DNA of 64,000 nt from Lacrimispora xylanolytica. Its GTDB lineage: Bacteria > Bacillota > Clostridia > Lachnospirales > Lachnospiraceae. Below are positions 1-64,000 of the stretch, piece by piece; position 1 is the stretch's first letter, and every line of letters starts with the position of its first letter. The stretch is from positions 2,217,001 through 2,281,000 of the forward strand of contig NZ_CP113524.1 in the NCBI RefSeq assembly GCF_026723765.1, written 5' to 3'. The notes beneath the pieces are model-generated. The model was not told where the DNA came from, searched no databases, and was given only the letters and a program-made list of their open reading frames with translations. A program made the translations under genes and the position numbers.

Positions 1-135
1 CAAAAAGCTTTACAAGTACAGGTAGATATTGTAAAATCAAGCGGTCAGGATTTAGTACAGGCTGTTTTGGGGCCGGTAAAAGAGAACGAAGCTTCTTATG
101 ACGGATACGAATTAAAGGAGATATTATATGAGTAA
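1..135 (+). CDS. 3' end of a DUF512-like protein (partial)
   Basis: An open frame enters from the left edge and ends at TAA 133-135, giving about 44 C-terminal residues that end in KEILYE. It overlaps the der start codon by 8 bases, so the two are translationally coupled. In Clostridia the gene directly upstream of der is commonly a DUF512 (PDZ / radical-SAM-like) protein, and the residues around VKSSGQDLVQAVLG resemble the end of that family as I remember it. The identification rests on context and a short tail only. Confidence 0.55.
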   Translation, partial: QKALQVQVDIVKSSGQDLVQAVLGPVKENEASYDGYELKEILYE

Positions 136-1456
136 ACCAATCGTTGCCATCGTAGGCCGACCGAATGTAGGGAAGTCTACGCTGTTTAATGTTTTAGCTG
201 GCGATACCATTTCTATTGTAAAAGATACGCCAGGGGTCACCAGAGACAGAATCTATGCGGACTGTAGCTGGCTGGACCGAAATTTCACCCTGATCGATAC
301 CGGCGGTATTGAACCGGACAGCAAGGATATCATTCTGTCCCAGATGCGGGAACAGGCGGAGATTGCCATTGCTACTGCTGATGTAATTGTATTTATTGTG
401 GATGTACGCCAGGGTCTTGTGGATTCCGACTCAAAGGTTGCAGACATGCTTAGAAAATCAAAAAAACCAGTGATTCTTGCAGTTAATAAGGTAGACAGCT
501 TCCAGAAGTTCGGCAATGATGTCTATGAATTCTACAATCTGGGAATGGGTGATCCGGTTCCAGTATCCGCAGCCTCAAGACTTGGTCTGGGTGAGCTTTT
601 AGATGAAATCATCAAGCATTTTGGTGAGGCAGAAGAGGGCGAGGATGAGGATGACCGTCCAAGAATTGCTATCGTTGGGAAACCTAACGTAGGTAAATCT
701 TCTATTATAAATCAGCTTCTGGGAGAAAACCGTGTTATTGTTTCCAATATTGCCGGTACCACCAGAGATGCTGTGGATACGGAAATCGTTCACAATGGAA
801 CAGAATATGTGTTTATTGATACAGCCGGCCTAAGACGTAAGAGCAAGATTAAAGAGGAACTGGAACGTTATAGCATTATCCGTACCGTAACGGCCGTAGA
901 GCGTGCTGACGTGGTGGTCGTGGTAATTGATGCGGAGGAAGGCGTTACCGAGCAGGATGCCAAGATTGCAGGCATTGCCCATGACCGGGGAAAAGGTATT
1001 ATTGTGGCTGTGAATAAATGGGATGCCATTGAAAAACATGACAAGACCATTTACGAATATACCAACAATATTAAAAACACCCTTTCCTTTATGCCTTATG
1101 CAGAATTCGCTTTTATCTCTGCAAAGACAGGGCAGAGAATGAATAAACTTTTTGAACTGATTGATATGGTTCGTGAGAACCAGACTCTCAGGGTCGCTAC
1201 AGGCGTGTTAAATGAAATTATGACTGAGGCAGTAGCTCTTCAGCAGCCGCCGTCTGACAAAGGAAAGAGACTTAGACTATATTATATCACCCAGGTTGCT
1301 GTTAAGCCGCCGACCTTTGTAATCTTTGTCAATGACAAGGAACTGACCCATTTCTCTTATACAAGATATATTGAAAATAGGATTCGGGAATCCTTTGGTT
1401 TTAAAGGAACATCCCTTAAAATTATTTATAGAGAAAGAAGCGGAAAGGATCAATAG
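128..1456 (+). CDS. der: Ribosome biogenesis GTPase Der (EngA)
   Basis: A double GTPase needed for maturation of the 50S ribosomal subunit in the cytoplasm. The first G domain has its P-loop at residues 10-17 (GRPNVGKS), a DTPGVTRD switch and a DTGG G3 motif at 57-60; the second has its P-loop at 184-191 (GKPNVGKS) and its own DTAG. An acidic linker (EEGEDEDD) separates them, and a KH-like RNA-binding domain occupies roughly residues 350-442. At 442 aa it has the normal family length. It overlaps the upstream gene by 8 bases and leads into plsY with only one base between stop and start. Confidence 0.97.
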   Translation: MSKPIVAIVGRPNVGKSTLFNVLAGDTISIVKDTPGVTRDRIYADCSWLDRNFTLIDTGGIEPDSKDIILSQMREQAEIAIATADVIVFIVDVRQGLVDSDSKVADMLRKSKKPVILAVNKVDSFQKFGNDVYEFYNLGMGDPVPVSAASRLGLGELLDEIIKHFGEAEEGEDEDDRPRIAIVGKPNVGKSSIINQLLGENRVIVSNIAGTTRDAVDTEIVHNGTEYVFIDTAGLRRKSKIKEELERYSIIRTVTAVERADVVVVVIDAEEGVTEQDAKIAGIAHDRGKGIIVAVNKWDAIEKHDKTIYEYTNNIKNTLSFMPYAEFAFISAKTGQRMNKLFELIDMVRENQTLRVATGVLNEIMTEAVALQQPPSDKGKRLRLYYITQVAVKPPTFVIFVNDKELTHFSYTRYIENRIRESFGFKGTSLKIIYRERSGKDQ

Positions 1457-1457
1457 T

Positions 1458-2099
1458 ATGGAAAGAATTATCTGTCTTTTGGCTGGTTATTTATTTGGTT
1501 TAATACAGACCGGTTATCTTTACGGTAAAGCACATAAGATTGATATCCGTAACCATGGAAGTGGAAACTCCGGTACTACCAATGCCTTACGGGTCATGGG
1601 GGCAAAGGCAGGAGCAGTGGTGTTTTTTGGAGATTTCTTAAAATCCCTGCTCCCCTGCCTCCTGGTCCGGGTGATCTTTAAAGACAAACCAGAGATGGTG
1701 TATTTACTGATGATGTATACAGGCTTAGGAGTTATTTTGGGCCATAACTATCCCTTTTATTTGAAATTTAAAGGGGGAAAGGGCATTGCGGCTACCGCTG
1801 GCTTAATTGTAGCTACCGATTTACGTATGACGCTTTTATGCTTCGTAGCCTTTTTGTCTATCGTAATCATTACCAGATACGTTTCCTTAGGCTCTCTTGT
1901 AGTGGCGGTCATACTGTTTACCTGGCTGGCTGCTTTTGCCACTTTAGGTGCTTATGGAATTGATCAGGGGCTGCTTTTCGAGTTCTACATAATAACAGCT
2001 TTGATCAGCGGATTGGCGTTTTGGCGTCATCGGGCAAATATTGGACGTCTTGTCCGTGGTACAGAGAATAAAATCTCCCTAAACTTTGGAAAAAAATAA
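1458..2099 (+). CDS. plsY: Acyl-phosphate glycerol-3-phosphate acyltransferase PlsY
   Basis: Membrane enzyme that transfers an acyl group from acyl-phosphate to sn-glycerol 3-phosphate, the first step of phospholipid synthesis. The start is ATG 1458, giving MERIICLLAG; the frame is open further upstream but that part lies inside der. The 213-aa product has several hydrophobic segments and the family motifs GSGNSGTTNALR and GHNYPFYLKFKGGKG. It sits one base after the der stop and just before gpsA, whose product makes glycerol 3-phosphate, so two consecutive steps of lipid synthesis are co-transcribed. Confidence 0.95.
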   Translation: MERIICLLAGYLFGLIQTGYLYGKAHKIDIRNHGSGNSGTTNALRVMGAKAGAVVFFGDFLKSLLPCLLVRVIFKDKPEMVYLLMMYTGLGVILGHNYPFYLKFKGGKGIAATAGLIVATDLRMTLLCFVAFLSIVIITRYVSLGSLVVAVILFTWLAAFATLGAYGIDQGLLFEFYIITALISGLAFWRHRANIGRLVRGTENKISLNFGKK

Positions 2100-2114
2100 A
2101 ATGAGGTGTAGGAA

Positions 2115-3125
2115 ATGGCAAAAATTGGAATAATCGGATCGGGAAGCTGGGGTATTGCTTTGGCATCTCTTCTATATAATAATAAGCATGAGGTGACGGT
2201 TTGGTCGGCACTTCCAGAAGAGATTGTTGAGATGAAAACGACGAGGAGACATCATACTCTTCCAGAGCTGGTACTTCCAGAGGATATGGCCTTTACAGAA
2301 GACCTTGAAGAAGCCATGACTGGACGGGACATTCTGGTTACTGCGGTTCCTTCTATTTATGTCCGTTCCACAGCAAAAAAGATGAATCCGTACTGTCGGT
2401 ATGGCCAGGTAGTTGTCAATGTTGCAAAAGGCATTGAAGAATCCACGCTTATGACCCTTTCAGAAATATTGGAAGAAGAGCTTCCCATGGCAGATGTGGC
2501 AGTCTTATCTGGCCCAAGCCATGCCGAAGAGGTGAGCAGAGGATTACCAACCACTTGTGTGGCAGGTGCCCGTACCAGAAAGACAGCAGAATACATTCAG
2601 GGAATTTTTATGCATGAAGTGTTCCGGGTCTATACAAGCCCGGATATCCATGGAATAGAAATAGGCGGTTCTTTAAAAAATGTCATTGCACTTGCAGCCG
2701 GAATCGCTGACGGACTTGGCTATGGAGATAATACGAAAGCAGCTCTCATTACAAGAGGCATTACTGAGATCTCCAGACTTGGCACTTCCATGGGCGGTAA
2801 GTTCCAGACCTTCTGCGGACTTTCCGGCATCGGTGACCTGATTGTTACCTGTGCCAGCATGCACAGCAGAAACAGAAGAGCCGGTATTTTAATCGGTCAG
2901 GGAAAAACCATGGAAGAGGCAACAAAGGAAGTCAAGATGGTGGTAGAAGGTATTTACTCTGCCAAAGCTGCGCTTGCTCTCTCTGAAAAATACGAAGTTT
3001 CCATGCCTATTGTGGAACAGGTAAATGAAGTTTTATTTAACAATAAATCTGCTTCTGATGCGGTGAAAGATCTTATGCTTCGTGATAAGACAATCGAAAG
3101 TTCCGACCTCCCGTGGGAAGATTAA
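2115..3125 (+). CDS. gpsA: NAD(P)-dependent glycerol-3-phosphate dehydrogenase
   Basis: Reduces dihydroxyacetone phosphate to sn-glycerol 3-phosphate, the substrate of PlsY encoded just upstream. The Rossmann motif GSGSWG is at residues 8-13, a VAKGIE segment follows, and the catalytic lysine region GGSLKNVIALAAG places the key Lys at 188. The 336-aa length is typical. A GAGGTGTAGGAA ribosome binding site precedes ATG 2115. It is the last gene of the der-plsY-gpsA run; the next 130 bases hold the promoter of the liv operon. Confidence 0.96.
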   Translation: MAKIGIIGSGSWGIALASLLYNNKHEVTVWSALPEEIVEMKTTRRHHTLPELVLPEDMAFTEDLEEAMTGRDILVTAVPSIYVRSTAKKMNPYCRYGQVVVNVAKGIEESTLMTLSEILEEELPMADVAVLSGPSHAEEVSRGLPTTCVAGARTRKTAEYIQGIFMHEVFRVYTSPDIHGIEIGGSLKNVIALAAGIADGLGYGDNTKAALITRGITEISRLGTSMGGKFQTFCGLSGIGDLIVTCASMHSRNRRAGILIGQGKTMEEATKEVKMVVEGIYSAKAALALSEKYEVSMPIVEQVNEVLFNNKSASDAVKDLMLRDKTIESSDLPWED

Positions 3126-3162
3126 TGGATACTGATTTTTTTTATATTTAAAATAAAAGCAG

Positions 3163-3191
3163 TTGACATTTTTTTAAAGCCATTTTATTAT
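3163..3191 (+). promoter_or_regulatory. Sigma-A-type promoter of the liv operon
   Basis: TTGACA at 3163-3168, a 17-base spacer, and TATTAT at 3186-3191 form a near-consensus vegetative promoter. It lies between gpsA and livK and predicts a leader of about 60 bases ending in the GAGGAGG site at 3243-3250. I see no T-box or other riboswitch in this leader. Confidence 0.75.
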
Positions 3192-3257
3192 AAAGACTAT
3201 GTATATATAGTCAGAGGAACTGTATATATCAAATCATTTCATGAGGAGGAATGGATT

Positions 3258-4481
3258 ATGAAAAAATCTATGAAGAAGTTATTGAGCGTTACTATGGCTG
3301 TTGCCATGGCCGCCTCATTGACTGCTTGTGGTGGACAATCTTCTGGTTCAGGTACTACTGGTGCAGATACTAAAACATCAGATGGCGCAAAGACAGAAGC
3401 ACCAAAAGCATCTGGCGAAGGCACCATTAAGATTGGTGGCATCGGACCGATTACAGGGAGCACTGCAATTTATGGACAGGCTGTTATGAACGGTGCTGAA
3501 CTTGCAATTAACGAGATTAATGCAAACGGTGGTATCGGCGGCGCTCAGATCGAGTATAATTTCCAGGATGATGAGGGAGATACAGAGAAAGCTGTAAATG
3601 CTTACAATACCTTAAAAGACTGGGGAATGCAGGTATTAATGGGAACTGTTACATCTGCTCCTTGTATCGCTGTAGGCGCAGAGTCAAGCAATGACAATAT
3701 GTTCCAGTTAACTCCATCCGGATCTGCTGTGGATTGTACAAAGTTCGAGAATCAGTTCCGTGTATGCTTCTCAGACCCAAACCAAGGTTCCGCTTCAGCG
3801 CAGTACATCGGTGAAAACAAGCTGGCAACCAAAGTAGCAGTTATCTATGACAGCTCTGATGTTTATTCCACTGGTATTCATGATAAGTTCATTTCCGAAG
3901 CAGGAAACCAGGGACTTGAGATCGTAGCAGATGAAGCTTTTACTGCTGATAACAACACTAACTTCTCCGTACAGCTTCAGAAGGCACAGGATTCCGGTGC
4001 TGAGCTGGTATTCCTTCCAATTTACTATTCTCAGGCAGCTTTGATCCTTGCACAGGCAAAGCAGATGGGCTTTGAAACATCATTCTTTGGATGTGACGGT
4101 CTTGACGGTCTTTTAACTGTAGAGAATTTCGACAAAACTCTTGCAGAGAATGTAATGCTTCTGACACCATTCGCAGCTGACGCTAAGGATGAGTTAACTC
4201 AGAAGTTTGTAGCTTCCTACAAGGAGAAATACAAAGAAACACCAAACCAGTTTGCTGCCGATGCCTATGATGCAATTTATGCAATCAAGGCTGCTTCTGA
4301 AAAAGCAGGCGTGACAGCTGATATGGACGCTTCTGCCATCTGTGATGGATTAAAGAAAGCCATGACTGAAATCACAATCAACGGTTTAACCGGAGAGAAC
4401 ATGAAATGGACTGCTGACGGTGAGCCTGATAAAGCTCCTAAGGCTGTTAAGATTGTAAATGGTGTTTATAACGCAATGTAA
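3258..4481 (+). CDS. livK: Branched-chain amino acid ABC transporter substrate-binding lipoprotein
   Basis: Extracellular binding protein of a Liv-type (HAAT) importer, lipid-anchored outside the membrane. Residues 1-24 form a lipoprotein signal with lipobox LTAC (Cys24), followed by a low-complexity Ser/Gly/Thr/Lys linker. The mature part begins IKIGGIGPITGSTAIYGQ, typical of the type I periplasmic-binding fold. It is 407 aa long. It is first in a five-gene operon with both permeases and both ATPases; a hairpin after the stop probably makes this gene more abundant than the rest. Exact ligand specificity (Leu/Ile/Val or another amide) cannot be read from sequence. Confidence 0.93.
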   Translation: MKKSMKKLLSVTMAVAMAASLTACGGQSSGSGTTGADTKTSDGAKTEAPKASGEGTIKIGGIGPITGSTAIYGQAVMNGAELAINEINANGGIGGAQIEYNFQDDEGDTEKAVNAYNTLKDWGMQVLMGTVTSAPCIAVGAESSNDNMFQLTPSGSAVDCTKFENQFRVCFSDPNQGSASAQYIGENKLATKVAVIYDSSDVYSTGIHDKFISEAGNQGLEIVADEAFTADNNTNFSVQLQKAQDSGAELVFLPIYYSQAALILAQAKQMGFETSFFGCDGLDGLLTVENFDKTLAENVMLLTPFAADAKDELTQKFVASYKEKYKETPNQFAADAYDAIYAIKAASEKAGVTADMDASAICDGLKKAMTEITINGLTGENMKWTADGEPDKAPKAVKIVNGVYNAM

Positions 4482-4517
4482 TTTGGAAACAAATATCATT
4501 TGGTAAATGACCCAATG

Positions 4518-4548
4518 GAGGGTCGTCCAAGGGACGACCCTCTTATTT
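4518..4548 (+). terminator. Intercistronic hairpin between livK and livH
   Basis: GAGGGTCGTCC at 4518-4528 and its perfect complement GGACGACCCTC at 4532-4542 form an 11-bp stem with a 3-base loop, followed by an imperfect T-rich tail (TTATTTTA). The operon clearly continues downstream, so this is best read as a partial terminator or an RNA-stabilising 3' end that raises livK mRNA over livHMGF. Confidence 0.8.
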
Positions 4549-4578
4549 TAAAATAAACAACGAATGAGGTGCGTTGGT

Positions 4579-5463
4579 ATGATGAGTTTCATATCCTATT
4601 TTATTAATGGTTTAAGCCTGGGCAGTGTCTATGCGATTATTGCTTTAGGATATACCATGGTATATGGCATTGCCAAGATGCTTAACTTTGCTCATGGCGA
4701 TGTAATTATGATTGGAGGATACGTGGTGTTCACAGTCGTCAGCACAATGGGCTTAGGTCCTGTTGCAGGCGTACTCCTTGCGGTTATCTTATGTACTGTT
4801 TTAGGCGTGGTCATTGAGGGCGTCGCTTACCGCCCTTTGCGTATGGCAAGTCCTCTTGCAGTTCTGATTACAGCAATCGGTGTGAGCTACCTGCTTCAAA
4901 ACATCGCACTGCTTGTTTTCGGATCCAATCCCAAGTCTTTTACTTCCGTAGTAACAATTCCTGCGCTTAAATTAGCAGGCGGAAAATTAACGATTTCCGG
5001 CGAAACCATAGTTACCATTATCAGCTGTGTCATTATAATGATCTGCCTGACTACTTTTATTAAAAAGACAAAAGCAGGACAGGCGATGTTGGCAGTGTCA
5101 GAAGATAAGGGAGCTGCCCAGTTAATGGGTATTAACGTAGATGGTACCGTTGCTCTTACCTTTGCCATTGGTTCTGCTTTGGCAGCGATTGCAGGAGCAC
5201 TGTTATGTTCTGCATACCCAACCCTTACTCCATATACCGGTTCCATGCCTGGAATTAAGGCATTCGTAGCTGCGGTATTTGGAGGAATCGGTTCTATCCC
5301 GGGGGCACTTATCGGCGGACTTTTGCTGGGTATCATTGAGAATTTAAGCAAGGCTTATATTTCATCCCAGTTGTCTGATGCCATCGTATTTGGAGTTTTA
5401 ATTGTTGTTCTTCTTGTGAAACCAACCGGTATCTTAGGCAAGAAGATAAGCGAGAAAGTATAG
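4579..5463 (+). CDS. livH: Branched-chain amino acid ABC transporter permease LivH
   Basis: Inner-membrane permease of the Liv importer. The protein is highly hydrophobic with about eight membrane segments and the family opening GLSLGSVYAIIALGYTMVYG followed by LNFAHGD. The frame is open from ATG 4564, but the GAGGTG site at 4566-4571 lies over that codon and is correctly spaced for ATG 4579 or 4582, so I start at 4579 (294 aa). It pairs with LivM and is followed by livM after nine bases. Confidence 0.93.
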   Translation: MMSFISYFINGLSLGSVYAIIALGYTMVYGIAKMLNFAHGDVIMIGGYVVFTVVSTMGLGPVAGVLLAVILCTVLGVVIEGVAYRPLRMASPLAVLITAIGVSYLLQNIALLVFGSNPKSFTSVVTIPALKLAGGKLTISGETIVTIISCVIIMICLTTFIKKTKAGQAMLAVSEDKGAAQLMGINVDGTVALTFAIGSALAAIAGALLCSAYPTLTPYTGSMPGIKAFVAAVFGGIGSIPGALIGGLLLGIIENLSKAYISSQLSDAIVFGVLIVVLLVKPTGILGKKISEKV

Positions 5464-5472
5464 GTGGGATAA

Positions 5473-6549
5473 ATGGATAAAAGTAATAGAACTAATTTTC
5501 GTCTGAGTAAAACATTAAAAAGCAATATCATCACCTATGGATTAGTGATCGTTGCCTTTATCATTGTCCAGATGCTTGTAAACGCTGGGCAGGTAAGCAG
5601 TCTTATGAAGGGGCTTTTAGTACCTCTGTGTATTTATACCATACTGGCTATATCCCTGAATCTGACTGTTGGTATTCTCGGAGAGCTGAGTCTTGGACAT
5701 GCTGGTTTTATGTGCGTTGGTGCATTCTCCAGTGCCATTTTCTCTATTTCCATGTTAGAGACCATCCCAAATGCCGGCTTTCGCTTTTTTCTGGCCATCC
5801 TGATTGGTGCAGCCTCAGCTGCAGTGGCTGGAATTATTGTTGGAATCCCGGTGTTAAGACTTCGTGGCGACTACCTGGCTATCGTTACTCTTGCTTTTGG
5901 TGAGATTATCAAGAATGTAGTTAACGTTATTTTTATTGGTAAGGACTCCAATGGCTTACATTTTTCCATGAAAAATGCGATGGCACTTAATATGGAAAAA
6001 GATGGAAAGATGATTTTGAATGGTGCCCAGGGAATCACTGGAACGCCAAAGAACGCTACGTTCCTGATTGGTGTACTCCTCATTCTGGTCACTCTTTTTA
6101 TCGTACTGAACTTAATCCATTCCAGATCCGGACGTGCAATCATGTCAGTGCGTGATAACCGGATTGCGGCTGAATCCATTGGTATTAATATAACAAAGTA
6201 TAAGCTTATGGCATTTACTATCTCTGCTTCCTTAGCAGGTGTGGCAGGAGTGCTTTATTCTCACAATTTATCCTCGCTTACGGCTACACAGAAGAATTTT
6301 GGCTACAACCAGTCTATTATGATTCTGGTATTCGTGGTTCTTGGAGGAATTGGTAATATCCGTGGTTCTATGATCGCGGCAGTGATACTGACTCTGCTCC
6401 CTGAACTGTTAAGAGGCTTAAATACGTATCGTATGCTGATTTACGCCATCATCCTGATTTTCATGATGATTTTCAACTGGAGTCCTAAGCTTATTGACTT
6501 AAGAAAACGTATTTTTCATAAGAGCAGGACAGAAAGAGAGAGGGTGTAA
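5473..6549 (+). CDS. livM: Branched-chain amino acid ABC transporter permease LivM
   Basis: Second membrane subunit of the Liv importer, 358 aa, with a charged N-terminus and multiple membrane helices. The segment around LGELSLGHAGFMCVGA and the motif LRGDYLAIVTLAFGEI are typical of LivM. The start ATG 5473 follows a GTGGGAT site. It ends two bases before the livG start, so translation is coupled. Nothing unusual in length or composition. Confidence 0.93.
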   Translation: MDKSNRTNFRLSKTLKSNIITYGLVIVAFIIVQMLVNAGQVSSLMKGLLVPLCIYTILAISLNLTVGILGELSLGHAGFMCVGAFSSAIFSISMLETIPNAGFRFFLAILIGAASAAVAGIIVGIPVLRLRGDYLAIVTLAFGEIIKNVVNVIFIGKDSNGLHFSMKNAMALNMEKDGKMILNGAQGITGTPKNATFLIGVLLILVTLFIVLNLIHSRSGRAIMSVRDNRIAAESIGINITKYKLMAFTISASLAGVAGVLYSHNLSSLTATQKNFGYNQSIMILVFVVLGGIGNIRGSMIAAVILTLLPELLRGLNTYRMLIYAIILIFMMIFNWSPKLIDLRKRIFHKSRTERERV

Positions 6550-6551
6550 CC

Positions 6552-7310
6552 ATGGCTTTGCTTGAAATCAAAAATCTTGGAATCTCCTTCGGTGGCTTGC
6601 GTGCCGTAGATAATTTTAGTATTACCATAGAAAAAGGACAGTTATATGGTCTGATCGGCCCCAATGGTGCGGGTAAAACCACCATATTTAATCTGTTGAC
6701 AGGTGTATATAAACCCAATGCAGGTACCATTCTTCTCGATGGGGAAAACATTACCGGCAAAAAAACAATGGAGATCAATAATGCTGGAATCGCAAGAACG
6801 TTCCAGAACATCCGTTTGTTTAAAGAATTGACCGTACTGGATAACGTGAAGACGGGACTTCATAACCGCCATTCTTATTCTACATTAACTGGCATCCTTC
6901 GACTGCCAAAGTATTACAAAGTGGAAAAGGAAATGGATGAAAAGGCAATTGAGCTTTTAAAGGTATTTGACTTAGATCAGGAAAAAGACATTCTTGCCTC
7001 TAATCTGCCTTACGGTAAACAGAGAAAGCTGGAGATTGCAAGGGCTCTTGCCACTGGCCCCAAGCTGTTACTCCTTGACGAACCTGCGGCAGGTATGAAT
7101 CCCAATGAGACCAAAGAGCTTATGGACACCATCCGGTTTGTGCGTGACAATTTTGATATGACGATTCTGCTGATTGAACACGATATGAAGCTTGTCTCCG
7201 GCATCTGCGAGAAGCTGACTGTTTTAAATTTCGGTCAGGTACTTATCCAGGGTGGCACTGCAGATGTATTAAATGACCCTGAAGTCATCAAGGCATATTT
7301 GGGCGAATAA
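6552..7310 (+). CDS. livG: Branched-chain amino acid ABC transporter ATPase LivG
   Basis: Cytoplasmic ATPase subunit of the Liv importer. Walker A is GPNGAGKT at residues 36-43; the signature is the LivG-type LPYGKQRKLEIARAL rather than LSGGQ; Walker B is LLLLDEPAAGMNP, and the H-loop follows in LLIEHDMK. At 252 aa it has the usual length. It lies between livM and livF, within 14 bases of each, and would form a heterodimer with LivF. Confidence 0.95.
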   Translation: MALLEIKNLGISFGGLRAVDNFSITIEKGQLYGLIGPNGAGKTTIFNLLTGVYKPNAGTILLDGENITGKKTMEINNAGIARTFQNIRLFKELTVLDNVKTGLHNRHSYSTLTGILRLPKYYKVEKEMDEKAIELLKVFDLDQEKDILASNLPYGKQRKLEIARALATGPKLLLLDEPAAGMNPNETKELMDTIRFVRDNFDMTILLIEHDMKLVSGICEKLTVLNFGQVLIQGGTADVLNDPEVIKAYLGE

Positions 7311-7323
7311 GGAGGCTTAAGAC

Positions 7324-8034
7324 ATGGCAATACTTGAAGTGAAAAATCTGGAAGTATACTATGGCGTGATCAAAGCGCTGAAAGGTATTTCCTTTGATGT
7401 AAACGAAGGAGAGATCGTGGCTTTAATCGGTGCCAATGGTGCGGGAAAAACCACAACTCTTCATACCATAACCGGTCTTTTAAAGTCAGCTTCCGGCAGT
7501 ATACAATTTGACGGCAATGACATCACCCGTATCAGGGGAGATAAAATCGTTGGAATGGGTATGGCCCATGTACCGGAAGGAAGGCGTGTATTCGCAGCAT
7601 TAAGTGTATACGAAAACTTAAAGCTGGGTGCTTACACCAGACGGGATAAGAACGAAATAGAAGAAACCCTTCAGATGATCTATAAGCGCTTTCCAAGGCT
7701 TTTAGAGAGAAAGAATCAGCCTGCTGGAACCTTAAGCGGCGGTGAACAGCAGATGTTAGCCATGGGACGTGCTCTCATGAGCCATCCTAAGGTCATCGTT
7801 CTTGATGAGCCATCCATGGGACTTTCTCCTCTCTATGTAAGTGAGATTTTTGATATCATTCAGGAGATCAATAAATCAGGTACCACTGTATTGCTGGTAG
7901 AGCAAAATGCGAAAAAGGCATTGTCCATTGCAAACAGAGCTTACGTGTTGGAAACAGGAGACATTGTATTAAGCGGAGATGCAAAAGAGCTTATGAATAA
8001 TGATTCTGTGAAAAAGGCTTATCTAAGCGAATAA
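7324..8034 (+). CDS. livF: Branched-chain amino acid ABC transporter ATPase LivF
   Basis: Second ATPase of the Liv importer, 236 aa. Walker A is GANGAGKT at residues 36-43, the signature is LSGGEQQ, Walker B is VIVLDEPSMGLSP and the H-loop region is LLVEQN, all typical of LivF. An AAGGAGGC site precedes ATG 7324. It is the last gene of the operon and is followed by a strong hairpin terminator. Confidence 0.95.
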   Translation: MAILEVKNLEVYYGVIKALKGISFDVNEGEIVALIGANGAGKTTTLHTITGLLKSASGSIQFDGNDITRIRGDKIVGMGMAHVPEGRRVFAALSVYENLKLGAYTRRDKNEIEETLQMIYKRFPRLLERKNQPAGTLSGGEQQMLAMGRALMSHPKVIVLDEPSMGLSPLYVSEIFDIIQEINKSGTTVLLVEQNAKKALSIANRAYVLETGDIVLSGDAKELMNNDSVKKAYLSE

Positions 8035-8064
8035 TAGGAACTCAATTTTAGAGTAGATACATTT

Positions 8065-8118
8065 CACCCTGTATATTGCGGTCAGGCTCATGCCTGAAGT
8101 GATATGCAGGGTGTTTTT
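8065..8118 (+). terminator. Intrinsic terminator of the liv operon
   Basis: CACCCTGTATAT and ATATGCAGGGTG form a 12-bp outer stem (one G-U pair), with an inner TCAGGC / GCCTGA hairpin, followed by TTTTT at 8114-8118. It lies 30 bases after the livF stop. Confidence 0.85.
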
Positions 8119-8199
8119 GTATAAAAATTTGTCCGTATCATCAAGAAATTTTATATCACTTATGATATGATAATTGTTATTACATACAGGGGGGATAAA

Positions 8200-8982
8200 A
8201 TGATGTATATGACGCTGATTCAATGCAGCTTTAAACAGCAGATACAATACAAATGGAATCTGTTATTTCACATCATAGGGGATTTTTTAAGAATATACAT
8301 AAAGGTTTGTATTTGGAAAGCCCTTCTAACGGCAGGAAAGGGCATTGAGAGTGATTTTAAATCTCTGGCAGCTTATACAGTTTTGGCAACTATGGTTATT
8401 CTCCTGACAAAATCCAGCGTGGCAGGAGACCTTGCAGATCGTGTCAGGTCTGGAATGATCGCAGTGGACCTCATTCGCCCCATCTCCCTGAAATGGTACT
8501 TTTTCTTTCGCCAGATGGGTGGGAACTTGTTTGATTTTTTCTTTGAAGGAGTATTAATTGCTTTCTTATCATGGGTGATCTGGGAGCTTCCATTTCATGG
8601 TATCAGCGTAATACTGCCATTTATCCCATGTCTGATGGGTGGGATTGTCATCATGTTTTACATACAGTATATGTTTGGTCTGCTGGTGTTCTGGATGAAA
8701 GATGGAACATATACCAATATGATTACTTACGCCCTATTCGTGTTATTTTCAGGAATAGAAATTCCGTTGTGGTTTTATCCCGACTGGCTTCGGACCATAG
8801 GAGAGTTTTTACCGTTTCGCTATATTGTCCATGAACCAATTACCATATGGTTAGGCCAGAAAAGTGGAAGAGAAATAGTAATGACTCTTATCGTGCAGGG
8901 GTTCTGGCTCCTGGTATTGTATATGGTAGAACGATGTCTGTGGAGTTTTATAAAAAAGAAACTTGAAATTCAGGGAGGGTAA
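8200..8982 (+). CDS. ABC-2 family transporter permease, subunit 1
   Basis: Predicted membrane subunit of an ABC-2 exporter (DUF990-like group), 260 aa with about six membrane helices. The frame is open from 8167, but an AGGGGGG site at 8188-8194 points to ATG 8200 (or 8203). The segment ADRVRSGMIAVDLIRPIS matches the conserved cytoplasmic motif of this permease family (a gate-like RxGxLDxxLxRP pattern). A possible promoter, TTGTCC at 8129-8134 with TATATC at 8152-8157, overlaps the start of the intergenic region. It forms an operon with a second permease, an ATPase and a regulator. The exported substrate is unknown. Confidence 0.82.
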   Translation: MMYMTLIQCSFKQQIQYKWNLLFHIIGDFLRIYIKVCIWKALLTAGKGIESDFKSLAAYTVLATMVILLTKSSVAGDLADRVRSGMIAVDLIRPISLKWYFFFRQMGGNLFDFFFEGVLIAFLSWVIWELPFHGISVILPFIPCLMGGIVIMFYIQYMFGLLVFWMKDGTYTNMITYALFVLFSGIEIPLWFYPDWLRTIGEFLPFRYIVHEPITIWLGQKSGREIVMTLIVQGFWLLVLYMVERCLWSFIKKKLEIQGG

Positions 8983-8987
8983 ATATC

Positions 8988-9782
8988 ATGATTGGCTTAT
9001 ATATTGCATTTGCCAGAATTTCATTTTTAACACAGCTGGAGTACCGGGGACAGTATTTTATGAGAATGGTGTCAAAAATACTTGGCTGGTCCACTGGTTT
9101 CATTATGCTTATGGTCCTCCTTCAAAAATTTCAGACCATTGGAGGCTGGAGTATTTATGAAATCCTGTTGCTTTACGCGTTTGATGTTCTTTCCTATTCC
9201 ATAGCCGGCACCTTTTGCATGGGAGCTTTCGGTAAGCTGCCAGGCATGATTCGACAGGGGGAACTTGACAGTATCTTAACAAAGCCTGTTAATCCGTTTG
9301 TGTATCTTGTATCCACTAAAATCAGCGCAGGATATACCAGCAATTATATTATCGCTTTGGGTATAATCATCTTTAGCTTAAGAAAGCTGGGAATAGTCCT
9401 GGACGGCTTCCGGTCAGTCTGGCTGGTTTTGGATATCATAGGCGCTTCCCTGATACAGATGGCTGGATTTATGATTACTACAGTTCCTGCTTTTTGGCTC
9501 TATAAGAGTGATGGACTTTATCAGTTGTTCTATAAGAATTTTACAGAATTTTTAAAATATCCAATCTCTATCTATAACGTTGGAGTTCAGACCCTTTTGA
9601 CGTTTATATTGCCATATGCATTTATCAATTACTATCCAGTGCAGTATTTCTTAAACAAGGAAGAAGGAAGATTTGCTTCCTGTTTTATGTTCTTGACACC
9701 AATTGTAGGAATTGTGGTTTTTTGGGGGGCATACCTTTTTTTGCTGAGAGGACTAAGAGCTTATCATAGTACCGGGTCGTGA
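8988..9782 (+). CDS. ABC-2 family transporter permease, subunit 2
   Basis: Second, paralogous membrane subunit of the same exporter, 264 aa with about six membrane segments. The motif GKLPGMIRQGELDSILTKPV is the hallmark of the ABC-2 (DUF990, PF06182-like) family. It begins five bases after the first permease and precedes the ATPase by 28 bases. Such two-permease plus one-ATPase sets are often annotated as drug or daunorubicin-type exporters, but no substrate can be assigned here. Confidence 0.82.
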   Translation: MIGLYIAFARISFLTQLEYRGQYFMRMVSKILGWSTGFIMLMVLLQKFQTIGGWSIYEILLLYAFDVLSYSIAGTFCMGAFGKLPGMIRQGELDSILTKPVNPFVYLVSTKISAGYTSNYIIALGIIIFSLRKLGIVLDGFRSVWLVLDIIGASLIQMAGFMITTVPAFWLYKSDGLYQLFYKNFTEFLKYPISIYNVGVQTLLTFILPYAFINYYPVQYFLNKEEGRFASCFMFLTPIVGIVVFWGAYLFLLRGLRAYHSTGS

Positions 9783-9810
9783 TGATTTTAAAGGGAAAGG
9801 AAGTTATACA

Positions 9811-10809
9811 ATGTCATTGATTGAAGTTAGTCATGTATCAAGAGAATTTAAAAGCTTTCAAAGGCCGGAAGGACTGAAAAACGCTTTATATACTTTATTT
9901 AAGCGGGAATATGAGTATAAGATGGCAGTAGATGATGTTTCCTTCTCTATTGAAAAAGGTGAGCTTGTGGGGTACATAGGCCCAAACGGAGCAGGGAAGT
10001 CCACTACCATAAAAATGCTGTCGGGTATTCTGGTGCCTTCCTCCGGCACTGTTATTACCGGAGGAATTGTTCCGTGGGAGCAGCGCAAAAAGAACGCCAG
10101 TCATATTGGTGTTGTTTTTGGACAAAGGTCTCAGCTGAACTGGGACCTGCCGATGGAAGATACCTTTGAACTATACCGCAGAATGTATCGTATCCATAAT
10201 AATAGTTATCATAGAAATGTAGACATGTTCGTGGAGCTGTTAGAAATGCAGCAATTTTTAAGAAAACCCGTAAGACAATTAAGTCTTGGACAAAAAATGA
10301 GGGCCGAGCTGGCAGTTGCTCTTCTTCATGACCCCTCCATACTATATTTAGATGAACCGACCATTGGTCTTGATGTGGTAGTAAAAGATAAAATACGTAA
10401 ATTCATCCGAAGCCTGAATCAGGAGAAAAAGACGACAGTGATCCTTACAACACATGATATGGATGATATCGAGGAAATCTGCAATCGAATTATCATGATT
10501 GATCATGGAAAACTGGTGCTTGACCAGACGATACATGATTTTAAGATTCAGGGAACCGATCATTATTACGTGGAACTCTCTTTTTCTTCCAATCATAAAC
10601 CTCTTAACATACCTGGCGTCCTTATGGTAAAGGAAGAAGCAGCCTGTCATACGTATCAGGTGGATTCTGGCATGGTTTCGTTTAATCTGCTGTTGCGCTT
10701 ATTATCAGATTCTTATGATGTTACAGATATCACAATTAATAAGCCGGAGATAGACGAAATTGTAAGAAGACTTTATAAAAGGACAGGGGAAAGAGAGCAA
10801 AGTGAATAG
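9811..10809 (+). CDS. ABC-2 type exporter ATP-binding protein
   Basis: Cytoplasmic ATPase driving the two permeases upstream. Walker A is GPNGAGKS at residues 57-64; the signature is LSLGQKMRAELA; Walker B is ILYLDEPTIGLD; the H-loop is TTHD. An N-terminal extension with LKNALYTLFKREYEYKM before the core domain is typical of the DrrA/NatA-like ATPases that accompany DUF990 permeases. It is 332 aa long, with a C-terminal accessory region after residue 240. Its stop overlaps the GTG start of the regulator gene by 8 bases. Confidence 0.9.
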   Translation: MSLIEVSHVSREFKSFQRPEGLKNALYTLFKREYEYKMAVDDVSFSIEKGELVGYIGPNGAGKSTTIKMLSGILVPSSGTVITGGIVPWEQRKKNASHIGVVFGQRSQLNWDLPMEDTFELYRRMYRIHNNSYHRNVDMFVELLEMQQFLRKPVRQLSLGQKMRAELAVALLHDPSILYLDEPTIGLDVVVKDKIRKFIRSLNQEKKTTVILTTHDMDDIEEICNRIIMIDHGKLVLDQTIHDFKIQGTDHYYVELSFSSNHKPLNIPGVLMVKEEAACHTYQVDSGMVSFNLLLRLLSDSYDVTDITINKPEIDEIVRRLYKRTGEREQSE

Positions 10810-12118
10810 CTTTTACATATTAAATGATGCTATCCGTTACGTGGAAGATCATATATACGAACCAATTACGCCGGAGGACATTGCCAGTGCATGTAATTAT
10901 TCTGTATCTAATCTTAAATACTTGTTCCAAAAAGTATTTCAATACGGAATGATGGATTACGTGAACAAAAGAAAAATAACGGAGGCCGCCGGTAGACTGA
11001 TACAAACCGAAGAGACGGTAGGCTCCGTTGCTTATCATTATGGATATAGCTCTCAGGAAGTATTCACCAGAGCATTTTATAAGGTATGGGATGAGACTCC
11101 TGGGACTTACCGTAAGAATCATCAGTTCTACAGATTTTTCCCAATGCAGGAGTTTATCTATGATTCCTGTAAGGTATTTCGCAGGCGGTTTGATCTTCGG
11201 CCTCTTTTTAGGGAGCTAAAGCAAACAGATTCCTCCATAGTAGCTTGCTTTGATATCATAGGCATCCGTTTTATTAAAACGTGCTTTGGAAGAGAGGCCG
11301 GAGATGCCGCAGCTTTAAAAGCTCTCCAGCGAATCGAGTCATTGACAAAAAGGGGCGGGCACTTATACCGTATGGCTGGTGATAAGTTTGTAGTAAATTT
11401 TGAATCCTCTGATTATGAGACGGTTCGCTGTGCAGTTGTCGAAGTTTTAAGCTGCAATACGAATCCCTTTCTATATAAAGAAAATACGATCCCCTTGCCC
11501 ATGTTTGCAGGTATAGGGGACGTTTCTGCGAAAGAGAACACAGAAGATAATTTATTTCCCTTTCTTGATGATATTCTAAAAAGCGCTCATAAAAGATTAG
11601 AAAGAACCTTTCGTGGAATGGATGGCTGTGATTATTTTAAAATGGTCTATGAGGAAAATTCTGGCCTTTATCAAGGATTTGCTTTAAATACATGGAAAGG
11701 CAGCAGAATGGGCCGTACAGGCCTCATCTCTCATGTGCCAGGAGAAGAGACCCAAAGTGTATTCCGGCTTGATCATGAGACATCGCCCGTCAGATGGAAT
11801 ACATCTGGTCAGGAATATGAACTGTTTTTTCCACAAGGAGAGTTCTGGTATAAAAAAACAGTCTTTGACAGCCTTGGGAATATGGTAAGGGAGCATTATT
11901 ATATCATCAGAGACCTGACCTGTTGTGATAGAAGTACGGTTACTTTTACCCTTCTTTTTCTGGAAATAGTAAAAACCTTGGAAGGAAAGATTCTGACTCT
12001 AAATGAAGGCGAATTAAAGGAGGCGCTTCATGATGGCTCCATCTCAAAAAAGGATTACCACTTCATAAAATCCACAGGAGAATCCATACGAAACATGATT
12101 GAAAAGAAAACGGAATAA
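10802..12118 (+). CDS. AraC-type regulator fused to a degenerate GGDEF-like domain
   Basis: Residues 1-108 are an AraC/XylS double helix-turn-helix placed at the N-terminus, including EDIASACNYSVSNLKYLF and SVAYHYGYSSQEVFTRAF. Residues about 147-270 look like a GGDEF fold: ACFDIIGIRFIKTCFG, then EAGDAAALKAL, then YRMAGDKFVV, in the order of a diguanylate cyclase but with AGDKF (192-196) where GGDEF should be. Catalysis is therefore unlikely and a ligand-sensing or dimerisation role is inferred. Residues 270-438 match nothing I recognise. It starts at GTG 10802, overlapping the exporter ATPase gene by 8 bases, so it probably controls this exporter operon. Confidence 0.8.
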   Translation: MNSFYILNDAIRYVEDHIYEPITPEDIASACNYSVSNLKYLFQKVFQYGMMDYVNKRKITEAAGRLIQTEETVGSVAYHYGYSSQEVFTRAFYKVWDETPGTYRKNHQFYRFFPMQEFIYDSCKVFRRRFDLRPLFRELKQTDSSIVACFDIIGIRFIKTCFGREAGDAAALKALQRIESLTKRGGHLYRMAGDKFVVNFESSDYETVRCAVVEVLSCNTNPFLYKENTIPLPMFAGIGDVSAKENTEDNLFPFLDDILKSAHKRLERTFRGMDGCDYFKMVYEENSGLYQGFALNTWKGSRMGRTGLISHVPGEETQSVFRLDHETSPVRWNTSGQEYELFFPQGEFWYKKTVFDSLGNMVREHYYIIRDLTCCDRSTVTFTLLFLEIVKTLEGKILTLNEGELKEALHDGSISKKDYHFIKSTGESIRNMIEKKTE

Positions 12119-12140
12119 TCTTTTCTCCCTCGCATATAGT
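12113..12140 (+). promoter_or_regulatory. Sigma-E-type sporulation promoter of spoIVA
   Basis: GAATAAT at 12113-12119, a 13-base spacer and CATATAGT at 12133-12140 resemble the mother-cell sigma-E consensus (-35 KMATATT-like, -10 CATACAHT-like) known from Bacillus. The -35 element overlaps the last codons of the AraC-type gene. The same CATATAGT -10 occurs before yqfC at 19972-19979. Confidence 0.7.
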
Positions 12141-12166
12141 GTAACAGCACAGAAGGGGGAATCTTT

Positions 12167-13642
12167 ATGGACAATTATAACGTATACAATGATATCAAAG
12201 CCCGAACCAACGGAGAGATCTACATTGGAGTGGTGGGACCGGTAAGAACAGGAAAATCGACTTTTATCAAGCGTTTTATGGAATTAATGGTATTGCCGGG
12301 CATGGAAGACGAACATCAGAAAACGCAGACAAGGGACGAACTGCCCCAAAGTGCTGCAGGAAAAACTATTATGACCACGGAGCCGAAATTCATCCCCAAG
12401 GAAGCAGCAACCATTCGTCTGGGCGATGAAATCGAGACAAAGGTGCGCCTGATTGACTGTGTAGGCTTTATGGTAGAAGGAGCCGCTGGACACATAGAAA
12501 ATGACGAAGAGCGCCTTGTAAAAACACCCTGGTTCGATTATGAAATCCCATTTACCAAAGCAGCTGAAATCGGCACCAGAAAAGTCATCAATGACCATTC
12601 CACCATCGGTGTGGTGATTTCTACAGACGGTACCATTGGTGAACTGAAACGTCCCAACTACATAGCAGCCGAGGAGCGCACCGTACAGGAATTAAAAGTC
12701 CTTGGAAAACCGTTTATCATTCTCCTTAATTCTGCAAAGCCATTTTCTGATGAGACGACTGCACTTTCCAAGGAAATGAGCCAGAAATACGGAGTAACGG
12801 TACTGCCTGTTAACTGCGAACAGTTAAAGAAAGAGGATGTAAATAACATCCTGGAGCGTGTGTTAAAGGAATTCCCTGTAACAGAAATGGATTTCTATAT
12901 TCCAAAATGGCTGGAAATTCTTCCTGCTACCCATTGGCTTAAGGCTCAGGTCATTGAAGCAGCCAAGAACATGGTGAAGAAAGTAACTCACATGAAAGAT
13001 GTGGCTTCTGATCTTTATGACGGCGCCGCTGAAAGCATCCGCGCAATAAAAGTCCAGAACATGGATATGGCAGATGGAAGCGTAGCTCTTGGAATGGATG
13101 TAGATGACAGCTATTATTATCAGATTTTAAGCGATTATGTAGGCCTGCCCATTGAAGGCGAGTATCAGCTGATGCAGACCTTAAGCGAGCTTGCGAAGAT
13201 GAAGGCAGAATACGAAAAGGTCAACCAGGCCATGAGTCAGGTCCGGTTAAAAGGCTATGGCGTTGTAACGCCGGAACGCTCCGAAATCATTTTAGACGAA
13301 CCAGAAGTTATCAAGCATGGCAATAAATATGGAGTTAAGATGCGTGCAGAGGCACCTTCCATTAATTTAATCAAGGCCCATATCCAGACTGAAATTGCTC
13401 CGATTGTGGGAAGTGAGCAGCAGGCAGAGGATTTGATTGCCTACATCAAGGAAAATGCCAGAGATGGGGAAGAAGGAATCTGGAACACCAATATCTTTGG
13501 AAAATCCATTGAGCAGATTGTAGAAGACGGCATTCAGGCTAAGGTATCCCAATTGACAGAAGATTGTCAGTTAAAGCTTCAAGACACCCTCCAAAAAATT
13601 ATTAATGATAGTAATGGCGGTATGATTTGCATTATTATCTAA
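12167..13642 (+). CDS. spoIVA: Stage IV sporulation protein A
   Basis: Morphogenetic ATPase that polymerises on the outer forespore surface to form the base of the spore coat. The Walker A motif GPVRTGKS is at residues 24-31, followed by the family sequences TIMTTEPKFIPKEAA and RLIDCVGFMVEGAAGH. The C-terminus ends GGMICIII, the hydrophobic tail characteristic of the family. At 491 aa it has the normal length. It has its own sigma-E-like promoter and strong GAAGGGGG site. Its presence marks the organism as an endospore former. Confidence 0.97.
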   Translation: MDNYNVYNDIKARTNGEIYIGVVGPVRTGKSTFIKRFMELMVLPGMEDEHQKTQTRDELPQSAAGKTIMTTEPKFIPKEAATIRLGDEIETKVRLIDCVGFMVEGAAGHIENDEERLVKTPWFDYEIPFTKAAEIGTRKVINDHSTIGVVISTDGTIGELKRPNYIAAEERTVQELKVLGKPFIILLNSAKPFSDETTALSKEMSQKYGVTVLPVNCEQLKKEDVNNILERVLKEFPVTEMDFYIPKWLEILPATHWLKAQVIEAAKNMVKKVTHMKDVASDLYDGAAESIRAIKVQNMDMADGSVALGMDVDDSYYYQILSDYVGLPIEGEYQLMQTLSELAKMKAEYEKVNQAMSQVRLKGYGVVTPERSEIILDEPEVIKHGNKYGVKMRAEAPSINLIKAHIQTEIAPIVGSEQQAEDLIAYIKENARDGEEGIWNTNIFGKSIEQIVEDGIQAKVSQLTEDCQLKLQDTLQKIINDSNGGMICIII

Positions 13643-13656
13643 ATTAATGGTATAAT
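13627..13656 (+). promoter_or_regulatory. Promoter of the beta-CASP ribonuclease / rnhA pair
   Basis: TTGCAT at 13627-13632, an 18-base spacer, and TATAAT at 13651-13656 preceded by TGG (an extended -10). The -35 element lies in the final codons of spoIVA. Confidence 0.6.
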
Positions 13657-13687
13657 ACGAAAAAACAGATACAAAAGGAGGGCTCAT

Positions 13688-15289
13688 ATGAAATTGATGT
13701 TCATTGGCGCAGCCCATGAGGTTACCGGCAGTTGTCATTATCTGGAGGCAGCCGGATTAAAAATCCTTGTGGACTGCGGTATGGAGCAGGGGATTGACAG
13801 ATTCCAGAATGTGGAACTGCCTGTGAGCTACGCAGAAATTGATTACGTTCTATTGACCCATGCACATATCGATCATGCAGGGATGCTCCCCTTTATCTAT
13901 GCCAGAGGCTTCCGCGGACGGGTAGTTTCTACCTATGCAACAGCTGATCTTTGCGGCATTATGCTCAAGGACAGCGCACATATACAGGAATCAGAAACAG
14001 AATGGAAGAACCGCAAGGCCAGACGGGCAGGTCTGCCGGAAGAAGAGCCGCTATATGGGATTAATGACGTGGCTGGGGTCTTAAAACAATTCATTTCTTA
14101 TGCCTACGATGAAAAGGCAGAGCTTGAAGATGGCTTAACCATCCGCTTTACTGATGTAGGCCATCTTCTGGGATCTGCTTCCATCGAAGTATGGGCAACA
14201 GAAGACGGCGTTACGAATAAAATTGTCTTCTCCGGTGATATCGGCAACAAGAACAAACCTCTGATCCGCGATCCTCAGTATATAAAGGAAGCGGATTATG
14301 TGGTTATGGAGTGCACTTACGGTGACCGCCTTCACGGAGCGATCCCAGATCATGTTTCCGTGCTTTCTGACATCGTTCAGCGGACTTTAGACAGAGGCGG
14401 CAATGTCGTAATTCCTGCCTTTGCGGTTGGAAGAACCCAGGAACTCCTTTACATGTTCCGACGTATAAAAGCCGAGAAGCGGATCATAGGCCATGATAGA
14501 TTTGAAGTGTACGTTGACAGCCCTCTTGCAGTGGAAGCAACCCAGGTGTTTAAGGATAATCTGGTTGACTGCTATGATGAAGAAACAAAGCAGCTGGTAT
14601 TAAATGGGATTAACCCTATCTCATTTCCAGGGTTAAAGCTTTCTGTTACCAGTGACGAATCCAGGAACATTAATTTCAATCCTAATCCGAAGGTAATTAT
14701 ATCGGCAGCAGGAATGTGCGATGCCGGACGAATTCGGCATCATTTAAAACATAATTTATGGAGACCTGCCTGTACCATTGTCTTTACAGGCTATCAGTCC
14801 GTTGGGACATTAGGAAGAAGTCTGTTAGATGGAGCAGGAGAGGTCAGGCTGTTTGGAGAAACCATCCAGGTCGAAGCTCATATTGAGCGAATGGAAGGGA
14901 TGAGTTCACATGCAGACCGGGAAGGACTGATTGGCTGGTTGAACGCATTTGAGAATAAGCCTAAACAAGTATTTCTGGTACACGGTGACGATTTCGTCTG
15001 CAATTCCTTTGAACAGCTTCTTGAAAATGAATATGGGTATCAGGCAACGGCACCTCACTCAGGCTCGATCTACGATCTGTCTAAGGGCGTTTGGCTGAAT
15101 CATACAGAAGGTGTTGAAGTAGTCAGAGCACCGGAGCCTCTAAAAAAACCGGCTGGTGTATATGGAAGACTTTTTGCTGCCGGCGAAAGGCTTTTACAGG
15201 TGATCCGTCATAACGAAGGCGGTGCCAATAAAGATCTTGCCAAGTTTGCAGATCAGATTAATTCATTATGTGATAAATGGGATAGATAA
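13688..15289 (+). CDS. MBL-fold / beta-CASP metal-dependent ribonuclease-like protein
   Basis: A metallo-beta-lactamase fold protein of the beta-CASP group, related to CPSF73-like and YhfI/RNase-type enzymes. The metal-binding motif HAHIDH is at residues 58-63 and further ligands are supplied by GHLLGSA and the FSGDIG segment. The beta-CASP part includes [13 protein letters not shown], and the C-terminal motif [10 protein letters not shown] is present. At 533 aa it lacks an obvious extra RNA-binding domain. RNA cleavage is inferred from the family. It overlaps nothing and is followed 16 bases later by rnhA, which suggests a nucleic-acid processing pair. Confidence 0.88.
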
Positions 15290-15305
15290 GGAGATATACA
15301 AAAAC

Positions 15306-15782
15306 GTGAATAAGGTAATGTTATATACAGACGGAGCTGCAAGAGGAAACCCGGATGGACCGGGCGGTTACGGTGCAGTTTTGCAATTTACGGATTCCAA
15401 AGGGCAGCTCCATGAAAAGACGCTTTCAGCAGGTTATGTAAAAACCACCAATAACCGTATGGAACTAATGGCAGCGATTGCCGGTTTAGAGGCACTCACA
15501 AGGCCATGCCAGGTGGAGCTTTATTCCGACTCCAAGTACGTTACCGATGCCTTTAACCAGCGATGGATTGACAATTGGGTGAGAAATAACTGGAAGCGGG
15601 GGAAAAGTGGTCCTGTAAAGAATATTGATTTATGGGAAAGACTTTTAAAAGCAAAAGAACCCCACCAGGTATCCTTTCACTGGGTGAAAGGACATGCTGG
15701 GCATCCGCAGAATGAACGGTGTGACCAGCTGGCTACAAGTGCTGCTGATGGAAACAATCTTTTGGTGGATGAGGGACTGTAA
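15306..15782 (+). CDS. rnhA: Ribonuclease HI
   Basis: Cleaves the RNA strand of RNA-DNA hybrids. The start is GTG 15306, eleven bases after the AAGGAGAT site; an in-frame upstream extension lies inside the preceding gene. The 158-aa product opens [20 protein letters not shown] with the first catalytic Asp at 9, then the Glu in NRMELMAAI, the Asp in YSDSKYV, and the last Asp in NERCDQLA, so the DEDD active site is intact. [16 protein letters not shown] is the usual basic and C-terminal block. Confidence 0.93.
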
Positions 15783-15905
15783 ATGGTAGGAGATTCCAAA
15801 AACTTACATATCTCTTACAATGTCTTACTAAATGCGAATTCCTATTTCTTTTCTAATTTATTTATGATATGGTAGCTTCATCAAATCAGGTTAGGATGAT
15901 CGTTC

Positions 15906-16745
15906 ATGAATAAAGGCAGAGGGATTTGGATTGTCATAGGGAGTATTCTGGTGATCGGTGTGCTGATGACGCTAGCCACCACCAGTTTCATTAACAGTAA
16001 GGAAACTGCTCCAAGTCCTGTTGGTGTTCAGAACTATTCCAGTTCAGAACTTACTTCGAATCAGGAATATGGCGCATATTATAACAAAGAAAAACCGAAG
16101 GAACAGTCCTCCTATCCGGAGGAAGGAGCCAGTTTAAAACGATCGGCAAAAGCAGATGCAAAGGGAGAGGCTTCCCAAAGAATGATGGCAGCAGCAGAGC
16201 CAGAGCCAGAAGAGAAGACCGAGATGATACAAGACTCTTCTGAGGCCGATTCAGCTCCTGTCCCATCTTTAAAAGTGGCAGAAGCAGCCGAGCAGGAAAC
16301 TGTCTTGTCTCCCATAAGCCCGGATGTGAAAGCCAAAGTGTCGGTTGAATCAAATACAGACGGTGGGGCTGTTGCTTATCAAAAACATTTAAAGAGTCTG
16401 GATGAACAAATTAAAAAAATCCGGGACGAATCAGGAAATTCCAATACCTATTCCATGAAAGCTCTTGCTGACAAGGAATTAAAGCTTTGGGATACGGAGC
16501 AAAACACCATATATGATACCATTGCCCAATCGCTTTCAGAAGAGGAGCGAAAAACTCTGGAGCAATCTCAGCAGACCTGGATGAAATCCAGAGATGCAAA
16601 AGCAGAAGAGGCCGCGAAAAAATTCAGCGGGGGCAGCCTGGAAGGTCTTGAATACACCGCTTCTTTAGCAGACTCTACAAGGACCAGGGCCTATGATCTG
16701 GTAAAGGAGTATTCCGAAGTATTATCTACATTAAATAATCAGTAA
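15906..16745 (+). CDS. Membrane-anchored LprI/DUF1311-like protein
   Basis: An uncleaved N-terminal membrane segment (about residues 6-27, GIWIVIGSILVIGVLMTLAT) is followed by a long low-complexity Glu/Pro/Ser/Ala region to about 140 and a helical C-terminal domain. The C-terminal part (KELKLWDTEQNTIYDTI, LEQSQQTWMKSRDAKA) resembles DUF1311, the LprI lysozyme-inhibitor family. The domain presumably sits outside the membrane. Function is unknown; lysozyme inhibition is only a family association. It stands alone between rnhA and alaS and has its own terminator. Confidence 0.65.
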   Translation: MNKGRGIWIVIGSILVIGVLMTLATTSFINSKETAPSPVGVQNYSSSELTSNQEYGAYYNKEKPKEQSSYPEEGASLKRSAKADAKGEASQRMMAAAEPEPEEKTEMIQDSSEADSAPVPSLKVAEAAEQETVLSPISPDVKAKVSVESNTDGGAVAYQKHLKSLDEQIKKIRDESGNSNTYSMKALADKELKLWDTEQNTIYDTIAQSLSEEERKTLEQSQQTWMKSRDAKAEEAAKKFSGGSLEGLEYTASLADSTRTRAYDLVKEYSEVLSTLNNQ

Positions 16746-16770
16746 AGTACGGCTTTTGCCGTACTTTTTT
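16744..16770 (+). terminator. Intrinsic terminator after the LprI-like gene
   Basis: AAAGTACGGC and GCCGTACTTT form a 10-bp stem around a TTTT loop, ending in a run of six T at 16765-16770. It overlaps the stop codon. Confidence 0.92.
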
Positions 16771-16801
16771 GTTGGAATGAAAAAATTTCCATTGGAACAT
16801 C

Positions 16802-16830
16802 TTGATAAATAAAACCCCTTATGATAGGAT
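16802..16830 (+). promoter_or_regulatory. Promoter of alaS
   Basis: TTGATA at 16802-16807, a 17-base spacer and TAGGAT at 16825-16830. This predicts an alaS leader of about 85 bases. Confidence 0.6.
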
Positions 16831-16864
16831 AGTAAGATAAATGAAATGATATAAAAAACCAGGG

Positions 16865-16900
16865 ATGCCGCCAGTAACGGCATTTTGTCAGAAGAGACAA
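16865..16900 (+). promoter_or_regulatory. Paired hairpins in the alaS leader
   Basis: ATGCCG (16865-16870) pairs with CGGCAT (16878-16883) and is followed by TTTTG, a short terminator-like element. TTGTC (16885-16889) pairs with GACAA (16896-16900). I see no T-box sequence (AGGGTGGAACCGCG-like), so this is not a T-box leader; a weak attenuator is possible. Confidence 0.45.
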
Positions 16901-16923
16901 TATAACAAACGGAGGACAGTAAC

Positions 16924-19563
16924 GTGAAGAACTACGGTGTGAATGAACTGAGGAGAATGTTCCTTGAATTTTTTGAGAGTAAGGATCATTTGGCTATGAA
17001 AAGCTTTTCTCTTGTTCCTCATAATGATAACAGCTTGTTATTGATTAATTCAGGTATGGCTCCTTTAAAGCCATATTTTACCGGTCAGGAGATTCCCCCG
17101 AGAAAGAGAGTGACCACCTGCCAGAAGTGCATCCGCACCGGTGATATTGAGAACGTTGGAAAGACTGCACGTCACGGCACATTCTTCGAGATGCTGGGTA
17201 ACTTCTCCTTTGGTGATTATTTTAAGAAAGAAGCCATTCAGTGGTCATGGGAGTTTTTAACTGAAGTAGTCGGGCTTGAGGCAGACAGGCTTTACCCTTC
17301 TATCTACCTTGAAGATGATGAGGCTTTTGAAATCTGGAACAAAGAGATTGGAATAGCTCCGGAACGTATTTTCCGTATGGGAAAAGAAGATAATTTCTGG
17401 GAGCATGGTGCCGGACCTTGCGGACCGTGTTCTGAAATTTATTACGACCGCGGCGAGAAGTATGGCTGCGGCGAAGCTGGATGTACGGTGGGCTGTGACT
17501 GTGACCGCTACATGGAAGTATGGAATAACGTATTTACCCAGTTTGAGAATGATGGACACGGTAATTACGAAGAATTAAAGCAGAAGAACATTGATACTGG
17601 TATGGGGCTGGAGCGTCTTGCTGTTGTAGTACAGGATGTGGATTCTATCTTTGATATCGATACCATTAAGGCCCTTTTAAACCGTGTGGCTGAGCTTGCA
17701 CATACAGAATATAAGAAGGATTCCAATGTGGATGTATCTCTTCGTTTGATTACAGACCATGTTCGTTCCTGTACCTTTATGATATCTGACGGCATTATGC
17801 CTTCTAATGAAGGAAGAGGCTATGTGCTTCGCCGTCTGCTCCGGAGAGCAGCTCGTCACGGAAGGCTTTTGGGTATCGAAGGAAAATTCCTTGCAGACCT
17901 TTCACAGACTGTCATTTCACTTTCTAAGGATGGTTATCCAGAGCTTGACGAAAAGAAAGCAATGATTTTAAAAGTTCTTTCTCAGGAAGAAGATAAGTTT
18001 AATAAGACCATTGACCAGGGTCTTTCTATCTTAAATGATTTGGAAGAGGATATGCGCAAGAAGAATGAGACGATTCTTTCCGGAGACGAGGCATTTAAGT
18101 TATATGATACCTACGGATTCCCACTGGATCTGACTCTTGAGATTCTGCAGGAGAAAAACTTCAGCGTGGATGAAGATGGCTTTAAGGCTGCCATGCAAAA
18201 ACAGCGTGAAACAGCGAGAAATGCAAGAAAAACAACGAACTATATGGGGGCTGATGTTACTGTTTACCAGTCTATTGATCCTTCCCTTTCTACAGAGTTC
18301 GTAGGTTATGATAAATTAACATGTACTTCTTCTATAACTGCACTAACGACTGAAACAGAACTTGTGGAAGCCCTTACAGACGGTGAGATTGGAACTATTG
18401 TTACCAGTCAGACTGTATTTTACGGCACCATGGGTGGACAGCAGGGTGATGTTGGCACTATTGTAAGTGAAAATGGTGAGTTTAAAGTAGAAGATACGAT
18501 TCATTTACAGGGTGGAAAAATCGGCCACGTTGGTAAAATGATAAAGGGAATGTTCCAGACCGGAGATGAGGTTACATTAAAGGTTTGTGAAAAGAATCGT
18601 CAGAATACAGGGAAAAACCACAGTGCCACTCATCTGCTTCAGAAAGCATTAAGAGTCGTTTTGGGAAGTCACGTAGAGCAGGCTGGTTCTTTGGTTGATG
18701 GAGACAGACTTCGTTTTGACTTTACCCATTTTTCAGCCTTGACACCAGAGGAAATCAAAGGTGTGGAAACACTTGTGAATGAACAAATTAAGAATGCACT
18801 TCCTGTCAATACAGAAGTCATGTCACTGGAAGAAGCAAAGAAATCAGGCGCGATGGCATTGTTCGGTGAGAAATACGGTGATACCGTGCGCGTAGTAAAG
18901 ATGGGAGACTTCTCTACAGAGCTTTGCGGTGGAACCCATATTGCCAATACCGGTGTAATCGGTTCCTTTAAAATCCTTTCTGAAACAGGAATTGCTGCTG
19001 GTGTTCGAAGAATTGAAGCCCTCACTGGTGATGGTCTCATGAATTATTACGAAGAAACCGAGCGTGAATTCCATGAAGCGGCAAAAGCTGCCAAAACAAC
19101 GCCTTCTTCACTGACTTCAAAAATCGAATCATTGTTAGAAGAAATCAAGGCACTTCATTCTGAAAATGAAAAGTTAAAGAGTAAGCTGGCAAAGGATTCT
19201 CTTGGCGATGTTATGGATCAGGTTAAGGAAGTAAACGGCATCAAGGTTCTGGCGACCAAGGTCATGGATGTAGATATGAACGGACTCCGTAATTTAGGAG
19301 ACCAGTTAAAAGATAAATTAGGGGAAAGTGTCATTGTGATTGCCTCAATCCAGGGGGATAAAGTCAATCTTATGGCTTCTGCCACAGAGGAAGCTCAGAA
19401 GAAAGGTGCTCATGCTGGAAATCTGTTAAAAGAGATTGCAGCACTGGTAGGAGGAGGCGGCGGAGGTCGTCCAAACATGGCTCAGGCAGGTGGAAAGAAC
19501 CCGGCCGGAGTGGAAGATTGCCTTGCAAAAGCGAGGGAAGTAGTAGAGGAACAGCTGAAATAA
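16924..19563 (+). CDS. alaS: Alanine-tRNA ligase
   Basis: Charges tRNA-Ala with alanine. The start is GTG 16924 seven bases after GGAGGA. The catalytic core carries RHGTFFEMLGNFSFGDYF; the editing domain has the zinc ligands HSATH and CGGTH; the C-terminal oligomerisation domain ends in a glycine-rich block (VGGGGGGRPNMAQAGG) and KAREVVEEQL. At 879 aa it is a full-length bacterial enzyme. It is monocistronic, with its own promoter and a structured leader. Confidence 0.97.
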   Translation: MKNYGVNELRRMFLEFFESKDHLAMKSFSLVPHNDNSLLLINSGMAPLKPYFTGQEIPPRKRVTTCQKCIRTGDIENVGKTARHGTFFEMLGNFSFGDYFKKEAIQWSWEFLTEVVGLEADRLYPSIYLEDDEAFEIWNKEIGIAPERIFRMGKEDNFWEHGAGPCGPCSEIYYDRGEKYGCGEAGCTVGCDCDRYMEVWNNVFTQFENDGHGNYEELKQKNIDTGMGLERLAVVVQDVDSIFDIDTIKALLNRVAELAHTEYKKDSNVDVSLRLITDHVRSCTFMISDGIMPSNEGRGYVLRRLLRRAARHGRLLGIEGKFLADLSQTVISLSKDGYPELDEKKAMILKVLSQEEDKFNKTIDQGLSILNDLEEDMRKKNETILSGDEAFKLYDTYGFPLDLTLEILQEKNFSVDEDGFKAAMQKQRETARNARKTTNYMGADVTVYQSIDPSLSTEFVGYDKLTCTSSITALTTETELVEALTDGEIGTIVTSQTVFYGTMGGQQGDVGTIVSENGEFKVEDTIHLQGGKIGHVGKMIKGMFQTGDEVTLKVCEKNRQNTGKNHSATHLLQKALRVVLGSHVEQAGSLVDGDRLRFDFTHFSALTPEEIKGVETLVNEQIKNALPVNTEVMSLEEAKKSGAMALFGEKYGDTVRVVKMGDFSTELCGGTHIANTGVIGSFKILSETGIAAGVRRIEALTGDGLMNYYEETEREFHEAAKAAKTTPSSLTSKIESLLEEIKALHSENEKLKSKLAKDSLGDVMDQVKEVNGIKVLATKVMDVDMNGLRNLGDQLKDKLGESVIVIASIQGDKVNLMASATEEAQKKGAHAGNLLKEIAALVGGGGGGRPNMAQAGGKNPAGVEDCLAKAREVVEEQLK

Positions 19564-19599
19564 TTGCTGTTGAAATACGAAAAAATATGAAAGTTTTTC

Positions 19600-19627
19600 T
19601 TGACGTATGGCAAAATTATGCTATAAT
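19600..19627 (+). promoter_or_regulatory. Promoter of rpsU
   Basis: TTGACG at 19600-19605, a 16-base spacer and TATAAT at 19622-19627, about 75 bases upstream of the rpsU start. A close match to the vegetative consensus, as expected for a ribosomal protein gene. Confidence 0.8.
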
Positions 19628-19703
19628 CATATCAGTGCTATAAAATACCCAAACAGTTGTATTATGCACAAGTACACAACTGGAGGGAGGTTAGGTGTGA
19701 GCT

Positions 19704-19880
19704 ATGTCAAATGTAATCGTTAAAGACAACGAGACCTTAGATAGCGCTTTACGCAGATTCAAAAGAAACTGTGCTAAAGCAGGTATCCAGCAGGAAATTC
19801 GTAAGAGAGAGCATTACGAAAAGCCAAGCGTAAGACGTAAGAAAAAGTCTGAAGCTGCAAGAAAACGTAAATATAACTAA
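19704..19880 (+). CDS. rpsU: Ribosomal protein S21
   Basis: A 58-aa very basic protein of the small ribosomal subunit. It starts [20 protein letters not shown] and ends [10 protein letters not shown], which matches Firmicute S21 along its whole length. ATG 19704 follows GGAGGGAGG at 19682-19690 and a nearer AGGTG. It has its own promoter and terminator, so it is transcribed alone between alaS and the yqfC operon. Confidence 0.96.
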
Positions 19881-19893
19881 TAGTTAAAAGATA

Positions 19894-19933
19894 AACCTCT
19901 GGTTTGGCCTAGGCGTAACCAGGGGTTTTTTCT
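19894..19933 (+). terminator. Intrinsic terminator of rpsU
   Basis: AACCTCTGGTT at 19894-19904 pairs with AACCAGGGGTT at 19917-19927 (G-U wobble included), followed by a T run to 19931. Standard rho-independent terminator. Confidence 0.9.
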
Positions 19934-19950
19934 ACTTTTGGCGGGCCGTA

Positions 19951-19979
19951 GAATTTTCCATATCCTCTTTGCATATAGT
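19951..19979 (+). promoter_or_regulatory. Sigma-E-type promoter of the yqfC-yqfD operon
   Basis: GAATTTT at 19951-19957, a 14-base spacer and CATATAGT at 19972-19979. The -10 octamer is identical to the one before spoIVA. In Bacillus yqfCD are known sigma-E genes, which supports the call. Confidence 0.72.
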
Positions 19980-20013
19980 ATAAAGGAATAAATGTGAGGA
20001 AGGCAGAGAAAAT

Positions 20014-20280
20014 ATGTTGGAGGAATCGATAGAAAAGGCAGCTTCCACCTTAAAACTCCCCAAGGATGTCGTGCTTGGAGAGGTGCTTGTGTCCTTTCTC
20101 GGACGCCACAGTGTTGTGATTGAAAATTACCGAAGCATCATCATGTACACAGATAGCTTTATCAAGCTTCAGGCAAAAAACTGCCGGGTAAATATCTCCG
20201 GAAGCAGGCTTATCATCGAATATTACACCAATGAAGAGATGAAAATCAATGGATATATCAAATCCCTGGAATTTGAATAA
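20014..20280 (+). CDS. yqfC: Sporulation protein YqfC
   Basis: An 88-aa protein of the YabP/YqfC family, made in the mother cell during sporulation. It contains the family pattern LPKDVVLGEVLVSFLG and ends with an ISGSRLIIEYYTNEEMKI stretch. ATG 20014 follows GAGGAAGG. It is the first gene of a run with yqfD, phoH and ybeY, the same order as in many Firmicutes, and has a sigma-E-like promoter. Its molecular role is not known. Confidence 0.9.
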   Translation: MLEESIEKAASTLKLPKDVVLGEVLVSFLGRHSVVIENYRSIIMYTDSFIKLQAKNCRVNISGSRLIIEYYTNEEMKINGYIKSLEFE

Positions 20281-20305
20281 GCAGGGGAGTTGGAGGTGTA
20301 AGAAC

Positions 20306-21550
20306 GTGATTGAATGGCTGAGTCGCCGCTTTTTCGGTTATCTTTTTATAGAAATGTCCGGTTTTTCTCCGGAACGGTTTTTAAATATGTGCACGGTTCA
20401 TGAGATAGAATTATGGCAAGTTGTTAATACTGGTCCAACCTATCAATTTTTTATGACCGTACCGGGGTTTCGAAAGATCAAGCCTCTTGTCCGCAAATCG
20501 AAGGTCAGACTTAGAATTTTAAAAAAGTTTGGACTTCCTTTTTTTTTATACCGCAATCGGAAGCGTAAATTTTATGCAGCTGGACTTTTTGGCTTTTTCT
20601 TCATTCTTTATACACTGTCTCTCTTTATCTGGGATATTAAATTTGACGGAAACAGAATGTATACATACGACACTCTTCTTAAATATTGTGAATCAGAACA
20701 GATTCATTACGGTATGATAAAGTCGAAAATTGACTGCGATCTTTTGGAGGAATCTCTCCGTACCGCATTTCCAGAAATAACATGGGTATCTGCGAGGGTA
20801 TCAGGAACCAGGCTTTTGGTTAAGATAAAGGAAAATGAAGTGCTTTCAGAAATCCCGGTAAAGGATGAAACACCATGCGATATCGTGGCGGAAAAGGACG
20901 GGGTAATTACATCGATGATTGTACGAAGCGGAGTTCCAAAGGTAGCAGTTGGCGATACGGTTACCAAAGGTCAGATACTGGTAAGTGGTGCGCTTCCTAT
21001 TATTGGAGACAGCGAAGAGATTGTAAATACTCATTATGTTCATTCGGAAGCAGATATTCGTGCAAAGACGGAGTATCATGAGACAAGACGGATTCCCTTA
21101 TATCGTAAGATTGATGTGGAAACAGGAAAGGTTCGGAGAGGATTGTATGTCAAAGCCTTTGAGAGTTCTTTTCTGCTCATGCGTCCTCGCCCGGAGGGAA
21201 CCTCATGGAAAAGAACCATGGAGGAAGAGCAGCTTCATTTATTCCAGAATTTTTACCTGCCCATATATATAGGAAAGATAACCGGAAAGGAATATATTTC
21301 CTATGAGCGACCCTATACGGAAGAAGAAAAAAAAGAGCTGGCCGATAAAATGAATCAAGAGTTTGAAAAAAAATTATTGGAAAAAGGGGTACAAATTCTA
21401 GAAAATCATGTTAAAATACTAGATAATGAATCTTTATGCCAAATTGCCATGGATTTCATAACCGATGAACCAGTTGGAAGGCAGGAAGGAATTAAGATGC
21501 AGACAACAGAAGAACCGGAGGAGACAAATCATTCAGATGAGCGTAATTGA
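20306..21550 (+). CDS. yqfD: Sporulation protein YqfD
   Basis: A 414-aa sporulation membrane protein. The start is GTG 20306, seven bases after GGAGGTG; an open extension upstream would overlap yqfC. One clear membrane segment lies at about residues 90-109, and the remainder is predicted to be outside the cytoplasm with a YqfD/stage IV-like beta-rich region. It is transcribed with yqfC under the sigma-E-like promoter and overlaps phoH by 14 bases. Confidence 0.9.
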   Translation: MIEWLSRRFFGYLFIEMSGFSPERFLNMCTVHEIELWQVVNTGPTYQFFMTVPGFRKIKPLVRKSKVRLRILKKFGLPFFLYRNRKRKFYAAGLFGFFFILYTLSLFIWDIKFDGNRMYTYDTLLKYCESEQIHYGMIKSKIDCDLLEESLRTAFPEITWVSARVSGTRLLVKIKENEVLSEIPVKDETPCDIVAEKDGVITSMIVRSGVPKVAVGDTVTKGQILVSGALPIIGDSEEIVNTHYVHSEADIRAKTEYHETRRIPLYRKIDVETGKVRRGLYVKAFESSFLLMRPRPEGTSWKRTMEEEQLHLFQNFYLPIYIGKITGKEYISYERPYTEEEKKELADKMNQEFEKKLLEKGVQILENHVKILDNESLCQIAMDFITDEPVGRQEGIKMQTTEEPEETNHSDERN

Positions 21551-22553
21551 GACAATCATAGATATTCCAGCAGAGCACGAAAAAAATGTATGCGGACAGT
21601 TTGACAGTTACTTAAAGAAAATGGAACGGACTCTTCATGTTACCATGGTAGCAAGAGATGGTGCTCTTAAAATTATTGGACCTGACCAGATGGTTCAAAA
21701 AGCAAGAAGCGTTTTTAATAATCTGATCGAACTGTCCAAACGGGGCAATACCATTACAGAGCAGAATGTGGACTATGCCCTCTCTCTATCATTTTCAGAA
21801 AACGACAGTCAGATCCTTGAAATAGATAAAGATATTATCTGCCGTACCATAAGCGGCAAGCCAGTAAAGCCAAAGACCCTTGGTCAAAAACAATACGTTG
21901 ATCAGATCCGAAAAAAGATGATTGTATTTGGAATCGGACCTGCCGGTACAGGAAAAACATATCTTGCCATGGCTATGGCCATACAGGCGTTTAAAAATGG
22001 GGAAGTGAACCGGATTATCCTCACAAGACCTGCCATAGAGGCAGGAGAGAAGCTTGGATTTCTTCCTGGCGATCTTCAAAGCAAGATTGACCCTTATTTA
22101 AGGCCTCTTTATGATGCCCTTTATCAGATTATGGGAGCAGAAAGCTTTCTTCACAATTCAGAGAAAGGGTTAATTGAGGTGGCTCCGCTTGCCTATATGA
22201 GAGGTCGAACCTTAGACAATGCCTATATCATTCTGGATGAAGCCCAGAATACCACTCCTGCCCAGATGAAGATGTTCCTTACAAGAATTGGTTTCGGATC
22301 AAAAGTCATTGTAACCGGTGACCAGACGCAAAAGGACCTTCCCACAGGAGCTGTATCCGGCCTTGATATGGCAATGCGTATTTTAAAGAAAATTGATGAT
22401 ATCAGCTTTTGTCAGCTGACAAGCAGCGATGTGGTCCGCCATCCTCTTGTTCAAAAAATAGTACAAGCCTATGATGATTTTGAATCTAAGAATAAGGCGG
22501 GAGAACGAAAGACGAAAGCCCCTGGGGGCAGAAAGGCACATTATGACAATTAA
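21537..22553 (+). CDS. phoH: PhoH-like ATPase (PhoH/YlaK family)
   Basis: Cytoplasmic P-loop ATPase related to superfamily 1 helicase domains, linked to RNA metabolism. ATG 21537 gives MSVIETIIDIPAEHEK; the in-frame extension upstream lies inside yqfD. Walker A is GPAGTGKT at 134-141 and Walker B is YIILDEAQNTT; an N-terminal KH-like region precedes them. It is 338 aa long. It overlaps yqfD by 14 bases and ybeY by 11, the conserved phoH-ybeY order. Its GGAGGAG site is a little far (about 14 bases), so coupling to yqfD translation is likely. Confidence 0.93.
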   Translation: MSVIETIIDIPAEHEKNVCGQFDSYLKKMERTLHVTMVARDGALKIIGPDQMVQKARSVFNNLIELSKRGNTITEQNVDYALSLSFSENDSQILEIDKDIICRTISGKPVKPKTLGQKQYVDQIRKKMIVFGIGPAGTGKTYLAMAMAIQAFKNGEVNRIILTRPAIEAGEKLGFLPGDLQSKIDPYLRPLYDALYQIMGAESFLHNSEKGLIEVAPLAYMRGRTLDNAYIILDEAQNTTPAQMKMFLTRIGFGSKVIVTGDQTQKDLPTGAVSGLDMAMRILKKIDDISFCQLTSSDVVRHPLVQKIVQAYDDFESKNKAGERKTKAPGGRKAHYDN

Positions 22554-23040
22554 CATTGAATACGAGTCTGAAAAAAAACTCGATATTCCCTATGAAGATA
22601 TTATTACAGCCGTGATTGAAACATCCATGGATTATGAAGGGTGCCCTTATGAGGCAGAGGTCAATGTCCTGATTACTGATAATGAGGATATCAGGCAGAT
22701 CAATCAGGAGTTCCGTAACATAGACAACCCTACGGACGTCCTATCTTTCCCTATGGTGGATTATGAATTTCCTTCCGACTTTGACCGCCTGGAGGATATG
22801 GCAAATGACTATTTTAATCCTGAAACAGGAGAGCTACTTCTTGGAGATATTGTGATTTCCGTTGATAAGGTAATCGAACAGGCGGAAAAATACGGCCACT
22901 CTGAGGCCAGGGAGATGGCATTTTTAGTGGCTCACAGTATGCTGCATCTGTTCGGCTATGATCATATGGAAGAGGAAGAACGCCAGATCATGGAACAGAA
23001 GCAGGAAGAAATATTAAGTCGGAGGGGATATGTAAGATGA
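22543..23040 (+). CDS. ybeY: Endoribonuclease YbeY (rRNA maturation factor)
   Basis: Metal-dependent single-strand endoribonuclease for 16S rRNA 3' maturation and ribosome quality control. The zinc motif HSMLHLFGYDH with the pattern HxxxHxxxxxH is present near the C-terminus, and LLGDIVIS precedes it. The start ATG 22543 gives 165 aa; the open frame upstream is phoH sequence. It overlaps phoH by 11 bases and the next gene by 4. Confidence 0.95.
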   Translation: MTINIEYESEKKLDIPYEDIITAVIETSMDYEGCPYEAEVNVLITDNEDIRQINQEFRNIDNPTDVLSFPMVDYEFPSDFDRLEDMANDYFNPETGELLLGDIVISVDKVIEQAEKYGHSEAREMAFLVAHSMLHLFGYDHMEEEERQIMEQKQEEILSRRGYVR

Positions 23041-24182
23041 TGAAAAGGGTATGGTTTGGGCTTATTGGTGCCGTGGTGTCTGCCACTTTTTTATTTGGTT
23101 GTACAAGACATTATGAGGAAGTATCCGTAACAATGTCATCGACGAAAGAAGCTTCTTCTACTGAAATTAAGATTAACAGCAGTACAGAAGCCGAACAAAC
23201 ACCAGAGGAAGGCCCAGGTGATTACTATACCTTTTCAGAACGCCAGGAAAAAGACGGGATGATTCGCAGTTATCTGACCGGGGAGATGGTAAAGTCAGAC
23301 ATTGGAAACCGAAGACCGGTTGCTGTGATGATGAGCAATGATAAGGTTGCCCTGCCACAGTACGGAATCAACCGGGCCGGTGTGGTTTATGAGGCACCAG
23401 CAGAAGGCGGCATGAACCGGTACATGGCGATTATTGAAGATTATGACAATTTAGAGCGGATCGGCTCCGTGAGAAGCTGTCGTACTTACTATACATACTT
23501 TGCCCGGGAATTCGATGCAATCTATGCTCATTACGGCCAGAGTACTTTTGCAAAACCTTACTTAGCCAATGTAGATAATATCAATGGGTTGGAAGCCATT
23601 GGTAATGTGGCATATTACCGTTCCAAAGATAAAAAGCCTCCTCACAATGCGTATACAAGCGGGAGCAGGCTGAACGAGTCTATTAAAAAGCTTGGATATT
23701 CTCATGAATACAATAAAACGTATGAAGGCCATTACCGCTTTGCCAAGACTGGGAAAGAAGTCACACTGGAGCATGCGCCCCAGGTCAAGGATGCATATAA
23801 GGTCTATCCAGGATATCCTCTCAATAAGCCATGGTTCGAATATCATGAAGAGGATGGTTTATATTACCGCTTCCAGTATGGAGGTCCCCACAAAGGGAAT
23901 GAAGGGCAGATTAAGGTAAAAAATATTTTGTTTCAATACTGTCCGGCAGCACATTATGCAACGACTGATTATTTGGATATTAATGTGCGAAGCGATTCCT
24001 TTGGAATGTATATTACTCAGGGACGTGCAATTCCCGTTAAGTGGTCGAAGAATGATGAATTCGGACCCACACATTATTACGACATGGAGAATAATGAGAT
24101 TATCCTGAACCAGGGGAAGACCTGGGTTTGCATTATTCCTGCACAGGATTCTCCCAATGTAGAATTATATGGAAAACAATAG
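23037..24182 (+). CDS. DUF3048 domain lipoprotein (YerB-like)
   Basis: A 381-aa exported lipoprotein. The signal has lipobox FGC with Cys22, followed by a Ser/Thr/Glu-rich linker to about residue 60. The domain begins around RRPVAVMMSNDKVALPQYG and includes YEAPAEGGMNRYMAI and RIGSVRSCRTYY, characteristic of DUF3048 (YerB). Its function is unknown. It overlaps ybeY by four bases and the flippase gene by fourteen, so it belongs to the same transcript. Confidence 0.88.
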   Translation: MMKRVWFGLIGAVVSATFLFGCTRHYEEVSVTMSSTKEASSTEIKINSSTEAEQTPEEGPGDYYTFSERQEKDGMIRSYLTGEMVKSDIGNRRPVAVMMSNDKVALPQYGINRAGVVYEAPAEGGMNRYMAIIEDYDNLERIGSVRSCRTYYTYFAREFDAIYAHYGQSTFAKPYLANVDNINGLEAIGNVAYYRSKDKKPPHNAYTSGSRLNESIKKLGYSHEYNKTYEGHYRFAKTGKEVTLEHAPQVKDAYKVYPGYPLNKPWFEYHEEDGLYYRFQYGGPHKGNEGQIKVKNILFQYCPAAHYATTDYLDINVRSDSFGMYITQGRAIPVKWSKNDEFGPTHYYDMENNEIILNQGKTWVCIIPAQDSPNVELYGKQ

Positions 24183-25845
24183 AATTAAAAAAGCCCCAGC
24201 CAAACGAGGCGCCTCAAATTTTCTGATTCAGGGAACCATTCTTGCGGTTGCGGGTATTATCGTGCGTATTATCGGAATGTTCTACCGGATTCCTCTGGCC
24301 AGTATTCTTGGAGATGAAGGAAACGGATATTACAGTTCTGCTTTCTCAATTTACTCTATCCTTTTAATTGTTTCGTCCTATAGCCTGCCGACTGCAGTTT
24401 CTAAGATGGTGGCCACCAGACTGGCACGAAAAGAATATATTAACTCAGTTCGTGTTCTAAAGGTGTCCCTGTTCTATGGAACAGTAGTTGGAGGGCTTGG
24501 TGCGGCAATTCTTTGGTTTGGGGCAGATGTTTTTGCAAATGATTTTTTAAAGATGCCGTATACCAGCTATGCGTTAAAGACACTGGCTCCTACCATCTGG
24601 ATTATAGCTTACCTTGGAGTATTCAGAGGTTATTTCCAGGGACTGGGAACGATGATGCCAACAGCCATATCCCAGGTATTCGAACAGATTGTTAATGCTG
24701 TAATCAGTATCTATGCTGCAGCAAAGCTGTTTGAGGCGGGATTAAAATCAAATGCACTGTACGGCTCCACGGAATATTCCTATGCCTTTGGTGCTGCAGG
24801 AGGTACCATTGGTACGGGAGTCGGAGCCCTGGCGGCTCTATTATTTCTTGGATTTATCATGTTTAGTTACAGGCCTGTTGTCAAAAAACAGGCAAGACGT
24901 GACCGGACAAGAAGCCTGGAGACTTACCAGGAGCTGTCAGGTTTACTTGTAATGACTGTTTTTCCTATTGTACTAAGCAGTGTTGCATACAATATCAGCA
25001 TTGTTGTAGATAATAGTATTTATGGAAACGGAATGGCGGTTCTTGGGATGGGCGCTTCTGAGATTGCATCTAACTGGGGCGTCTACTCAGGGAAATACCG
25101 ATTGCTGTTTAATATTCCAGTAGCCATTGCCAATTCCCTTGCCTCCGCCCTCATACCATCGTTATCACAGGCGGTTGCAGAACGGAATAAAAGCCAGATT
25201 CTTAGAAAAATATCCATGGTAATCCGGTTTTCCATGATTATATCCATACCAGCTACCGTTGGACTAACGGTGCTTGCTGCTCCCATATGTAATCTGATGT
25301 TTCATAGAAGTGATAATACCGCTCTAATTAACATGATGGTATATGGATCTGTCGCCGTTGTATTTTTCTCTCTTTCAACGGTAACAAACGCAGTACTGCA
25401 AGGAATCAACCACATGCGTACACCTCTTAAAAATGCAATTATTTCATTAGTCCTTCACGTTGGAATTCTTTGGGTCATGTTATTTGTGTTTAAGATGGGT
25501 ATTTATGCAGTTCTGTACTCAAACATTTTATTTGCATTAACTATGTGCTTATTTAACGGGATTGCCATCGGTAGAATTTTAAATTACAGGCAGGAAGTAA
25601 TAAAAACCTTCCTTCTGCCTACGCTGGCCTCAGCTCTGATGGGTGGAGCAGCCTACGGAACTTATGCCTTGATTCATTTTGTATTAAAAAGCAACCTTCT
25701 TGGTGTTCTGGCAGCCATAGCTGTGGCTTGCGTCGTATATGGAGTTCTTCTACTGAAACTACGTTGTGTCGATGAAAAAGAACTGCTGGGCTTACCAGGA
25801 GGGGGTAAAATGGTGAATATTGCAAGAAAATTCCATTTATTGTGA
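24169..25845 (+). CDS. SpoVB/MurJ-type polysaccharide flippase
   Basis: A 558-aa integral membrane protein of the MOP (polysaccharide transporter) superfamily with about 14 helices. It opens with a basic segment then FLIQGTILAVAGIIVRIIGM and RIPLASILGDEGNGYYSSA, typical of the SpoVB / YtgP branch. Members move lipid-linked wall precursors across the membrane; SpoVB acts in spore cortex synthesis, while others act in vegetative growth, and I cannot separate these here. It starts inside the DUF3048 gene. The cluster with yqfCD favours a spore role. Confidence 0.85.
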   Translation: MENNRIKKAPAKRGASNFLIQGTILAVAGIIVRIIGMFYRIPLASILGDEGNGYYSSAFSIYSILLIVSSYSLPTAVSKMVATRLARKEYINSVRVLKVSLFYGTVVGGLGAAILWFGADVFANDFLKMPYTSYALKTLAPTIWIIAYLGVFRGYFQGLGTMMPTAISQVFEQIVNAVISIYAAAKLFEAGLKSNALYGSTEYSYAFGAAGGTIGTGVGALAALLFLGFIMFSYRPVVKKQARRDRTRSLETYQELSGLLVMTVFPIVLSSVAYNISIVVDNSIYGNGMAVLGMGASEIASNWGVYSGKYRLLFNIPVAIANSLASALIPSLSQAVAERNKSQILRKISMVIRFSMIISIPATVGLTVLAAPICNLMFHRSDNTALINMMVYGSVAVVFFSLSTVTNAVLQGINHMRTPLKNAIISLVLHVGILWVMLFVFKMGIYAVLYSNILFALTMCLFNGIAIGRILNYRQEVIKTFLLPTLASALMGGAAYGTYALIHFVLKSNLLGVLAAIAVACVVYGVLLLKLRCVDEKELLGLPGGGKMVNIARKFHLL

Positions 25846-25899
25846 TTAAAAACTGAAAAGAAAGCAGATACTATACTTACTTGAAGGAGGTATCATCTC

Positions 25900-26286
25900 A
25901 TGAAGAAGTATATGTTCTGCTTTCTTTTGTTCGTTGCGGCATCTGCTATCTGCCTGGGTGTCGGTTTTGTCATAACAAAAGACAGCGTAAGGCCGGAGAA
26001 GGCTTTACCAGGTGCGACCCTTGAAACCGAGACCGTAACAGAAGCGCAGATAGTCATAAATCAGGAAGAGGTCCAGCCTGCCAATGCAAAAGGTAAGGAA
26101 AAATATTATCTTGTATCAGAGGACGGATATTTGCTCGTCCTCTATCAGGATAAGACCACAATCTGTCTTTATACTCATATGCCTGTAACTGATTTTCCAG
26201 AGGAAGAACGGGGAAAACTAATGGAGGGCATATGGTTTTCTTCCATGATAGAGGTGTTTAATTATCTGGAGTCCTATACAAGCTAA
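25900..26286 (+). CDS. Small membrane-anchored protein with a BofC-like C-terminus
   Basis: A 128-aa protein with an N-terminal membrane anchor (about residues 4-25), a short Glu/Thr linker, and a C-terminal domain with YYLVSEDGYLLVLYQDKTT and EGIWFSSMIEVFNYLESY. This pattern resembles the C-terminal domain of BofC, which in Bacillus delays pro-sigma-K activation from the forespore side. The match is from memory and short. A strong AAGGAGGT site precedes ATG 25900. It lies after the flippase and before two flavoproteins, in a spore-rich neighbourhood. Confidence 0.5.
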   Translation: MKKYMFCFLLFVAASAICLGVGFVITKDSVRPEKALPGATLETETVTEAQIVINQEEVQPANAKGKEKYYLVSEDGYLLVLYQDKTTICLYTHMPVTDFPEEERGKLMEGIWFSSMIEVFNYLESYTS

Positions 26287-26307
26287 GATTTTACCAGAAA
26301 TAAAAAG

Positions 26308-26332
26308 ACAGGCTGTTTTAGTCAGCTTGTTT
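26308..26332 (+). terminator. Weak hairpin after the BofC-like gene
   Basis: ACAGGCTG (26308-26315) pairs with CAGCTTGT (26323-26330) with one G-U pair, followed by only three T. It may end the yqfC operon partially. Confidence 0.45.
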
Positions 26333-26351
26333 AAAGATACAGGAGGAGGAT

Positions 26352-27569
26352 ATGAAACAACAGGTAATCGTTGTAGGCGGAGGCGCTTCCGGTCTTACAG
26401 CAGCAATTGTGGCTGCCAGATCGGGCGCTTCTGTTGCAATTATGGAACATACATCAAAGCCTGGGAAAAAGCTGCTGTCTACCGGAAATGGCAAATGTAA
26501 CATAACCAATCTGGAACAGTTTGATGGTGCCTATCGCAGCAGCAATCCAGAATTTATAAAAAGAGCCAGGAAAAACGTGACGGTGGATGAGACACTTCAG
26601 TTCTTTCGGGATCTTGGAATTGTACTTACGGATAGAAACGGATATGTTTATCCCTATGCCGGGCAAGCTTCTGCAGTGCTTGATGCTCTGCTTACGGAAC
26701 TAGACGATCTTGGGATCCAGTTGATTACCGATTGTCAGGTGACAGGGATAAAGCCTGATCTTACGGTTATGACTTCCATAGGCAAGAGAAAGGCGGATGC
26801 CGTTATATTGTCAGCCGGATCCATGGCAGCTCCAAAGACTGGATCTGATGGCAGCGGTTATGACCTTGCAAAAGCACTTGGACACAGGATTATTCCTCCG
26901 CTCCCTGCTCTGGTACAGTTACGGTGCCGGGAAAAATGGTATAAACAGGCGGCAGGTGTACGAACCGAAGCTGCCATAACCTTAAAGCTAGACGGGAAAG
27001 TCATTGCTTCCGACCGGGGAGAACTTCAATTTACTGATTATGGCATCTCAGGCATTCCCGTTTTCCAGGTGAGCCGGTTTGCAGTGAAGGGACTAAAGGA
27101 AGGAAAACAAACGATTATAGATCTGGATTTATTTCCTGCTATGGATTATAAAGAAACAAGAGATCTATTAATGGAAAGAAAAAGCCGCTTTGGACAGCGG
27201 CCCGCAAAAGAGTTCTTAAATGGTGTGATCAACCAAAAGCTGATTCCCATTCTTCTGCAGGAGGCTGGAATTAACACAGGCAACACGAACCAGATAACCC
27301 AGGCTCAAATAAAGATGCTCACCGGTGCCCTGAAAGGACTGAGTACAGTCGTTACTGCCTCCAATTCCTATGAACAGGCTCAGGTGTGCAGCGGAGGAAT
27401 TGACACCAGAGAAATGGACCCGGACACCATGGAATCAAAGCTTGTGAAGGGTCTCTATCTAGCTGGAGAGATCGTTGATGTGGATGGAATCTGCGGCGGT
27501 TATAACTTACAATGGGCATGGACCAGCGGAATACTGGCTGGCAGACATGCGGGAAGAGGGAATGGATGA
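26352..27569 (+). CDS. BaiN/RdsA family NAD(P)/FAD-dependent oxidoreductase
   Basis: A 405-aa flavoprotein of the HI0933 (YhiN) family. The dinucleotide motif VVGGGASGLTAAIVAARSG is at the N-terminus, followed by KKLLSTGNGKCNITN, a family hallmark; GGYNLQWAWTSG is near the C-terminus. Some relatives (BaiN) reduce bile-acid intermediates in gut Clostridia, but the family is broad and this gene shows no bai context, so no substrate is assigned. An AGGAGGAGG site precedes ATG 26352. It overlaps the next flavoprotein gene by four bases (ATGA). Confidence 0.85.
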   Translation: MKQQVIVVGGGASGLTAAIVAARSGASVAIMEHTSKPGKKLLSTGNGKCNITNLEQFDGAYRSSNPEFIKRARKNVTVDETLQFFRDLGIVLTDRNGYVYPYAGQASAVLDALLTELDDLGIQLITDCQVTGIKPDLTVMTSIGKRKADAVILSAGSMAAPKTGSDGSGYDLAKALGHRIIPPLPALVQLRCREKWYKQAAGVRTEAAITLKLDGKVIASDRGELQFTDYGISGIPVFQVSRFAVKGLKEGKQTIIDLDLFPAMDYKETRDLLMERKSRFGQRPAKEFLNGVINQKLIPILLQEAGINTGNTNQITQAQIKMLTGALKGLSTVVTASNSYEQAQVCSGGIDTREMDPDTMESKLVKGLYLAGEIVDVDGICGGYNLQWAWTSGILAGRHAGRGNG

Positions 27570-29158
27570 TAAGAATTAATCAATTAAAGCTGAAAGTGGA
27601 TCATACAGAAGAAGCATTATGGTCAAAAGCAGCAAAAACATTAAAACTGCCAGTAAAGGAGATAGAGTCCTTACAAATTATAAAGCAGTCCGTAGATGCA
27701 AGAAAGAAGGAAGAGCTTCATTTCACCTATACGGTAGATGTAAAAGTACCAAATGAGAAAACGGTATTACATAAAGTGAACAATGTCAATGTCATACTGT
27801 CTGAGAAAAAAGAATATCATTTCCCTGCAAAGGGCACAGAAAAGATGTCCAGCCGCCCTGTCATTATCGGTGCAGGTCCAGCCGGCCTATTCTGCGGTGT
27901 GATGCTTGCAAGAAATGGATACCGTCCTATCTTACTGGAACGTGGAGAGTCAGTGGATGAGCGAAGAAAGGCTGTTGATGAATTCTGGAAAAACGGTCTC
28001 TTAAAACCAGATAGTAATGTACAGTTTGGTGAAGGAGGAGCAGGAACATTTTCTGACGGAAAACTGAATACCCTGGTAAAAGACCCTCTGATGCGAAACC
28101 GCAAGGTTCTGGAGCTGTTTGTTGAATTTGGAGCGGATCCTTCCATACTATATATTAATAAGCCTCATATTGGAACTGATGTTCTAAGTGGCATTGTTAA
28201 AAGGATGAGAGAAGAGATTAACCGTTTGGGCGGAGAGGTACGCTTTAACAGCCGTGTCACTGATTTTATGATTAAGGATGGTAAAATTACCGGTGTAGTG
28301 GCAGGCGGCGAAGAAATTCCTTCTGAAATTCTTGTATTGGCCATTGGTCACAGTTCAAGAGACACCTTTGAGATTTTGGAAAGCAGAGGAGTTCCTATGG
28401 AAGCCAAGGCATTTGCTGTAGGCTTAAGAATCCAGCATCCTCAAAAGAGCATCAACAAATGTCAGTATGGCGTGGAAGATCATTCTGTTCTTGGAGCTGC
28501 AGATTATAAGCTGACACACAAAAGTAAAAATGGCAGAGGTGTCTATACCTTCTGTATGTGTCCGGGAGGATACGTAGTCAATGCTTCCTCGGAAGATAAG
28601 ATGTTAGCCGTCAATGGGATGAGCTATCATGACAGAGCCGGAGAAAATGCCAACAGCGCATTAATCGTTACCGTGACGCCGGAAGATTTTGGAGCAACAG
28701 GACCTCTTTCCGGGGTACACTATCAAAGAGAGCTGGAAAAAGCTGCTTATTTAAGCTGCGCCGGTAAAATTCCCATCCAGCTTTACGGTGATTTTGTAAA
28801 GGGACAATTGTCAAAGAGTTTTGGTGATGTAGAACCAGCATTTAAGGGACAGTATGATTTTACATCCATCAGAGATTTCCTGCCTCCTTATTTAACGGAA
28901 TCACTCATTGACGGAGTGGAAGCCTTTGACCGCAAAATCAGGGGCTTTAAAAGACCGGATGCGATTTTAGCAGGAGTGGAGAGCAGAACCTCCTCTCCGG
29001 TGAGAATCCCAAGAAATGAAGAATTTGAAAGCAGTATCAAAGGAATCTATCCCTGTGGAGAAGGAGCTGGTTATGCCGGTGGTATCACTTCTGCGGCAAT
29101 GGATGGATTAAAGGTCGCTGAGGCGATTGCCGCCAGATTTCAAAGGCTTCCTATATAG
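27566..29158 (+). CDS. FAD-dependent dehydrogenase (COG2509-like)
   Basis: A 530-aa flavoprotein with a distinct N-terminal region of about 85 residues, then the FAD motif VIIGAGPAGLFCGVMLARNG, the segment DSNVQFGEGGAGTFSDGKLNT, and a C-terminal PCGEGAGYAGGITSAAMDG block, all of which mark the COG2509 family. It starts at ATG 27566, overlapping the preceding gene by four bases, so both flavoproteins are made together. Substrate and partner are unknown. It is not an electron-bifurcating subunit by any visible motif. Confidence 0.85.
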   Translation: MIRINQLKLKVDHTEEALWSKAAKTLKLPVKEIESLQIIKQSVDARKKEELHFTYTVDVKVPNEKTVLHKVNNVNVILSEKKEYHFPAKGTEKMSSRPVIIGAGPAGLFCGVMLARNGYRPILLERGESVDERRKAVDEFWKNGLLKPDSNVQFGEGGAGTFSDGKLNTLVKDPLMRNRKVLELFVEFGADPSILYINKPHIGTDVLSGIVKRMREEINRLGGEVRFNSRVTDFMIKDGKITGVVAGGEEIPSEILVLAIGHSSRDTFEILESRGVPMEAKAFAVGLRIQHPQKSINKCQYGVEDHSVLGAADYKLTHKSKNGRGVYTFCMCPGGYVVNASSEDKMLAVNGMSYHDRAGENANSALIVTVTPEDFGATGPLSGVHYQRELEKAAYLSCAGKIPIQLYGDFVKGQLSKSFGDVEPAFKGQYDFTSIRDFLPPYLTESLIDGVEAFDRKIRGFKRPDAILAGVESRTSSPVRIPRNEEFESSIKGIYPCGEGAGYAGGITSAAMDGLKVAEAIAARFQRLPI

Positions 29159-29161
29159 AAA

Positions 29162-29190
29162 TTGACGAAACCTTCAAAATGTTGTAAGAT
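29162..29190 (+). promoter_or_regulatory. Promoter of the proB-DUF896-cycloligase-proA operon
   Basis: TTGACG at 29162-29167, a 17-base spacer and TAAGAT at 29185-29190. It lies immediately after the previous stop codon and 38 bases before the proB start. Confidence 0.72.
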
Positions 29191-29227
29191 ATTTTTAACA
29201 AAAGAACTGGAGAAAGTGGATGATACA

Positions 29228-30091
29228 ATGAGCATCAGGGAGAGAGAAACGTTAAAAGATAAGAAGAGAATTGTCATTAAAATAGGATCTTCATCCTTAA
29301 CCCATGCCTGTACCGGTGATTTAAATCTTACGAAAATCGAGAAACTGATTCGGGTTATCAGTGACTTAAAAGGAGAAGGTAAGGAAGTCGTACTGGTTTC
29401 CTCAGGAGCCATCGCCGCTGGCCGCCAGGCCTTGGGACATCATTCCAGGCCAGGTACCATTGCTGAAAAACAGGCGTTTGCTGCTGTTGGTCAGGCAAGG
29501 CTGATGATGGTTTATCAAAAGCTTTTTGCAGAATATAATCAGATCGCAGCACAGGTTCTGCTGACCAAGAATACAATGACACATGATGTCAATCGTTATA
29601 ACGCCCAGAATACCTTTGATGAGCTTCTTAAGCTGGGTACTATTCCAGTCGTCAATGAAAATGATACCGTTTCTACTTCTGAGATTCCTCTGGTGGATAA
29701 TTTCGGAGATAATGACCGGCTTTCCGCCATTGTTGCGGCCCTTATCGGAGCAGATCTTTTGATTCTGCTTTCTGACATTGATGGTCTGTATTCTGATGAC
29801 CCAAGACAGAATCCGGAAGCAAAATTCATTAATCTGGTTGAGAGAATTACTCCAGAACTTATGGAGATGGGAAAATCCACATCAGGAAGTGATGTGGGAA
29901 CTGGAGGCATGGCAGCCAAACTGGCGGCCGCCCGTATTGCTACTGACGGAGGGTCGGATATGGTAATTGCCAATGGCGACCATGTTGAGGTAATACAGGA
30001 AATTATGGCGGGAGAAGAAAAGGGAACCCTCTTCATTGCCCACCCCAATGATGATTTTGATTTAATGGACTATATTAATTACGAGTATTAA
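29228..30091 (+). CDS. proB: Glutamate 5-kinase
   Basis: Phosphorylates L-glutamate, the first step of proline synthesis. The amino acid kinase motif KIGSSSLTH is near the N-terminus, followed by VSSGAIAAGRQALG, NENDTVS, FGDNDRLSAIVAAL and LLSDIDGLYSDDP. It is 287 aa and has no C-terminal PUA domain, as in shorter forms of the enzyme. ATG 29228 is chosen; the ribosome binding site is weak (AAGTGG, or GGAG 16 bases away), so GTG 29216 is a possible alternative. First gene of the operon. Confidence 0.94.
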   Translation: MSIRERETLKDKKRIVIKIGSSSLTHACTGDLNLTKIEKLIRVISDLKGEGKEVVLVSSGAIAAGRQALGHHSRPGTIAEKQAFAAVGQARLMMVYQKLFAEYNQIAAQVLLTKNTMTHDVNRYNAQNTFDELLKLGTIPVVNENDTVSTSEIPLVDNFGDNDRLSAIVAALIGADLLILLSDIDGLYSDDPRQNPEAKFINLVERITPELMEMGKSTSGSDVGTGGMAAKLAAARIATDGGSDMVIANGDHVEVIQEIMAGEEKGTLFIAHPNDDFDLMDYINYEY

Positions 30092-30101
30092 GGAGAAACG
30101 A

Positions 30102-30323
30102 ATGAATCAGGAAAAAATAGACCGCATCAACACTCTTTTTCACAAATCCAAATCAACTGGCTTATCGGAAGAGGAAAAGGCAGAGCAGGCAGCTTTACGT
30201 AAGGAATACATTGAATCCATACGTGCCAGCTTAAGAGGAAACCTAAATAGTATTTCTATTCAGGAAGAAGACGGATCGGTAACCGATCTTGGTAAAAAGT
30301 ATGGAAAAGTCGGAAAAGAATGA
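30102..30323 (+). CDS. DUF896 (UPF0291, YnzC-like) protein
   Basis: A 73-aa highly charged helical protein with the pattern KIDRINTLFHKSKSTGLSEEE and LRKEYIESIRASLRGNL. This matches the DUF896 family, whose structure in Bacillus YnzC is a helical hairpin. Its function is unknown; SOS links have been suggested for relatives. It lies between proB and the cycloligase gene, overlapping the latter by 23 bases. Confidence 0.88.
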   Translation: MNQEKIDRINTLFHKSKSTGLSEEEKAEQAALRKEYIESIRASLRGNLNSISIQEEDGSVTDLGKKYGKVGKE

Positions 30324-30879
30324 AATAAGGAACTGGATTAAAGAACAGCGAAAAACACTGGATTCAGCCACGGAACACGTGTGGAACGAGGTCATCTGCC
30401 AAAAGCTTTTAAATCTTTCTGAGATTCGTCAGGCTTTTTGCGTATACTGCTATGCCTCGTTTCACGGGGAAGCCGGCACATGGAAATTCATGGAGGCATT
30501 ATTGAACCAGGGAAAATACATAGCAGTTCCTAAAGTTACTGGAAAACAGATTGAGTTCTATGCCATAAGCGGCAAAAAGGATCTGGAAGAAGGTGTAATG
30601 GGAATCATGGAGCCTAAATCCACCTGTTTAAAGATCTGCGACCCGGATGCACCTGTTATTGTGCCTGGGATTGCTTTTGACCGGGAAGGCAATCGACTGG
30701 GGTACGGCGGTGGTTACTATGACCGTTTCTTTGAACGGGAGCCCTCCCATCTTCGCTTTGCCATTGCATATGATTTTCAGCTGCTTGACCGCATTCCGGC
30801 AGAACCTCACGATAAGCGGGTAGACCGGATTATCACACCGAAAGGAAAGGATTGGGGACTCAATTATGACAGTGATTGA
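30301..30879 (+). CDS. 5-formyltetrahydrofolate cyclo-ligase
   Basis: Converts 5-formyl-THF with ATP into 5,10-methenyl-THF, recycling a storage or inhibitory folate. The family motifs [23 protein letters not shown] are near the C-terminus and PKV is upstream. It is 192 aa from ATG 30301; a TTG codon at 30289 would add four residues. It overlaps the DUF896 gene by 23 bases and proA by 14, with almost no ribosome binding site of its own, so translation is probably coupled. Confidence 0.9.
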
Positions 30880-32110
30880 AATTGGTAAGAAAGCAAAGGA
30901 AATTACAGGTATTCTAGGAATTCTGGGCTCTGAGAAAAAGAACCAGGGCCTAAAATCCGCTGCAAAATTCCTTCTTTCAGGTGAAGCGGAAATTCTTGCT
31001 GCCAATGAGAAGGATTTGGATAAAGCGAAAAAATCAGGCATGAATGCTGGATTAATTGACCGTCTGGAACTGACTTCCCAAAGAATAGGAGCCATGGCAG
31101 ACGGCCTTTTGTCTGTGGCTGCGCTTGATGATCCCATTGGTGAGGTCATCTCCATGAAAAACCGTCCCAACGGACTTACCATCGGACAGAAACGCGTTCC
31201 AATGGGAGTGGTTGGTATCATATATGAAGCAAGACCCAATGTGACTGCAGATGCTTTTGGCCTGTGCTTTAAATCCGGGAATGCAGTGATTTTAAAGGGC
31301 GGAAGTGACGCTCTGGAATCCAATATAGCAATTGTGAAATGGCTGAGAAAAGGCTTATCAGAAGCCGGACTGCCGGAAGATTCCATTCAGCTTATTACAG
31401 ATACAGACCGGGAGGTCACAAAAGAGTTTATGCGTCTCAGGGAATATGTAGATGTTCTGATTCCAAGAGGCGGCGCAGGATTAATCCGGGCAGTTGTGGA
31501 TAACAGTACGATTCCGGTCATTGAGACGGGAACTGGTAACTGTCATGTTTTCGTGGATGAAACGGCTGATTTTAATATGGCATTGGATATCATCTTTAAT
31601 GCCAAGACCCAGAGAATCGGGGTATGTAACGCATGCGAATCCCTTGTGATTCACAGAGCGGTTGCTCCTGATTTCCTTCCTCTCCTTAAAGAAAGGCTTT
31701 CTCTGAAATCGGTGGAAATCCGTGCAGATGAAGAGGCCTGCTCCATTGTATCTGATTTTGTTCCAGCAACAGAAGAGGATTGGGGCACTGAATATCTGGA
31801 TTATATTCTATCTTTAAAAATTGTTGGTTCCATTGACGAAGCCATCAGCCATATCAACCGCTACAGCACCAGTCATTCCGAGGCCATTATCACTTCTAAT
31901 TACGCCAACGCTCAAAGGTTTTTAAATGAAATTGATGCAGCCGCTGTATATGTCAATGCATCCACTCGTTTTACCGATGGCTATGAGTTTGGATTTGGAG
32001 CTGAGATCGGTATCAGCACTCAGAAACTTCATGCCAGAGGCCCTATGGGCTTAAAAGAGCTGACGACCACGAAGTATATCATCTACGGAAATGGCCAGGT
32101 TCGTCCTTAA
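30866..32110 (+). CDS. proA: Gamma-glutamyl phosphate reductase
   Basis: NADPH-dependent reductase giving glutamate 5-semialdehyde, the second step of proline synthesis after ProB. The aldehyde-dehydrogenase fold motifs are [31 protein letters not shown] and the active-site cysteine in [32 protein letters not shown] is near the end. At 414 aa it has the normal length. It overlaps the cycloligase gene by 14 bases and closes the operon. Confidence 0.95.
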
Positions 32111-32218
32111 GAAGGAACTTATGTAGGTATTTTGTTACAGAAAATCAGGATATTTTACCACTTAATCAAATATTGAAACTAAATTTAGCATTTTTTTAGC
32201 GTCAAATTTCGGCATAAT

Positions 32219-32248
32219 GTGATAAAATTGAAGCTATAAAATTATAAT
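32219..32248 (+). promoter_or_regulatory. Possible promoter of motAB
   Basis: GTGATA at 32219-32224, an 18-base spacer and TATAAT at 32243-32248. The -10 is perfect but the -35 is weak. I see no sigma-28-type flagellar promoter (TAAA / GCCGATAA). Confidence 0.45.
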
Positions 32249-32270
32249 ACTAGTTACAAAGGAGATTATT

Positions 32271-33077
32271 ATGGATTTTTCGCTGATTGTTGGTATCATT
32301 ATTGGTGTGGCAGCGTTACTTACGGGGTATGCGCTGGAGCACGGAGTAATATCGTCTTTGTTTTTAATTAGTCCCTTCATCATTGTCTGCGGAGGAACTG
32401 TGGGCTGTGTAATCGCCTCCTTTTCATTTAATGACATCGCTATGGCTATGAGAGCGATGTTCAAAAGCTTTAAGCATCCTCATTCAGCCAGTATGGAGCG
32501 GATGATATCCAAAATCTCCATGATTGCTACCCGTTATAGAACTGAAGGAGTTACCTGCCTGGATGACATAAGCAGGGACCCTGAGCTTAACGAGGAGGAA
32601 TATCTTCTTTTAAAGGAAGGTCTTGTATTAATTCAGGAATTAAAAACACCGGAAGATATCCAGTATACACTGGAATCTGATATCAGAGCTTATGTACAGC
32701 AAAGAAGTATTGAGGCCAGCGTATTTGATGCTGCAGCCGGATTTTCACCTACCATGGGAGTTATTGGTACGGTAATGGGACTTATCATGGTACTTGCTTC
32801 TGGATTTGATGATCCGTCTAAACTGGCTGGATCCATTGGTACCGCATTTATTGCCACCCTTTACGGTGTATTTTTAGCAAACATTGTTTATTTGCCCATT
32901 GCTACCAAGTTAAAAACTCAGTTAAAGAGAAAACACATTCAAAAAGAGATGATTGTAGACGGCGTATGCATGATTGCCAGAGGAAGCACCTCCCGAAATA
33001 TTGAAAATGAACTTGCTCTCTACTTCCAGGCATTCTCAGACGGTGGTAAGAGATATAAGCAGGGAATTGACAACTAA
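32271..33077 (+). CDS. motA: Flagellar motor protein MotA
   Basis: Stator subunit that couples ion flow to flagellar rotation, working with MotB. The 268-aa protein has four membrane segments: two at the N-terminus (LIVGIIIGVAALLTGYAL and FIIVCGGTVGCVIASF) and two near the centre (GFSPTMGVIGTVMGLIMVL and TAFIATLYGVFLANIVYLPI), with a cytoplasmic loop between. ATG 32271 follows AAAGGAGA. MotB begins 18 bases downstream. No other flagellar gene is within this window. Confidence 0.94.
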   Translation: MDFSLIVGIIIGVAALLTGYALEHGVISSLFLISPFIIVCGGTVGCVIASFSFNDIAMAMRAMFKSFKHPHSASMERMISKISMIATRYRTEGVTCLDDISRDPELNEEEYLLLKEGLVLIQELKTPEDIQYTLESDIRAYVQQRSIEASVFDAAAGFSPTMGVIGTVMGLIMVLASGFDDPSKLAGSIGTAFIATLYGVFLANIVYLPIATKLKTQLKRKHIQKEMIVDGVCMIARGSTSRNIENELALYFQAFSDGGKRYKQGIDN

Positions 33078-33095
33078 TCACAGGAGGGGCATAAG

Positions 33096-33788
33096 ATGAG
33101 CAGAAGAAGCATTATGGACTATGATGGTGAAAAAGATAATTCTGAGCGTTGGCTTCTTACATATTCCGATATGATTACATTGCTCCTTGCTTTGTTTATC
33201 ATCATGTACGGTATGAGTTCTGTTGATACGCAAAAGGTAAAGGAGATGTCTCAGGGATTGGAACAGGCATTAAACCATGGCGGCTCCAAGGGTCTGGAAC
33301 AGTCAGGAACCATTCTTCCGGAAGATAATTTAGAGAACGTATATAAAGGTCTGCAAACTTACATAAAAGAGCGGAATTTGGAACAAACTATAGACTTATC
33401 ATCAACAGGTACATCCATTACCATCCGTATGAGGGATGCCATGCTTTTCAAGCCGGATACCGCTATATTGCAGGCAGAAAGCAAACCGGTCATTGAAGAG
33501 ATTGCAAAAAGTCTGGAATCAATATACGGAGACATCCATCACATTACCATTACCGGTAATACGGCTGATTTAGGAAACAGGGATGCTTATAACGAAGCGG
33601 ATTCCTGGCAGTTATCCGTAAACCGGGCGGTTACTGTATTAAATTACATGACTTCTATGGGCTTACAGGCAGAAAAGATGTCGATTGAAGGTAATTCTCA
33701 TTATAATCCCATCTCTACCAATGATACGGAAGAAGGCAGAGCAAAGAACCGTAGAGTAGAGATTACGATTACAGGTAGGGCAAATTAG
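33096..33788 (+). CDS. motB: Flagellar motor protein MotB
   Basis: Peptidoglycan-anchored stator subunit. The single membrane helix carries the conserved ion-binding aspartate in LTYSDMITLLLALFIIMYG (Asp25). The C-terminal OmpA-like domain (about residues 110-228) has TITGNTADLGNRDAYN and SVNRAVTVLNYM, and ends with NRRVEITITG. The OmpA domain starts within 60 residues of the helix and total length is 230 aa. It closes the motAB pair; the ABC-F leader starts eight bases after the stop. Confidence 0.92.
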   Translation: MSRRSIMDYDGEKDNSERWLLTYSDMITLLLALFIIMYGMSSVDTQKVKEMSQGLEQALNHGGSKGLEQSGTILPEDNLENVYKGLQTYIKERNLEQTIDLSSTGTSITIRMRDAMLFKPDTAILQAESKPVIEEIAKSLESIYGDIHHITITGNTADLGNRDAYNEADSWQLSVNRAVTVLNYMTSMGLQAEKMSIEGNSHYNPISTNDTEEGRAKNRRVEITITGRAN

Positions 33789-33796
33789 TTTTTTAG

Positions 33797-33825
33797 TTGA
33801 CAATTTGAAACTTTTATGATATTTT
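33797..33825 (+). promoter_or_regulatory. Promoter of the ABC-F leader transcript
   Basis: TTGACA at 33797-33802, a 17-base spacer and TATTTT at 33820-33825. A second TATGAT lies at 33815-33820 but with too short a spacer. Transcription from here would include the upstream ORF and all the hairpins described next. Confidence 0.6.
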
Positions 33826-33844
33826 GAATTTATATTTGACGAGA

Positions 33845-33968
33845 AAGAGGTGAAAGGATGAAGTTATAATTCTTGCTGAAGTTACTGTACAACATGAGTA
33901 TAAGTTTTACTATGCTTTTTTGTTGTGCCTGTTATGCAAGAATATCACTTCATTCTCCAGCCTTTTTT
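33845..33968 (+). terminator. First (uORF-containing) terminator/attenuator of the ABC-F leader
   Basis: The 5' arm 33856-33876, which contains the upstream start codon, pairs with 33936-33958: ATTCTTGC / GCAAGAAT (8 bp), then a short bulge, then TGAAGT / ACTTCA and flanking pairs. An imperfect extension pairs the AAAGAGGTG ribosome site with CCAGCCTTT. Within the loop GTACAACA (33887-33894) pairs with TGTTGTGC (33921-33928). Six T follow at 33963-33968. TGAAGTTA occurs twice (33859-33866 and 33877-33884), so alternative pairing with the same 3' arm is possible. Confidence 0.65.
33858..33869 (+). CDS. Three-codon upstream ORF (M-K-L-stop) in the ABC-F leader
   Basis: ATG AAG TTA TAA at 33858-33869 follows a strong Shine-Dalgarno sequence (AAAGAGGTG at 33844-33852, plus AAAGG at 33853-33857). 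It lies inside the 5' arm of the first terminator. Very short upstream ORFs of this kind are known in leaders of ABC-F and other antibiotic-resistance genes, where a drug-stalled ribosome changes RNA folding. The peptide itself need not have a function. Confidence 0.6.
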   Translation: MKL

Positions 33969-33970
33969 GT

Positions 33971-34035
33971 TTGCAAATGATTCTATTTGCAACATTTAAA
34001 ATACCTGCAATTTACCTGCCTGGTTCAGGCAGGTA
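33971..34035 (+). promoter_or_regulatory. Two further leader hairpins between the terminators
   Basis: TTGCAAAT (33971-33978) pairs with ATTTGCAA (33985-33992), and TACCTGCCTG (34013-34022) pairs perfectly with CAGGCAGGTA (34026-34035) around a 3-base loop. Neither is followed by a T run. A TACCTGC copy at 34002-34008 could compete for the second stem. Confidence 0.6.
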
Positions 34036-34039
34036 GCTG

Positions 34040-34074
34040 ACGGCTGCGAGATATGATTTCTTGCAGCCGTTTTT
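34040..34074 (+). terminator. Second terminator of the ABC-F leader
   Basis: ACGGCTGCGAGA (34040-34051) pairs with TCTTGCAGCCGT (34059-34070) over 12 bp with one G-U pair, with a 7-base loop and TTTTT at 34070-34074. It is a textbook intrinsic terminator located 40 bases before the gene. A further hairpin GCAGAAA / TTTCTGC (34078-34096) lies just before the GGAGGT site. Confidence 0.88.
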
Positions 34075-34114
34075 AATGCAGAAAATCACTTTCTGCTGAT
34101 TTGGAGGTATGTAT

Positions 34115-35644
34115 ATGTCATTAATACAAGTTACAGATTTATCGTTCACATACGAAGGCGGAATCGAGCCTGTTTTTGAACATGTGTCTTTTCAAATTGA
34201 CACTGATTGGAAGCTTGGGTTCACTGGGAGAAATGGACGTGGGAAAACCACTTTTTTAAACCTTTTGATGAAACGTTATGAATTTACAGGGAGCATTGTA
34301 TCTGGTGCAGAGTTTGATTATTTTCCATTCCCTATTGAAGATCAGGACAGAAGTACCATGGACATTTTGGAATCCTTACATGGGGAATTTGAATATTGGG
34401 AGATAAAACGGGAGCTTACCAAATTACAGGTAACAGAAGATGTTCTTTACCGCCCGTTTTCAACATTATCCAATGGAGAACGGACAAAGGTCCTATTGGC
34501 TGCACTGTTTTTAAAGGAAAATCATTTTCTACTCATAGACGAACCGACTAATCATCTGGACCGGGAAGGAAGAGCTTTGGTCAGTCGATATCTAAGTGGG
34601 AAAAAAGGATTTATATTGGTTTCCCATGACAGAAACTTTCTGGATTCTTCCGTGGACCATATTCTATCCATTAATAAAACAAATATAGAGGTGCAAAAGG
34701 GTAATTTCACCTCCTGGTATGAAAATAAACAAAAACAGGATCAATATGAATTGTCAGAAAATGACAGATTAAAGAAGGGCATTCGGCGGTTGGAAGCGTC
34801 TGCTAAGCAATCCAGGGAATGGGCAGATCAGGTAGAATCAACAAAGATAGGTAAAAAATCCATGGTCCGGGAAAAATCCATCGACAATAGAGCTTATATA
34901 GGTGAGAAGTCGAGACGGATGCAGATGCGCAGAAAAAATCTGGAGCAGCGGCAGGATCGTGCGATTGATGAGAAAAAAGGCTTATTAAAAAATATAGAAG
35001 AAGCAGAGCGTTTGAAGCTGTACCCTGCAAAACATCATATGGATCGGATCCTCACCTTAAAAGAAGTGGTACCAAGCTTTGATCGTCCAATATGCAAGCC
35101 AATCAGTTTTGTATTGGAACAGGGGCAGCGGATTTCGCTTCAAGGGAAGAACGGATGCGGGAAATCAAGTCTGATAAAGTTAATCCTTGGAAGGGAAGCG
35201 AGACCTGATACATTGTCTTATACAGGAACAATTGAAGCGGCCAGCGGCCTTACTATCTCCTATGTATCTCAGGATACCTCCTTTTTACAAGGAAGCTTAT
35301 CTGATTATGCCAAAGCATGCGGAGTCGAGGATTTTTTGTTTAAAGCTGTTTTAAGAAAACTTGATTTCTCCAGAGAGCAGTTTGAAAAAAATATGGAGGC
35401 ATACAGCGAAGGCCAAAAGAAAAAGGTTCTGATTGCCAGAAGCCTATGTGAGAAGGCGCATTTGTATATTTGGGATGAGCCTCTGAATTTTATTGATATC
35501 TATTCCAGGATGCAGATTGAAGAATTGATTAAGGAATTTCAGCCCACTATGATTTTTGTAGAGCATGATGAGGCATTTTCTAAAGCCATTGCGACCAGCC
35601 AGATAGAGGTGGAGCAAGTGGATTTTGGACTTTGCAATCAATAG
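34115..35644 (+). CDS. ABC-F ribosomal protection protein (Lsa/CplR-like)
   Basis: A soluble protein with two ATPase domains and no membrane part. Proteins of this type bind the ribosomal E site and displace lincosamides, pleuromutilins and streptogramin A. The first Walker A is GRNGRGKT (38-45) with signature LSNGERTKVLLAA and LLIDEPTNHLD; a long charged linker follows (about 190-300); the second Walker A is GKNGCGKS with signature YSEGQKKKVLIARSL and Walker B IWDEPLN. ATG 34115 is chosen because ATG 34109 abuts GGAGGT. At 509 aa it fits the Lsa/CplR group; the drug spectrum is inferred. Expression is probably controlled by the 320-base leader. Confidence 0.88.
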   Translation: MSLIQVTDLSFTYEGGIEPVFEHVSFQIDTDWKLGFTGRNGRGKTTFLNLLMKRYEFTGSIVSGAEFDYFPFPIEDQDRSTMDILESLHGEFEYWEIKRELTKLQVTEDVLYRPFSTLSNGERTKVLLAALFLKENHFLLIDEPTNHLDREGRALVSRYLSGKKGFILVSHDRNFLDSSVDHILSINKTNIEVQKGNFTSWYENKQKQDQYELSENDRLKKGIRRLEASAKQSREWADQVESTKIGKKSMVREKSIDNRAYIGEKSRRMQMRRKNLEQRQDRAIDEKKGLLKNIEEAERLKLYPAKHHMDRILTLKEVVPSFDRPICKPISFVLEQGQRISLQGKNGCGKSSLIKLILGREARPDTLSYTGTIEAASGLTISYVSQDTSFLQGSLSDYAKACGVEDFLFKAVLRKLDFSREQFEKNMEAYSEGQKKKVLIARSLCEKAHLYIWDEPLNFIDIYSRMQIEELIKEFQPTMIFVEHDEAFSKAIATSQIEVEQVDFGLCNQ

Positions 35645-35659
35645 TATTTATGCTATAAT
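35632..35659 (+). promoter_or_regulatory. Promoter of the miaB-mutS-mutL-miaA run
   Basis: TTGCAA at 35632-35637, a 16-base spacer and TATAAT at 35654-35659. The -35 lies in the last codons of the ABC-F gene. No terminator separates the two genes, so readthrough from ABC-F is possible. Confidence 0.6.
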
Positions 35660-35692
35660 GGGAAAATCGAATAAAAATAAGAGGTTAAGTAG

Positions 35693-37141
35693 ATGGATTA
35701 TACAAATATGACTTATGATGAAGCCTGTCATTACGCACCGATGGAAGAGCCTGCAAGACAGTACTTTTTTATGGAATACTGCAAGGCTCTGCTTGATAAA
35801 TTAAAAAAGGCAGTAGGGAAAGACACACTTACGTTCCACATTGCCACATTTGGTTGTCAGATGAATTCCAGGGATTCAGAAAAACTCCAGGGAATACTGG
35901 AATCGATCGGTTATGTAGAAACGGATTCGGAAGAAGCCGATTTTGTTCTTTATAATACCTGTACCGTCAGAGAAAACGCTAACCAGAGAGTTTATGGTCG
36001 ACTGGGACAGTTAAACAATTTAAAACGGAAAAACCCTCATATGATGATTTCTCTTTGCGGTTGTATGATGCAGGAGGAAGAGGTTGTTGCCAAGATCAGA
36101 AAAAGCTATCGTTTTGTTGATATCATTTTTGGTACCCATAACATCTTTAAGCTGGCAGAATTAATGGCAGAGCGTCTGGAACGGGACAAGATGGTAGTGG
36201 ATATCTGGGAAGGAACCGATACCATTGTAGAGGATCTTCCGACGGACCGTAAATACCCATTTAAATCAGGCGTTAACATTATGTTTGGCTGCAACAATTT
36301 CTGCAGCTATTGTATCGTTCCTTATGTAAGAGGAAGAGAGAGAAGCAGAAGCCCAAAGGATATCGTGGCTGAGATCAAAAAGCTTGCCGATGATGGAGTG
36401 GTAGAAATCATGCTCCTTGGCCAGAATGTAAACTCCTATGGTAAAAACTTAGAAGAACCAGTGTCATTTGCACAGCTTCTTACCCAGGTGGATCAGATCG
36501 AGGGCTTGGAAAGAGTTCGTTTTATGACCTCTCATCCAAAGGATTTATCCGATGAATTGATTGAGGCTATGAAGCATTCCAGTAAGGTTTGCCGTCATAT
36601 TCACCTTCCACTCCAGTCAGGAAGCAGCAATGTGTTAAAGGCTATGAACAGAAGCTATACCAAAGAGCAGTATTTGGAACTGGTGGACAAGATTCGTGCA
36701 GCCATGCCGGATATTTCCCTGACTACCGATATAATTGTTGGCTTCCCCGGAGAAACAGAAGAAGACTTTTTAGAGACATTGGAAGTAGTTAAAAAAGTCC
36801 GTTTTGACAGTGCATTTACCTTTATTTATTCAAAACGTACCGGAACTCCGGCGGCAAAGATGGAATGCCAGATCTCAGATGAGGCTGTTAAGAACCGTTT
36901 TGACCGCTTATTGACAGAAGTACAGAAAATATCTTCTGAGATGTGCGGCAGGGACGAGCATACAGTGCAAAAGGTATTAGTGGAAGAAATTAATGATCAC
37001 GCAGAAGGACTTCTGACCGGACGCTTAGGCAACAATACTACCGTGCATTTTAAAGGGGATTCTTCTCTTATCGGAAAAATCGTGAATGTGTATCTTGACG
37101 AATCAAAAGGATTCTATTACATGGGAACTTTAAGACCATAA
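35693..37141 (+). CDS. miaB: tRNA-2-methylthio-N6-dimethylallyladenosine synthase
   Basis: Radical-SAM methylthiotransferase acting on i6A37 of tRNAs, after MiaA (encoded three genes downstream). An N-terminal extension of about 45 residues precedes the MTTase domain, which begins FHIATFGCQMNSRDSEKL. The radical-SAM cysteines are C200, C204 and C207 (CNNFCSYC), followed by VPYVRGRERSR. A TRAM domain ends the protein. It is 482 aa long; the N-terminal extension is common in Clostridia. The run with mutS, mutL and miaA is a familiar Firmicute arrangement. Confidence 0.95.
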   Translation: MDYTNMTYDEACHYAPMEEPARQYFFMEYCKALLDKLKKAVGKDTLTFHIATFGCQMNSRDSEKLQGILESIGYVETDSEEADFVLYNTCTVRENANQRVYGRLGQLNNLKRKNPHMMISLCGCMMQEEEVVAKIRKSYRFVDIIFGTHNIFKLAELMAERLERDKMVVDIWEGTDTIVEDLPTDRKYPFKSGVNIMFGCNNFCSYCIVPYVRGRERSRSPKDIVAEIKKLADDGVVEIMLLGQNVNSYGKNLEEPVSFAQLLTQVDQIEGLERVRFMTSHPKDLSDELIEAMKHSSKVCRHIHLPLQSGSSNVLKAMNRSYTKEQYLELVDKIRAAMPDISLTTDIIVGFPGETEEDFLETLEVVKKVRFDSAFTFIYSKRTGTPAAKMECQISDEAVKNRFDRLLTEVQKISSEMCGRDEHTVQKVLVEEINDHAEGLLTGRLGNNTTVHFKGDSSLIGKIVNVYLDESKGFYYMGTLRP

Positions 37142-37168
37142 TAATAAGAAAAGAGGAAACAAAACAGC

Positions 37169-39823
37169 ATGGCTGGATTATCACCAATGATGACCCACTA
37201 CCTGGAAACAAAAAAGGAATATCCGGACTGCCTCCTGTTTTACAGACTGGGAGACTTTTACGAAATGTTCTTTGAGGATGCGGTTACCGTTTCCAGGGAG
37301 TTGGAAATAACGTTAACAGGAAAAGAATGCGGATTAGAGGAACGGGCACCTATGTGCGGCGTTCCTCATCATGCCGTTGAGACTTATTTAAACCGTCTGG
37401 TTCAGAAAGGCTTTAAGGTCGCTATTGCTGAACAGATGGAGGATCCAAAGCTTACAAAAGGGTTAGTAAAAAGAGAGGTAATCCGTGTGGTAACACCCGG
37501 AACCATTACAAGCGCTCAGGCCCTTGATGAAACTAAGAACAATTATCTTATGGGAATTGTTTATGTGGGAGAAACCTTTGGAATCTCAGTTGCCGATATC
37601 ACAACTGGAGAATTTCTCCTTACCGAGGTGGAGTCTGAACGGGAACTGACCGATGAGATTAATAAATTCAACCCGTCTGAAATCATCTGCAACGAAGCGT
37701 TTTATGTCTCCGGAGTGGATATTGAAGAAATCAAGAACCGTTATCATGCGGTCGTTTCATCTCTGGATAATCATTTCTTTTCGGATGAAGTCTGCCGGAA
37801 AATCCTAAAAGAGCATTATAAGGTTGGCTCACTCTCCGGACTTGGACTGGAAGATTACGATACCGGGGTCATTGCTGCTGGTGCAGTGATGCAGTACATG
37901 TATGAAACTCAGAAAAACAGTTTATCACACATAACTACCATTACGCCTTATTCCACCGGTCAGTTTATGATCATAGATACTTCTACCAGAAGAAACTTAG
38001 AGCTTCTTGAAACCCTTCGCGAAAAGCAAAAACGGGGCAGCCTTTTGTGGGTCCTGGACCGGACTAAGACAGCTATGGGTGCCAGGATGCTTCGTACATA
38101 CATAGAACAGCCATTAATACATAAATCAGAAATTATCAAACGCCAGAACGCCATTGAAGAATTGAATATGAATTATATTTCCAGGGAAGAAATCTGTGAG
38201 TATCTGAATCCTATTTATGATCTGGAGCGTCTGATCGGGCGTATCAGCTATAAAACAGCCAATCCCAGGGATTTGATTTCCTTTAAAAATTCTTTGGAGA
38301 TGCTGCCGTTTATTAGAAACATATTGGATGAGTTTAACAGTGAATTGTTAACAGAGCTTCATGGGGAGCTTGATCCCTTAGAGGACGTGAAGGAACTCAT
38401 TGACAAGGCCATCATTGATGATCCGCCTATTACCGTAAGAGAGGGCGGAATTATTAAAGAGGGTTTTCATGAGGAAACCGATAAGTATCGCCATGCGAAG
38501 ACCGAAGGAAAGACCTGGCTGGCTGAACTGGAAACAAAGGAAAAAGAGAAGACCGGAATTAAAAATCTGAAGGTAAAGTATAATAAGGTCTTTGGTTATT
38601 ACTTTGAAGTTACCAATTCCTTTAAAGATCTTGTGCCGGATTACTTTATCCGCAAACAGACCCTGGCCAATGCGGAGCGTTATACCACCGATGAGCTTAA
38701 GGAACTTGAGGATGTAATTCTTGGGGCAGAGGATAAGCTGTATTCCCTGGAATATCAGTTATTTACGGAAGTCCGTGATTCCATTGCCGACCAGGTGCTC
38801 CGAATCCAGAAAACAGCACGGGCAGTTGCTGGAATTGATGTTATCACCTCCCTTTCCTCTGTTGCCACCAGAAATAATTACGTGAAGCCCTTCATCAATG
38901 AAAAAGGTCTGATTGACATTAAAAATGGACGTCATCCAGTGGTAGAAAAGATGATGAGGGATGATCTGTTCGTTTCCAATGACACATACTTAGATAATAG
39001 TAAGAACCGTCTTTCTATTATAACGGGTCCAAACATGGCAGGAAAGTCTACCTATATGAGGCAGACAGCTCTTATAGTGCTCATGGCACAAATCGGCAGC
39101 TTTGTTCCAGCGGAAGAAGCTAACATTGGAATCTGCGACCGGATTTTTACCCGTGTAGGTGCATCCGATGATCTGGCTTCCGGACAGAGTACATTCATGG
39201 TAGAGATGACAGAGGTAGCCAACATACTTCGGAATGCTACGAAAAACAGCCTGATTGTCCTTGACGAAATTGGGCGTGGAACCAGTACCTTTGATGGGTT
39301 AAGTATTGCATGGGCGGTGGTGGAGCATATCAGTAACTCCAAGGTACTTGGTGCAAAAACCTTATTTGCCACCCATTATCATGAACTGACGGAGCTGGAA
39401 GGAACTATAAGTGGTGTGAATAACTACTGCATCGCCGTGAAAGAACAGGGCGATGATATTGTATTTCTAAGAAAGATTATTAAAGGCGGCGCAGATAAGA
39501 GCTATGGAATCCAGGTGGCAAAGCTTGCCGGAGTTCCGGATACTGTCATATCCAGAGCAAAGGAGCTGCTTTCTGAGCTGAGTGAAGCGGATATTACGGT
39601 TAAAGCAAAGGAGATTGCGGAAATCAATTCAAATATCACCCAGAGAAAAGCCGTACCAAAGCCTGATGAGGTGGATTTACAGCAGATGTCTCTGTTTGAT
39701 ACGGTAAAGGATAATGATATCATAAAAGAATTAGGGGATCTGGAACTTGGAAATATGACCCCTATTGATGCACTTAACATCCTGTACCGCCTTCAAACAA
39801 AACTTAAAAACCGCTGGCAGTAA
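37169..39823 (+). CDS. mutS: DNA mismatch repair protein MutS
   Basis: Recognises mismatches and signals to MutL. The N-terminal mismatch-binding domain has the GDFYEMFFEDAV motif with the intercalating Phe. Walker A is GPNMAGKS at 620-627 and Walker B is LIVLDEIGRGTSTFDG; the C-terminal helix-turn-helix lies around ADKSYGIQVAKLAG. At 884 aa it is full length. It begins 28 bases after miaB and precedes mutL by 68 bases. Confidence 0.97.
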   Translation: MAGLSPMMTHYLETKKEYPDCLLFYRLGDFYEMFFEDAVTVSRELEITLTGKECGLEERAPMCGVPHHAVETYLNRLVQKGFKVAIAEQMEDPKLTKGLVKREVIRVVTPGTITSAQALDETKNNYLMGIVYVGETFGISVADITTGEFLLTEVESERELTDEINKFNPSEIICNEAFYVSGVDIEEIKNRYHAVVSSLDNHFFSDEVCRKILKEHYKVGSLSGLGLEDYDTGVIAAGAVMQYMYETQKNSLSHITTITPYSTGQFMIIDTSTRRNLELLETLREKQKRGSLLWVLDRTKTAMGARMLRTYIEQPLIHKSEIIKRQNAIEELNMNYISREEICEYLNPIYDLERLIGRISYKTANPRDLISFKNSLEMLPFIRNILDEFNSELLTELHGELDPLEDVKELIDKAIIDDPPITVREGGIIKEGFHEETDKYRHAKTEGKTWLAELETKEKEKTGIKNLKVKYNKVFGYYFEVTNSFKDLVPDYFIRKQTLANAERYTTDELKELEDVILGAEDKLYSLEYQLFTEVRDSIADQVLRIQKTARAVAGIDVITSLSSVATRNNYVKPFINEKGLIDIKNGRHPVVEKMMRDDLFVSNDTYLDNSKNRLSIITGPNMAGKSTYMRQTALIVLMAQIGSFVPAEEANIGICDRIFTRVGASDDLASGQSTFMVEMTEVANILRNATKNSLIVLDEIGRGTSTFDGLSIAWAVVEHISNSKVLGAKTLFATHYHELTELEGTISGVNNYCIAVKEQGDDIVFLRKIIKGGADKSYGIQVAKLAGVPDTVISRAKELLSELSEADITVKAKEIAEINSNITQRKAVPKPDEVDLQQMSLFDTVKDNDIIKELGDLELGNMTPIDALNILYRLQTKLKNRWQ

Positions 39824-39890
39824 GAAACTGTTTGGGGAATCCCTTTATGTCCTTAACATGTAATCGGACAAGGAGAAAGGAGCTGGTGTC

Positions 39891-41873
39891 ATGCCGAATA
39901 TAACAGTACTTGATCAAAATACGATTAATAAGATTGCGGCTGGTGAGGTAATAGAACGCCCGGCATCTGTGGTCAAGGAGTTGCTGGAGAATGCCATTGA
40001 TGCAAAGGCCACTGCTGTAACTGTGGAGATTAAAGAAGGAGGAACCAGCTTTATCCGTGTCACTGATAATGGATGCGGAATCCCAAAAGAAGAAGTCCCT
40101 CTTGCATTTTTACGCCATTCCACGAGTAAGATCAAATCGGTAGAAGATTTATTTACCGTTTCCTCTCTGGGCTTCAGGGGTGAGGCGCTTGCAAGCATAG
40201 CTTCTGTTTCCCAGGTAGAGCTGATTACTAAGACCAGTATTGGACTTACGGGGACCCGCTATCAGATTGACGGCGGAGAGGAGAAGACTCTGGAAGAAAT
40301 CGGTGCTCCGGAAGGAACTACCTTTATCGCCAGAAACTTATTTTTTAACACTCCGGCCAGAAAAAAGTTCTTAAAGACTCCCATGACCGAAGGGGCACAT
40401 GTGGCGGAGCTGGTGGAAAAGCTGGCATTGTCCCATCCTGAGGTCTCCATCCGTTTTATCCAGAATAATCAGAACAAGCTACATACTTCTGGAAATCATA
40501 ATTTAAAGGATATTGTATACACGGTTTTTGGAAGGGAAATTGCTTCCAATCTTTTAGAGGTTTCCGTTAAAAAGCCGGATATTTCCGTAGAAGGATACAT
40601 TGGAAAACCGGTAATTGCCAGAGGAAACCGGAACTATGAAAATTATTTTATTAATGGAAGATACATAAAAAGCACTGTAATCTGCCGCGCCATTGAGGAA
40701 GCTTATAAGCCCTTTATGATGCAGCACAAGTACCCATTTACCATGCTTCATTTTACCATTGATCCTGAAACACTGGATGTAAATGTCCATCCCACAAAGA
40801 TGGAGCTGCGTTTCCGGGATGGGGAGATGGTCTATCACATGGTATACCAGGCAGTTGCCAGTGCTCTTGCCCATAAGGAATTGATTCCTGAGGTCGAGCT
40901 GGTAAAAAGGACAGAAGACAGCCGACTGAGTATGTCTGTGAAAAAGCACGAACCCGCTCCTGAGCCTTTTGAAAAAAACAGGCTTATGGCAATGCAGCAG
41001 CAGTCTGCGGCAAAAGAATCGGTAAAAGAATATACTACTTCTCCTGGAATCACAGAAGGATTTAAGAAACGGTTGATCCCAGCACCCTCTCAAAACATTC
41101 TGCCGGAGATGGTCAGAGAACCAGATGAACTTTCGGCCAACTGGCTAAAGCCCCAGGCATCTATAAACAAAGCTAACACACTGGAAGCTCTAACGGAAGC
41201 TTTACCAGAAACTCTACCGGACCCCCCGGTACAACCGGAAGAGAAGCCCAAACAAATGGATCTCTTTGATGGAAAATTGTTGGAGCCAAAGGCCAGATCC
41301 ATGCATAAGCTGATTGGACAGCTTTTTGATACCTACTGGCTGGTGGAATTTAATGAGCAGCTTTATATCATTGATCAACATGCTGCCCATGAAAAGGTTT
41401 TATATGAGAAAACCATGGCAACACTAAAAACAAGGGAGTATACCTCCCAGTTAATAAATCCGCCCATTATTCTGACTCTGAACCGGAATGAAGAGGTCTT
41501 GCTCAATCAGCATCTGAAATATTTCACTGAAATGGGCTTTGAAATCGAACCTTTTGGGGGAAGAGAATATGCGGTCAGAGGAGTTCCGGCTAATTTATTT
41601 TCCATTGCAAAAAAAGAACTTTTGATTGAGATGATCGACGGCCTTTCAGAAGATGCAGCTGTCAGCAATCCAGATGTCATATATGAAAAAATTGCTTCCA
41701 TGTCATGTAAGGGAGCCGTAAAAGGCAATAACCGCCTTTCCTTTGCAGAGGCCAACGAACTGATTGATCAGCTTCTGGGCTTAGAGAATCCTTACGCCTG
41801 TCCTCACGGAAGACCTACGATTATTTCCATGAGTAAATATGAGCTGGAAAAGAAATTTAAGAGGATCGTGTAA
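39891..41873 (+). CDS. mutL: DNA mismatch repair protein MutL (endonuclease type)
   Basis: GHKL ATPase that links MutS to strand incision. The N-terminal domain (about 1-330) shows ENAIDAKATAV, DNGCGIPKEE and GFRGEALASIASV. The linker 340-460 is variable. The C-terminal domain contains DQHAAHEKVLYE at 495-506, the metal-binding DQHAxxExxxxE endonuclease motif, plus ACPHGRPT near the end, so this MutL should nick DNA itself; that fits an organism without MutH. It is 660 aa and its last base is shared with the miaA start. Confidence 0.96.
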   Translation: MPNITVLDQNTINKIAAGEVIERPASVVKELLENAIDAKATAVTVEIKEGGTSFIRVTDNGCGIPKEEVPLAFLRHSTSKIKSVEDLFTVSSLGFRGEALASIASVSQVELITKTSIGLTGTRYQIDGGEEKTLEEIGAPEGTTFIARNLFFNTPARKKFLKTPMTEGAHVAELVEKLALSHPEVSIRFIQNNQNKLHTSGNHNLKDIVYTVFGREIASNLLEVSVKKPDISVEGYIGKPVIARGNRNYENYFINGRYIKSTVICRAIEEAYKPFMMQHKYPFTMLHFTIDPETLDVNVHPTKMELRFRDGEMVYHMVYQAVASALAHKELIPEVELVKRTEDSRLSMSVKKHEPAPEPFEKNRLMAMQQQSAAKESVKEYTTSPGITEGFKKRLIPAPSQNILPEMVREPDELSANWLKPQASINKANTLEALTEALPETLPDPPVQPEEKPKQMDLFDGKLLEPKARSMHKLIGQLFDTYWLVEFNEQLYIIDQHAAHEKVLYEKTMATLKTREYTSQLINPPIILTLNRNEEVLLNQHLKYFTEMGFEIEPFGGREYAVRGVPANLFSIAKKELLIEMIDGLSEDAAVSNPDVIYEKIASMSCKGAVKGNNRLSFAEANELIDQLLGLENPYACPHGRPTIISMSKYELEKKFKRIV

Positions 41874-42835
41874 TGAAACCATTAATTATTTTAACCGGCC
41901 CTACTGCGGTGGGGAAGACAGCATTGTCCATACGCCTTGCAAAGGCGATCGGTGGAGAAATTATCAGTGCCGATTCCATGCAGGTCTACCGCCGTATGGA
42001 TATCGGCTCTGCCAAAATCACAAAAGAGGAGATGATGGGAATCCCCCATCATCTTATTGATGTTCTGGAACCAGACGAAGAATTTAATGTGACCGTGTTT
42101 CAAAAACTGGCGAAGGCAGCTGTGGAAGAGATCTATTCCAGGGGAAACATACCCATTGTTGCGGGAGGCACCGGTTTTTATATCCAGGCCCTGTTAAATG
42201 ACATTGATTTTACAGAGAATGGAGAGGACACTTCCATAAGAGATGAGCTGGAAGCTCTTGCAAAAGAAAAAGGAGCAGAGTATCTTCACGGGATGCTTCT
42301 TGCCATAGATCCTGAATCCGCCGAACAGATTCATGCCAACAATAAAAAGCGGGTAATCCGGGCCATTGAATATTACCGGCAGACAGGAGAGCGGATCTCA
42401 GAACACAATAAAAGGGAACGGCAAAAGGAGTCTCCTTATGACTTCCTGTATTACGTTGTTAATACAGACCGGGACATCCTTTATCAAAGAATTGATCAAC
42501 GGGTGGACGAGATGATGAAGCAGGGACTGGTTGAGGAAGTGAAAGAGTTAAAAGATTCTGGCTGCACCAGAGACATGGTTTCCATGCAGGGATTGGGATA
42601 CAAAGAGATTCTGGATCATCTGCAGGGAGAATGTACTCTTTCAGACGCTGTTTATCTGTTAAAAAGAGACACCAGACATTTTGCCAAACGCCAGATTACC
42701 TGGTTTAAAAGAGAACGAGATGTGAAATGGCTGAATCTGCCTGACTTTAACAATGATATGGACAAGGTGCTGGAAACCATGATACAGGAGATCAATGAGA
42801 CATACGGATTGGAGAAAAAGGAACAATGGAAATAA
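41873..42835 (+). CDS. miaA: tRNA dimethylallyltransferase
   Basis: Transfers dimethylallyl to A37 of tRNAs that read UNN codons, making the substrate of MiaB. The P-loop GPTAVGKT is at residues 9-16, followed by ISADSMQVYRRMDIGSAK and PIVAGGTGFYIQALL; the C-terminal GLGYKEI segment is present. It is 320 aa and starts on the last base of the mutL stop codon (TAATG). Confidence 0.96.
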   Translation: MKPLIILTGPTAVGKTALSIRLAKAIGGEIISADSMQVYRRMDIGSAKITKEEMMGIPHHLIDVLEPDEEFNVTVFQKLAKAAVEEIYSRGNIPIVAGGTGFYIQALLNDIDFTENGEDTSIRDELEALAKEKGAEYLHGMLLAIDPESAEQIHANNKKRVIRAIEYYRQTGERISEHNKRERQKESPYDFLYYVVNTDRDILYQRIDQRVDEMMKQGLVEEVKELKDSGCTRDMVSMQGLGYKEILDHLQGECTLSDAVYLLKRDTRHFAKRQITWFKRERDVKWLNLPDFNNDMDKVLETMIQEINETYGLEKKEQWK

Positions 42836-44106
42836 ATGCAATGTACGAGAATCTTGGAATTAGCAAGAAAGTCCTGGATTTTGGAAAAAAGATAGAAGAT
42901 AGCTTAAAAGATCGTTTTCAGGAAATAGATGAAAATGCAGAATACAATCAAATGAAGGTAATCAAAGCCATGCAGGATAACCGGGTCAGTGATATTCACT
43001 TTGCAGCGACCACTGGCTACGGTTATAACGATCTTGGACGAGATACTTTAGAAGATGTTTATGCCAGTGTCTTCCACACAGAAAGTGCTTTGGTAAGACC
43101 AAACTTAATCAGCGGAACTCACGCCCTTTCTATCGCACTTTCCGGAAACCTACGCCCAGGTGATGAACTGCTTTCTCCAGCCGGTAAGCCCTACGATACC
43201 TTAGAAGAAGTAATTGGTATCAGAGAGAGTACTGGTTCTCTAAAAGAGTATGGAGTGATATACCGTCAGGTGGATCTACTTCCAAATGGTACATTTGATT
43301 ACGAATCCATTAAAAAAGCTATCAATGAACGGACAAAGCTTGTTACCATCCAAAGATCAAAAGGCTACGATACACGTCCCACGTTCTCTGTTTCACAGAT
43401 TGGTGAGCTGATTGCCTTTGTCAAAGAAATCAAGCCGGATGTAATCTGTATGGTGGATAACTGCTATGGAGAATTCGTTGAACGGATGGAGCCGTCTGAT
43501 GTTGGGGCTGATATGATTGTTGGATCTCTGATCAAAAATCCAGGTGGCGGTCTTGCTCCCATAGGTGGCTACATTGCCGGAAAAACAGAATGCATTGACA
43601 AGGCATCCTATCGGCTGACAGCCCCAGGTCTTGGAAAAGAGGTAGGAGCAAGTCTTGGACTTAACCAGGCCTTTTATCAGGGATTATTCCTGTCTCCAAC
43701 GGTAGTTGCCGGTGCTTTAAAAGGGGCCGTGTTTGCAGCCAATGTATATGAAAAACTGGGATTTCAAGTAGTACCAAACGGAAGCGAATCCCGTCATGAT
43801 ATCATACAGGCTGTTACCTTTGGAAATCCGGAAGGCGTTATCGCATTTTGCCAGGGAATTCAGGCGGCAGCTCCGGTTGACAGCTTTGTTTCACCAGAAC
43901 CATGGGATATGCCGGGATACGATGCCCCTGTTATTATGGCAGCTGGTGCATTTGTCCAGGGTTCCTCCATTGAATTAAGTGCGGATGGGCCTATCAAACC
44001 ACCCTACGCTGTTTATTTTCAGGGAGGGCTTACCTGGTATCATGCAAAGCTTGGTATTTTAATGTCTCTGCAAAAGCTTTTGGATGCAGGTTTGGTTCAA
44101 ATCTAA
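42826..44106 (+). CDS. PLP-dependent protein of the aluminium-resistance / methionine gamma-lyase-like family
   Basis: A 426-aa fold-type I PLP enzyme of the Alum_res family (YnbB-like). Family motifs include DIHFAATTGYGYNDLGRDTLE, LVRPNLISGTHALS, DNCYGEF and the probable Schiff-base lysine K237 in GSLIKNPGGGLAPIGGY. Family members are annotated as methionine gamma-lyase-like; the true substrate is uncertain. It overlaps miaA by 10 bases and ends the operon. The gene next to miaA is also of this family in Bacillus. Confidence 0.88.
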   Translation: MEINAMYENLGISKKVLDFGKKIEDSLKDRFQEIDENAEYNQMKVIKAMQDNRVSDIHFAATTGYGYNDLGRDTLEDVYASVFHTESALVRPNLISGTHALSIALSGNLRPGDELLSPAGKPYDTLEEVIGIRESTGSLKEYGVIYRQVDLLPNGTFDYESIKKAINERTKLVTIQRSKGYDTRPTFSVSQIGELIAFVKEIKPDVICMVDNCYGEFVERMEPSDVGADMIVGSLIKNPGGGLAPIGGYIAGKTECIDKASYRLTAPGLGKEVGASLGLNQAFYQGLFLSPTVVAGALKGAVFAANVYEKLGFQVVPNGSESRHDIIQAVTFGNPEGVIAFCQGIQAAAPVDSFVSPEPWDMPGYDAPVIMAAGAFVQGSSIELSADGPIKPPYAVYFQGGLTWYHAKLGILMSLQKLLDAGLVQI

Positions 44107-44197
44107 AAAAACGGTATACACGAATGGAAAACTATGCTAAAATATCATGATAGGTATGGACATTCCTGCCATTAAACCAAAAGGGGTAGCAGAGCAG

Positions 44198-44449
44198 ATG
44201 AAGTACAAAAATTGCTGGATACTGCTTCTTCTTATGCTTGCCGGTGTTGTACTAGGAGGCTTTGTTGGAAATCTTACTGAGGGTATATCCGGATTGTCAT
44301 GGCTAAGTGCAGGACAGTCCTTTGGCTTTGATACTCCCATCGTGGTAAATTTCGGCATTTTAGTCATTACCTTTGGTTTTAATTTAAAAATCACCATGTC
44401 CGGCATTATAGGAATAGGGGCAGCCCTCATAACGTATCGGTTCATTTGA
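44198..44449 (+). CDS. DUF4321 membrane protein
   Basis: A small (83 aa from ATG 44198) membrane protein with two hydrophobic segments, beginning MKYKNCWILLLLMLAGVVLG, then LSWLSAGQSFGFDTPIVVN. This matches the clostridial DUF4321 family, which sits next to radC and mreC. The frame is open from ATG 44147, but a promoter-like TATGCT / AAAAT lies there and an AAGGGG site precedes 44198. Role unknown; location suggests the cell-envelope cluster. Confidence 0.75.
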   Translation: MKYKNCWILLLLMLAGVVLGGFVGNLTEGISGLSWLSAGQSFGFDTPIVVNFGILVITFGFNLKITMSGIIGIGAALITYRFI

Positions 44450-44499
44450 TTCTTACATATGTCTACACACGTGCCTGGAGAGTAACGGACAGGAGACAT

Positions 44500-45195
44500 A
44501 TGAAACGTATAACCATGAAAGACATCCCATCGGATGAGAGGCCCTATGAAAAGTGTTTGAAAGAAGGGGCACAGAGCTTAAGCGACGCGGAACTTTTATC
44601 AATCATTATCCGCACAGGCAGCAGAGGAGAGAATTCTCTGATACTGGCACAAAAGATACTGGCCCTAAATTATCCGAAAAAGGGTATTTTAGGGCTTTTA
44701 CACCTTTCTATGCAGGAACTCATGCAGGTGAAAGGAATCGGAACAGTCAAAGGTGCCCAGCTTTTATGCATCGGAGAACTTTCCAAACGCATTTGGAAAA
44801 GAACAGCCCAGCTGGAAGCGGCCTCTTTTCATAATCCCCTTGATATTGTCAACTATTATGTGGAAGACATGCGTCACAGGGAACAGGAGCTTGTTTATGT
44901 GATGCTTCTGAATACAAAGGGAGTCCTGATCAGGGACATAATGATCTCTCAGGGAACGGTCAATGTATCCGTAGTTTCTCCCAGAGAGATTTTCATTGAA
45001 GCTGTAAAACATCATGCTGTGAGCCTGGTGATGATTCACAATCACCCAAGCGGTGACCCAGCTCCAAGCAGAGAAGATATCAACCTTACCAAAAGAGTTA
45101 AGGAAGCCGGAGAATTATTAGGCATTCGGCTGTTAGATCACATAATTATAGGAGATAATTGTTATATCAGTTTGAAAGAACGGGGAATCTTGTAA
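44500..45195 (+). CDS. radC: RadC family JAB-domain protein
   Basis: A 231-aa protein with an N-terminal helix-hairpin-helix part (ELMQVKGIGTVKGAQLL) and a C-terminal JAB1/MPN metal-binding domain with HNHPSGDPAPSRED. The old DNA-repair assignment of RadC is doubted; function is unknown. Start ATG 44500 has AGGAGA only four bases away; ATG 44515 is an alternative. Its stop codon is immediately followed by the mreC start, the classical radC-mre order but without mreB between them. Confidence 0.9.
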   Translation: MKRITMKDIPSDERPYEKCLKEGAQSLSDAELLSIIIRTGSRGENSLILAQKILALNYPKKGILGLLHLSMQELMQVKGIGTVKGAQLLCIGELSKRIWKRTAQLEAASFHNPLDIVNYYVEDMRHREQELVYVMLLNTKGVLIRDIMISQGTVNVSVVSPREIFIEAVKHHAVSLVMIHNHPSGDPAPSREDINLTKRVKEAGELLGIRLLDHIIIGDNCYISLKERGIL

Positions 45196-46092
45196 ATGGA
45201 ATCAAAGCGCAGTAAATATGTTCTTATATCATTAACCGTATTTTGTATCCTTCTGATTGGGCTGACCTCGATTCGCGACACGTGGCTGACCCCTCTCCGG
45301 ACGGGCGTGGGCTATGTCCTGATTCCGGTGCAGTCAGGAGTTAATTCAGTGGGTTCCGCCATATACGGGGAAATCACAGACCTTTCTAAATTACACAGTG
45401 CTCAAAAAGAAAATAAAGAGATGAAAGATATCATCACACAGCTGACCGAAGAAAATACCAGACTTCAATCAGAGGAACTGGAACTAAACCGCCTTCGAAA
45501 GCTCTATGGTCTGGATCAGCAGTACGGACAATATGAAAAAGTGGGAGCCAGAGTCATTGCCAATGATTCCAGCAACTGGTTTCAGGTGTTCCGTATTGAC
45601 AAGGGTTCCAAGGATGGCATTGCTGTGAATATGAATGTAATGGCTGGCGGAGGCCTTGTAGGAATCGTCACGGATGTAGGTGCTAATTATGCCACAGTCC
45701 GTTCTATCATTGATGATTCCAGCCGTGTAAGCAGTATGGCAATGCAGTCTGGTGACAGCTGTATTGTTGCCGGTGATCTGACTTTATTTAAAGAAGGAAG
45801 ACTTAGAATCACCAATGTATTAAAGGATAGCGACTTAAAGAATGGAGATAAAATTGTCACTTCCAATATAAGCTCGGTGTTCCTTCCAGGACTTTTAGTG
45901 GGTTACGCCGCTGATATTACCAATGACAGTAACAATGTTACAAAATCCGGATATCTGGTCCCTGCCGCGGAATTTGACAGTCTGCAGGAAGTACTGGTTA
46001 TTACGAAATTAAAATCTGAAATGATGAAAGAAGAAACTTCCCAGGAGACAACTTCCGCTGAAACTCAGGCGACGGAAAGTGCTTCTCAATAG
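45196..46092 (+). CDS. mreC: Rod shape-determining protein MreC
   Basis: Bitopic membrane protein that scaffolds the elongation machinery (MreD, PBP2, RodA). It has one N-terminal membrane helix (about 8-26), a coiled coil at about 60-100 (KENKEMKDIITQLTEENTRL), and a double beta-barrel extracellular domain with VIANDSSNWFQVFRIDKGS. The C-terminal tail is Thr/Ser/Glu/Gln-rich. It is 298 aa and starts on the base following radC. Confidence 0.94.
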   Translation: MESKRSKYVLISLTVFCILLIGLTSIRDTWLTPLRTGVGYVLIPVQSGVNSVGSAIYGEITDLSKLHSAQKENKEMKDIITQLTEENTRLQSEELELNRLRKLYGLDQQYGQYEKVGARVIANDSSNWFQVFRIDKGSKDGIAVNMNVMAGGGLVGIVTDVGANYATVRSIIDDSSRVSSMAMQSGDSCIVAGDLTLFKEGRLRITNVLKDSDLKNGDKIVTSNISSVFLPGLLVGYAADITNDSNNVTKSGYLVPAAEFDSLQEVLVITKLKSEMMKEETSQETTSAETQATESASQ

Positions 46093-46106
46093 CGAAAAGG
46101 AGTATC

Positions 46107-46625
46107 ATGAGACGTGTTTTTTTCAATGTACTGCTGATTATTCTGGCATTTACCATTCAAAACTGTATATTCCCATTGCTGCCGTTTTTATCAGCGTCTC
46201 CAAATCTGCTTTTAATTCTGACCTTTTCCTTCGGCTTCATGCATGGAAAAGAGGCAGGAATGTATTACGGTCTGCTTTCCGGGTTGCTGATGGATCTGTT
46301 TTATACTGGTCCCTTCGGCTTTTATACCCTGATTTTTCTATATGTAGGGTATGTGAACGGTATTTGCACCAAGTATTATTACGAAGATTATATTACCCTT
46401 CCTTTAATACTCAGCGTACTGAATGAATTGGCTTACAACTTTTACATTTATGTTTTCCGGTTCCTGATCCGCCAAAAGCTAAGGATTGGATACTATTTTG
46501 TTAACATCGTGCTGCCGGAAATCATTTTTACCGTAGTGACGACACTGCTTCTTTATCGGGTATTCCTGATTTTAAATCGTCATTTGGAAGACATAGGAAA
46601 AAGAGGAGATTCTAACATTGTTTAG
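46107..46625 (+). CDS. mreD: Rod shape-determining protein MreD
   Basis: A 172-aa hydrophobic protein with about five membrane segments, starting MRRVFFNVLLIILAFTIQNC and including the family pattern GLLSGLLMDLFYTGPFGFYT. It partners MreC. ATG 46107 follows AAAGGAG by 6 bases. It overlaps the TTG start of the PBP2 gene by 8 bases. Confidence 0.9.
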   Translation: MRRVFFNVLLIILAFTIQNCIFPLLPFLSASPNLLLILTFSFGFMHGKEAGMYYGLLSGLLMDLFYTGPFGFYTLIFLYVGYVNGICTKYYYEDYITLPLILSVLNELAYNFYIYVFRFLIRQKLRIGYYFVNIVLPEIIFTVVTTLLLYRVFLILNRHLEDIGKRGDSNIV

Positions 46626-49482
46626 GGATTTATTGGACATCGTTTCTGAGTTTTTAAAAAAAGCTGTATCATCCCGGCTTTTCGTACTTGGAATCATTTG
46701 TTTTGCCATGTATGCCGGCTTAATTAACAAGCTGTTCCATATGCAGATTATCAATGGAGAAAAGGCCCTTAATGAATATTTCCAGATAACGGAGCAGACC
46801 ATCACCACAGCTGGTACAAGAGGCAATATTTATGACAGGAATGGCAAGGTCTTAGCTTATAACAAGCTGGCTTATTCGGTGACGGTTCAGGATAACGGAG
46901 CCTATAAAACTGCAGCCGCCAGAAATAATATGTACTTGAACCTGGTGAGAATCCTTCAGAAGCATAAAGAGACCATTCAGAGTAAATTTGAAGTGGCCAT
47001 AGACTCAAATGGAGATATGGTTTATACCTCATCCTCTGAAACGTCAAGAAAAAGGTTCCTTCGTGATTATTACGGATTAAAAAGTGTAGACGAGCTTGAT
47101 GACGAAAAGGGGAAGTATCCCTCGAATTTAAGCGCAAGAGAGCTGTTTGATTGGGCCTGCAAAGAAAATAGCTTAAAGGATTTCAAAGACTCAAAAGGTA
47201 ACATAATCACTTTAACGGACCAGGAAGCCCTTGATATTATTAATATTAAATATGCACTGCGTCTCATGTCCTACCGGAAATATGAGGCGACGACAGTAGC
47301 CTCCCAGGTCAGTGATGAGACAGTAGCAGATATCTTGGAGCATCTTAGGGACTTACAGGGAGTTAGTGTAGAAGAAACTACAATTCGTGCCTATAATTAC
47401 AGCATTCCATTTGCCCCTATTATTGGTTATACCGGAAAGGTACCTGAGGATCAGTTGGAGGATCTTCAGAAGAAGAAAGAGGACTATGATATTAACGATA
47501 TCGTAGGACGTACCGGAATTGAATACACCATGGAACATGAACTCCAGGGAACCAAGGGCAAAAAGACCATATACAAAGACAGCGTAGGAAGAATCCGTCA
47601 AACCAAGGACGAAACAGATTCTTCTGCTGGAAATGATGTTTATTTAAATCAGGATGCAGACCTTCAGGTTGGTATTTATCATTTGATTGAACAGTCTTTA
47701 GCAGGTGTTCTCATAAAAACCATTGTGAATGGTGATTATAAAACAGGGGCTAATACTGATGGTTCTAATATGAAAATCCCTGTTAAGGATGCTTATTATC
47801 AGCTGATCAATAACAATGTACTGTCCTTAAAGGAACTGGAGGATGCCGATGCTTCAGTGGTTGAAAAGAGTATTTATTCCAAATACATATCTTCTCAAAA
47901 ACAGATATTCGCAAATTTAAAAAACGAATTAATGAGTGACCATCCCACACCGATGAAGGATCTGCCGGAAGATATGAAAGCTTATATGTTTTATATCTAT
48001 ACTTATTTGTCAGGTCCCACGGTTGCTATCATCAAAGAAGATCAGGTGGATACTTCAAGTGAAGAATACCAGGCCTGGAAATCCAATGAAACGAGTCTCA
48101 GGGAATATCTTTATTATGGAATTGCAAATGGCTGGGTGGATACCACAAAGCTTGAAACCGGTTCCAAATATACCAATGCGGATGATACCTTTGAACAGCT
48201 AATTAATTATGTACTGACCAATCTGGAAGGGGACCGTAACTTTACCAAGAGGATTTACCGTTACCTGATTAATGATGATGTTATTACCGGTCAGGAATTG
48301 TGCCTCGCCCTGTACGACCAGGGAGTATTAAAGGATGATGGTCAGGATGCGGCTCAGCTAAGAGCTACCGGAGATGCTTACTCCTTTCTATTAAAAAAGC
48401 TGTCCACCTTGGAGATTACACCGGCCCAGCTGGCATTATCGCCCTGTAACGCTGGTGTTGTAGTGACCAATGATAAAACAGGGGAAGTACTGGCATTGGT
48501 TTCTTATCCTGGGTATGACAACAACAGGATTGGAGATGGAACCTATTTCAGTCAGCTTCAGGCAGACATGTCTCTGCCCCTTTATAACAATGCGACTCAG
48601 ACGAGAAAAGCACCAGGTTCGACCTTTAAGCCGATTACCGCAGTTGCAGCGCTGGAAGAACATGCCATTACAACCGATGAGACTATAAACTGTACCGGTA
48701 TCTATACCGATGTGGAACCGCCAATTAAATGCTGGATTTATTCCGGACATCACGGCCCTTTGAATATAGTAGGTGGAATAGAAAATTCCTGTAACTTTTT
48801 ATTTGCGGATTTAGGGCATCGTTTGTCAACGGATGCCGGAGGCGTATACTCCCCAGATTTGGGCCTTGATGTTTTACGCACTTACGCAACCAAGTTCGGA
48901 CTGGATCATAAGTCCGGCGTAGAAATTGCAGAGCTTGATCCTCAGATTTCCAAAGAAGCTCCCGAGCGTTCTGCCATGGGTCAGGGAAGCCATGCGTACA
49001 CCAATGTACAGCTTTCCAGATATGTGGCAGCCATCGCAAACAGGGGAACCGTTTTTGAACTCAGCTTACTTGATAAAACAACGGATTCTGAAGGCAATCT
49101 GATACAAGATTATACCCCTAAGATTTCTTCTCATATTGACGCGGCGACAACAACGTGGGATACTGTACAACAGGGAATGAGAGAAGTGATTGCAAATGGT
49201 TCAACCAAAAGGTTGTTTCAAGACCTTGAAGTGGAGATTGCAGGTAAGACAGGTACCGCTCAGGAAGCCCGCAACAAACCCAACCATGCTTTCTTCATTT
49301 CTTATGCGCCATATGACAATCCGGAAATCTGTGTTACTGTGAATATTCCGTATGGCTACTCATCATCCAATGCGGCCAATATTGCGAAGAATGTTTACAA
49401 ATACTACTATGGTTATACTGACTTAGAATCCATTGTAAACGCGGGTGCCCTGGATGCAGCGAAAGTCAATATTCGCGATTAA
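46618..49482 (+). CDS. Long class B penicillin-binding protein 2 (elongasome transpeptidase)
   Basis: D,D-transpeptidase of side-wall synthesis, partner of RodA. It starts at TTG 46618 after GAGGAG. An N-terminal membrane helix (about 20-40) and a PBP dimerisation region precede the catalytic domain, which has STFK (S668, K671), SCN (S724-N726) and KTGT (K877-T880), so the active site is complete. At 954 aa it is about 300 residues longer than a standard PBP2; the extra part, roughly 365-605, falls between the first helix of the transpeptidase domain (DADLQVGIYHLI) and its first strand (GVVVTNDKTGEVLA). Cys692, Cys705, His711/712 and Cys725 form a candidate metal site next to the SxN motif. 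Confidence 0.93.
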   Translation: MFRDLLDIVSEFLKKAVSSRLFVLGIICFAMYAGLINKLFHMQIINGEKALNEYFQITEQTITTAGTRGNIYDRNGKVLAYNKLAYSVTVQDNGAYKTAAARNNMYLNLVRILQKHKETIQSKFEVAIDSNGDMVYTSSSETSRKRFLRDYYGLKSVDELDDEKGKYPSNLSARELFDWACKENSLKDFKDSKGNIITLTDQEALDIINIKYALRLMSYRKYEATTVASQVSDETVADILEHLRDLQGVSVEETTIRAYNYSIPFAPIIGYTGKVPEDQLEDLQKKKEDYDINDIVGRTGIEYTMEHELQGTKGKKTIYKDSVGRIRQTKDETDSSAGNDVYLNQDADLQVGIYHLIEQSLAGVLIKTIVNGDYKTGANTDGSNMKIPVKDAYYQLINNNVLSLKELEDADASVVEKSIYSKYISSQKQIFANLKNELMSDHPTPMKDLPEDMKAYMFYIYTYLSGPTVAIIKEDQVDTSSEEYQAWKSNETSLREYLYYGIANGWVDTTKLETGSKYTNADDTFEQLINYVLTNLEGDRNFTKRIYRYLINDDVITGQELCLALYDQGVLKDDGQDAAQLRATGDAYSFLLKKLSTLEITPAQLALSPCNAGVVVTNDKTGEVLALVSYPGYDNNRIGDGTYFSQLQADMSLPLYNNATQTRKAPGSTFKPITAVAALEEHAITTDETINCTGIYTDVEPPIKCWIYSGHHGPLNIVGGIENSCNFLFADLGHRLSTDAGGVYSPDLGLDVLRTYATKFGLDHKSGVEIAELDPQISKEAPERSAMGQGSHAYTNVQLSRYVAAIANRGTVFELSLLDKTTDSEGNLIQDYTPKISSHIDAATTTWDTVQQGMREVIANGSTKRLFQDLEVEIAGKTGTAQEARNKPNHAFFISYAPYDNPEICVTVNIPYGYSSSNAANIAKNVYKYYYGYTDLESIVNAGALDAAKVNIRD

Positions 49483-49499
49483 CTAGGATAAGAGGTGAT

Positions 49500-50168
49500 A
49501 TGATGCATAATACCGTAGTAATTAAGAGCAACAGAGCAGGTATGACTGTCATCCTGGACCCCGACATCCCTTTCCCTCAGCTTCTTTCTGATATTGGGAA
49601 AAAATTCGGGGATAATTCAAAATTCTGGGGATCAGTACAAATGACCCTGACTCTAGAAGGCAGGCAATTAACTTCTGAAGAAGAATTCGCAATCATCAAT
49701 CAGATTACGAATAACTCCAATGTGGAAATCATCTGTATTGTCGATACAGATGCGAACCGGTTGGAACGATGTGAAAAAGCACTGAATGAGAAACTTATGG
49801 AGCTGTCCTGTCAGACTGGCCAGTTCTTTAAAGGTAATTTGCAAAATGGAGAGACCTTGGAATCGGAATCCAGTATTGTCATTATTGGAGACGTGTGCAA
49901 AGGTGCAAAGGTTCTTGCTAAGGGAAATGTCATTGTTCTTGGCAAGTTAACAGGAACCGTATGTGCCGGGGTAGCAGGTAATAAGAGCGCACTGATCACC
50001 GCTCTTGATATGGCTCCTATACAGCTTCGCATCGCAGACTGTACTTCAGGTCTTGATGGCCGTGGCAGGCGTTTGGGCAGGGGACCCATGAAGGCTTATC
50101 TAGAAAATAATAAGGTCATTGTTAAACCAATGAAAAAAAGTATGGAAATATTCCATAAATTAAGGTAA
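49500..50168 (+). CDS. minC: Septum site-determining protein MinC
   Basis: Inhibitor of FtsZ ring formation away from mid-cell, recruited by MinD. The N-terminal domain is about residues 1-100; the C-terminal right-handed beta-helix has VIIGDVCKGAKVLAKGNVIVLGKL. It is 222 aa from ATG 49500; ATG 49503 is equally placed relative to AGAGGTG. First of minC-minD-minE. Confidence 0.93.
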   Translation: MMHNTVVIKSNRAGMTVILDPDIPFPQLLSDIGKKFGDNSKFWGSVQMTLTLEGRQLTSEEEFAIINQITNNSNVEIICIVDTDANRLERCEKALNEKLMELSCQTGQFFKGNLQNGETLESESSIVIIGDVCKGAKVLAKGNVIVLGKLTGTVCAGVAGNKSALITALDMAPIQLRIADCTSGLDGRGRRLGRGPMKAYLENNKVIVKPMKKSMEIFHKLR

Positions 50169-50203
50169 AATAGTATAAGGTATAAAAATCAGGAGGATAT
50201 GGT

Positions 50204-50995
50204 ATGTGTGAAATCATCGTAATCACTTCTGGAAAAGGCGGGGTAGGCAAGACGACAACTTCTGCCAACGTCGGTACCGGACTGGCAATTCTGGGGAAAA
50301 AGGTAGTTCTGATTGATACTGATATCGGACTTCGTAACCTGGATGTAGTCATGGGTCTGGAAAACCGCATCGTTTACAATTTAGTAGACGTGGTAGAAGG
50401 GAACTGCCGTATGAAGCAGGCCCTGATAAAAGACAAAAGATACCCGAACCTGTTTTTACTTCCCTCTGCACAAACAAGGGACAAGACTGCTGTTACACCC
50501 GGCCAGATGGTAAAGCTGGTTGACGATCTAAGGGATGAATTTGATTTTATTATCCTTGATTGTCCTGCCGGGATTGAACAGGGCTTCCAAAATGCCATTG
50601 CAGGCGCTGGCAGAGCCATAGTCGTTACAACACCGGAGGTTTCTGCGATCCGGGATGCAGACCGTATTATCGGACTTTTAGAAGCCGCTGATATGGGAAG
50701 CATTGAACTTATTGTTAACCGGATACGGGCTGACATGGTAAAGCGCGGAGATATGATGTCGTTAGATGATGTAATGGACATACTTGCGGTAGATATCATT
50801 GGAGCTGTACCGGATGATGAGGATATCGTTATTTCCTCCAATCAGGGAGAACCGCTGGTAGGTATGGGAACCCCGGCGGGACAAGCTTACATGGATATCT
50901 GCAGAAGGATTGCCGGCGAGAACATCCCGATTCAGAATCCTGCCGTGCGCGAAGGCCTGTTCTTCAAACTCTCAAATCTCTTAAAGAGAGCATAG
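50204..50995 (+). CDS. minD: Septum site-determining ATPase MinD
   Basis: Membrane-cycling ATPase of the Min system. The deviant Walker A SGKGGVGKTT has the signature lysine at 11 and the P-loop lysine at 16; VLIDTDIGLRNLDV and LDCPAGIEQGF follow. The C-terminus ends in an amphipathic membrane-targeting helix (LFFKLSNLLKRA). It is 263 aa. AGGAGGATATGG precedes the start. Confidence 0.96.
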   Translation: MCEIIVITSGKGGVGKTTTSANVGTGLAILGKKVVLIDTDIGLRNLDVVMGLENRIVYNLVDVVEGNCRMKQALIKDKRYPNLFLLPSAQTRDKTAVTPGQMVKLVDDLRDEFDFIILDCPAGIEQGFQNAIAGAGRAIVVTTPEVSAIRDADRIIGLLEAADMGSIELIVNRIRADMVKRGDMMSLDDVMDILAVDIIGAVPDDEDIVISSNQGEPLVGMGTPAGQAYMDICRRIAGENIPIQNPAVREGLFFKLSNLLKRA

Positions 50996-51006
50996 GAGGG
51001 TTTGAT

Positions 51007-51285
51007 ATGAGCCTGTTTCCTGTATTCCGCAAGAAGAATTCAGGAGAAATTGCAAGAAATCGTCTGAAACTTTTGCTGGTTGCGGACAAGGCTGATTGTT
51101 CTCCTGAAATCATGCAGATGATAAAAGACGATATGATCCGTGTAGTATCAAGATACATGGATATTGATTCCGACAGAATAGAGATACAGATGAAGAAGTT
51201 AAAGCAGCCAGACTGTGAAGGTTTTTCTCCGGTGCTTTATGCTAACATCCCTATCCGCGATGTACCTGACAAGGGGATATATTAA
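51007..51285 (+). CDS. minE: Cell division topological specificity factor MinE
   Basis: A 92-aa protein that stimulates MinD ATPase and drives Min oscillation. The anti-MinCD region is NRLKLLLVADKADCSPE, followed by the dimerisation domain with MIKDDMIRVVSRYMDID. Presence of MinE next to MinCD indicates an oscillating Min system rather than the DivIVA-anchored type. It starts 11 bases after minD. Confidence 0.94.
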   Translation: MSLFPVFRKKNSGEIARNRLKLLLVADKADCSPEIMQMIKDDMIRVVSRYMDIDSDRIEIQMKKLKQPDCEGFSPVLYANIPIRDVPDKGIY

Positions 51286-51287
51286 TT

Positions 51288-52412
51288 ATGTTTTCAGAAA
51301 TTAACTTAAAGTTTTATAATTACCGTTTAGTTTTATATATGATAATTCTGTCAGTGACTGGAATCCTGGTGGTGGCAAGTGCCTCCAATCAGGACTCCTC
51401 TATTGTGACGAAGCAGATCATAGGAGTTATGGTAGGATTTGCCCTGGCTATCGGCATTTCTATCATTGACTATCACAACATAACAAAGCTGTATGTTTTG
51501 GTTTATGCAGGCTGCATCATTTTACTGGGGGCGGTACTGGTTATGGGGCATACGGCGGGAGGCGCAACCAGATGGATCAACCTTCCGGGTATCGGTCGCA
51601 TCCAGCCCTCTGAATTCGTAAAAATAGGATTAATTATATTCTTCTCCTGGTACTGGAATAAATATCAGGAGAAGATGAATATGCCGGTCATGATAGGAAT
51701 GGCGGCAGGACTAGCTGCCATTCCTATCGGCCTTATTTTTGCAGAACCAAACCTGTCAACCAGTCTTGTGGTCACCATTATCATTCTTTGTATGGTTTTT
51801 TCCGCAGGAATCAGTTATCGTTGGATCGGTGGAGTGCTTGCAGTGGCAATACCTGCAGGCGCGCTTTTTATATTCCTGCTGACAAAGGGCCTAATTCCTT
51901 TTATTCACGACTACCAGGCACGGCGTATTCTTGCTTGGATTTACCCGCATGCCGAGCAATATGCAGAAAATCTGTATCAGCAAAAAAATTCAATCATGGC
52001 AATCAGTTCCGGCCAGCTTCAAGGGAAGGGACTTTTTAATACGACAATCGCATCTGTAAAAGATGGGAATTTCTTATCAGCTGGAGAAACCGACTTTATT
52101 TTCGCTATTATTGGCGAGGAGATGGGGTTTCGAGGCAGTGTAATCATCATTCTCATTATTGGTCTTGTTGTTTTTGAATGCCTTTATATGGCAGCCCGTT
52201 CCAAAGACTTATCAGGAAGACTGATCTGTACGGGCATGGCAGCTTTGATTGGTTTTCAGGCATTTGCTAATATTGCAGTGGCGACACAGATTTTCCCAAA
52301 TACAGGCCTCCCGCTTCCTTTTATAAGCTCGGGAGTCAGCTCGCTCATTAGTATATTTATGGGCATGGGGCTGGTGCTGAATGTTGGATTGCAACGCAAA
52401 ATCGGTAATTAA
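51288..52412 (+). CDS. rodA: SEDS-family glycosyltransferase RodA
   Basis: Polytopic (about ten helices) peptidoglycan polymerase of the FtsW/RodA/SpoVE family, 374 aa. The conserved motifs include ATRWINLPGIGRIQPSEFVK, the SEDS loop QGKGLFNTTIAS, AGETDFIFAIIGEEMGF and PNTGLPLPFISSGVSSL. Position directly after mre-PBP2-min favours RodA over FtsW or SpoVE. It starts two bases after the minE stop and precedes mgsA by 16 bases. Confidence 0.9.
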   Translation: MFSEINLKFYNYRLVLYMIILSVTGILVVASASNQDSSIVTKQIIGVMVGFALAIGISIIDYHNITKLYVLVYAGCIILLGAVLVMGHTAGGATRWINLPGIGRIQPSEFVKIGLIIFFSWYWNKYQEKMNMPVMIGMAAGLAAIPIGLIFAEPNLSTSLVVTIIILCMVFSAGISYRWIGGVLAVAIPAGALFIFLLTKGLIPFIHDYQARRILAWIYPHAEQYAENLYQQKNSIMAISSGQLQGKGLFNTTIASVKDGNFLSAGETDFIFAIIGEEMGFRGSVIIILIIGLVVFECLYMAARSKDLSGRLICTGMAALIGFQAFANIAVATQIFPNTGLPLPFISSGVSSLISIFMGMGLVLNVGLQRKIGN

Positions 52413-52428
52413 TAGGAGGTATATCGTT

Positions 52429-52824
52429 ATGAATATAGGATTAGTTGCACATGATTCTAAGAAAAAACTGATGCAGAATTTCTGCATTGCCTACAGAGGC
52501 ATTTTAAGCAAGCATATGTTATATGCAACCGGAACCACCGGACGATTGATTGAGGAAGTAACAAATTTAAACGTTCATAAATATCTGGCAGGACATTTAG
52601 GCGGAGAACAGCAGCTTGGATCTCAGATTGAGCACAATGAGATTGATTTGGTGGTCTTCTTAAGAGACCCTCTTACCCAGAAATCCCATGAACCGGATAT
52701 TGTCAATATTATGAGCACCTGTGATATGCACAATATTCCGCTTGCAACCAACCTGGCAACTGCAGAGCTTTTAATCAAATCTCTGGAGCGAGGCGATCTG
52801 GAATGGCGGGAAATGTACAAATAG
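52429..52824 (+). CDS. mgsA: Methylglyoxal synthase
   Basis: Converts dihydroxyacetone phosphate into methylglyoxal and phosphate, a glycolytic bypass when phosphate is limiting. The 131-aa protein starts at ATG 52429 after AGGAGGT and has NIGLVAHDSKKKLM, TGTTGRLI, GGEQQLG and the catalytic DLVVFLRDPL and HEPD segments. It is at the end of the shape/division cluster and ends 11 bases before dacA. Confidence 0.93.
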   Translation: MNIGLVAHDSKKKLMQNFCIAYRGILSKHMLYATGTTGRLIEEVTNLNVHKYLAGHLGGEQQLGSQIEHNEIDLVVFLRDPLTQKSHEPDIVNIMSTCDMHNIPLATNLATAELLIKSLERGDLEWREMYK

Positions 52825-52835
52825 AGGTGTTTTTT

Positions 52836-53801
52836 GTGAAAAGAAAAGCTTTAGTAATGTCAGGCTTCCTTTCCGTTGCCATACTGTTAACGGGATGCTC
52901 TGGTCTGCGTAAGCTTGACAATCCATATGTATTTTCGGAACGGACTGCTCTTTATGCAGCTGGAAGTAAAGCAGATAAATCAGATACCTTCGCCCAGAAT
53001 CTTTGTGTCATTCCGGAAGACGTGGCCAGCCAGGACAGTAAAGTTACAGCGGAAGCAGCCGCTGTTTTTGACCTTACAAAGGGATCTGTGATCTTTGCTA
53101 AAAATCCGTTTGAGCGAATGTATCCTGCAAGCATTACAAAAACCATGACCGCTCTTGTTGCCTTAAAATATGGCAATTTGTCAGATGAAATCACAGTGAC
53201 AAACGCTGCTGTGATTACAGAGCCTGGATCCAGTTTAAGTGGAATTAAGCCAGGTGATAAGCTGACCTTGGAGCAGCTTTTGTATGGACTCATGCTTCCC
53301 TCTGGTAACGATGCAGGAGCAGCGATCGCTGAGCACATCGCAGGCGATGCAGATGCCTTTGCCAAGATGATGAACGAGGAAGCTGTGAGAGTGGGGGCCA
53401 CTGGCACCCATTTCATGAATCCTCATGGACTGAACAATGAAAATCATTATACGACGGCTTATGATCTGTACTTAATCTTTAACGAGGCTTTAAAATATCC
53501 GGAATTCCGTAAAATTATCGGAACAGACCGTTACACCACTACTTATCAGGATAAAGATGGAAATCCAGTCAATGTTACCTGGAAGGATACCAACCGGTAT
53601 CTGACTGGTGAGAAGAAGATGCCACAGGGACTTACGGTTCTTGGCGGGAAAACAGGCACTACCCAGGCAGCTGGAAGCTGTCTCATCATGGGAAGCTTAG
53701 ATGACTCTAAAAATGAATACATTTCCGTGGTTTTAAAGGCTTCCAACCACGCAACTCTCTACGATAACATGACAAATATATTAAATAAAATAGCAGAATA
53801 A
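52836..53801 (+). CDS. D-alanyl-D-alanine carboxypeptidase (lipoprotein form)
   Basis: Removes the terminal D-Ala from peptidoglycan stem peptides. GTG 52836 is chosen, six bases after AGAGGTG. The signal has lipobox LTGC (Cys21), so the enzyme is probably lipid-anchored rather than held by a C-terminal amphipathic helix as in DacA. Active-site motifs: SITK (S99, K102), SGN in PSGNDAG, and KTGTT. At 321 aa it lacks the C-terminal beta domain of larger PBP5-type enzymes. Confidence 0.9.
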   Translation: MKRKALVMSGFLSVAILLTGCSGLRKLDNPYVFSERTALYAAGSKADKSDTFAQNLCVIPEDVASQDSKVTAEAAAVFDLTKGSVIFAKNPFERMYPASITKTMTALVALKYGNLSDEITVTNAAVITEPGSSLSGIKPGDKLTLEQLLYGLMLPSGNDAGAAIAEHIAGDADAFAKMMNEEAVRVGATGTHFMNPHGLNNENHYTTAYDLYLIFNEALKYPEFRKIIGTDRYTTTYQDKDGNPVNVTWKDTNRYLTGEKKMPQGLTVLGGKTGTTQAAGSCLIMGSLDDSKNEYISVVLKASNHATLYDNMTNILNKIAE

Positions 53802-53804
53802 TCA

Positions 53805-53833
53805 TTGCCTTTCTTATGAATTTGTACTATAAT
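53805..53833 (+). promoter_or_regulatory. Promoter of the small P-loop gene
   Basis: TTGCCT at 53805-53810, a 17-base spacer and TATAAT at 53828-53833, four bases after the dacA stop. Confidence 0.65.
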
Positions 53834-53890
53834 TAGATTAATCCGAATAAACTTTTTATACAAATTAAATAATGCAAGGAGGAGATTGCT

Positions 53891-54310
53891 ATGGTGCAGA
53901 TAATAGCGGGAAAAAAGGGTAAGGGAAAGACAAAGCATCTGTTAGACAGAGCGAATTTCGCTGTAAGAGACTCAAAAGGCTCTATCGTGTACTTGGACAA
54001 AAGCTCTAAGCACATGTATGAGTTAAGCAACAAAATCCGTCTCATTAATGTGAATGAGTATCCAATAACATCTAGTGAAGGATTTATTGGTTTTATCTGT
54101 GGTATCATATCTCAGGATCATGATTTGGAAATGATGTTTTTTGACAGTTTTTTGAGGCTGGCCTGTTTGGAAGGAGAAGACATATCTGAGACCATTGCAA
54201 CTTTGGAAAAAATCGGTGAAAAGTATCACGTAACTTTCGTTCTAAGCGTTTCAATTGATGCGGAACATCTGCCGGAGAACGCTAAGGCCGATGTGATTGT
54301 TTCATTATAA
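53891..54310 (+). CDS. Small P-loop protein of unknown function
   Basis: A 139-aa soluble protein with a Walker A motif GKKGKGKT at residues 7-14 and a Walker B-like hydrophobic strand ending in Asp (MMFFDS). The remainder has short alternating helix/strand pattern typical of a minimal P-loop NTPase, with no further domain. I do not recognise a named family; similar proteins may be labelled twitching-motility or PilT-like ATPases. It has its own promoter and a GGAGGAG site, and is monocistronic between dacA and the HlyD-like gene. Confidence 0.7.
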   Translation: MVQIIAGKKGKGKTKHLLDRANFAVRDSKGSIVYLDKSSKHMYELSNKIRLINVNEYPITSSEGFIGFICGIISQDHDLEMMFFDSFLRLACLEGEDISETIATLEKIGEKYHVTFVLSVSIDAEHLPENAKADVIVSL

Positions 54311-54357
54311 TCATAGATAATAAACAGGGGGCTGGATAACGGTCCCCTTTATTTTTC

Positions 54358-54386
54358 TTGAATTTTTAGAAGTTTCCTTTTATAAT
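54358..54386 (+). promoter_or_regulatory. Promoter of the HlyD-like-yggS-sepF operon
   Basis: TTGAAT at 54358-54363, a 17-base spacer and a perfect TATAAT at 54381-54386. It lies over the codon ATG 54385, which argues that translation starts further down at TTG 54412. Confidence 0.8.
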
Positions 54387-54411
54387 GTATGAAAGGAAAG
54401 GAGGCGTCAGG

Positions 54412-55851
54412 TTGGCAAAACAAAAGGCAACGCAGTCAGGAAAGAAGGCTGCACAACCAAAGAAGAACAAAAAAATAATCCGGTACCGACGGCCTCTGAA
54501 TATCAATGTTGGCATGATCATCTTTGCGCTGATTTTTGTTTATATGGTGTTCAGTGTAACCGCTTACCTTCGAAGAGATAAAGTAATGTTTTATGAAGTA
54601 CAGGAAGGAAGCATTGTAAACAATAAAAATTACACAGGTATCATTCTCCGTCAGGAGGAAGTTAAGACTACAGACCGTTCCGGCTATGTAAATTATTACG
54701 TAAGAGAGGGTAAACGGGCGTCCACTGGAACCAGAGTATATTCTATTGATGAGACTGGGACGATTGCTACTTTTCTTGCGGAAAACGCACAGGATAAGGT
54801 AGCGTTAAAGCCAGAGAACTTATCTGGTCTTAAAAAGCAGCTGACCTCTTTTAGCCTAGCCTACAACAGTGACCGCTTTCAGTCTGTTTACGATACGAAA
54901 TTATCTGTAGACGCGGAGGTCCTTGAATACATGAACTTTAACAGTCTTGACAACCTTGGAGATCAGATGGACAAGGCTGGCGTTAATTTTCAACAGGTAA
55001 GGTCCGATCAGGCTGGAATTGTTTCCTATGGCATTGATTCCTATGAGGCACTGAATTCTTCCGCTATATCAGAAGAATCATTTGACCGTACTAAGTATAC
55101 AAAAAACATAACCAAGTCCGGCAGCCTGATTGAAAAGGGAGTGCCAGTATATAAGCTCATAACTTCTGATTTGTGGTCTGTTGTGTTTCCGCTTGCAGAA
55201 GAGGATGCAAAAACTTATGGAGATAAAACAAGCCTTACCGTACAATTTTCAGGTCATGATTTAAAGATTCCAGGAAATTTCACCGTATTTACCGGTACCG
55301 ATGGAAAAACCTATGGAAAACTTGATTTTGACAAATACATGGTGCAATTTGCTTCGGATCGATTTGTGGACTTTGAAATAGTCTCTAAGAGGGCTGATGG
55401 TCTTAAGATTCCTGTGACTGCGGTAACCAAGAAAGACTTTTTACTGGTGCCAATGGATTACATGACCCAAGGCGGAGACAGCACAGAAACAGGCTTTAAT
55501 AAAGAGGTCTATTCTCAGTCCGGCACTTCTGTGGTCTTTGTTCCAACTGAGATCTATTATTCCGAAGGTAATAATTACTATATTGAGATGAATGATAAGG
55601 ACGGCTTTAAGGCAGGCGATTACATTGTTAAGCCCAACTCCACTGACCGGTATCAAATCGGGCCAAGCGCATCCTTGCAGGGAGTTTACAATATTAACAA
55701 GGGATATGCCGTGTTCAAGCAGATTGATGTACTGTCATCCAACGATGAGTACTATACCATTAAGAAAAATATGACCTATGGGCTGGCTGTTTACGATCAT
55801 ATTGTATTAAATGCAGAGACTGTCAGCGAAGGGGAATTAATATATCAATAA
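54412..55851 (+). CDS. HlyD-like membrane-fusion domain protein
   Basis: A 479-aa protein with a basic N-terminus, one membrane helix (about 37-56) and an extracellular part with two barrel-sandwich-like regions (GSIVNNKNYTGIILRQEE and YVREGKRASTGTRVY, DQAGIVSYGIDSYE). It resembles HlyD-family adaptor subunits, but no transporter gene lies next to it. TTG 54412 is chosen: AAAGGAGG is seven bases upstream and the promoter covers the earlier ATG. It leads into yggS and sepF, so a role in envelope or division is possible. Function unknown. Confidence 0.7.
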   Translation: MAKQKATQSGKKAAQPKKNKKIIRYRRPLNINVGMIIFALIFVYMVFSVTAYLRRDKVMFYEVQEGSIVNNKNYTGIILRQEEVKTTDRSGYVNYYVREGKRASTGTRVYSIDETGTIATFLAENAQDKVALKPENLSGLKKQLTSFSLAYNSDRFQSVYDTKLSVDAEVLEYMNFNSLDNLGDQMDKAGVNFQQVRSDQAGIVSYGIDSYEALNSSAISEESFDRTKYTKNITKSGSLIEKGVPVYKLITSDLWSVVFPLAEEDAKTYGDKTSLTVQFSGHDLKIPGNFTVFTGTDGKTYGKLDFDKYMVQFASDRFVDFEIVSKRADGLKIPVTAVTKKDFLLVPMDYMTQGGDSTETGFNKEVYSQSGTSVVFVPTEIYYSEGNNYYIEMNDKDGFKAGDYIVKPNSTDRYQIGPSASLQGVYNINKGYAVFKQIDVLSSNDEYYTIKKNMTYGLAVYDHIVLNAETVSEGELIYQ

Positions 55852-55863
55852 GAGGTGATTAAA

Positions 55864-56568
55864 TTGATTCTGGAAAATCTGGAAGAAGTAAATAAACGAA
55901 TTTTATGCGCATGTGAAAAAGCTGGGAGAGATCCCAAAGAAGTGACCCTGATTGCAGTTAGTAAAACAAAGCCAGCCTCTATGATAGAAGAGGCATATGG
56001 TGCTGGAGTCCGTGATTTTGGAGAAAATAAAGTTCAGGAGTTATGTGAAAAATACAAGGAGCTTCCACAGGATATCAAATGGCATATGATTGGTCATCTG
56101 CAGCGTAATAAGGTAAAGCAGATTATCGGAAAAACAGTGCTGATTCACAGTGTTGATTCTCTTCGTCTTGCAGAGCAGATAGAGGAAGAGGCTGGGAAAC
56201 AGGATTTAATCATTGACATTCTCCTGGAAATAAATGTAGCTGAAGAAGACAGTAAGTTTGGCTTTAAACTGGAGGAAGCGGAGAGTGCTATTTTAAAAAT
56301 CGCCACCTTTCCCCATGTTAGGATAAAAGGCCTCATGACTATTGCACCTTTTGTTGAAAAATCTGAGGAAAATCGTTCCGTTTTTAAAAAATTAAGGCAA
56401 TTTTATGTTGACATGCAAAGCAAAAACATTGATAATGTTAATATGAGTTTGCTCTCAATGGGTATGACCGGAGACTATGAAGTTGCAATAGAAGAAGGTG
56501 CTACTCTTGTTAGAGTCGGTACCGGTATTTTCGGTACAAGATATAAGATTGGAGAGAATGAAGTATGA
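55864..56568 (+). CDS. yggS: YggS-family pyridoxal phosphate homeostasis protein
   Basis: A fold-type III PLP-binding protein that keeps free PLP levels balanced; no enzymatic activity is established. It has AVSKTKPA with the PLP lysine, FGENKVQEL, WHMIGHLQRNKVK and LLSMGMTGDYEVAIEEGATLVRVGTGIFG. TTG 55864 is chosen (six bases after AGAGGTG); GTG 55855 lies inside that site. It is 234 aa and overlaps sepF by four bases, the same order as ylmE-sepF in Bacillus. Confidence 0.93.
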   Translation: MILENLEEVNKRILCACEKAGRDPKEVTLIAVSKTKPASMIEEAYGAGVRDFGENKVQELCEKYKELPQDIKWHMIGHLQRNKVKQIIGKTVLIHSVDSLRLAEQIEEEAGKQDLIIDILLEINVAEEDSKFGFKLEEAESAILKIATFPHVRIKGLMTIAPFVEKSEENRSVFKKLRQFYVDMQSKNIDNVNMSLLSMGMTGDYEVAIEEGATLVRVGTGIFGTRYKIGENEV

Positions 56569-57086
56569 GCATTTTAGGCAAACTGATGGATAGCATGCGC
56601 TTAAATGATACAGATGATGACGATGATTACTATTTAGATGATGATTACGAGGATGAAAAAGAAAAGCCTGCAAAGAAAACACTCTTTTCCAAAAAGACTG
56701 ATGATGAATACTACGATGATGAAGAGGAATATGAGCAGAAGCCTCGTTTTCTGTCCCGTTCTCCCAAGGTAGTGCCGATGAAGCAATCAAGAACTATGGA
56801 AGTTTCAATGGTAAAGCCAACTTCCATTGAAGATGCGAAAGAAATATGCGATCATATGCTGGCTGGAAAAGCGGTTGTACTTAACATGGAAGGAATTCAT
56901 ACGGAAGTGGCGCAAAGAATCATAGATTTTACATCAGGTGCTACTTATTCCATGAATGGCAATCTGCAGAAGATATCAAATTACATATTCATAGCAACTC
57001 CTGAATCTGTTGAATTGTCCGGGGATTTCCAGGATTTACTGAACAGCGGAAGCTTGGATATGGGCGGTATGAATCTACGTCTTTAG
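56565..57086 (+). CDS. sepF: Cell division protein SepF
   Basis: FtsZ-bundling, membrane-binding division protein. The N-terminus (MSILGKLMDSMRL) is the amphipathic membrane helix, followed by an acidic Asp/Glu/Tyr-rich linker (to about 60) and the SepF core (about 80-170) with IEDAKEICDHMLAGKAVVLNMEG and FTSGATYSMNGNLQKIS. It is 173 aa. It overlaps yggS by four bases. Confidence 0.94.
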   Translation: MSILGKLMDSMRLNDTDDDDDYYLDDDYEDEKEKPAKKTLFSKKTDDEYYDDEEEYEQKPRFLSRSPKVVPMKQSRTMEVSMVKPTSIEDAKEICDHMLAGKAVVLNMEGIHTEVAQRIIDFTSGATYSMNGNLQKISNYIFIATPESVELSGDFQDLLNSGSLDMGGMNLRL

Positions 57087-57253
57087 ATCGCTTTTTATAA
57101 TGCAATAACATATTTTATGGTACAAGCAGATGATTTTCCGTTACATTCACTTATTTATATGCGCGGCCAAAAAGCTGGCAATGGTGAAAAGGAGAATTGT
57201 TTGCTTTCTTCCATAATATAGGCAGACAAATTTTACGACGGAGGAATTGCTTC

Positions 57254-58342
57254 ATGGGAGATAGAATTCCGGTACACATGAATGGTGACTTTCAGTATGA
57301 CATTGTTATGGAGATGACATTTGACGGTCTGGAAAGGGAATTACATGAATTTGGCTTGCAGGGTCGCAGAATCTGTATTGTCACAGATTCTAATGTTGCG
57401 GCTCTTTATTTAAATGAAGTGGAAGCAGTTGTCTCCCGTTGCTGCCGGGAAACCTCTCATTTCATTTTTCCCGCAGGAGAGGAAAATAAGAATCTTGATA
57501 CGGTCAGGAGCTTATATGAGGTTCTTATAAAAAGGCAGTTCGACCGCTATGACGTTCTATTAGCGTTAGGCGGCGGAGTCGTAGGCGATTTATGCGGCTT
57601 TGCGGCTGCCACTTATTTAAGAGGTATTTCCTTTATTCAGGTCCCAACCACTCTGCTGTCTCAGGTGGATTCAAGTATCGGCGGTAAAACAGGTGTTGAT
57701 TTTGATGCTTACAAAAATATGGTAGGCGCGTTTCATATGCCTAAACTTGTGTATACCAATATATCCGCTTTAAAGACACTTTCTCCAGAACAGTTTTCCT
57801 CAGGAATGGGAGAAGTCATTAAACATGGGTTAATCCGTGATGCTTCTTACTATCATTGGCTGAAGGATCATGCTTCTATGATTCATGCCAGAGACTTAGA
57901 GCATTTAAAAGAGATGGTAAAGATCAGTAACCACATTAAGCGTGAGGTGGTGGAAAAGGATCCTACGGAGCAAGGAGACAGAGCCCTCTTAAACCTTGGT
58001 CATACCCTGGGACATGCCATTGAAAAGCTGGCTGATTTCAGGCTGTTACACGGCCATTGTGTGGGGCTTGGCTGCATCGCTGCTATGGCCATTTCCATTC
58101 ATAGGGGATTGGTTCAGGAAGAGGAGCTTACGAGGCTGTATGAGCTTATGAGAGACTTTGACATGCCAGTGACAGTCAGTGGACTTTCCTCCCATGACAT
58201 TGTAAGTCTTACGAAGAATGATAAAAAGATGGATTCCGGCGCCATCCGGTTTATCCTGTTAGAACAGATAGGGAAGGCGTACGTTGATAAGACTGTAACA
58301 GAAGCAGAAATGTCAAAGGGGCTTATCCCCATCTTAGCATAA
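57254..58342 (+). CDS. aroB: 3-dehydroquinate synthase
   Basis: Second enzyme of the shikimate pathway. ATG 57254 lies nine bases after GGAGGA; a TTG at 57197 would add 19 unlikely residues. The 362-aa product has ALGGGVVGDLCGFAAATYLRG, QVPTTLLSQVDSSIGGKTGV and the metal-binding GEVIKHG, LNLGHTLGHAIE and HGHCVGLG. The 167 bases before it hold no recognisable gene or strong promoter. It is followed by lspA after 9 bases, so a biosynthetic gene sits inside a cluster otherwise concerned with division and envelope. Confidence 0.95.
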   Translation: MGDRIPVHMNGDFQYDIVMEMTFDGLERELHEFGLQGRRICIVTDSNVAALYLNEVEAVVSRCCRETSHFIFPAGEENKNLDTVRSLYEVLIKRQFDRYDVLLALGGGVVGDLCGFAAATYLRGISFIQVPTTLLSQVDSSIGGKTGVDFDAYKNMVGAFHMPKLVYTNISALKTLSPEQFSSGMGEVIKHGLIRDASYYHWLKDHASMIHARDLEHLKEMVKISNHIKREVVEKDPTEQGDRALLNLGHTLGHAIEKLADFRLLHGHCVGLGCIAAMAISIHRGLVQEEELTRLYELMRDFDMPVTVSGLSSHDIVSLTKNDKKMDSGAIRFILLEQIGKAYVDKTVTEAEMSKGLIPILA

Positions 58343-58351
58343 GGAGATTTT

Positions 58352-58864
58352 ATGAATCAGAAGACAAAACTAATCATTGGACTAATCATCGGCTTTTTTG
58401 CGGCAATCGGGTTAGACCAGTGGACCAAGCTCCTGGCGGTAAAGCATCTTATGGATCAGAGTGCTTATAATATCTGGACCGGAGTCTTTGAATTATTATA
58501 TTCTGAGAACCGTGGAGCAGCCTTTGGTATGCTTCAGGGAAAGCAGATTTTTTTCCTGTTTGTTGCCATAGCTGTATTATCAGTAGCTGTTTTTTCAGTT
58601 ATTCGTATGCCAGCCACGAAAAAATATCTGCCTCTTCATGTCATTGCTATGTTTTTATCAGCAGGAGCAGTAGGAAACATGATAGACCGGTTTACCAGGG
58701 GCTATGTGGTAGACTTCCTTTATTTCAGGCTGATTGACTTTCCAATTTTTAATGTTGCAGACTGTTATGTTACCATTTCCATGTTCTTTTTTATCATTCT
58801 CTTCTTTTTTTACTATAAGGAAGAGGATTTATCATGCCTGAACCTTGGAAAGAAGGAGGTTTAA
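58352..58864 (+). CDS. lspA: Lipoprotein signal peptidase
   Basis: Membrane aspartic protease that cleaves prolipoproteins, here serving at least the livK, DUF3048 and carboxypeptidase lipoproteins. Four membrane segments; the catalytic Asp residues lie in GNMIDRFTRGYVVDFL and FNVADCYVTI. It also has LDQWTKLLAV and ENRGAAFGML. The protein is 170 aa. It is followed by rluD after two bases, the usual lspA-rluD pairing. Confidence 0.95.
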   Translation: MNQKTKLIIGLIIGFFAAIGLDQWTKLLAVKHLMDQSAYNIWTGVFELLYSENRGAAFGMLQGKQIFFLFVAIAVLSVAVFSVIRMPATKKYLPLHVIAMFLSAGAVGNMIDRFTRGYVVDFLYFRLIDFPIFNVADCYVTISMFFFIILFFFYYKEEDLSCLNLGKKEV

Positions 58865-58866
58865 CA

Positions 58867-59781
58867 TTGAATCTGGAATTTACCGTAACAGCTGAGGAAG
58901 CAGGGATTCGGATTGACCGGTATTTATCCGACCGATGCAGTGAGGTATCCCGCTCTTATTTGCAAAAGCTGTTAAAGGATGAAGCTGTATTAGTAAACCA
59001 GAAGACAGTCAAAAGCAACTATAAGGTATGCCCAAACGATTATATCCTGATATGCATTCCAGAAGCCATAGAGCCTGAGATTGAAGCAGAGGACATGCCG
59101 CTGGAAATTATCTATGAGGATAAAGATATTATCCTCATCAATAAGCCTAAGGGTATGGTAGTACACCCAGCGGCAGGCCATTACAGCGGAACTCTGGTCA
59201 ACGGTTTAATGGCCCATTGCCGGGATGACTTATCTGGTATTAACGGAGTAATGCGCCCTGGAATCGTTCATAGGATTGATATGGACACCACGGGGGTGCT
59301 CATTGTCTGCAAGAATGATATGGCCCATAACTCCATAGCAGAACAGTTAAAGGAACACTCCATTACGAGGAAATACTATGCCGTGGTCCATGGAGTTCTG
59401 AAAGAGGATGAAGGCACTGTAAATGCCCCAATAGGCCGTCATCCGGTAGACCGCAAGAAGATGAGCATCAACGAAAAAAATGGAAGAGAAGCCGTGACCC
59501 ATTACCGGGTTTTAGAGCGATACCGGCAATTTACCTATGTGGAATGCCAGCTGGAGACAGGTCGGACTCATCAGATCAGGGTTCATATGGCAAGCATTAA
59601 TCATCCTCTGTTAGGAGATTCTGTTTACGGTCCCGCTAAGTCACCATTTCGCCTAACCGGACAGACACTCCATGCAGGAGTGCTTGGCATCATACATCCC
59701 AGAAGTGGGGAATATATGGAGTTTACCGCGCCCCTTCCTGAATATTTTGAGGATTTATTAAGAAAATTACGAACCACTTAG
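58867..59781 (+). CDS. rluD: 23S rRNA pseudouridine synthase (RluD type)
   Basis: Isomerises uridines in 23S rRNA. An S4 domain occupies residues about 12-75; the catalytic motif is GIVHRIDMDTTGVLIV with the active Asp, and ETGRTHQIRVHMASINHPLLGD follows. TTG 58867 is chosen (eight bases after AAGGAGG); earlier in-frame codons are inside lspA. It is 304 aa. A terminator overlaps its stop codon. Assignment to RluD rather than another RluA-family member is by similarity and neighbour lspA. Confidence 0.9.
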   Translation: MNLEFTVTAEEAGIRIDRYLSDRCSEVSRSYLQKLLKDEAVLVNQKTVKSNYKVCPNDYILICIPEAIEPEIEAEDMPLEIIYEDKDIILINKPKGMVVHPAAGHYSGTLVNGLMAHCRDDLSGINGVMRPGIVHRIDMDTTGVLIVCKNDMAHNSIAEQLKEHSITRKYYAVVHGVLKEDEGTVNAPIGRHPVDRKKMSINEKNGREAVTHYRVLERYRQFTYVECQLETGRTHQIRVHMASINHPLLGDSVYGPAKSPFRLTGQTLHAGVLGIIHPRSGEYMEFTAPLPEYFEDLLRKLRTT

Positions 59782-59804
59782 ATGATTGTCTAAGTGGTTT
59801 TTTT
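59773..59804 (+). terminator. Intrinsic terminator of aroB-lspA-rluD
   Basis: ACCACTTAGA (59773-59782) pairs with TCTAAGTGGT (59789-59798), followed by T's to 59804. It overlaps the rluD stop codon. Confidence 0.93.
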
Positions 59805-59836
59805 GCATAGAAAACTGTTAAATGTTAGAATAAATA

Positions 59837-59865
59837 TAGATTTTTCAGATATTTTGATGTATAAT
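59837..59865 (+). promoter_or_regulatory. Possible promoter of the cytidylate-kinase-like gene
   Basis: TAGATT at 59837-59842, 17-base spacer, perfect TATAAT at 59860-59865. Only the -10 is convincing. Confidence 0.4.
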
Positions 59866-59898
59866 ATTACCATCAGATAACTGGAAGGAGTGATCGAT

Positions 59899-60531
59899 AT
59901 GAGTAAACATCCGGTAATTACAATTGGAAGACAATGCGGAAGTTCCGGAAAGATCATTGGTCAGAAACTGGCAGAAGAATTAGGAATTAAATGTTATGAC
60001 AAAGAGCTTCTTGCACTTGCATCGAAAAACAGCGGACTTAGTGAGGAACTGTTTGAATCTCACGATGAAAAGCCCACCAGCAGCTTTTTGTATTCCCTGG
60101 TAATGGATACCTATTCTTTGGGTTTTACAACCTCCGGTTATATGGATATGCCAATTAACCATAAACTGTTTCTGGCACAGTTTGAAACCATCAAAGAGCT
60201 TGCCATGAAGGAGCCTTGTATAATCGTTGGAAGATGTGCAGATTATGCACTTTCCGATTATCCCAATTTGATATCCGTTTTTATATCTGCAAAAGACGAA
60301 GATAAAATCAAATCCTTAAAAGAGCTATACCAGATTGATGATGCTAAGGCCAAAGATTTAATGGTAAAAACAGATAAGCAGCGCTCCAGCTATTACAATT
60401 ATTATTCCAATAAGAAATGGGGAGATGTAAGAAGCTATGATCTCTGCGTCGACAGAAGCTCTGTTGGGGTTGATGGAGCTGTGAAGGTCATTAAGTGCTT
60501 TATAGAAGAAAAGATGAGCAGGCTATCATAA
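59899..60531 (+). CDS. Cytidylate kinase-like family protein
   Basis: A 210-aa P-loop kinase-like protein. The nucleotide-binding loop is GRQCGSSGK (10-18), followed by KLAEELGIKCYDKELL and IIVGRCADYAL. The protein matches the cytidylate-kinase-like group common in Clostridia rather than Cmk itself; substrate unknown. ATG 59899 follows GGAAGGAG by eight bases. It is monocistronic and convergent with glmS. Confidence 0.85.
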   Translation: MSKHPVITIGRQCGSSGKIIGQKLAEELGIKCYDKELLALASKNSGLSEELFESHDEKPTSSFLYSLVMDTYSLGFTTSGYMDMPINHKLFLAQFETIKELAMKEPCIIVGRCADYALSDYPNLISVFISAKDEDKIKSLKELYQIDDAKAKDLMVKTDKQRSSYYNYYSNKKWGDVRSYDLCVDRSSVGVDGAVKVIKCFIEEKMSRLS

Positions 60532-60537
60532 TATATT

Positions 60538-60578
60538 AAAACGGACATTTCTTGATTTCATGGAAATGTCCGTTTTTT
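60538..60578. terminator. Bidirectional terminator between the cytidylate-kinase-like gene and glmS
   Basis: AAAACGGACATTTC (60538-60551) pairs with GAAATGTCCGTTTT (60563-60576) in a perfect 14-bp stem. T-rich tails flank both ends (TTTTTT on +, TTTTAAT on -), so it can serve both convergent genes. Confidence 0.93.
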
Positions 60579-60600
60579 ATATAATCCTATTTAATATAGC

Positions 60601-62418
60601 TTATTCTACGGTTACTGACTTCGCCAGATTTCTAGGCTGATCCACATCCAGGTTTTTACCAACAGATGCGTAGTAAGCAATCAGCTGTAAAATAACTGCG
60701 ATGGGGAATACAGTAAAGCTGTCATTGATATCAGGAATGTTGATCTGAATATCAGATACACCTTTTTCTATCTGGGCATTTTCTTTGGTCAGCAAAATTA
60801 CAAATGCACCTCTGGCCTTAACCTCTCTGATGTTAGAGATGGTCTTAGAAAACACCTTTTCCTGTGTGGCAATTGCAATCACAGGAACCTGATCAGTAAT
60901 GAGCGCTATGGTACCATGCTTTAATTCTCCGGCAGCATATGCTTCTGCATGGATATAAGAAATTTCCTTTAATTTTAAAGCGCCTTCCAGGGAGAATGCG
61001 TAGTCAAGCCCACGCCCAATGAAGAATGCGTCAGGTTTCTGGATGAGGTGGCTTACCAGATCCTTCACTAATTCCTTCTTCTCAAGCATCGCTTCCATAG
61101 CTGGAATGGCATCTAAAAGCTCTTTCATAAAGTCTCTGGCTTCATCCTTGCTGTAGCACTCACGTACATAGGCCATACGGCAGCCAATCATGTAGAGAGC
61201 CGCTAATTGTACGGAATAGGCTTTGGTGCTTGCTACTGCAATTTCAGGGCCTGCATGGGTGTATAAAACATAATCACTTTCTCTTGCAATGGTAGAGCCT
61301 TTAACATTTACGACAGAAAGCGTTTTGGAACCATAATGTTTTGCAAGGCGAAGAGCAGCCAATGTATCAATGGTCTCTCCTGACTGGGATATGATGATTA
61401 CCAGGGTCTTATCATCAACCAATGGCTCTTCATAACGAAATTCTGAGGCAATGGAAACGGATACAGGTATTCTTAACAATGGTTCTATAAGGGCTCTGGC
61501 TGCCATTCCTGCATGCATTGCCGTACCACAGGCAACAACGTGGATCTGATTGCAGTTCTTTAATACGTCATCCGGAATCTGGTCATCCGTAAAATCGGGA
61601 AGCCCCTTGACCAGACGTGGAAGAATTGTGTTCTTTAAAGCATCTGGCTGTTCATGAATTTCTTTCAGCATAAAATGTGGGAAACCATTCTTCATAGCTG
61701 ATTCTGTATTCCAGTTTACTTCCAGAAGCTCTGGCTCCTGTTCCTTCTGGTCCAAATCAAACAGCTGTGTCTGATAAGAGGTAAGCTTTACAATATGATT
61801 CTCAGGCACTACGAAATACTGTCTGGTGTAAGGAATCAGAGCAGTCAGATCCGATGCCAGGAATGAACCGGAACGGGTGTAAGCGGCCACCAGTGGGCTT
61901 ACGTTACGGATTGCATATATTTCACCAGGATGATCCTCAAACATCATACAGAAGCTGTAAGAGCCTTTTAAATGGCCAACAAGCTTTGCAATGGCTTCAA
62001 TGGGATCTCCCTGATAAATGTGATCCAACACCCAGGCAGCAACCTCTGTGTCGGTTTCTGAATGAAGCTTATCTTCCAGATGAAATTCTGTAGTAAGCTG
62101 ATGATAATTTTCAATAATTCCATTATGAACCAGGGTAACACGCCCAGCTCTGTGAGGATGTGCATTTTCCGTAGTTACGCCGCCGTGGGTTGCCCATCTT
62201 GTATGTCCAAGACCGCAGTGGGATACTTCTGTAATGTCCTTGCAGCCTTCTTTTAAATTTGATACCTTTCCAGTATGACGAATGACACGAATATGAGAGT
62301 TTTCCATACAAAGAGCAACTCCAGCGCTGTCATAGCCACGGTATTCCAGCTGGGAAAGTCCCTCAAGCAATATTTTCTTAGAGTCCAAAGGTCCTGTATA
62401 TCCAATAATTCCACACAT
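60601..62418 (-). CDS. glmS: Glutamine-fructose-6-phosphate aminotransferase
   Basis: Makes glucosamine-6-phosphate, the first committed step to wall amino sugars. The Cys2 nucleophile is in MCGIIGYTG; the glutaminase domain shows GHTRWATHGGVT and DSAGVAL; the two SIS domains carry CGTAMHAG, ISQSGETIDTLAAL and STKAYSVQLAAL; the C-terminus ends PRNLAKSVTVE. At 605 aa it has the usual length. AAGGAG precedes ATG 62418. It has a ribozyme in its leader and its own near-consensus promoter. Confidence 0.98.
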   Translation of the reverse strand: MCGIIGYTGPLDSKKILLEGLSQLEYRGYDSAGVALCMENSHIRVIRHTGKVSNLKEGCKDITEVSHCGLGHTRWATHGGVTTENAHPHRAGRVTLVHNGIIENYHQLTTEFHLEDKLHSETDTEVAAWVLDHIYQGDPIEAIAKLVGHLKGSYSFCMMFEDHPGEIYAIRNVSPLVAAYTRSGSFLASDLTALIPYTRQYFVVPENHIVKLTSYQTQLFDLDQKEQEPELLEVNWNTESAMKNGFPHFMLKEIHEQPDALKNTILPRLVKGLPDFTDDQIPDDVLKNCNQIHVVACGTAMHAGMAARALIEPLLRIPVSVSIASEFRYEEPLVDDKTLVIIISQSGETIDTLAALRLAKHYGSKTLSVVNVKGSTIARESDYVLYTHAGPEIAVASTKAYSVQLAALYMIGCRMAYVRECYSKDEARDFMKELLDAIPAMEAMLEKKELVKDLVSHLIQKPDAFFIGRGLDYAFSLEGALKLKEISYIHAEAYAAGELKHGTIALITDQVPVIAIATQEKVFSKTISNIREVKARGAFVILLTKENAQIEKGVSDIQINIPDINDSFTVFPIAVILQLIAYYASVGKNLDVDQPRNLAKSVTVE

Positions 62419-62461
62419 ATTTTATAATCTCCTTATATTTTCAATTGATTACAGCATTCAT

Positions 62462-62492
62462 AAAAAACCGCAGACAAAAAACAGGCTGTCTG
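62462..62492 (-). terminator. Weak terminator-like hairpin between the ribozyme and glmS
   Basis: On the - strand CAGACA (62492-62487) pairs with TGTCTG (62476-62471), then CGG and six T (62467-62462). The 6-bp stem and the 3-base gap before the T run make it weak; it may be a leftover spacer structure or a minor attenuator. Confidence 0.35.
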
Positions 62493-62534
62493 TTTCCTCA
62501 TTTTATGGCAGCTTTTTTCTTTTATTCATTTGTA

Positions 62535-62712
62535 AGTCTCCGGTTCCAGCATGTTTGTTTTGCAGTTACCTGCATATTTCACGTTGGATCACACGCCCGG
62601 AGGGCATGGAAGGGCATCCGCCGAATATTCGATAACCCTTCACCTCGTTAACCTTTGGTACCGTTTTTCTGAAAAAACGTTCACGTTCGTACCATCAGGT
62701 GCATGGCGCTTA
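62535..62712 (-). ncRNA. glmS ribozyme (glucosamine-6-phosphate-activated)
   Basis: On the - strand the leader shows the order known for this ribozyme: cleavage site A|GCGCC at 62710/62709, then GTTAACGAGG, then GGGTTATCGAATATTCGG and CGGATGCCC in the core at about 62612-62656, and a variable P3/P4 part to about 62541. The ribozyme cleaves its own mRNA when glucosamine-6-phosphate is bound, lowering GlmS. Promoter upstream and glmS downstream agree. The limits are approximate. Confidence 0.93.
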
Positions 62713-62753
62713 GCTTTGCTATTAGAAATTTATCCTCCTTATAAATTTAGTTT

Positions 62754-62782
62754 ATTATATCCTTTCATCGTTTGTGAGTCAA
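62754..62782 (-). promoter_or_regulatory. Promoter of glmS
   Basis: On the - strand TTGACT (62782-62777), a 17-base spacer and TATAAT (62759-62754). It begins about 40 bases before the ribozyme cleavage site. Together with the ribozyme this accounts for most of the 513 bases between glmS and the HAD gene. Confidence 0.85.
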
Positions 62783-62931
62783 TACCATGATTTACATCTA
62801 TTTTACGAAAAGTATCTTTTTTATATTACAAGAAATCCTTATAATGAATCATAGGATATGTATAAAGGGACATTTTTCCCCATAAGATCTACTTATCCTT
62901 ACACAATATAAAATGAAGAAAGGAACAACTT

Positions 62932-63789
62932 ATGATACGATTAGTAGCATCTGATATGGATGGAACACTTTTAAACCGATTTGGAAAGGTATCACAATGG
63001 AATGTCAATGCGATTAAAGCACTGGAAGAAAAAAATATTGGCTTTGTAGTCTGTACAGGCAGACATTACGAGGATGCTTATGCTCCGCTTAAGGAGGCAG
63101 GAATTCAATGCGATATTATCTGCATGAATGGTGCTGCAGCATTTAATAAAATGGGGGAGAGACTTAGAAAACAGCCCTTGTTAAACAGCCAGGTTGCAAT
63201 GATTCTTGATATCTGCCGCCCTTATTTCCCGCTTTTTGATTTCATGACTGAATCAGGAAGCTGTACCACAACCAGCCGGGAGAAACTGAAAAAAAGCTTT
63301 GAAAGCAGAGTATTTCTTTCCATGGTAGCCGATGAGTTGACCTATGAGACCATAGAAAGTCGTTTTAAATTTATTACAGAAGATTTTCTCTTAAATGGAG
63401 AGACAGATATCTTCAAAATTTCGGTGATCCATGAAGATCCTCAGGTCCTGGATCAGATCCGCAGGCAGCTTAAGAAAGAAGACGGTATTTCAATTGCCTC
63501 CTCCGCATCCACCAATCTGGAACTGACTCATGAACTGGCACAAAAAGGCTCTGCACTCATGGAGTATGCCGTAAAATCAAAAGTCCACCCACGGGAGATT
63601 CTTGCTCTTGGAGACAGTGAAAATGACTTGTCCATGTTAAGTCTTCCCATCGGTTACACCGTTGCAATGGGAAATGCTTCTGATGCCGTAAAGCGCAGCG
63701 CAAGACTTATAACAAGAACCAATGAGGAAGATGGTGTGGCACTTGCCATTGACGCCCTGATTTTATCAAAAGAAGCTGCCGTTGGTTAA
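62932..63789 (+). CDS. Cof-type HAD-IIB phosphatase
   Basis: A 285-aa HAD-superfamily hydrolase. Motif I is DMDGTLL with Asp8 and Asp10; motif II threonine is in VVCTGR; motifs III and IV are in the C-terminal LALGDSENDLSMLSLPIG block. A type IIB cap lies between, at about 85-200. Substrates are usually sugar or nucleotide phosphates and cannot be predicted. It is divergent from glmS; a TATAAT at 62840-62845 is a likely -10. AAAGGAACAAC precedes ATG 62932. Confidence 0.9.
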   Translation: MIRLVASDMDGTLLNRFGKVSQWNVNAIKALEEKNIGFVVCTGRHYEDAYAPLKEAGIQCDIICMNGAAAFNKMGERLRKQPLLNSQVAMILDICRPYFPLFDFMTESGSCTTTSREKLKKSFESRVFLSMVADELTYETIESRFKFITEDFLLNGETDIFKISVIHEDPQVLDQIRRQLKKEDGISIASSASTNLELTHELAQKGSALMEYAVKSKVHPREILALGDSENDLSMLSLPIGYTVAMGNASDAVKRSARLITRTNEEDGVALAIDALILSKEAAVG

Positions 63790-63891
63790 TTCCATTCTAT
63801 CTTAATAAACTCTTAAATCTTTTTCTCTGTATTTTACGGTCCTCTTATGCTATAGTTCTATTTTAGAAGAAAACAACAGGAATGATAGCAG

Positions 63892-64000
63892 ATGAAACTA
63901 GGTAAAACCGTTAAAATACAGATGTCAGCAGCCATGATTATGGCTCTTTTGGGAGGTCTTCTCTGCAAATACTCCCAATCTTATATTTCCGCATACGACA
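63892..64000 (+). CDS. Start of an exported or membrane protein (partial)
   Basis: ATG 63892 opens a frame that runs off the right edge after 36 residues. It has a short basic start and a hydrophobic stretch (SAAMIMALLGGLLC) typical of a signal or anchor. An extended -10 (TGCTATAGT at about 63848-63856) precedes it, but the ribosome site is weak. The product cannot be named. Confidence 0.55.
   Translation, partial: MKLGKTVKIQMSAAMIMALLGGLLCKYSQSYISAYD

Follow-up and report, generated by a model that had tools for sequence, protein, structure and literature searches.

The leader and the gene that it precedes

The window, i.e. the whole stretch of 64,000 nucleotides of the Lacrimispora xylanolytica genome analysed here, contains a structured leader flanked upstream by a motB-like gene (NCBIfam matches below cut-off) and downstream by an Lsa-type ABC-F gene (Table 1). 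The ABC-F protein reached the cut-off of the NCBIfam model ribo_prot_ABC_F (458 bits, cut-off 380), in line with the resistance-type ABC-F gene of the first-pass annotation, and missed the curated cut-off of ABCF_Lsa_all (NF000167; 696 bits, cut-off 750), which is why we call the gene Lsa-type rather than Lsa proper. Lsa(A) is the closest solved structure (7nhk, 403 bits); among relatives, identity to the window's protein is 95% in [Clostridium] aerotolerans DSM 5434 and 87% in Lacrimispora algidixylanolytica. Judged by its sequence, the ABC-F protein is predicted to be of the ribosomal-protection type and would thereby confer resistance. Two in-frame start codons are available, at 34109 and 34115 (34109-34117), of which the former was rejected as the gene start, the relatives beginning at 34115.

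Table 1. Leader elements and the ABC-F gene, in window coordinates
Feature	Position	Strand	Basis
Promoter-like pair, TTGACA (33797-33802), 17 nt, TG-n-TATTTT (33820-33825)	33797..33825	+	Consensus scan, 10/12 matches, TG before second hexamer
Shine-Dalgarno sequence (SD) of the uORF, GAGG	33847..33850	+	Read from sequence; anti-SD duplex -5.3 kcal/mol
uORF ATG AAG TTA TAA (MKL-stop)	33858..33869	+	Read from sequence; conserved in genus
Segment 1 core ATTCTTGC, 5' arm of SL-1	33869..33876	+	Fit to segment 2 beats swaps (0/5000)
SL-1, long imperfect stem with SD and uORF, proposed anti-antiterminator	33838..33970	+	Predicted fold
Segment 2 (TGCAAGAATATCACT), 3' arm of SL-1, proposed antiterminator strand	33935..33949	+	Covariation with segment 4
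U-tract (U6) following SL-1 (T1), candidate early terminator or pausing site of the genus	33963..33968	+	18/21 genus leaders
Hairpin between SL-1 and T2	33971..33990	+	Predicted fold
ATACCT, may pair with AGGTAT (34106-34111), covering part of the gene's SD	34001..34006	+	Predicted fold
Second hairpin between SL-1 and T2	34011..34035	+	Predicted fold
T2, intrinsic terminator with U-run to 34074	34039..34074	+	Sequence and predicted fold
Hairpin between T2 and the gene's SD	about 34077..34098	+	Predicted fold
SD of the ABC-F gene, GGAGG	34103..34107	+	Read from sequence
Lsa-type ABC-F ribosomal protection gene	34115..35644	+	NCBIfam ribo_prot_ABC_F, ABCF_Lsa_all, Lsa(A) structure match

The leader RNA (33832-34130) folds in silico at -114.1 kcal/mol and is far more stable than its shuffles (-66.0 +/- 4.8 kcal/mol in 200 shuffles; z -10, 0/200), as expected for the structured leader foreseen by the first-pass annotation; folded separately, the stretches 33832-33975 and 33990-34080 give z values of -6.0 and -7.4. 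Sequence and predicted fold also agree with that annotation in placing the start codon, the coding part and the SD of the MKL-stop upstream open reading frame (uORF) on the 5' side of SL-1. T2 comprises a stem (34039-34051/34059-34071), a loop (34052-34058) and the cores of two segments discussed below, namely segment 3 (34046-34053) and segment 4 (TTTCTTGC, 34057-34064), and the region 34030-34080 folds at -24.2 kcal/mol. Its earlier description as a perfect 12-bp terminator needs correcting, the stem having 13 predicted pairs, one of them G-U; likewise, of the three further hairpins once placed between this terminator and the gene, two are predicted between SL-1 and T2 and one after T2. A simple consensus scan flagged neither the SL-1 nor the T2 hairpin as a terminator, and the promoter-like pair was no better than shuffles (1 found, shuffle mean 3.2). 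Comparable promoter-like pairs, judged by eye, precede the leaders of several relatives.

Conservation and covariation among relatives

We gathered 117 loci as best matches rather than as a random sample (one set being the best 80 of 573, two others holding at most 30 loci each); omission of 8 duplicates left 109, and two plasmid loci (L150 and L151) brought the set to 111 relatives. Plasmid-borne lsa(E) (L148) and lsa(B) (L149) and a distant gene of Enterococcus raffinosus (L173) were left outside it. A uORF together with T2 was called by script in 99 of the 111 best-match relatives, 12 being without a T2 call, and 94 leaders were kept after five had been removed by hand as miscalled (L019, L056, L078, L091 and L102); 62 mutually distant representatives were drawn from these 94. 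L019 has an MEL uORF and an unrecognised T2, and L046 an MK uORF and no T2 call. Because uORF and T2 are conserved to this extent, a chance origin of the arrangement is unlikely. The mobile genes lsa(E), on an Enterococcus plasmid, and lsa(B), on a Staphylococcus plasmid, were found without a TTTCTTGC leader; a longer leader-type ORF lies upstream of lsa(B). Searches with Rfam 15 yielded no family at gathering score in seven loci and, in the window between 30000 and 38000, a single match far below gathering score, on the opposite strand and inside the ABC-F gene.

The uORF is highly variable in length and sequence. It has one sense codon in 17 of the 94 leaders, two in 21, three in 14, four in 2, five in 3, six in 30 and seven in 7, with 36 different peptides in the 62 representatives and at least 10 shifts of length class on a quick gene tree of 93 genes; all 21 analysed leaders of the genus carry two- or three-codon uORFs (MKL 4, MK 5, MN 2, MI 1, MKK 9). 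The features that remain constant across leaders are the uORF's start codon, the motif TTTCTTGC close to it (segment 1), the complementary GCAAGAAA within SL-1 (segment 2), and a T2 with TTTCTTGC again in its 3' arm (segment 4). Counted from the A of the ATG, the TTTCTTGC-like 8-nt core begins between +8 and +21 in the 62 representatives, with a median of +11, so that a ribosome holding the start codon in its P site would cover much of the segment 1 core in most leaders.

In the 17 leaders with a start-stop uORF, the stop codon is TAA in nine, TAG in four and TGA in four. Going by sequence, these may be true one-codon uORFs, the stop codons being explained by pairing as well. The occurrence of three stop types might suggest selection for a stop but is confounded, since the bases concerned may also face UUAC in SL-1, where A/G changes keep G-U pairs. 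The SD-to-ATG spacing is long (about 12) in much of this class, and the start codon called by script is uncertain where an ATG-stop lies inside or after a longer call (L065, L067, L073, L086, L114 and L150). Five Lacrimispora genomes also carry a second, diverged Lsa-type gene with a four-segment leader and an MINFSC uORF (L033, 1322-1500; similar in L034-L037), and in L033-L035 a further, longer ORF (about 26 codons, preceded by an SD of its own) is located between T2 and this gene.

SL-1 is formed by segments 1 (TTTCTTGC) and 2 (GCAAGAAA), and T2 by segments 3 and 4 (TTTCTTGC); as segments 1 and 4 both carry TTTCTTGC, segment 2 can pair with either. Segment 2 was placed by reference to the SL-1 fold, and segment 4 by T2 and its resemblance to the motif; since the two were thus located independently of each other, their fit counts as a test. 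Among the 62 representatives, 7.19 of 8 positions of the 2:4 pairing are Watson-Crick pairs in natural combinations versus 6.55 +/- 0.09 when segments are swapped between leaders (0/5000). The corresponding values are 7.15 versus 6.63 for 1:2 (0/5000) and 6.11 versus 5.49 for 3:4 (0/5000), the control pairing 3:1 being at chance (5.58 versus 5.53; 1404/5000). Over the 8-nt core, segment 4 thus fits segment 2 better than it fits its own terminator partner. Register 0 alone stands out between -3 and +3 (z 7.6), and the 2:4 excess persists when swaps are confined to leaders with an identical segment 1 (0/5000, 49 leaders), the signal being weaker with swaps confined to an identical segment 3 (133/5000). 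The first-pass annotation had looked to an alignment of relatives for conservation and covariation, and both are present, uORF and T2 being kept in 94 of the 111 best-match relatives and segments 2 and 4 covarying.

The signal is not evenly distributed. Among the 15 representatives of the window's own group the test is blurred: the 2:4 fit gives 1/5000, but the control 3:1 is also high (45/5000); in the other 47 representatives the respective values are 0/5000 and 4734/5000. Likewise, pairing between the segment 2 extension and the loop of T2 reaches significance in these 47 (0/5000) and not in the window's 15 (729/5000). A tree-aware 2:4 test on 93 genes, in which independent changes are too few for statistical power, agreed in tendency, with 3.4 changes in the same direction and 0.0 in the opposite direction of 6 pairs (median p 0.25); at a second position the values were 2.5 and 0.0 of 6, and those of the control 3:1 there 1.6 and 1.4 of 7. 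RNAalifold on a MAFFT alignment of 51 of the 62 representatives recovered only 5 pairs, and R1, the covariance model built from these 51, is therefore mostly a sequence profile. In the same 51 sequences, the covariation score of the 8-pair 1:2 helix of SL-1 exceeds 500 of 500 shuffles, with 94.1% paired cells versus 90.4 in shuffles and 13 double-changed cells versus 5.1 (each 0/500), although the numbers of pairs changed on both sides and of pair types are not above shuffles (438 and 472 of 500).

Predicted switching and alternative explanations

Equilibrium pairing probabilities were used to predict the effect of a ribosome on the fold, a footprint of 31 nt being placed over the uORF start and the RNA being ended at the segment 4 core. 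With the footprint and a partial T2, the antiterminator 2:4 has a mean probability of 0.92 over the 62 representatives, exceeding 0.5 in 59 of them and reaching 0.99 in the window, compared with 0.03 for 2:4 and 0.83 for T2 when the ribosome is omitted from the same RNAs. A second run used RNAs with two additional bases and an upstream flank of 60 nt in place of 25; 2:4 then reached 0.80 with the start codon under the footprint (>0.5 in 49/62), and footprints elsewhere gave 0.04 (62 representatives), 0.06 (47) and 0.02 (62). In the window, the duplex of segment 2 with the T2 loop and 3' arm (about 34054-34065) amounts to -12.9 kcal/mol. Once T2 is complete, the ensemble of the window with the ribosome in place is 0.99 T2 and 0.00 antiterminator, a forced antiterminator being 4.4 kcal/mol worse; over the 62 representatives the same situation yields 0.55 versus 0.43, the antiterminator exceeding 0.5 in 37. 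Because the completed T2 wins at equilibrium in the window, kinetic capture during T2 synthesis must be assumed: the switch would act while T2 is being made, on a time scale that equilibrium folding cannot show.

Taken together, the observed conservation, covariation and complementarity of the segments and the predicted ribosome-dependent switching point to a ribosome-sensing transcription attenuator, in which SL-1 serves as the anti-antiterminator and a stalled ribosome frees segment 2 to capture the 3' arm of T2, a reading to which we assign a probability of roughly 0.7. Conservation and the alternative fold likewise support, in silico, the earlier suggestion of uORF-dependent attenuation ahead of a resistance-type ABC-F gene, here assigned to the vmlR/cplR kind. 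The alternative fold had been attributed to a repeat of TGAAGTTA, which is indeed present twice (33859-33866 and 33877-33884); its existence stands, in the form of segment 2 paired with the loop and 3' arm of T2. The repeat was rejected as the main alternative fold because SL-1 holds both copies on its 5' side and the covarying partners are segment 2 and T2.

Stalling, termination, the response to drugs and their kinetic order would then unfold as follows. RNA polymerase would transcribe SL-1 first. Without drug, a ribosome would start and finish the uORF and depart, whereupon segment 1 would pair with segment 2 in SL-1 and the T2 hairpin (3:4) would end transcription downstream; in Lacrimispora, the U-tract behind SL-1 may stop or slow some transcription earlier. 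A drug blocking the first peptide bonds (lincosamide, pleuromutilin or streptogramin A) would trap the ribosome on the uORF start codon, where it would hide the SD, the codon itself and a large part of segment 1. Since the trapped ribosome would occupy much of segment 1, SL-1 could not form and segment 2 would be left free. As the T2 loop and the 3' arm emerged, segment 2 would capture them ahead of synthesis of the lower, G+C-rich portion of the hairpin. This would disarm T2 and allow transcription of the ABC-F gene, a single stall defeating both SL-1 and T2.

The strongest competitor, albeit one that we consider unlikely, is that in Lacrimispora SL-1 and its U-tract form the main regulated terminator, which a stall prevents from folding, and that T2 is constitutive and merely lowers readthrough. 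A run of at least five T within 45 nt behind segment 2 is present in 18 of the 21 genus leaders, at a nearly constant distance, and the victory of the completed T2 over the antiterminator at equilibrium in the window would fit a T2 of this kind. Yet such runs occur in only 20 of the 73 other leaders, mostly at different places, whereas T2 and the 2:4 complementarity are general; the U-tract is short in three members of the genus itself (L005, L006 and L009), the base of the stem beside it is weak, with few pairs beyond an internal loop, and the gene would stay silent behind a T2 that nothing opens. The first-pass annotation had cast SL-1 as the attenuating terminator, a role that is not what the relatives preserve: across them, SL-1 is kept as a stem masking segment 2, and T2 would be the general regulated terminator. 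Its tandem-terminator layout is possible in Lacrimispora and does not extend to the leaders in general, since the U-tract is typical of the window's genus only and is not what is conserved. The U-tract may cause weak early termination or, like the NusG-dependent TTNTTT site of vmlR (PMC9226507), pausing.

Control might instead be exerted mainly at translation, a stall altering access to the SD of the ABC-F gene, with termination secondary. This SD is more complementary to the region separating segment 2 from T2 than in swapped combinations (11.6 versus 10.2 +/- 0.26 kcal/mol; 62 representatives, 0/2000), ATACCT can pair with AGGTAT in the predicted fold of the window, and cplR combines transcriptional and translational layers in the accessible account of that gene (PMC10201436). 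Such anti-SD pairing is, however, without obvious dependence on segment 2, and T2, called in 99 of the 111 best-match leaders, has the make-up of an intrinsic terminator, which renders a mainly translational mechanism quite improbable. Even less credit is due to the idea that segments 1 and 4 resemble each other as TTTCTTGC binding sites of a trans-acting factor, with no change of partner by segment 2: the motif is conserved in sequence too, several columns reaching at least 90% in the 51 sequences, but segments 2 and 4 leave the consensus together (e.g. in L047, L049, L051, L062 and L117), as fits pairing rather than a fixed site. Ordinary terminators with a chance short ORF and no regulation are hardly credible, given the conservation and covariation in 94 of the 111 best-match relatives and the recurrence of the leader before an unrelated gene family, even though the promoter and terminator scans by themselves are not above shuffles.

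Cfr-family genes and comparison with known leaders

Genome matches of the covariance model R1 numbered 15/151 in the class of Brevibacillus reuszeri (G100) and 19/146 in the order of the window, both under stricter filters, and 30/39 in the family of B. reuszeri. We inspected 76 R1 loci, excluding 13 opposite-strand readings of the same place and with a few places fetched twice. Downstream lies an Lsa-type gene in 57, a Cfr-family gene in 14, both in a row in one (L261) and neither in four, the last comprising a probable false match (L188), a contig end (L251), a leader that has lost T2 (L260) and one unexplained case (L259). In L259, a full leader module (about 440-680) is followed by approximately 2.3 kb without an Lsa-type or Cfr gene. 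Scoring of two Cfr proteins gave 640 and 633 bits against a cut-off of 550; the remaining Cfr calls rest on tblastn with one of these two. In the genome of the window, R1 matches this one place only, and no Cfr protein was found at cut-off.

Leaders with an AUG-stop uORF precede genes for Cfr-family 23S rRNA methyltransferases in the family of B. reuszeri (L189, L190, L245, L248, L250 and L252-L258). Thirteen of the 14 Cfr leaders, all except L249, matched the search pattern, which requires an AUG-stop, so that the AUG-stop is a condition of this sample; the stop codon is TAA in 12 and TGA in one. In all 13 analysed Cfr leaders, segment 2 prefers the 3' arm of T2 and the footprint turns the predicted fold. 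Two of the loci differ in gene arrangement, L198 having an interrupted Cfr gene behind the leader and L261 the leader, an Lsa-type gene and a Cfr gene in succession; in L189 and its relatives, about 300 nt with an ORF of approximately 37 codons and its own SD separate T2 from the Cfr gene.

Lsa-type ABC-F proteins and Cfr protect against overlapping sets of peptidyl-transferase drugs. That two unrelated proteins with overlapping drug spectra share one leader is the strongest argument for what the leader senses, and suggests a joint control layer for two resistance mechanisms. More tentatively, and at somewhat less than even odds, we propose a widespread RNA module of Bacillota that senses arrest at the start codon through a uORF reducible to AUG-stop, captures the loop and 3' arm of the terminator rather than its 5' arm, is coupled to Lsa-type ABC-F and Cfr methyltransferase genes and, in Lacrimispora, disarms two serial terminators with one stall. 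With uORF length and peptide variable but start codon and switching segments constant, the signal would be arrest at the start codon rather than stalling that depends on a particular peptide; no nascent peptide would be needed, as the uORF can shrink to AUG-stop. Since the captured strand is the last-made arm of the terminator, the switch must win a race during transcription, which makes the kinetics of antitermination directly testable. What might have passed for a single-gene curiosity thus becomes a testable RNA family. According to the accessible text describing one uORF finder, its default minimum is nine nucleotides, so that a start-stop uORF would be skipped by default (PMC10219788).

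The following comparisons rely on the accessible portions of the publications. Induction by lincomycin or retapamulin depends on a uORF in vmlR and cplR, and drugs stall ribosomes at the uORF start codon of ARE5 genes (PMC9226507; PMC10201436; PMC12421871). The leader described here resembles these attenuators in combining a ribosomal-protection ABC-F gene, a conserved short uORF with an SD, the terminator T2 (by sequence and fold) and mutually exclusive pairings (in silico). In Bacillus subtilis, vmlR has an MIN uORF, requires initiation at the uORF for induction and contains the NusG pause motif TTNTTT (PMC9226507). The likeness extends to a three-codon uORF within a 5' anti-antiterminator stem, an antiterminator, an intrinsic terminator and a hairpin covering the SD (PMC9226507). 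The vmlR antiterminator bears SL-2 at its apex, and antiterminators are generally encoded upstream of the terminator and may form first; by contrast, and with vmlR compared by the text of the paper only, the partner here comprises the terminator loop together with the 3' arm (PMC9226507). cplR of Clostridioides difficile shares the uORF-dependent induction of an ABC-F gene by lincomycin and retapamulin and differs in its MR[I/M] uORF and in a terminator stem that also covers the SD of the gene (PMC10201436). The predicted uORF consensus of vmlR2, MK[L/Q], reads MKL as in the window, whereas that of LsaA, MAGN, is unlike the uORFs of our set (PMC10201436). Inducibility based on uORFs has also been proposed for cfr of plasmid pSCFS1, although by means of two overlapping uORFs and an occluded ribosome-binding site, i.e. 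at translation, the accessible text mentioning neither a terminator nor a TTTCTTGC module (PMC8752094). Among the matches listed in a literature search that was incomplete for subscription papers, and judging by titles and the opening of abstracts, we found no such module, no attenuator with a start-stop uORF and no leader shared by Lsa and Cfr genes.

The closest comparison is with Vga-type leaders, of which 20 loci were fetched and the 10 with a matching uORF pattern analysed. Like the Lsa-type leaders, they have an SD, a three-codon uORF (MKY, MKC, MKL, MHN, MKN or MYN), SL-1 and a terminator before an ABC-F gene. Unlike them, they carry the core AATCCTATT, and their segment 2 pairs with the 5' arm of the terminator in 10/10 (-17.1 versus -5.9 kcal/mol), whereas segment 2 of the Lsa-type leaders prefers the 3' arm of T2 in 60 of the 62 representatives (-15.0 versus -5.6 kcal/mol). 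These Vga-type leaders (L153-L160, L162 and L163) form a group of their own with the common core AATCCTATT / AGAATAGGATT / CCTCCTATTCT, three-codon uORFs and the 5'-arm topology. The principle that a drug-jammed ribosome at a tiny uORF opens a resistance gene is thus already known; what look new are the way in which the segments pair and the recurrence of the leader, in other bacteria, ahead of a resistance gene unrelated to the first.
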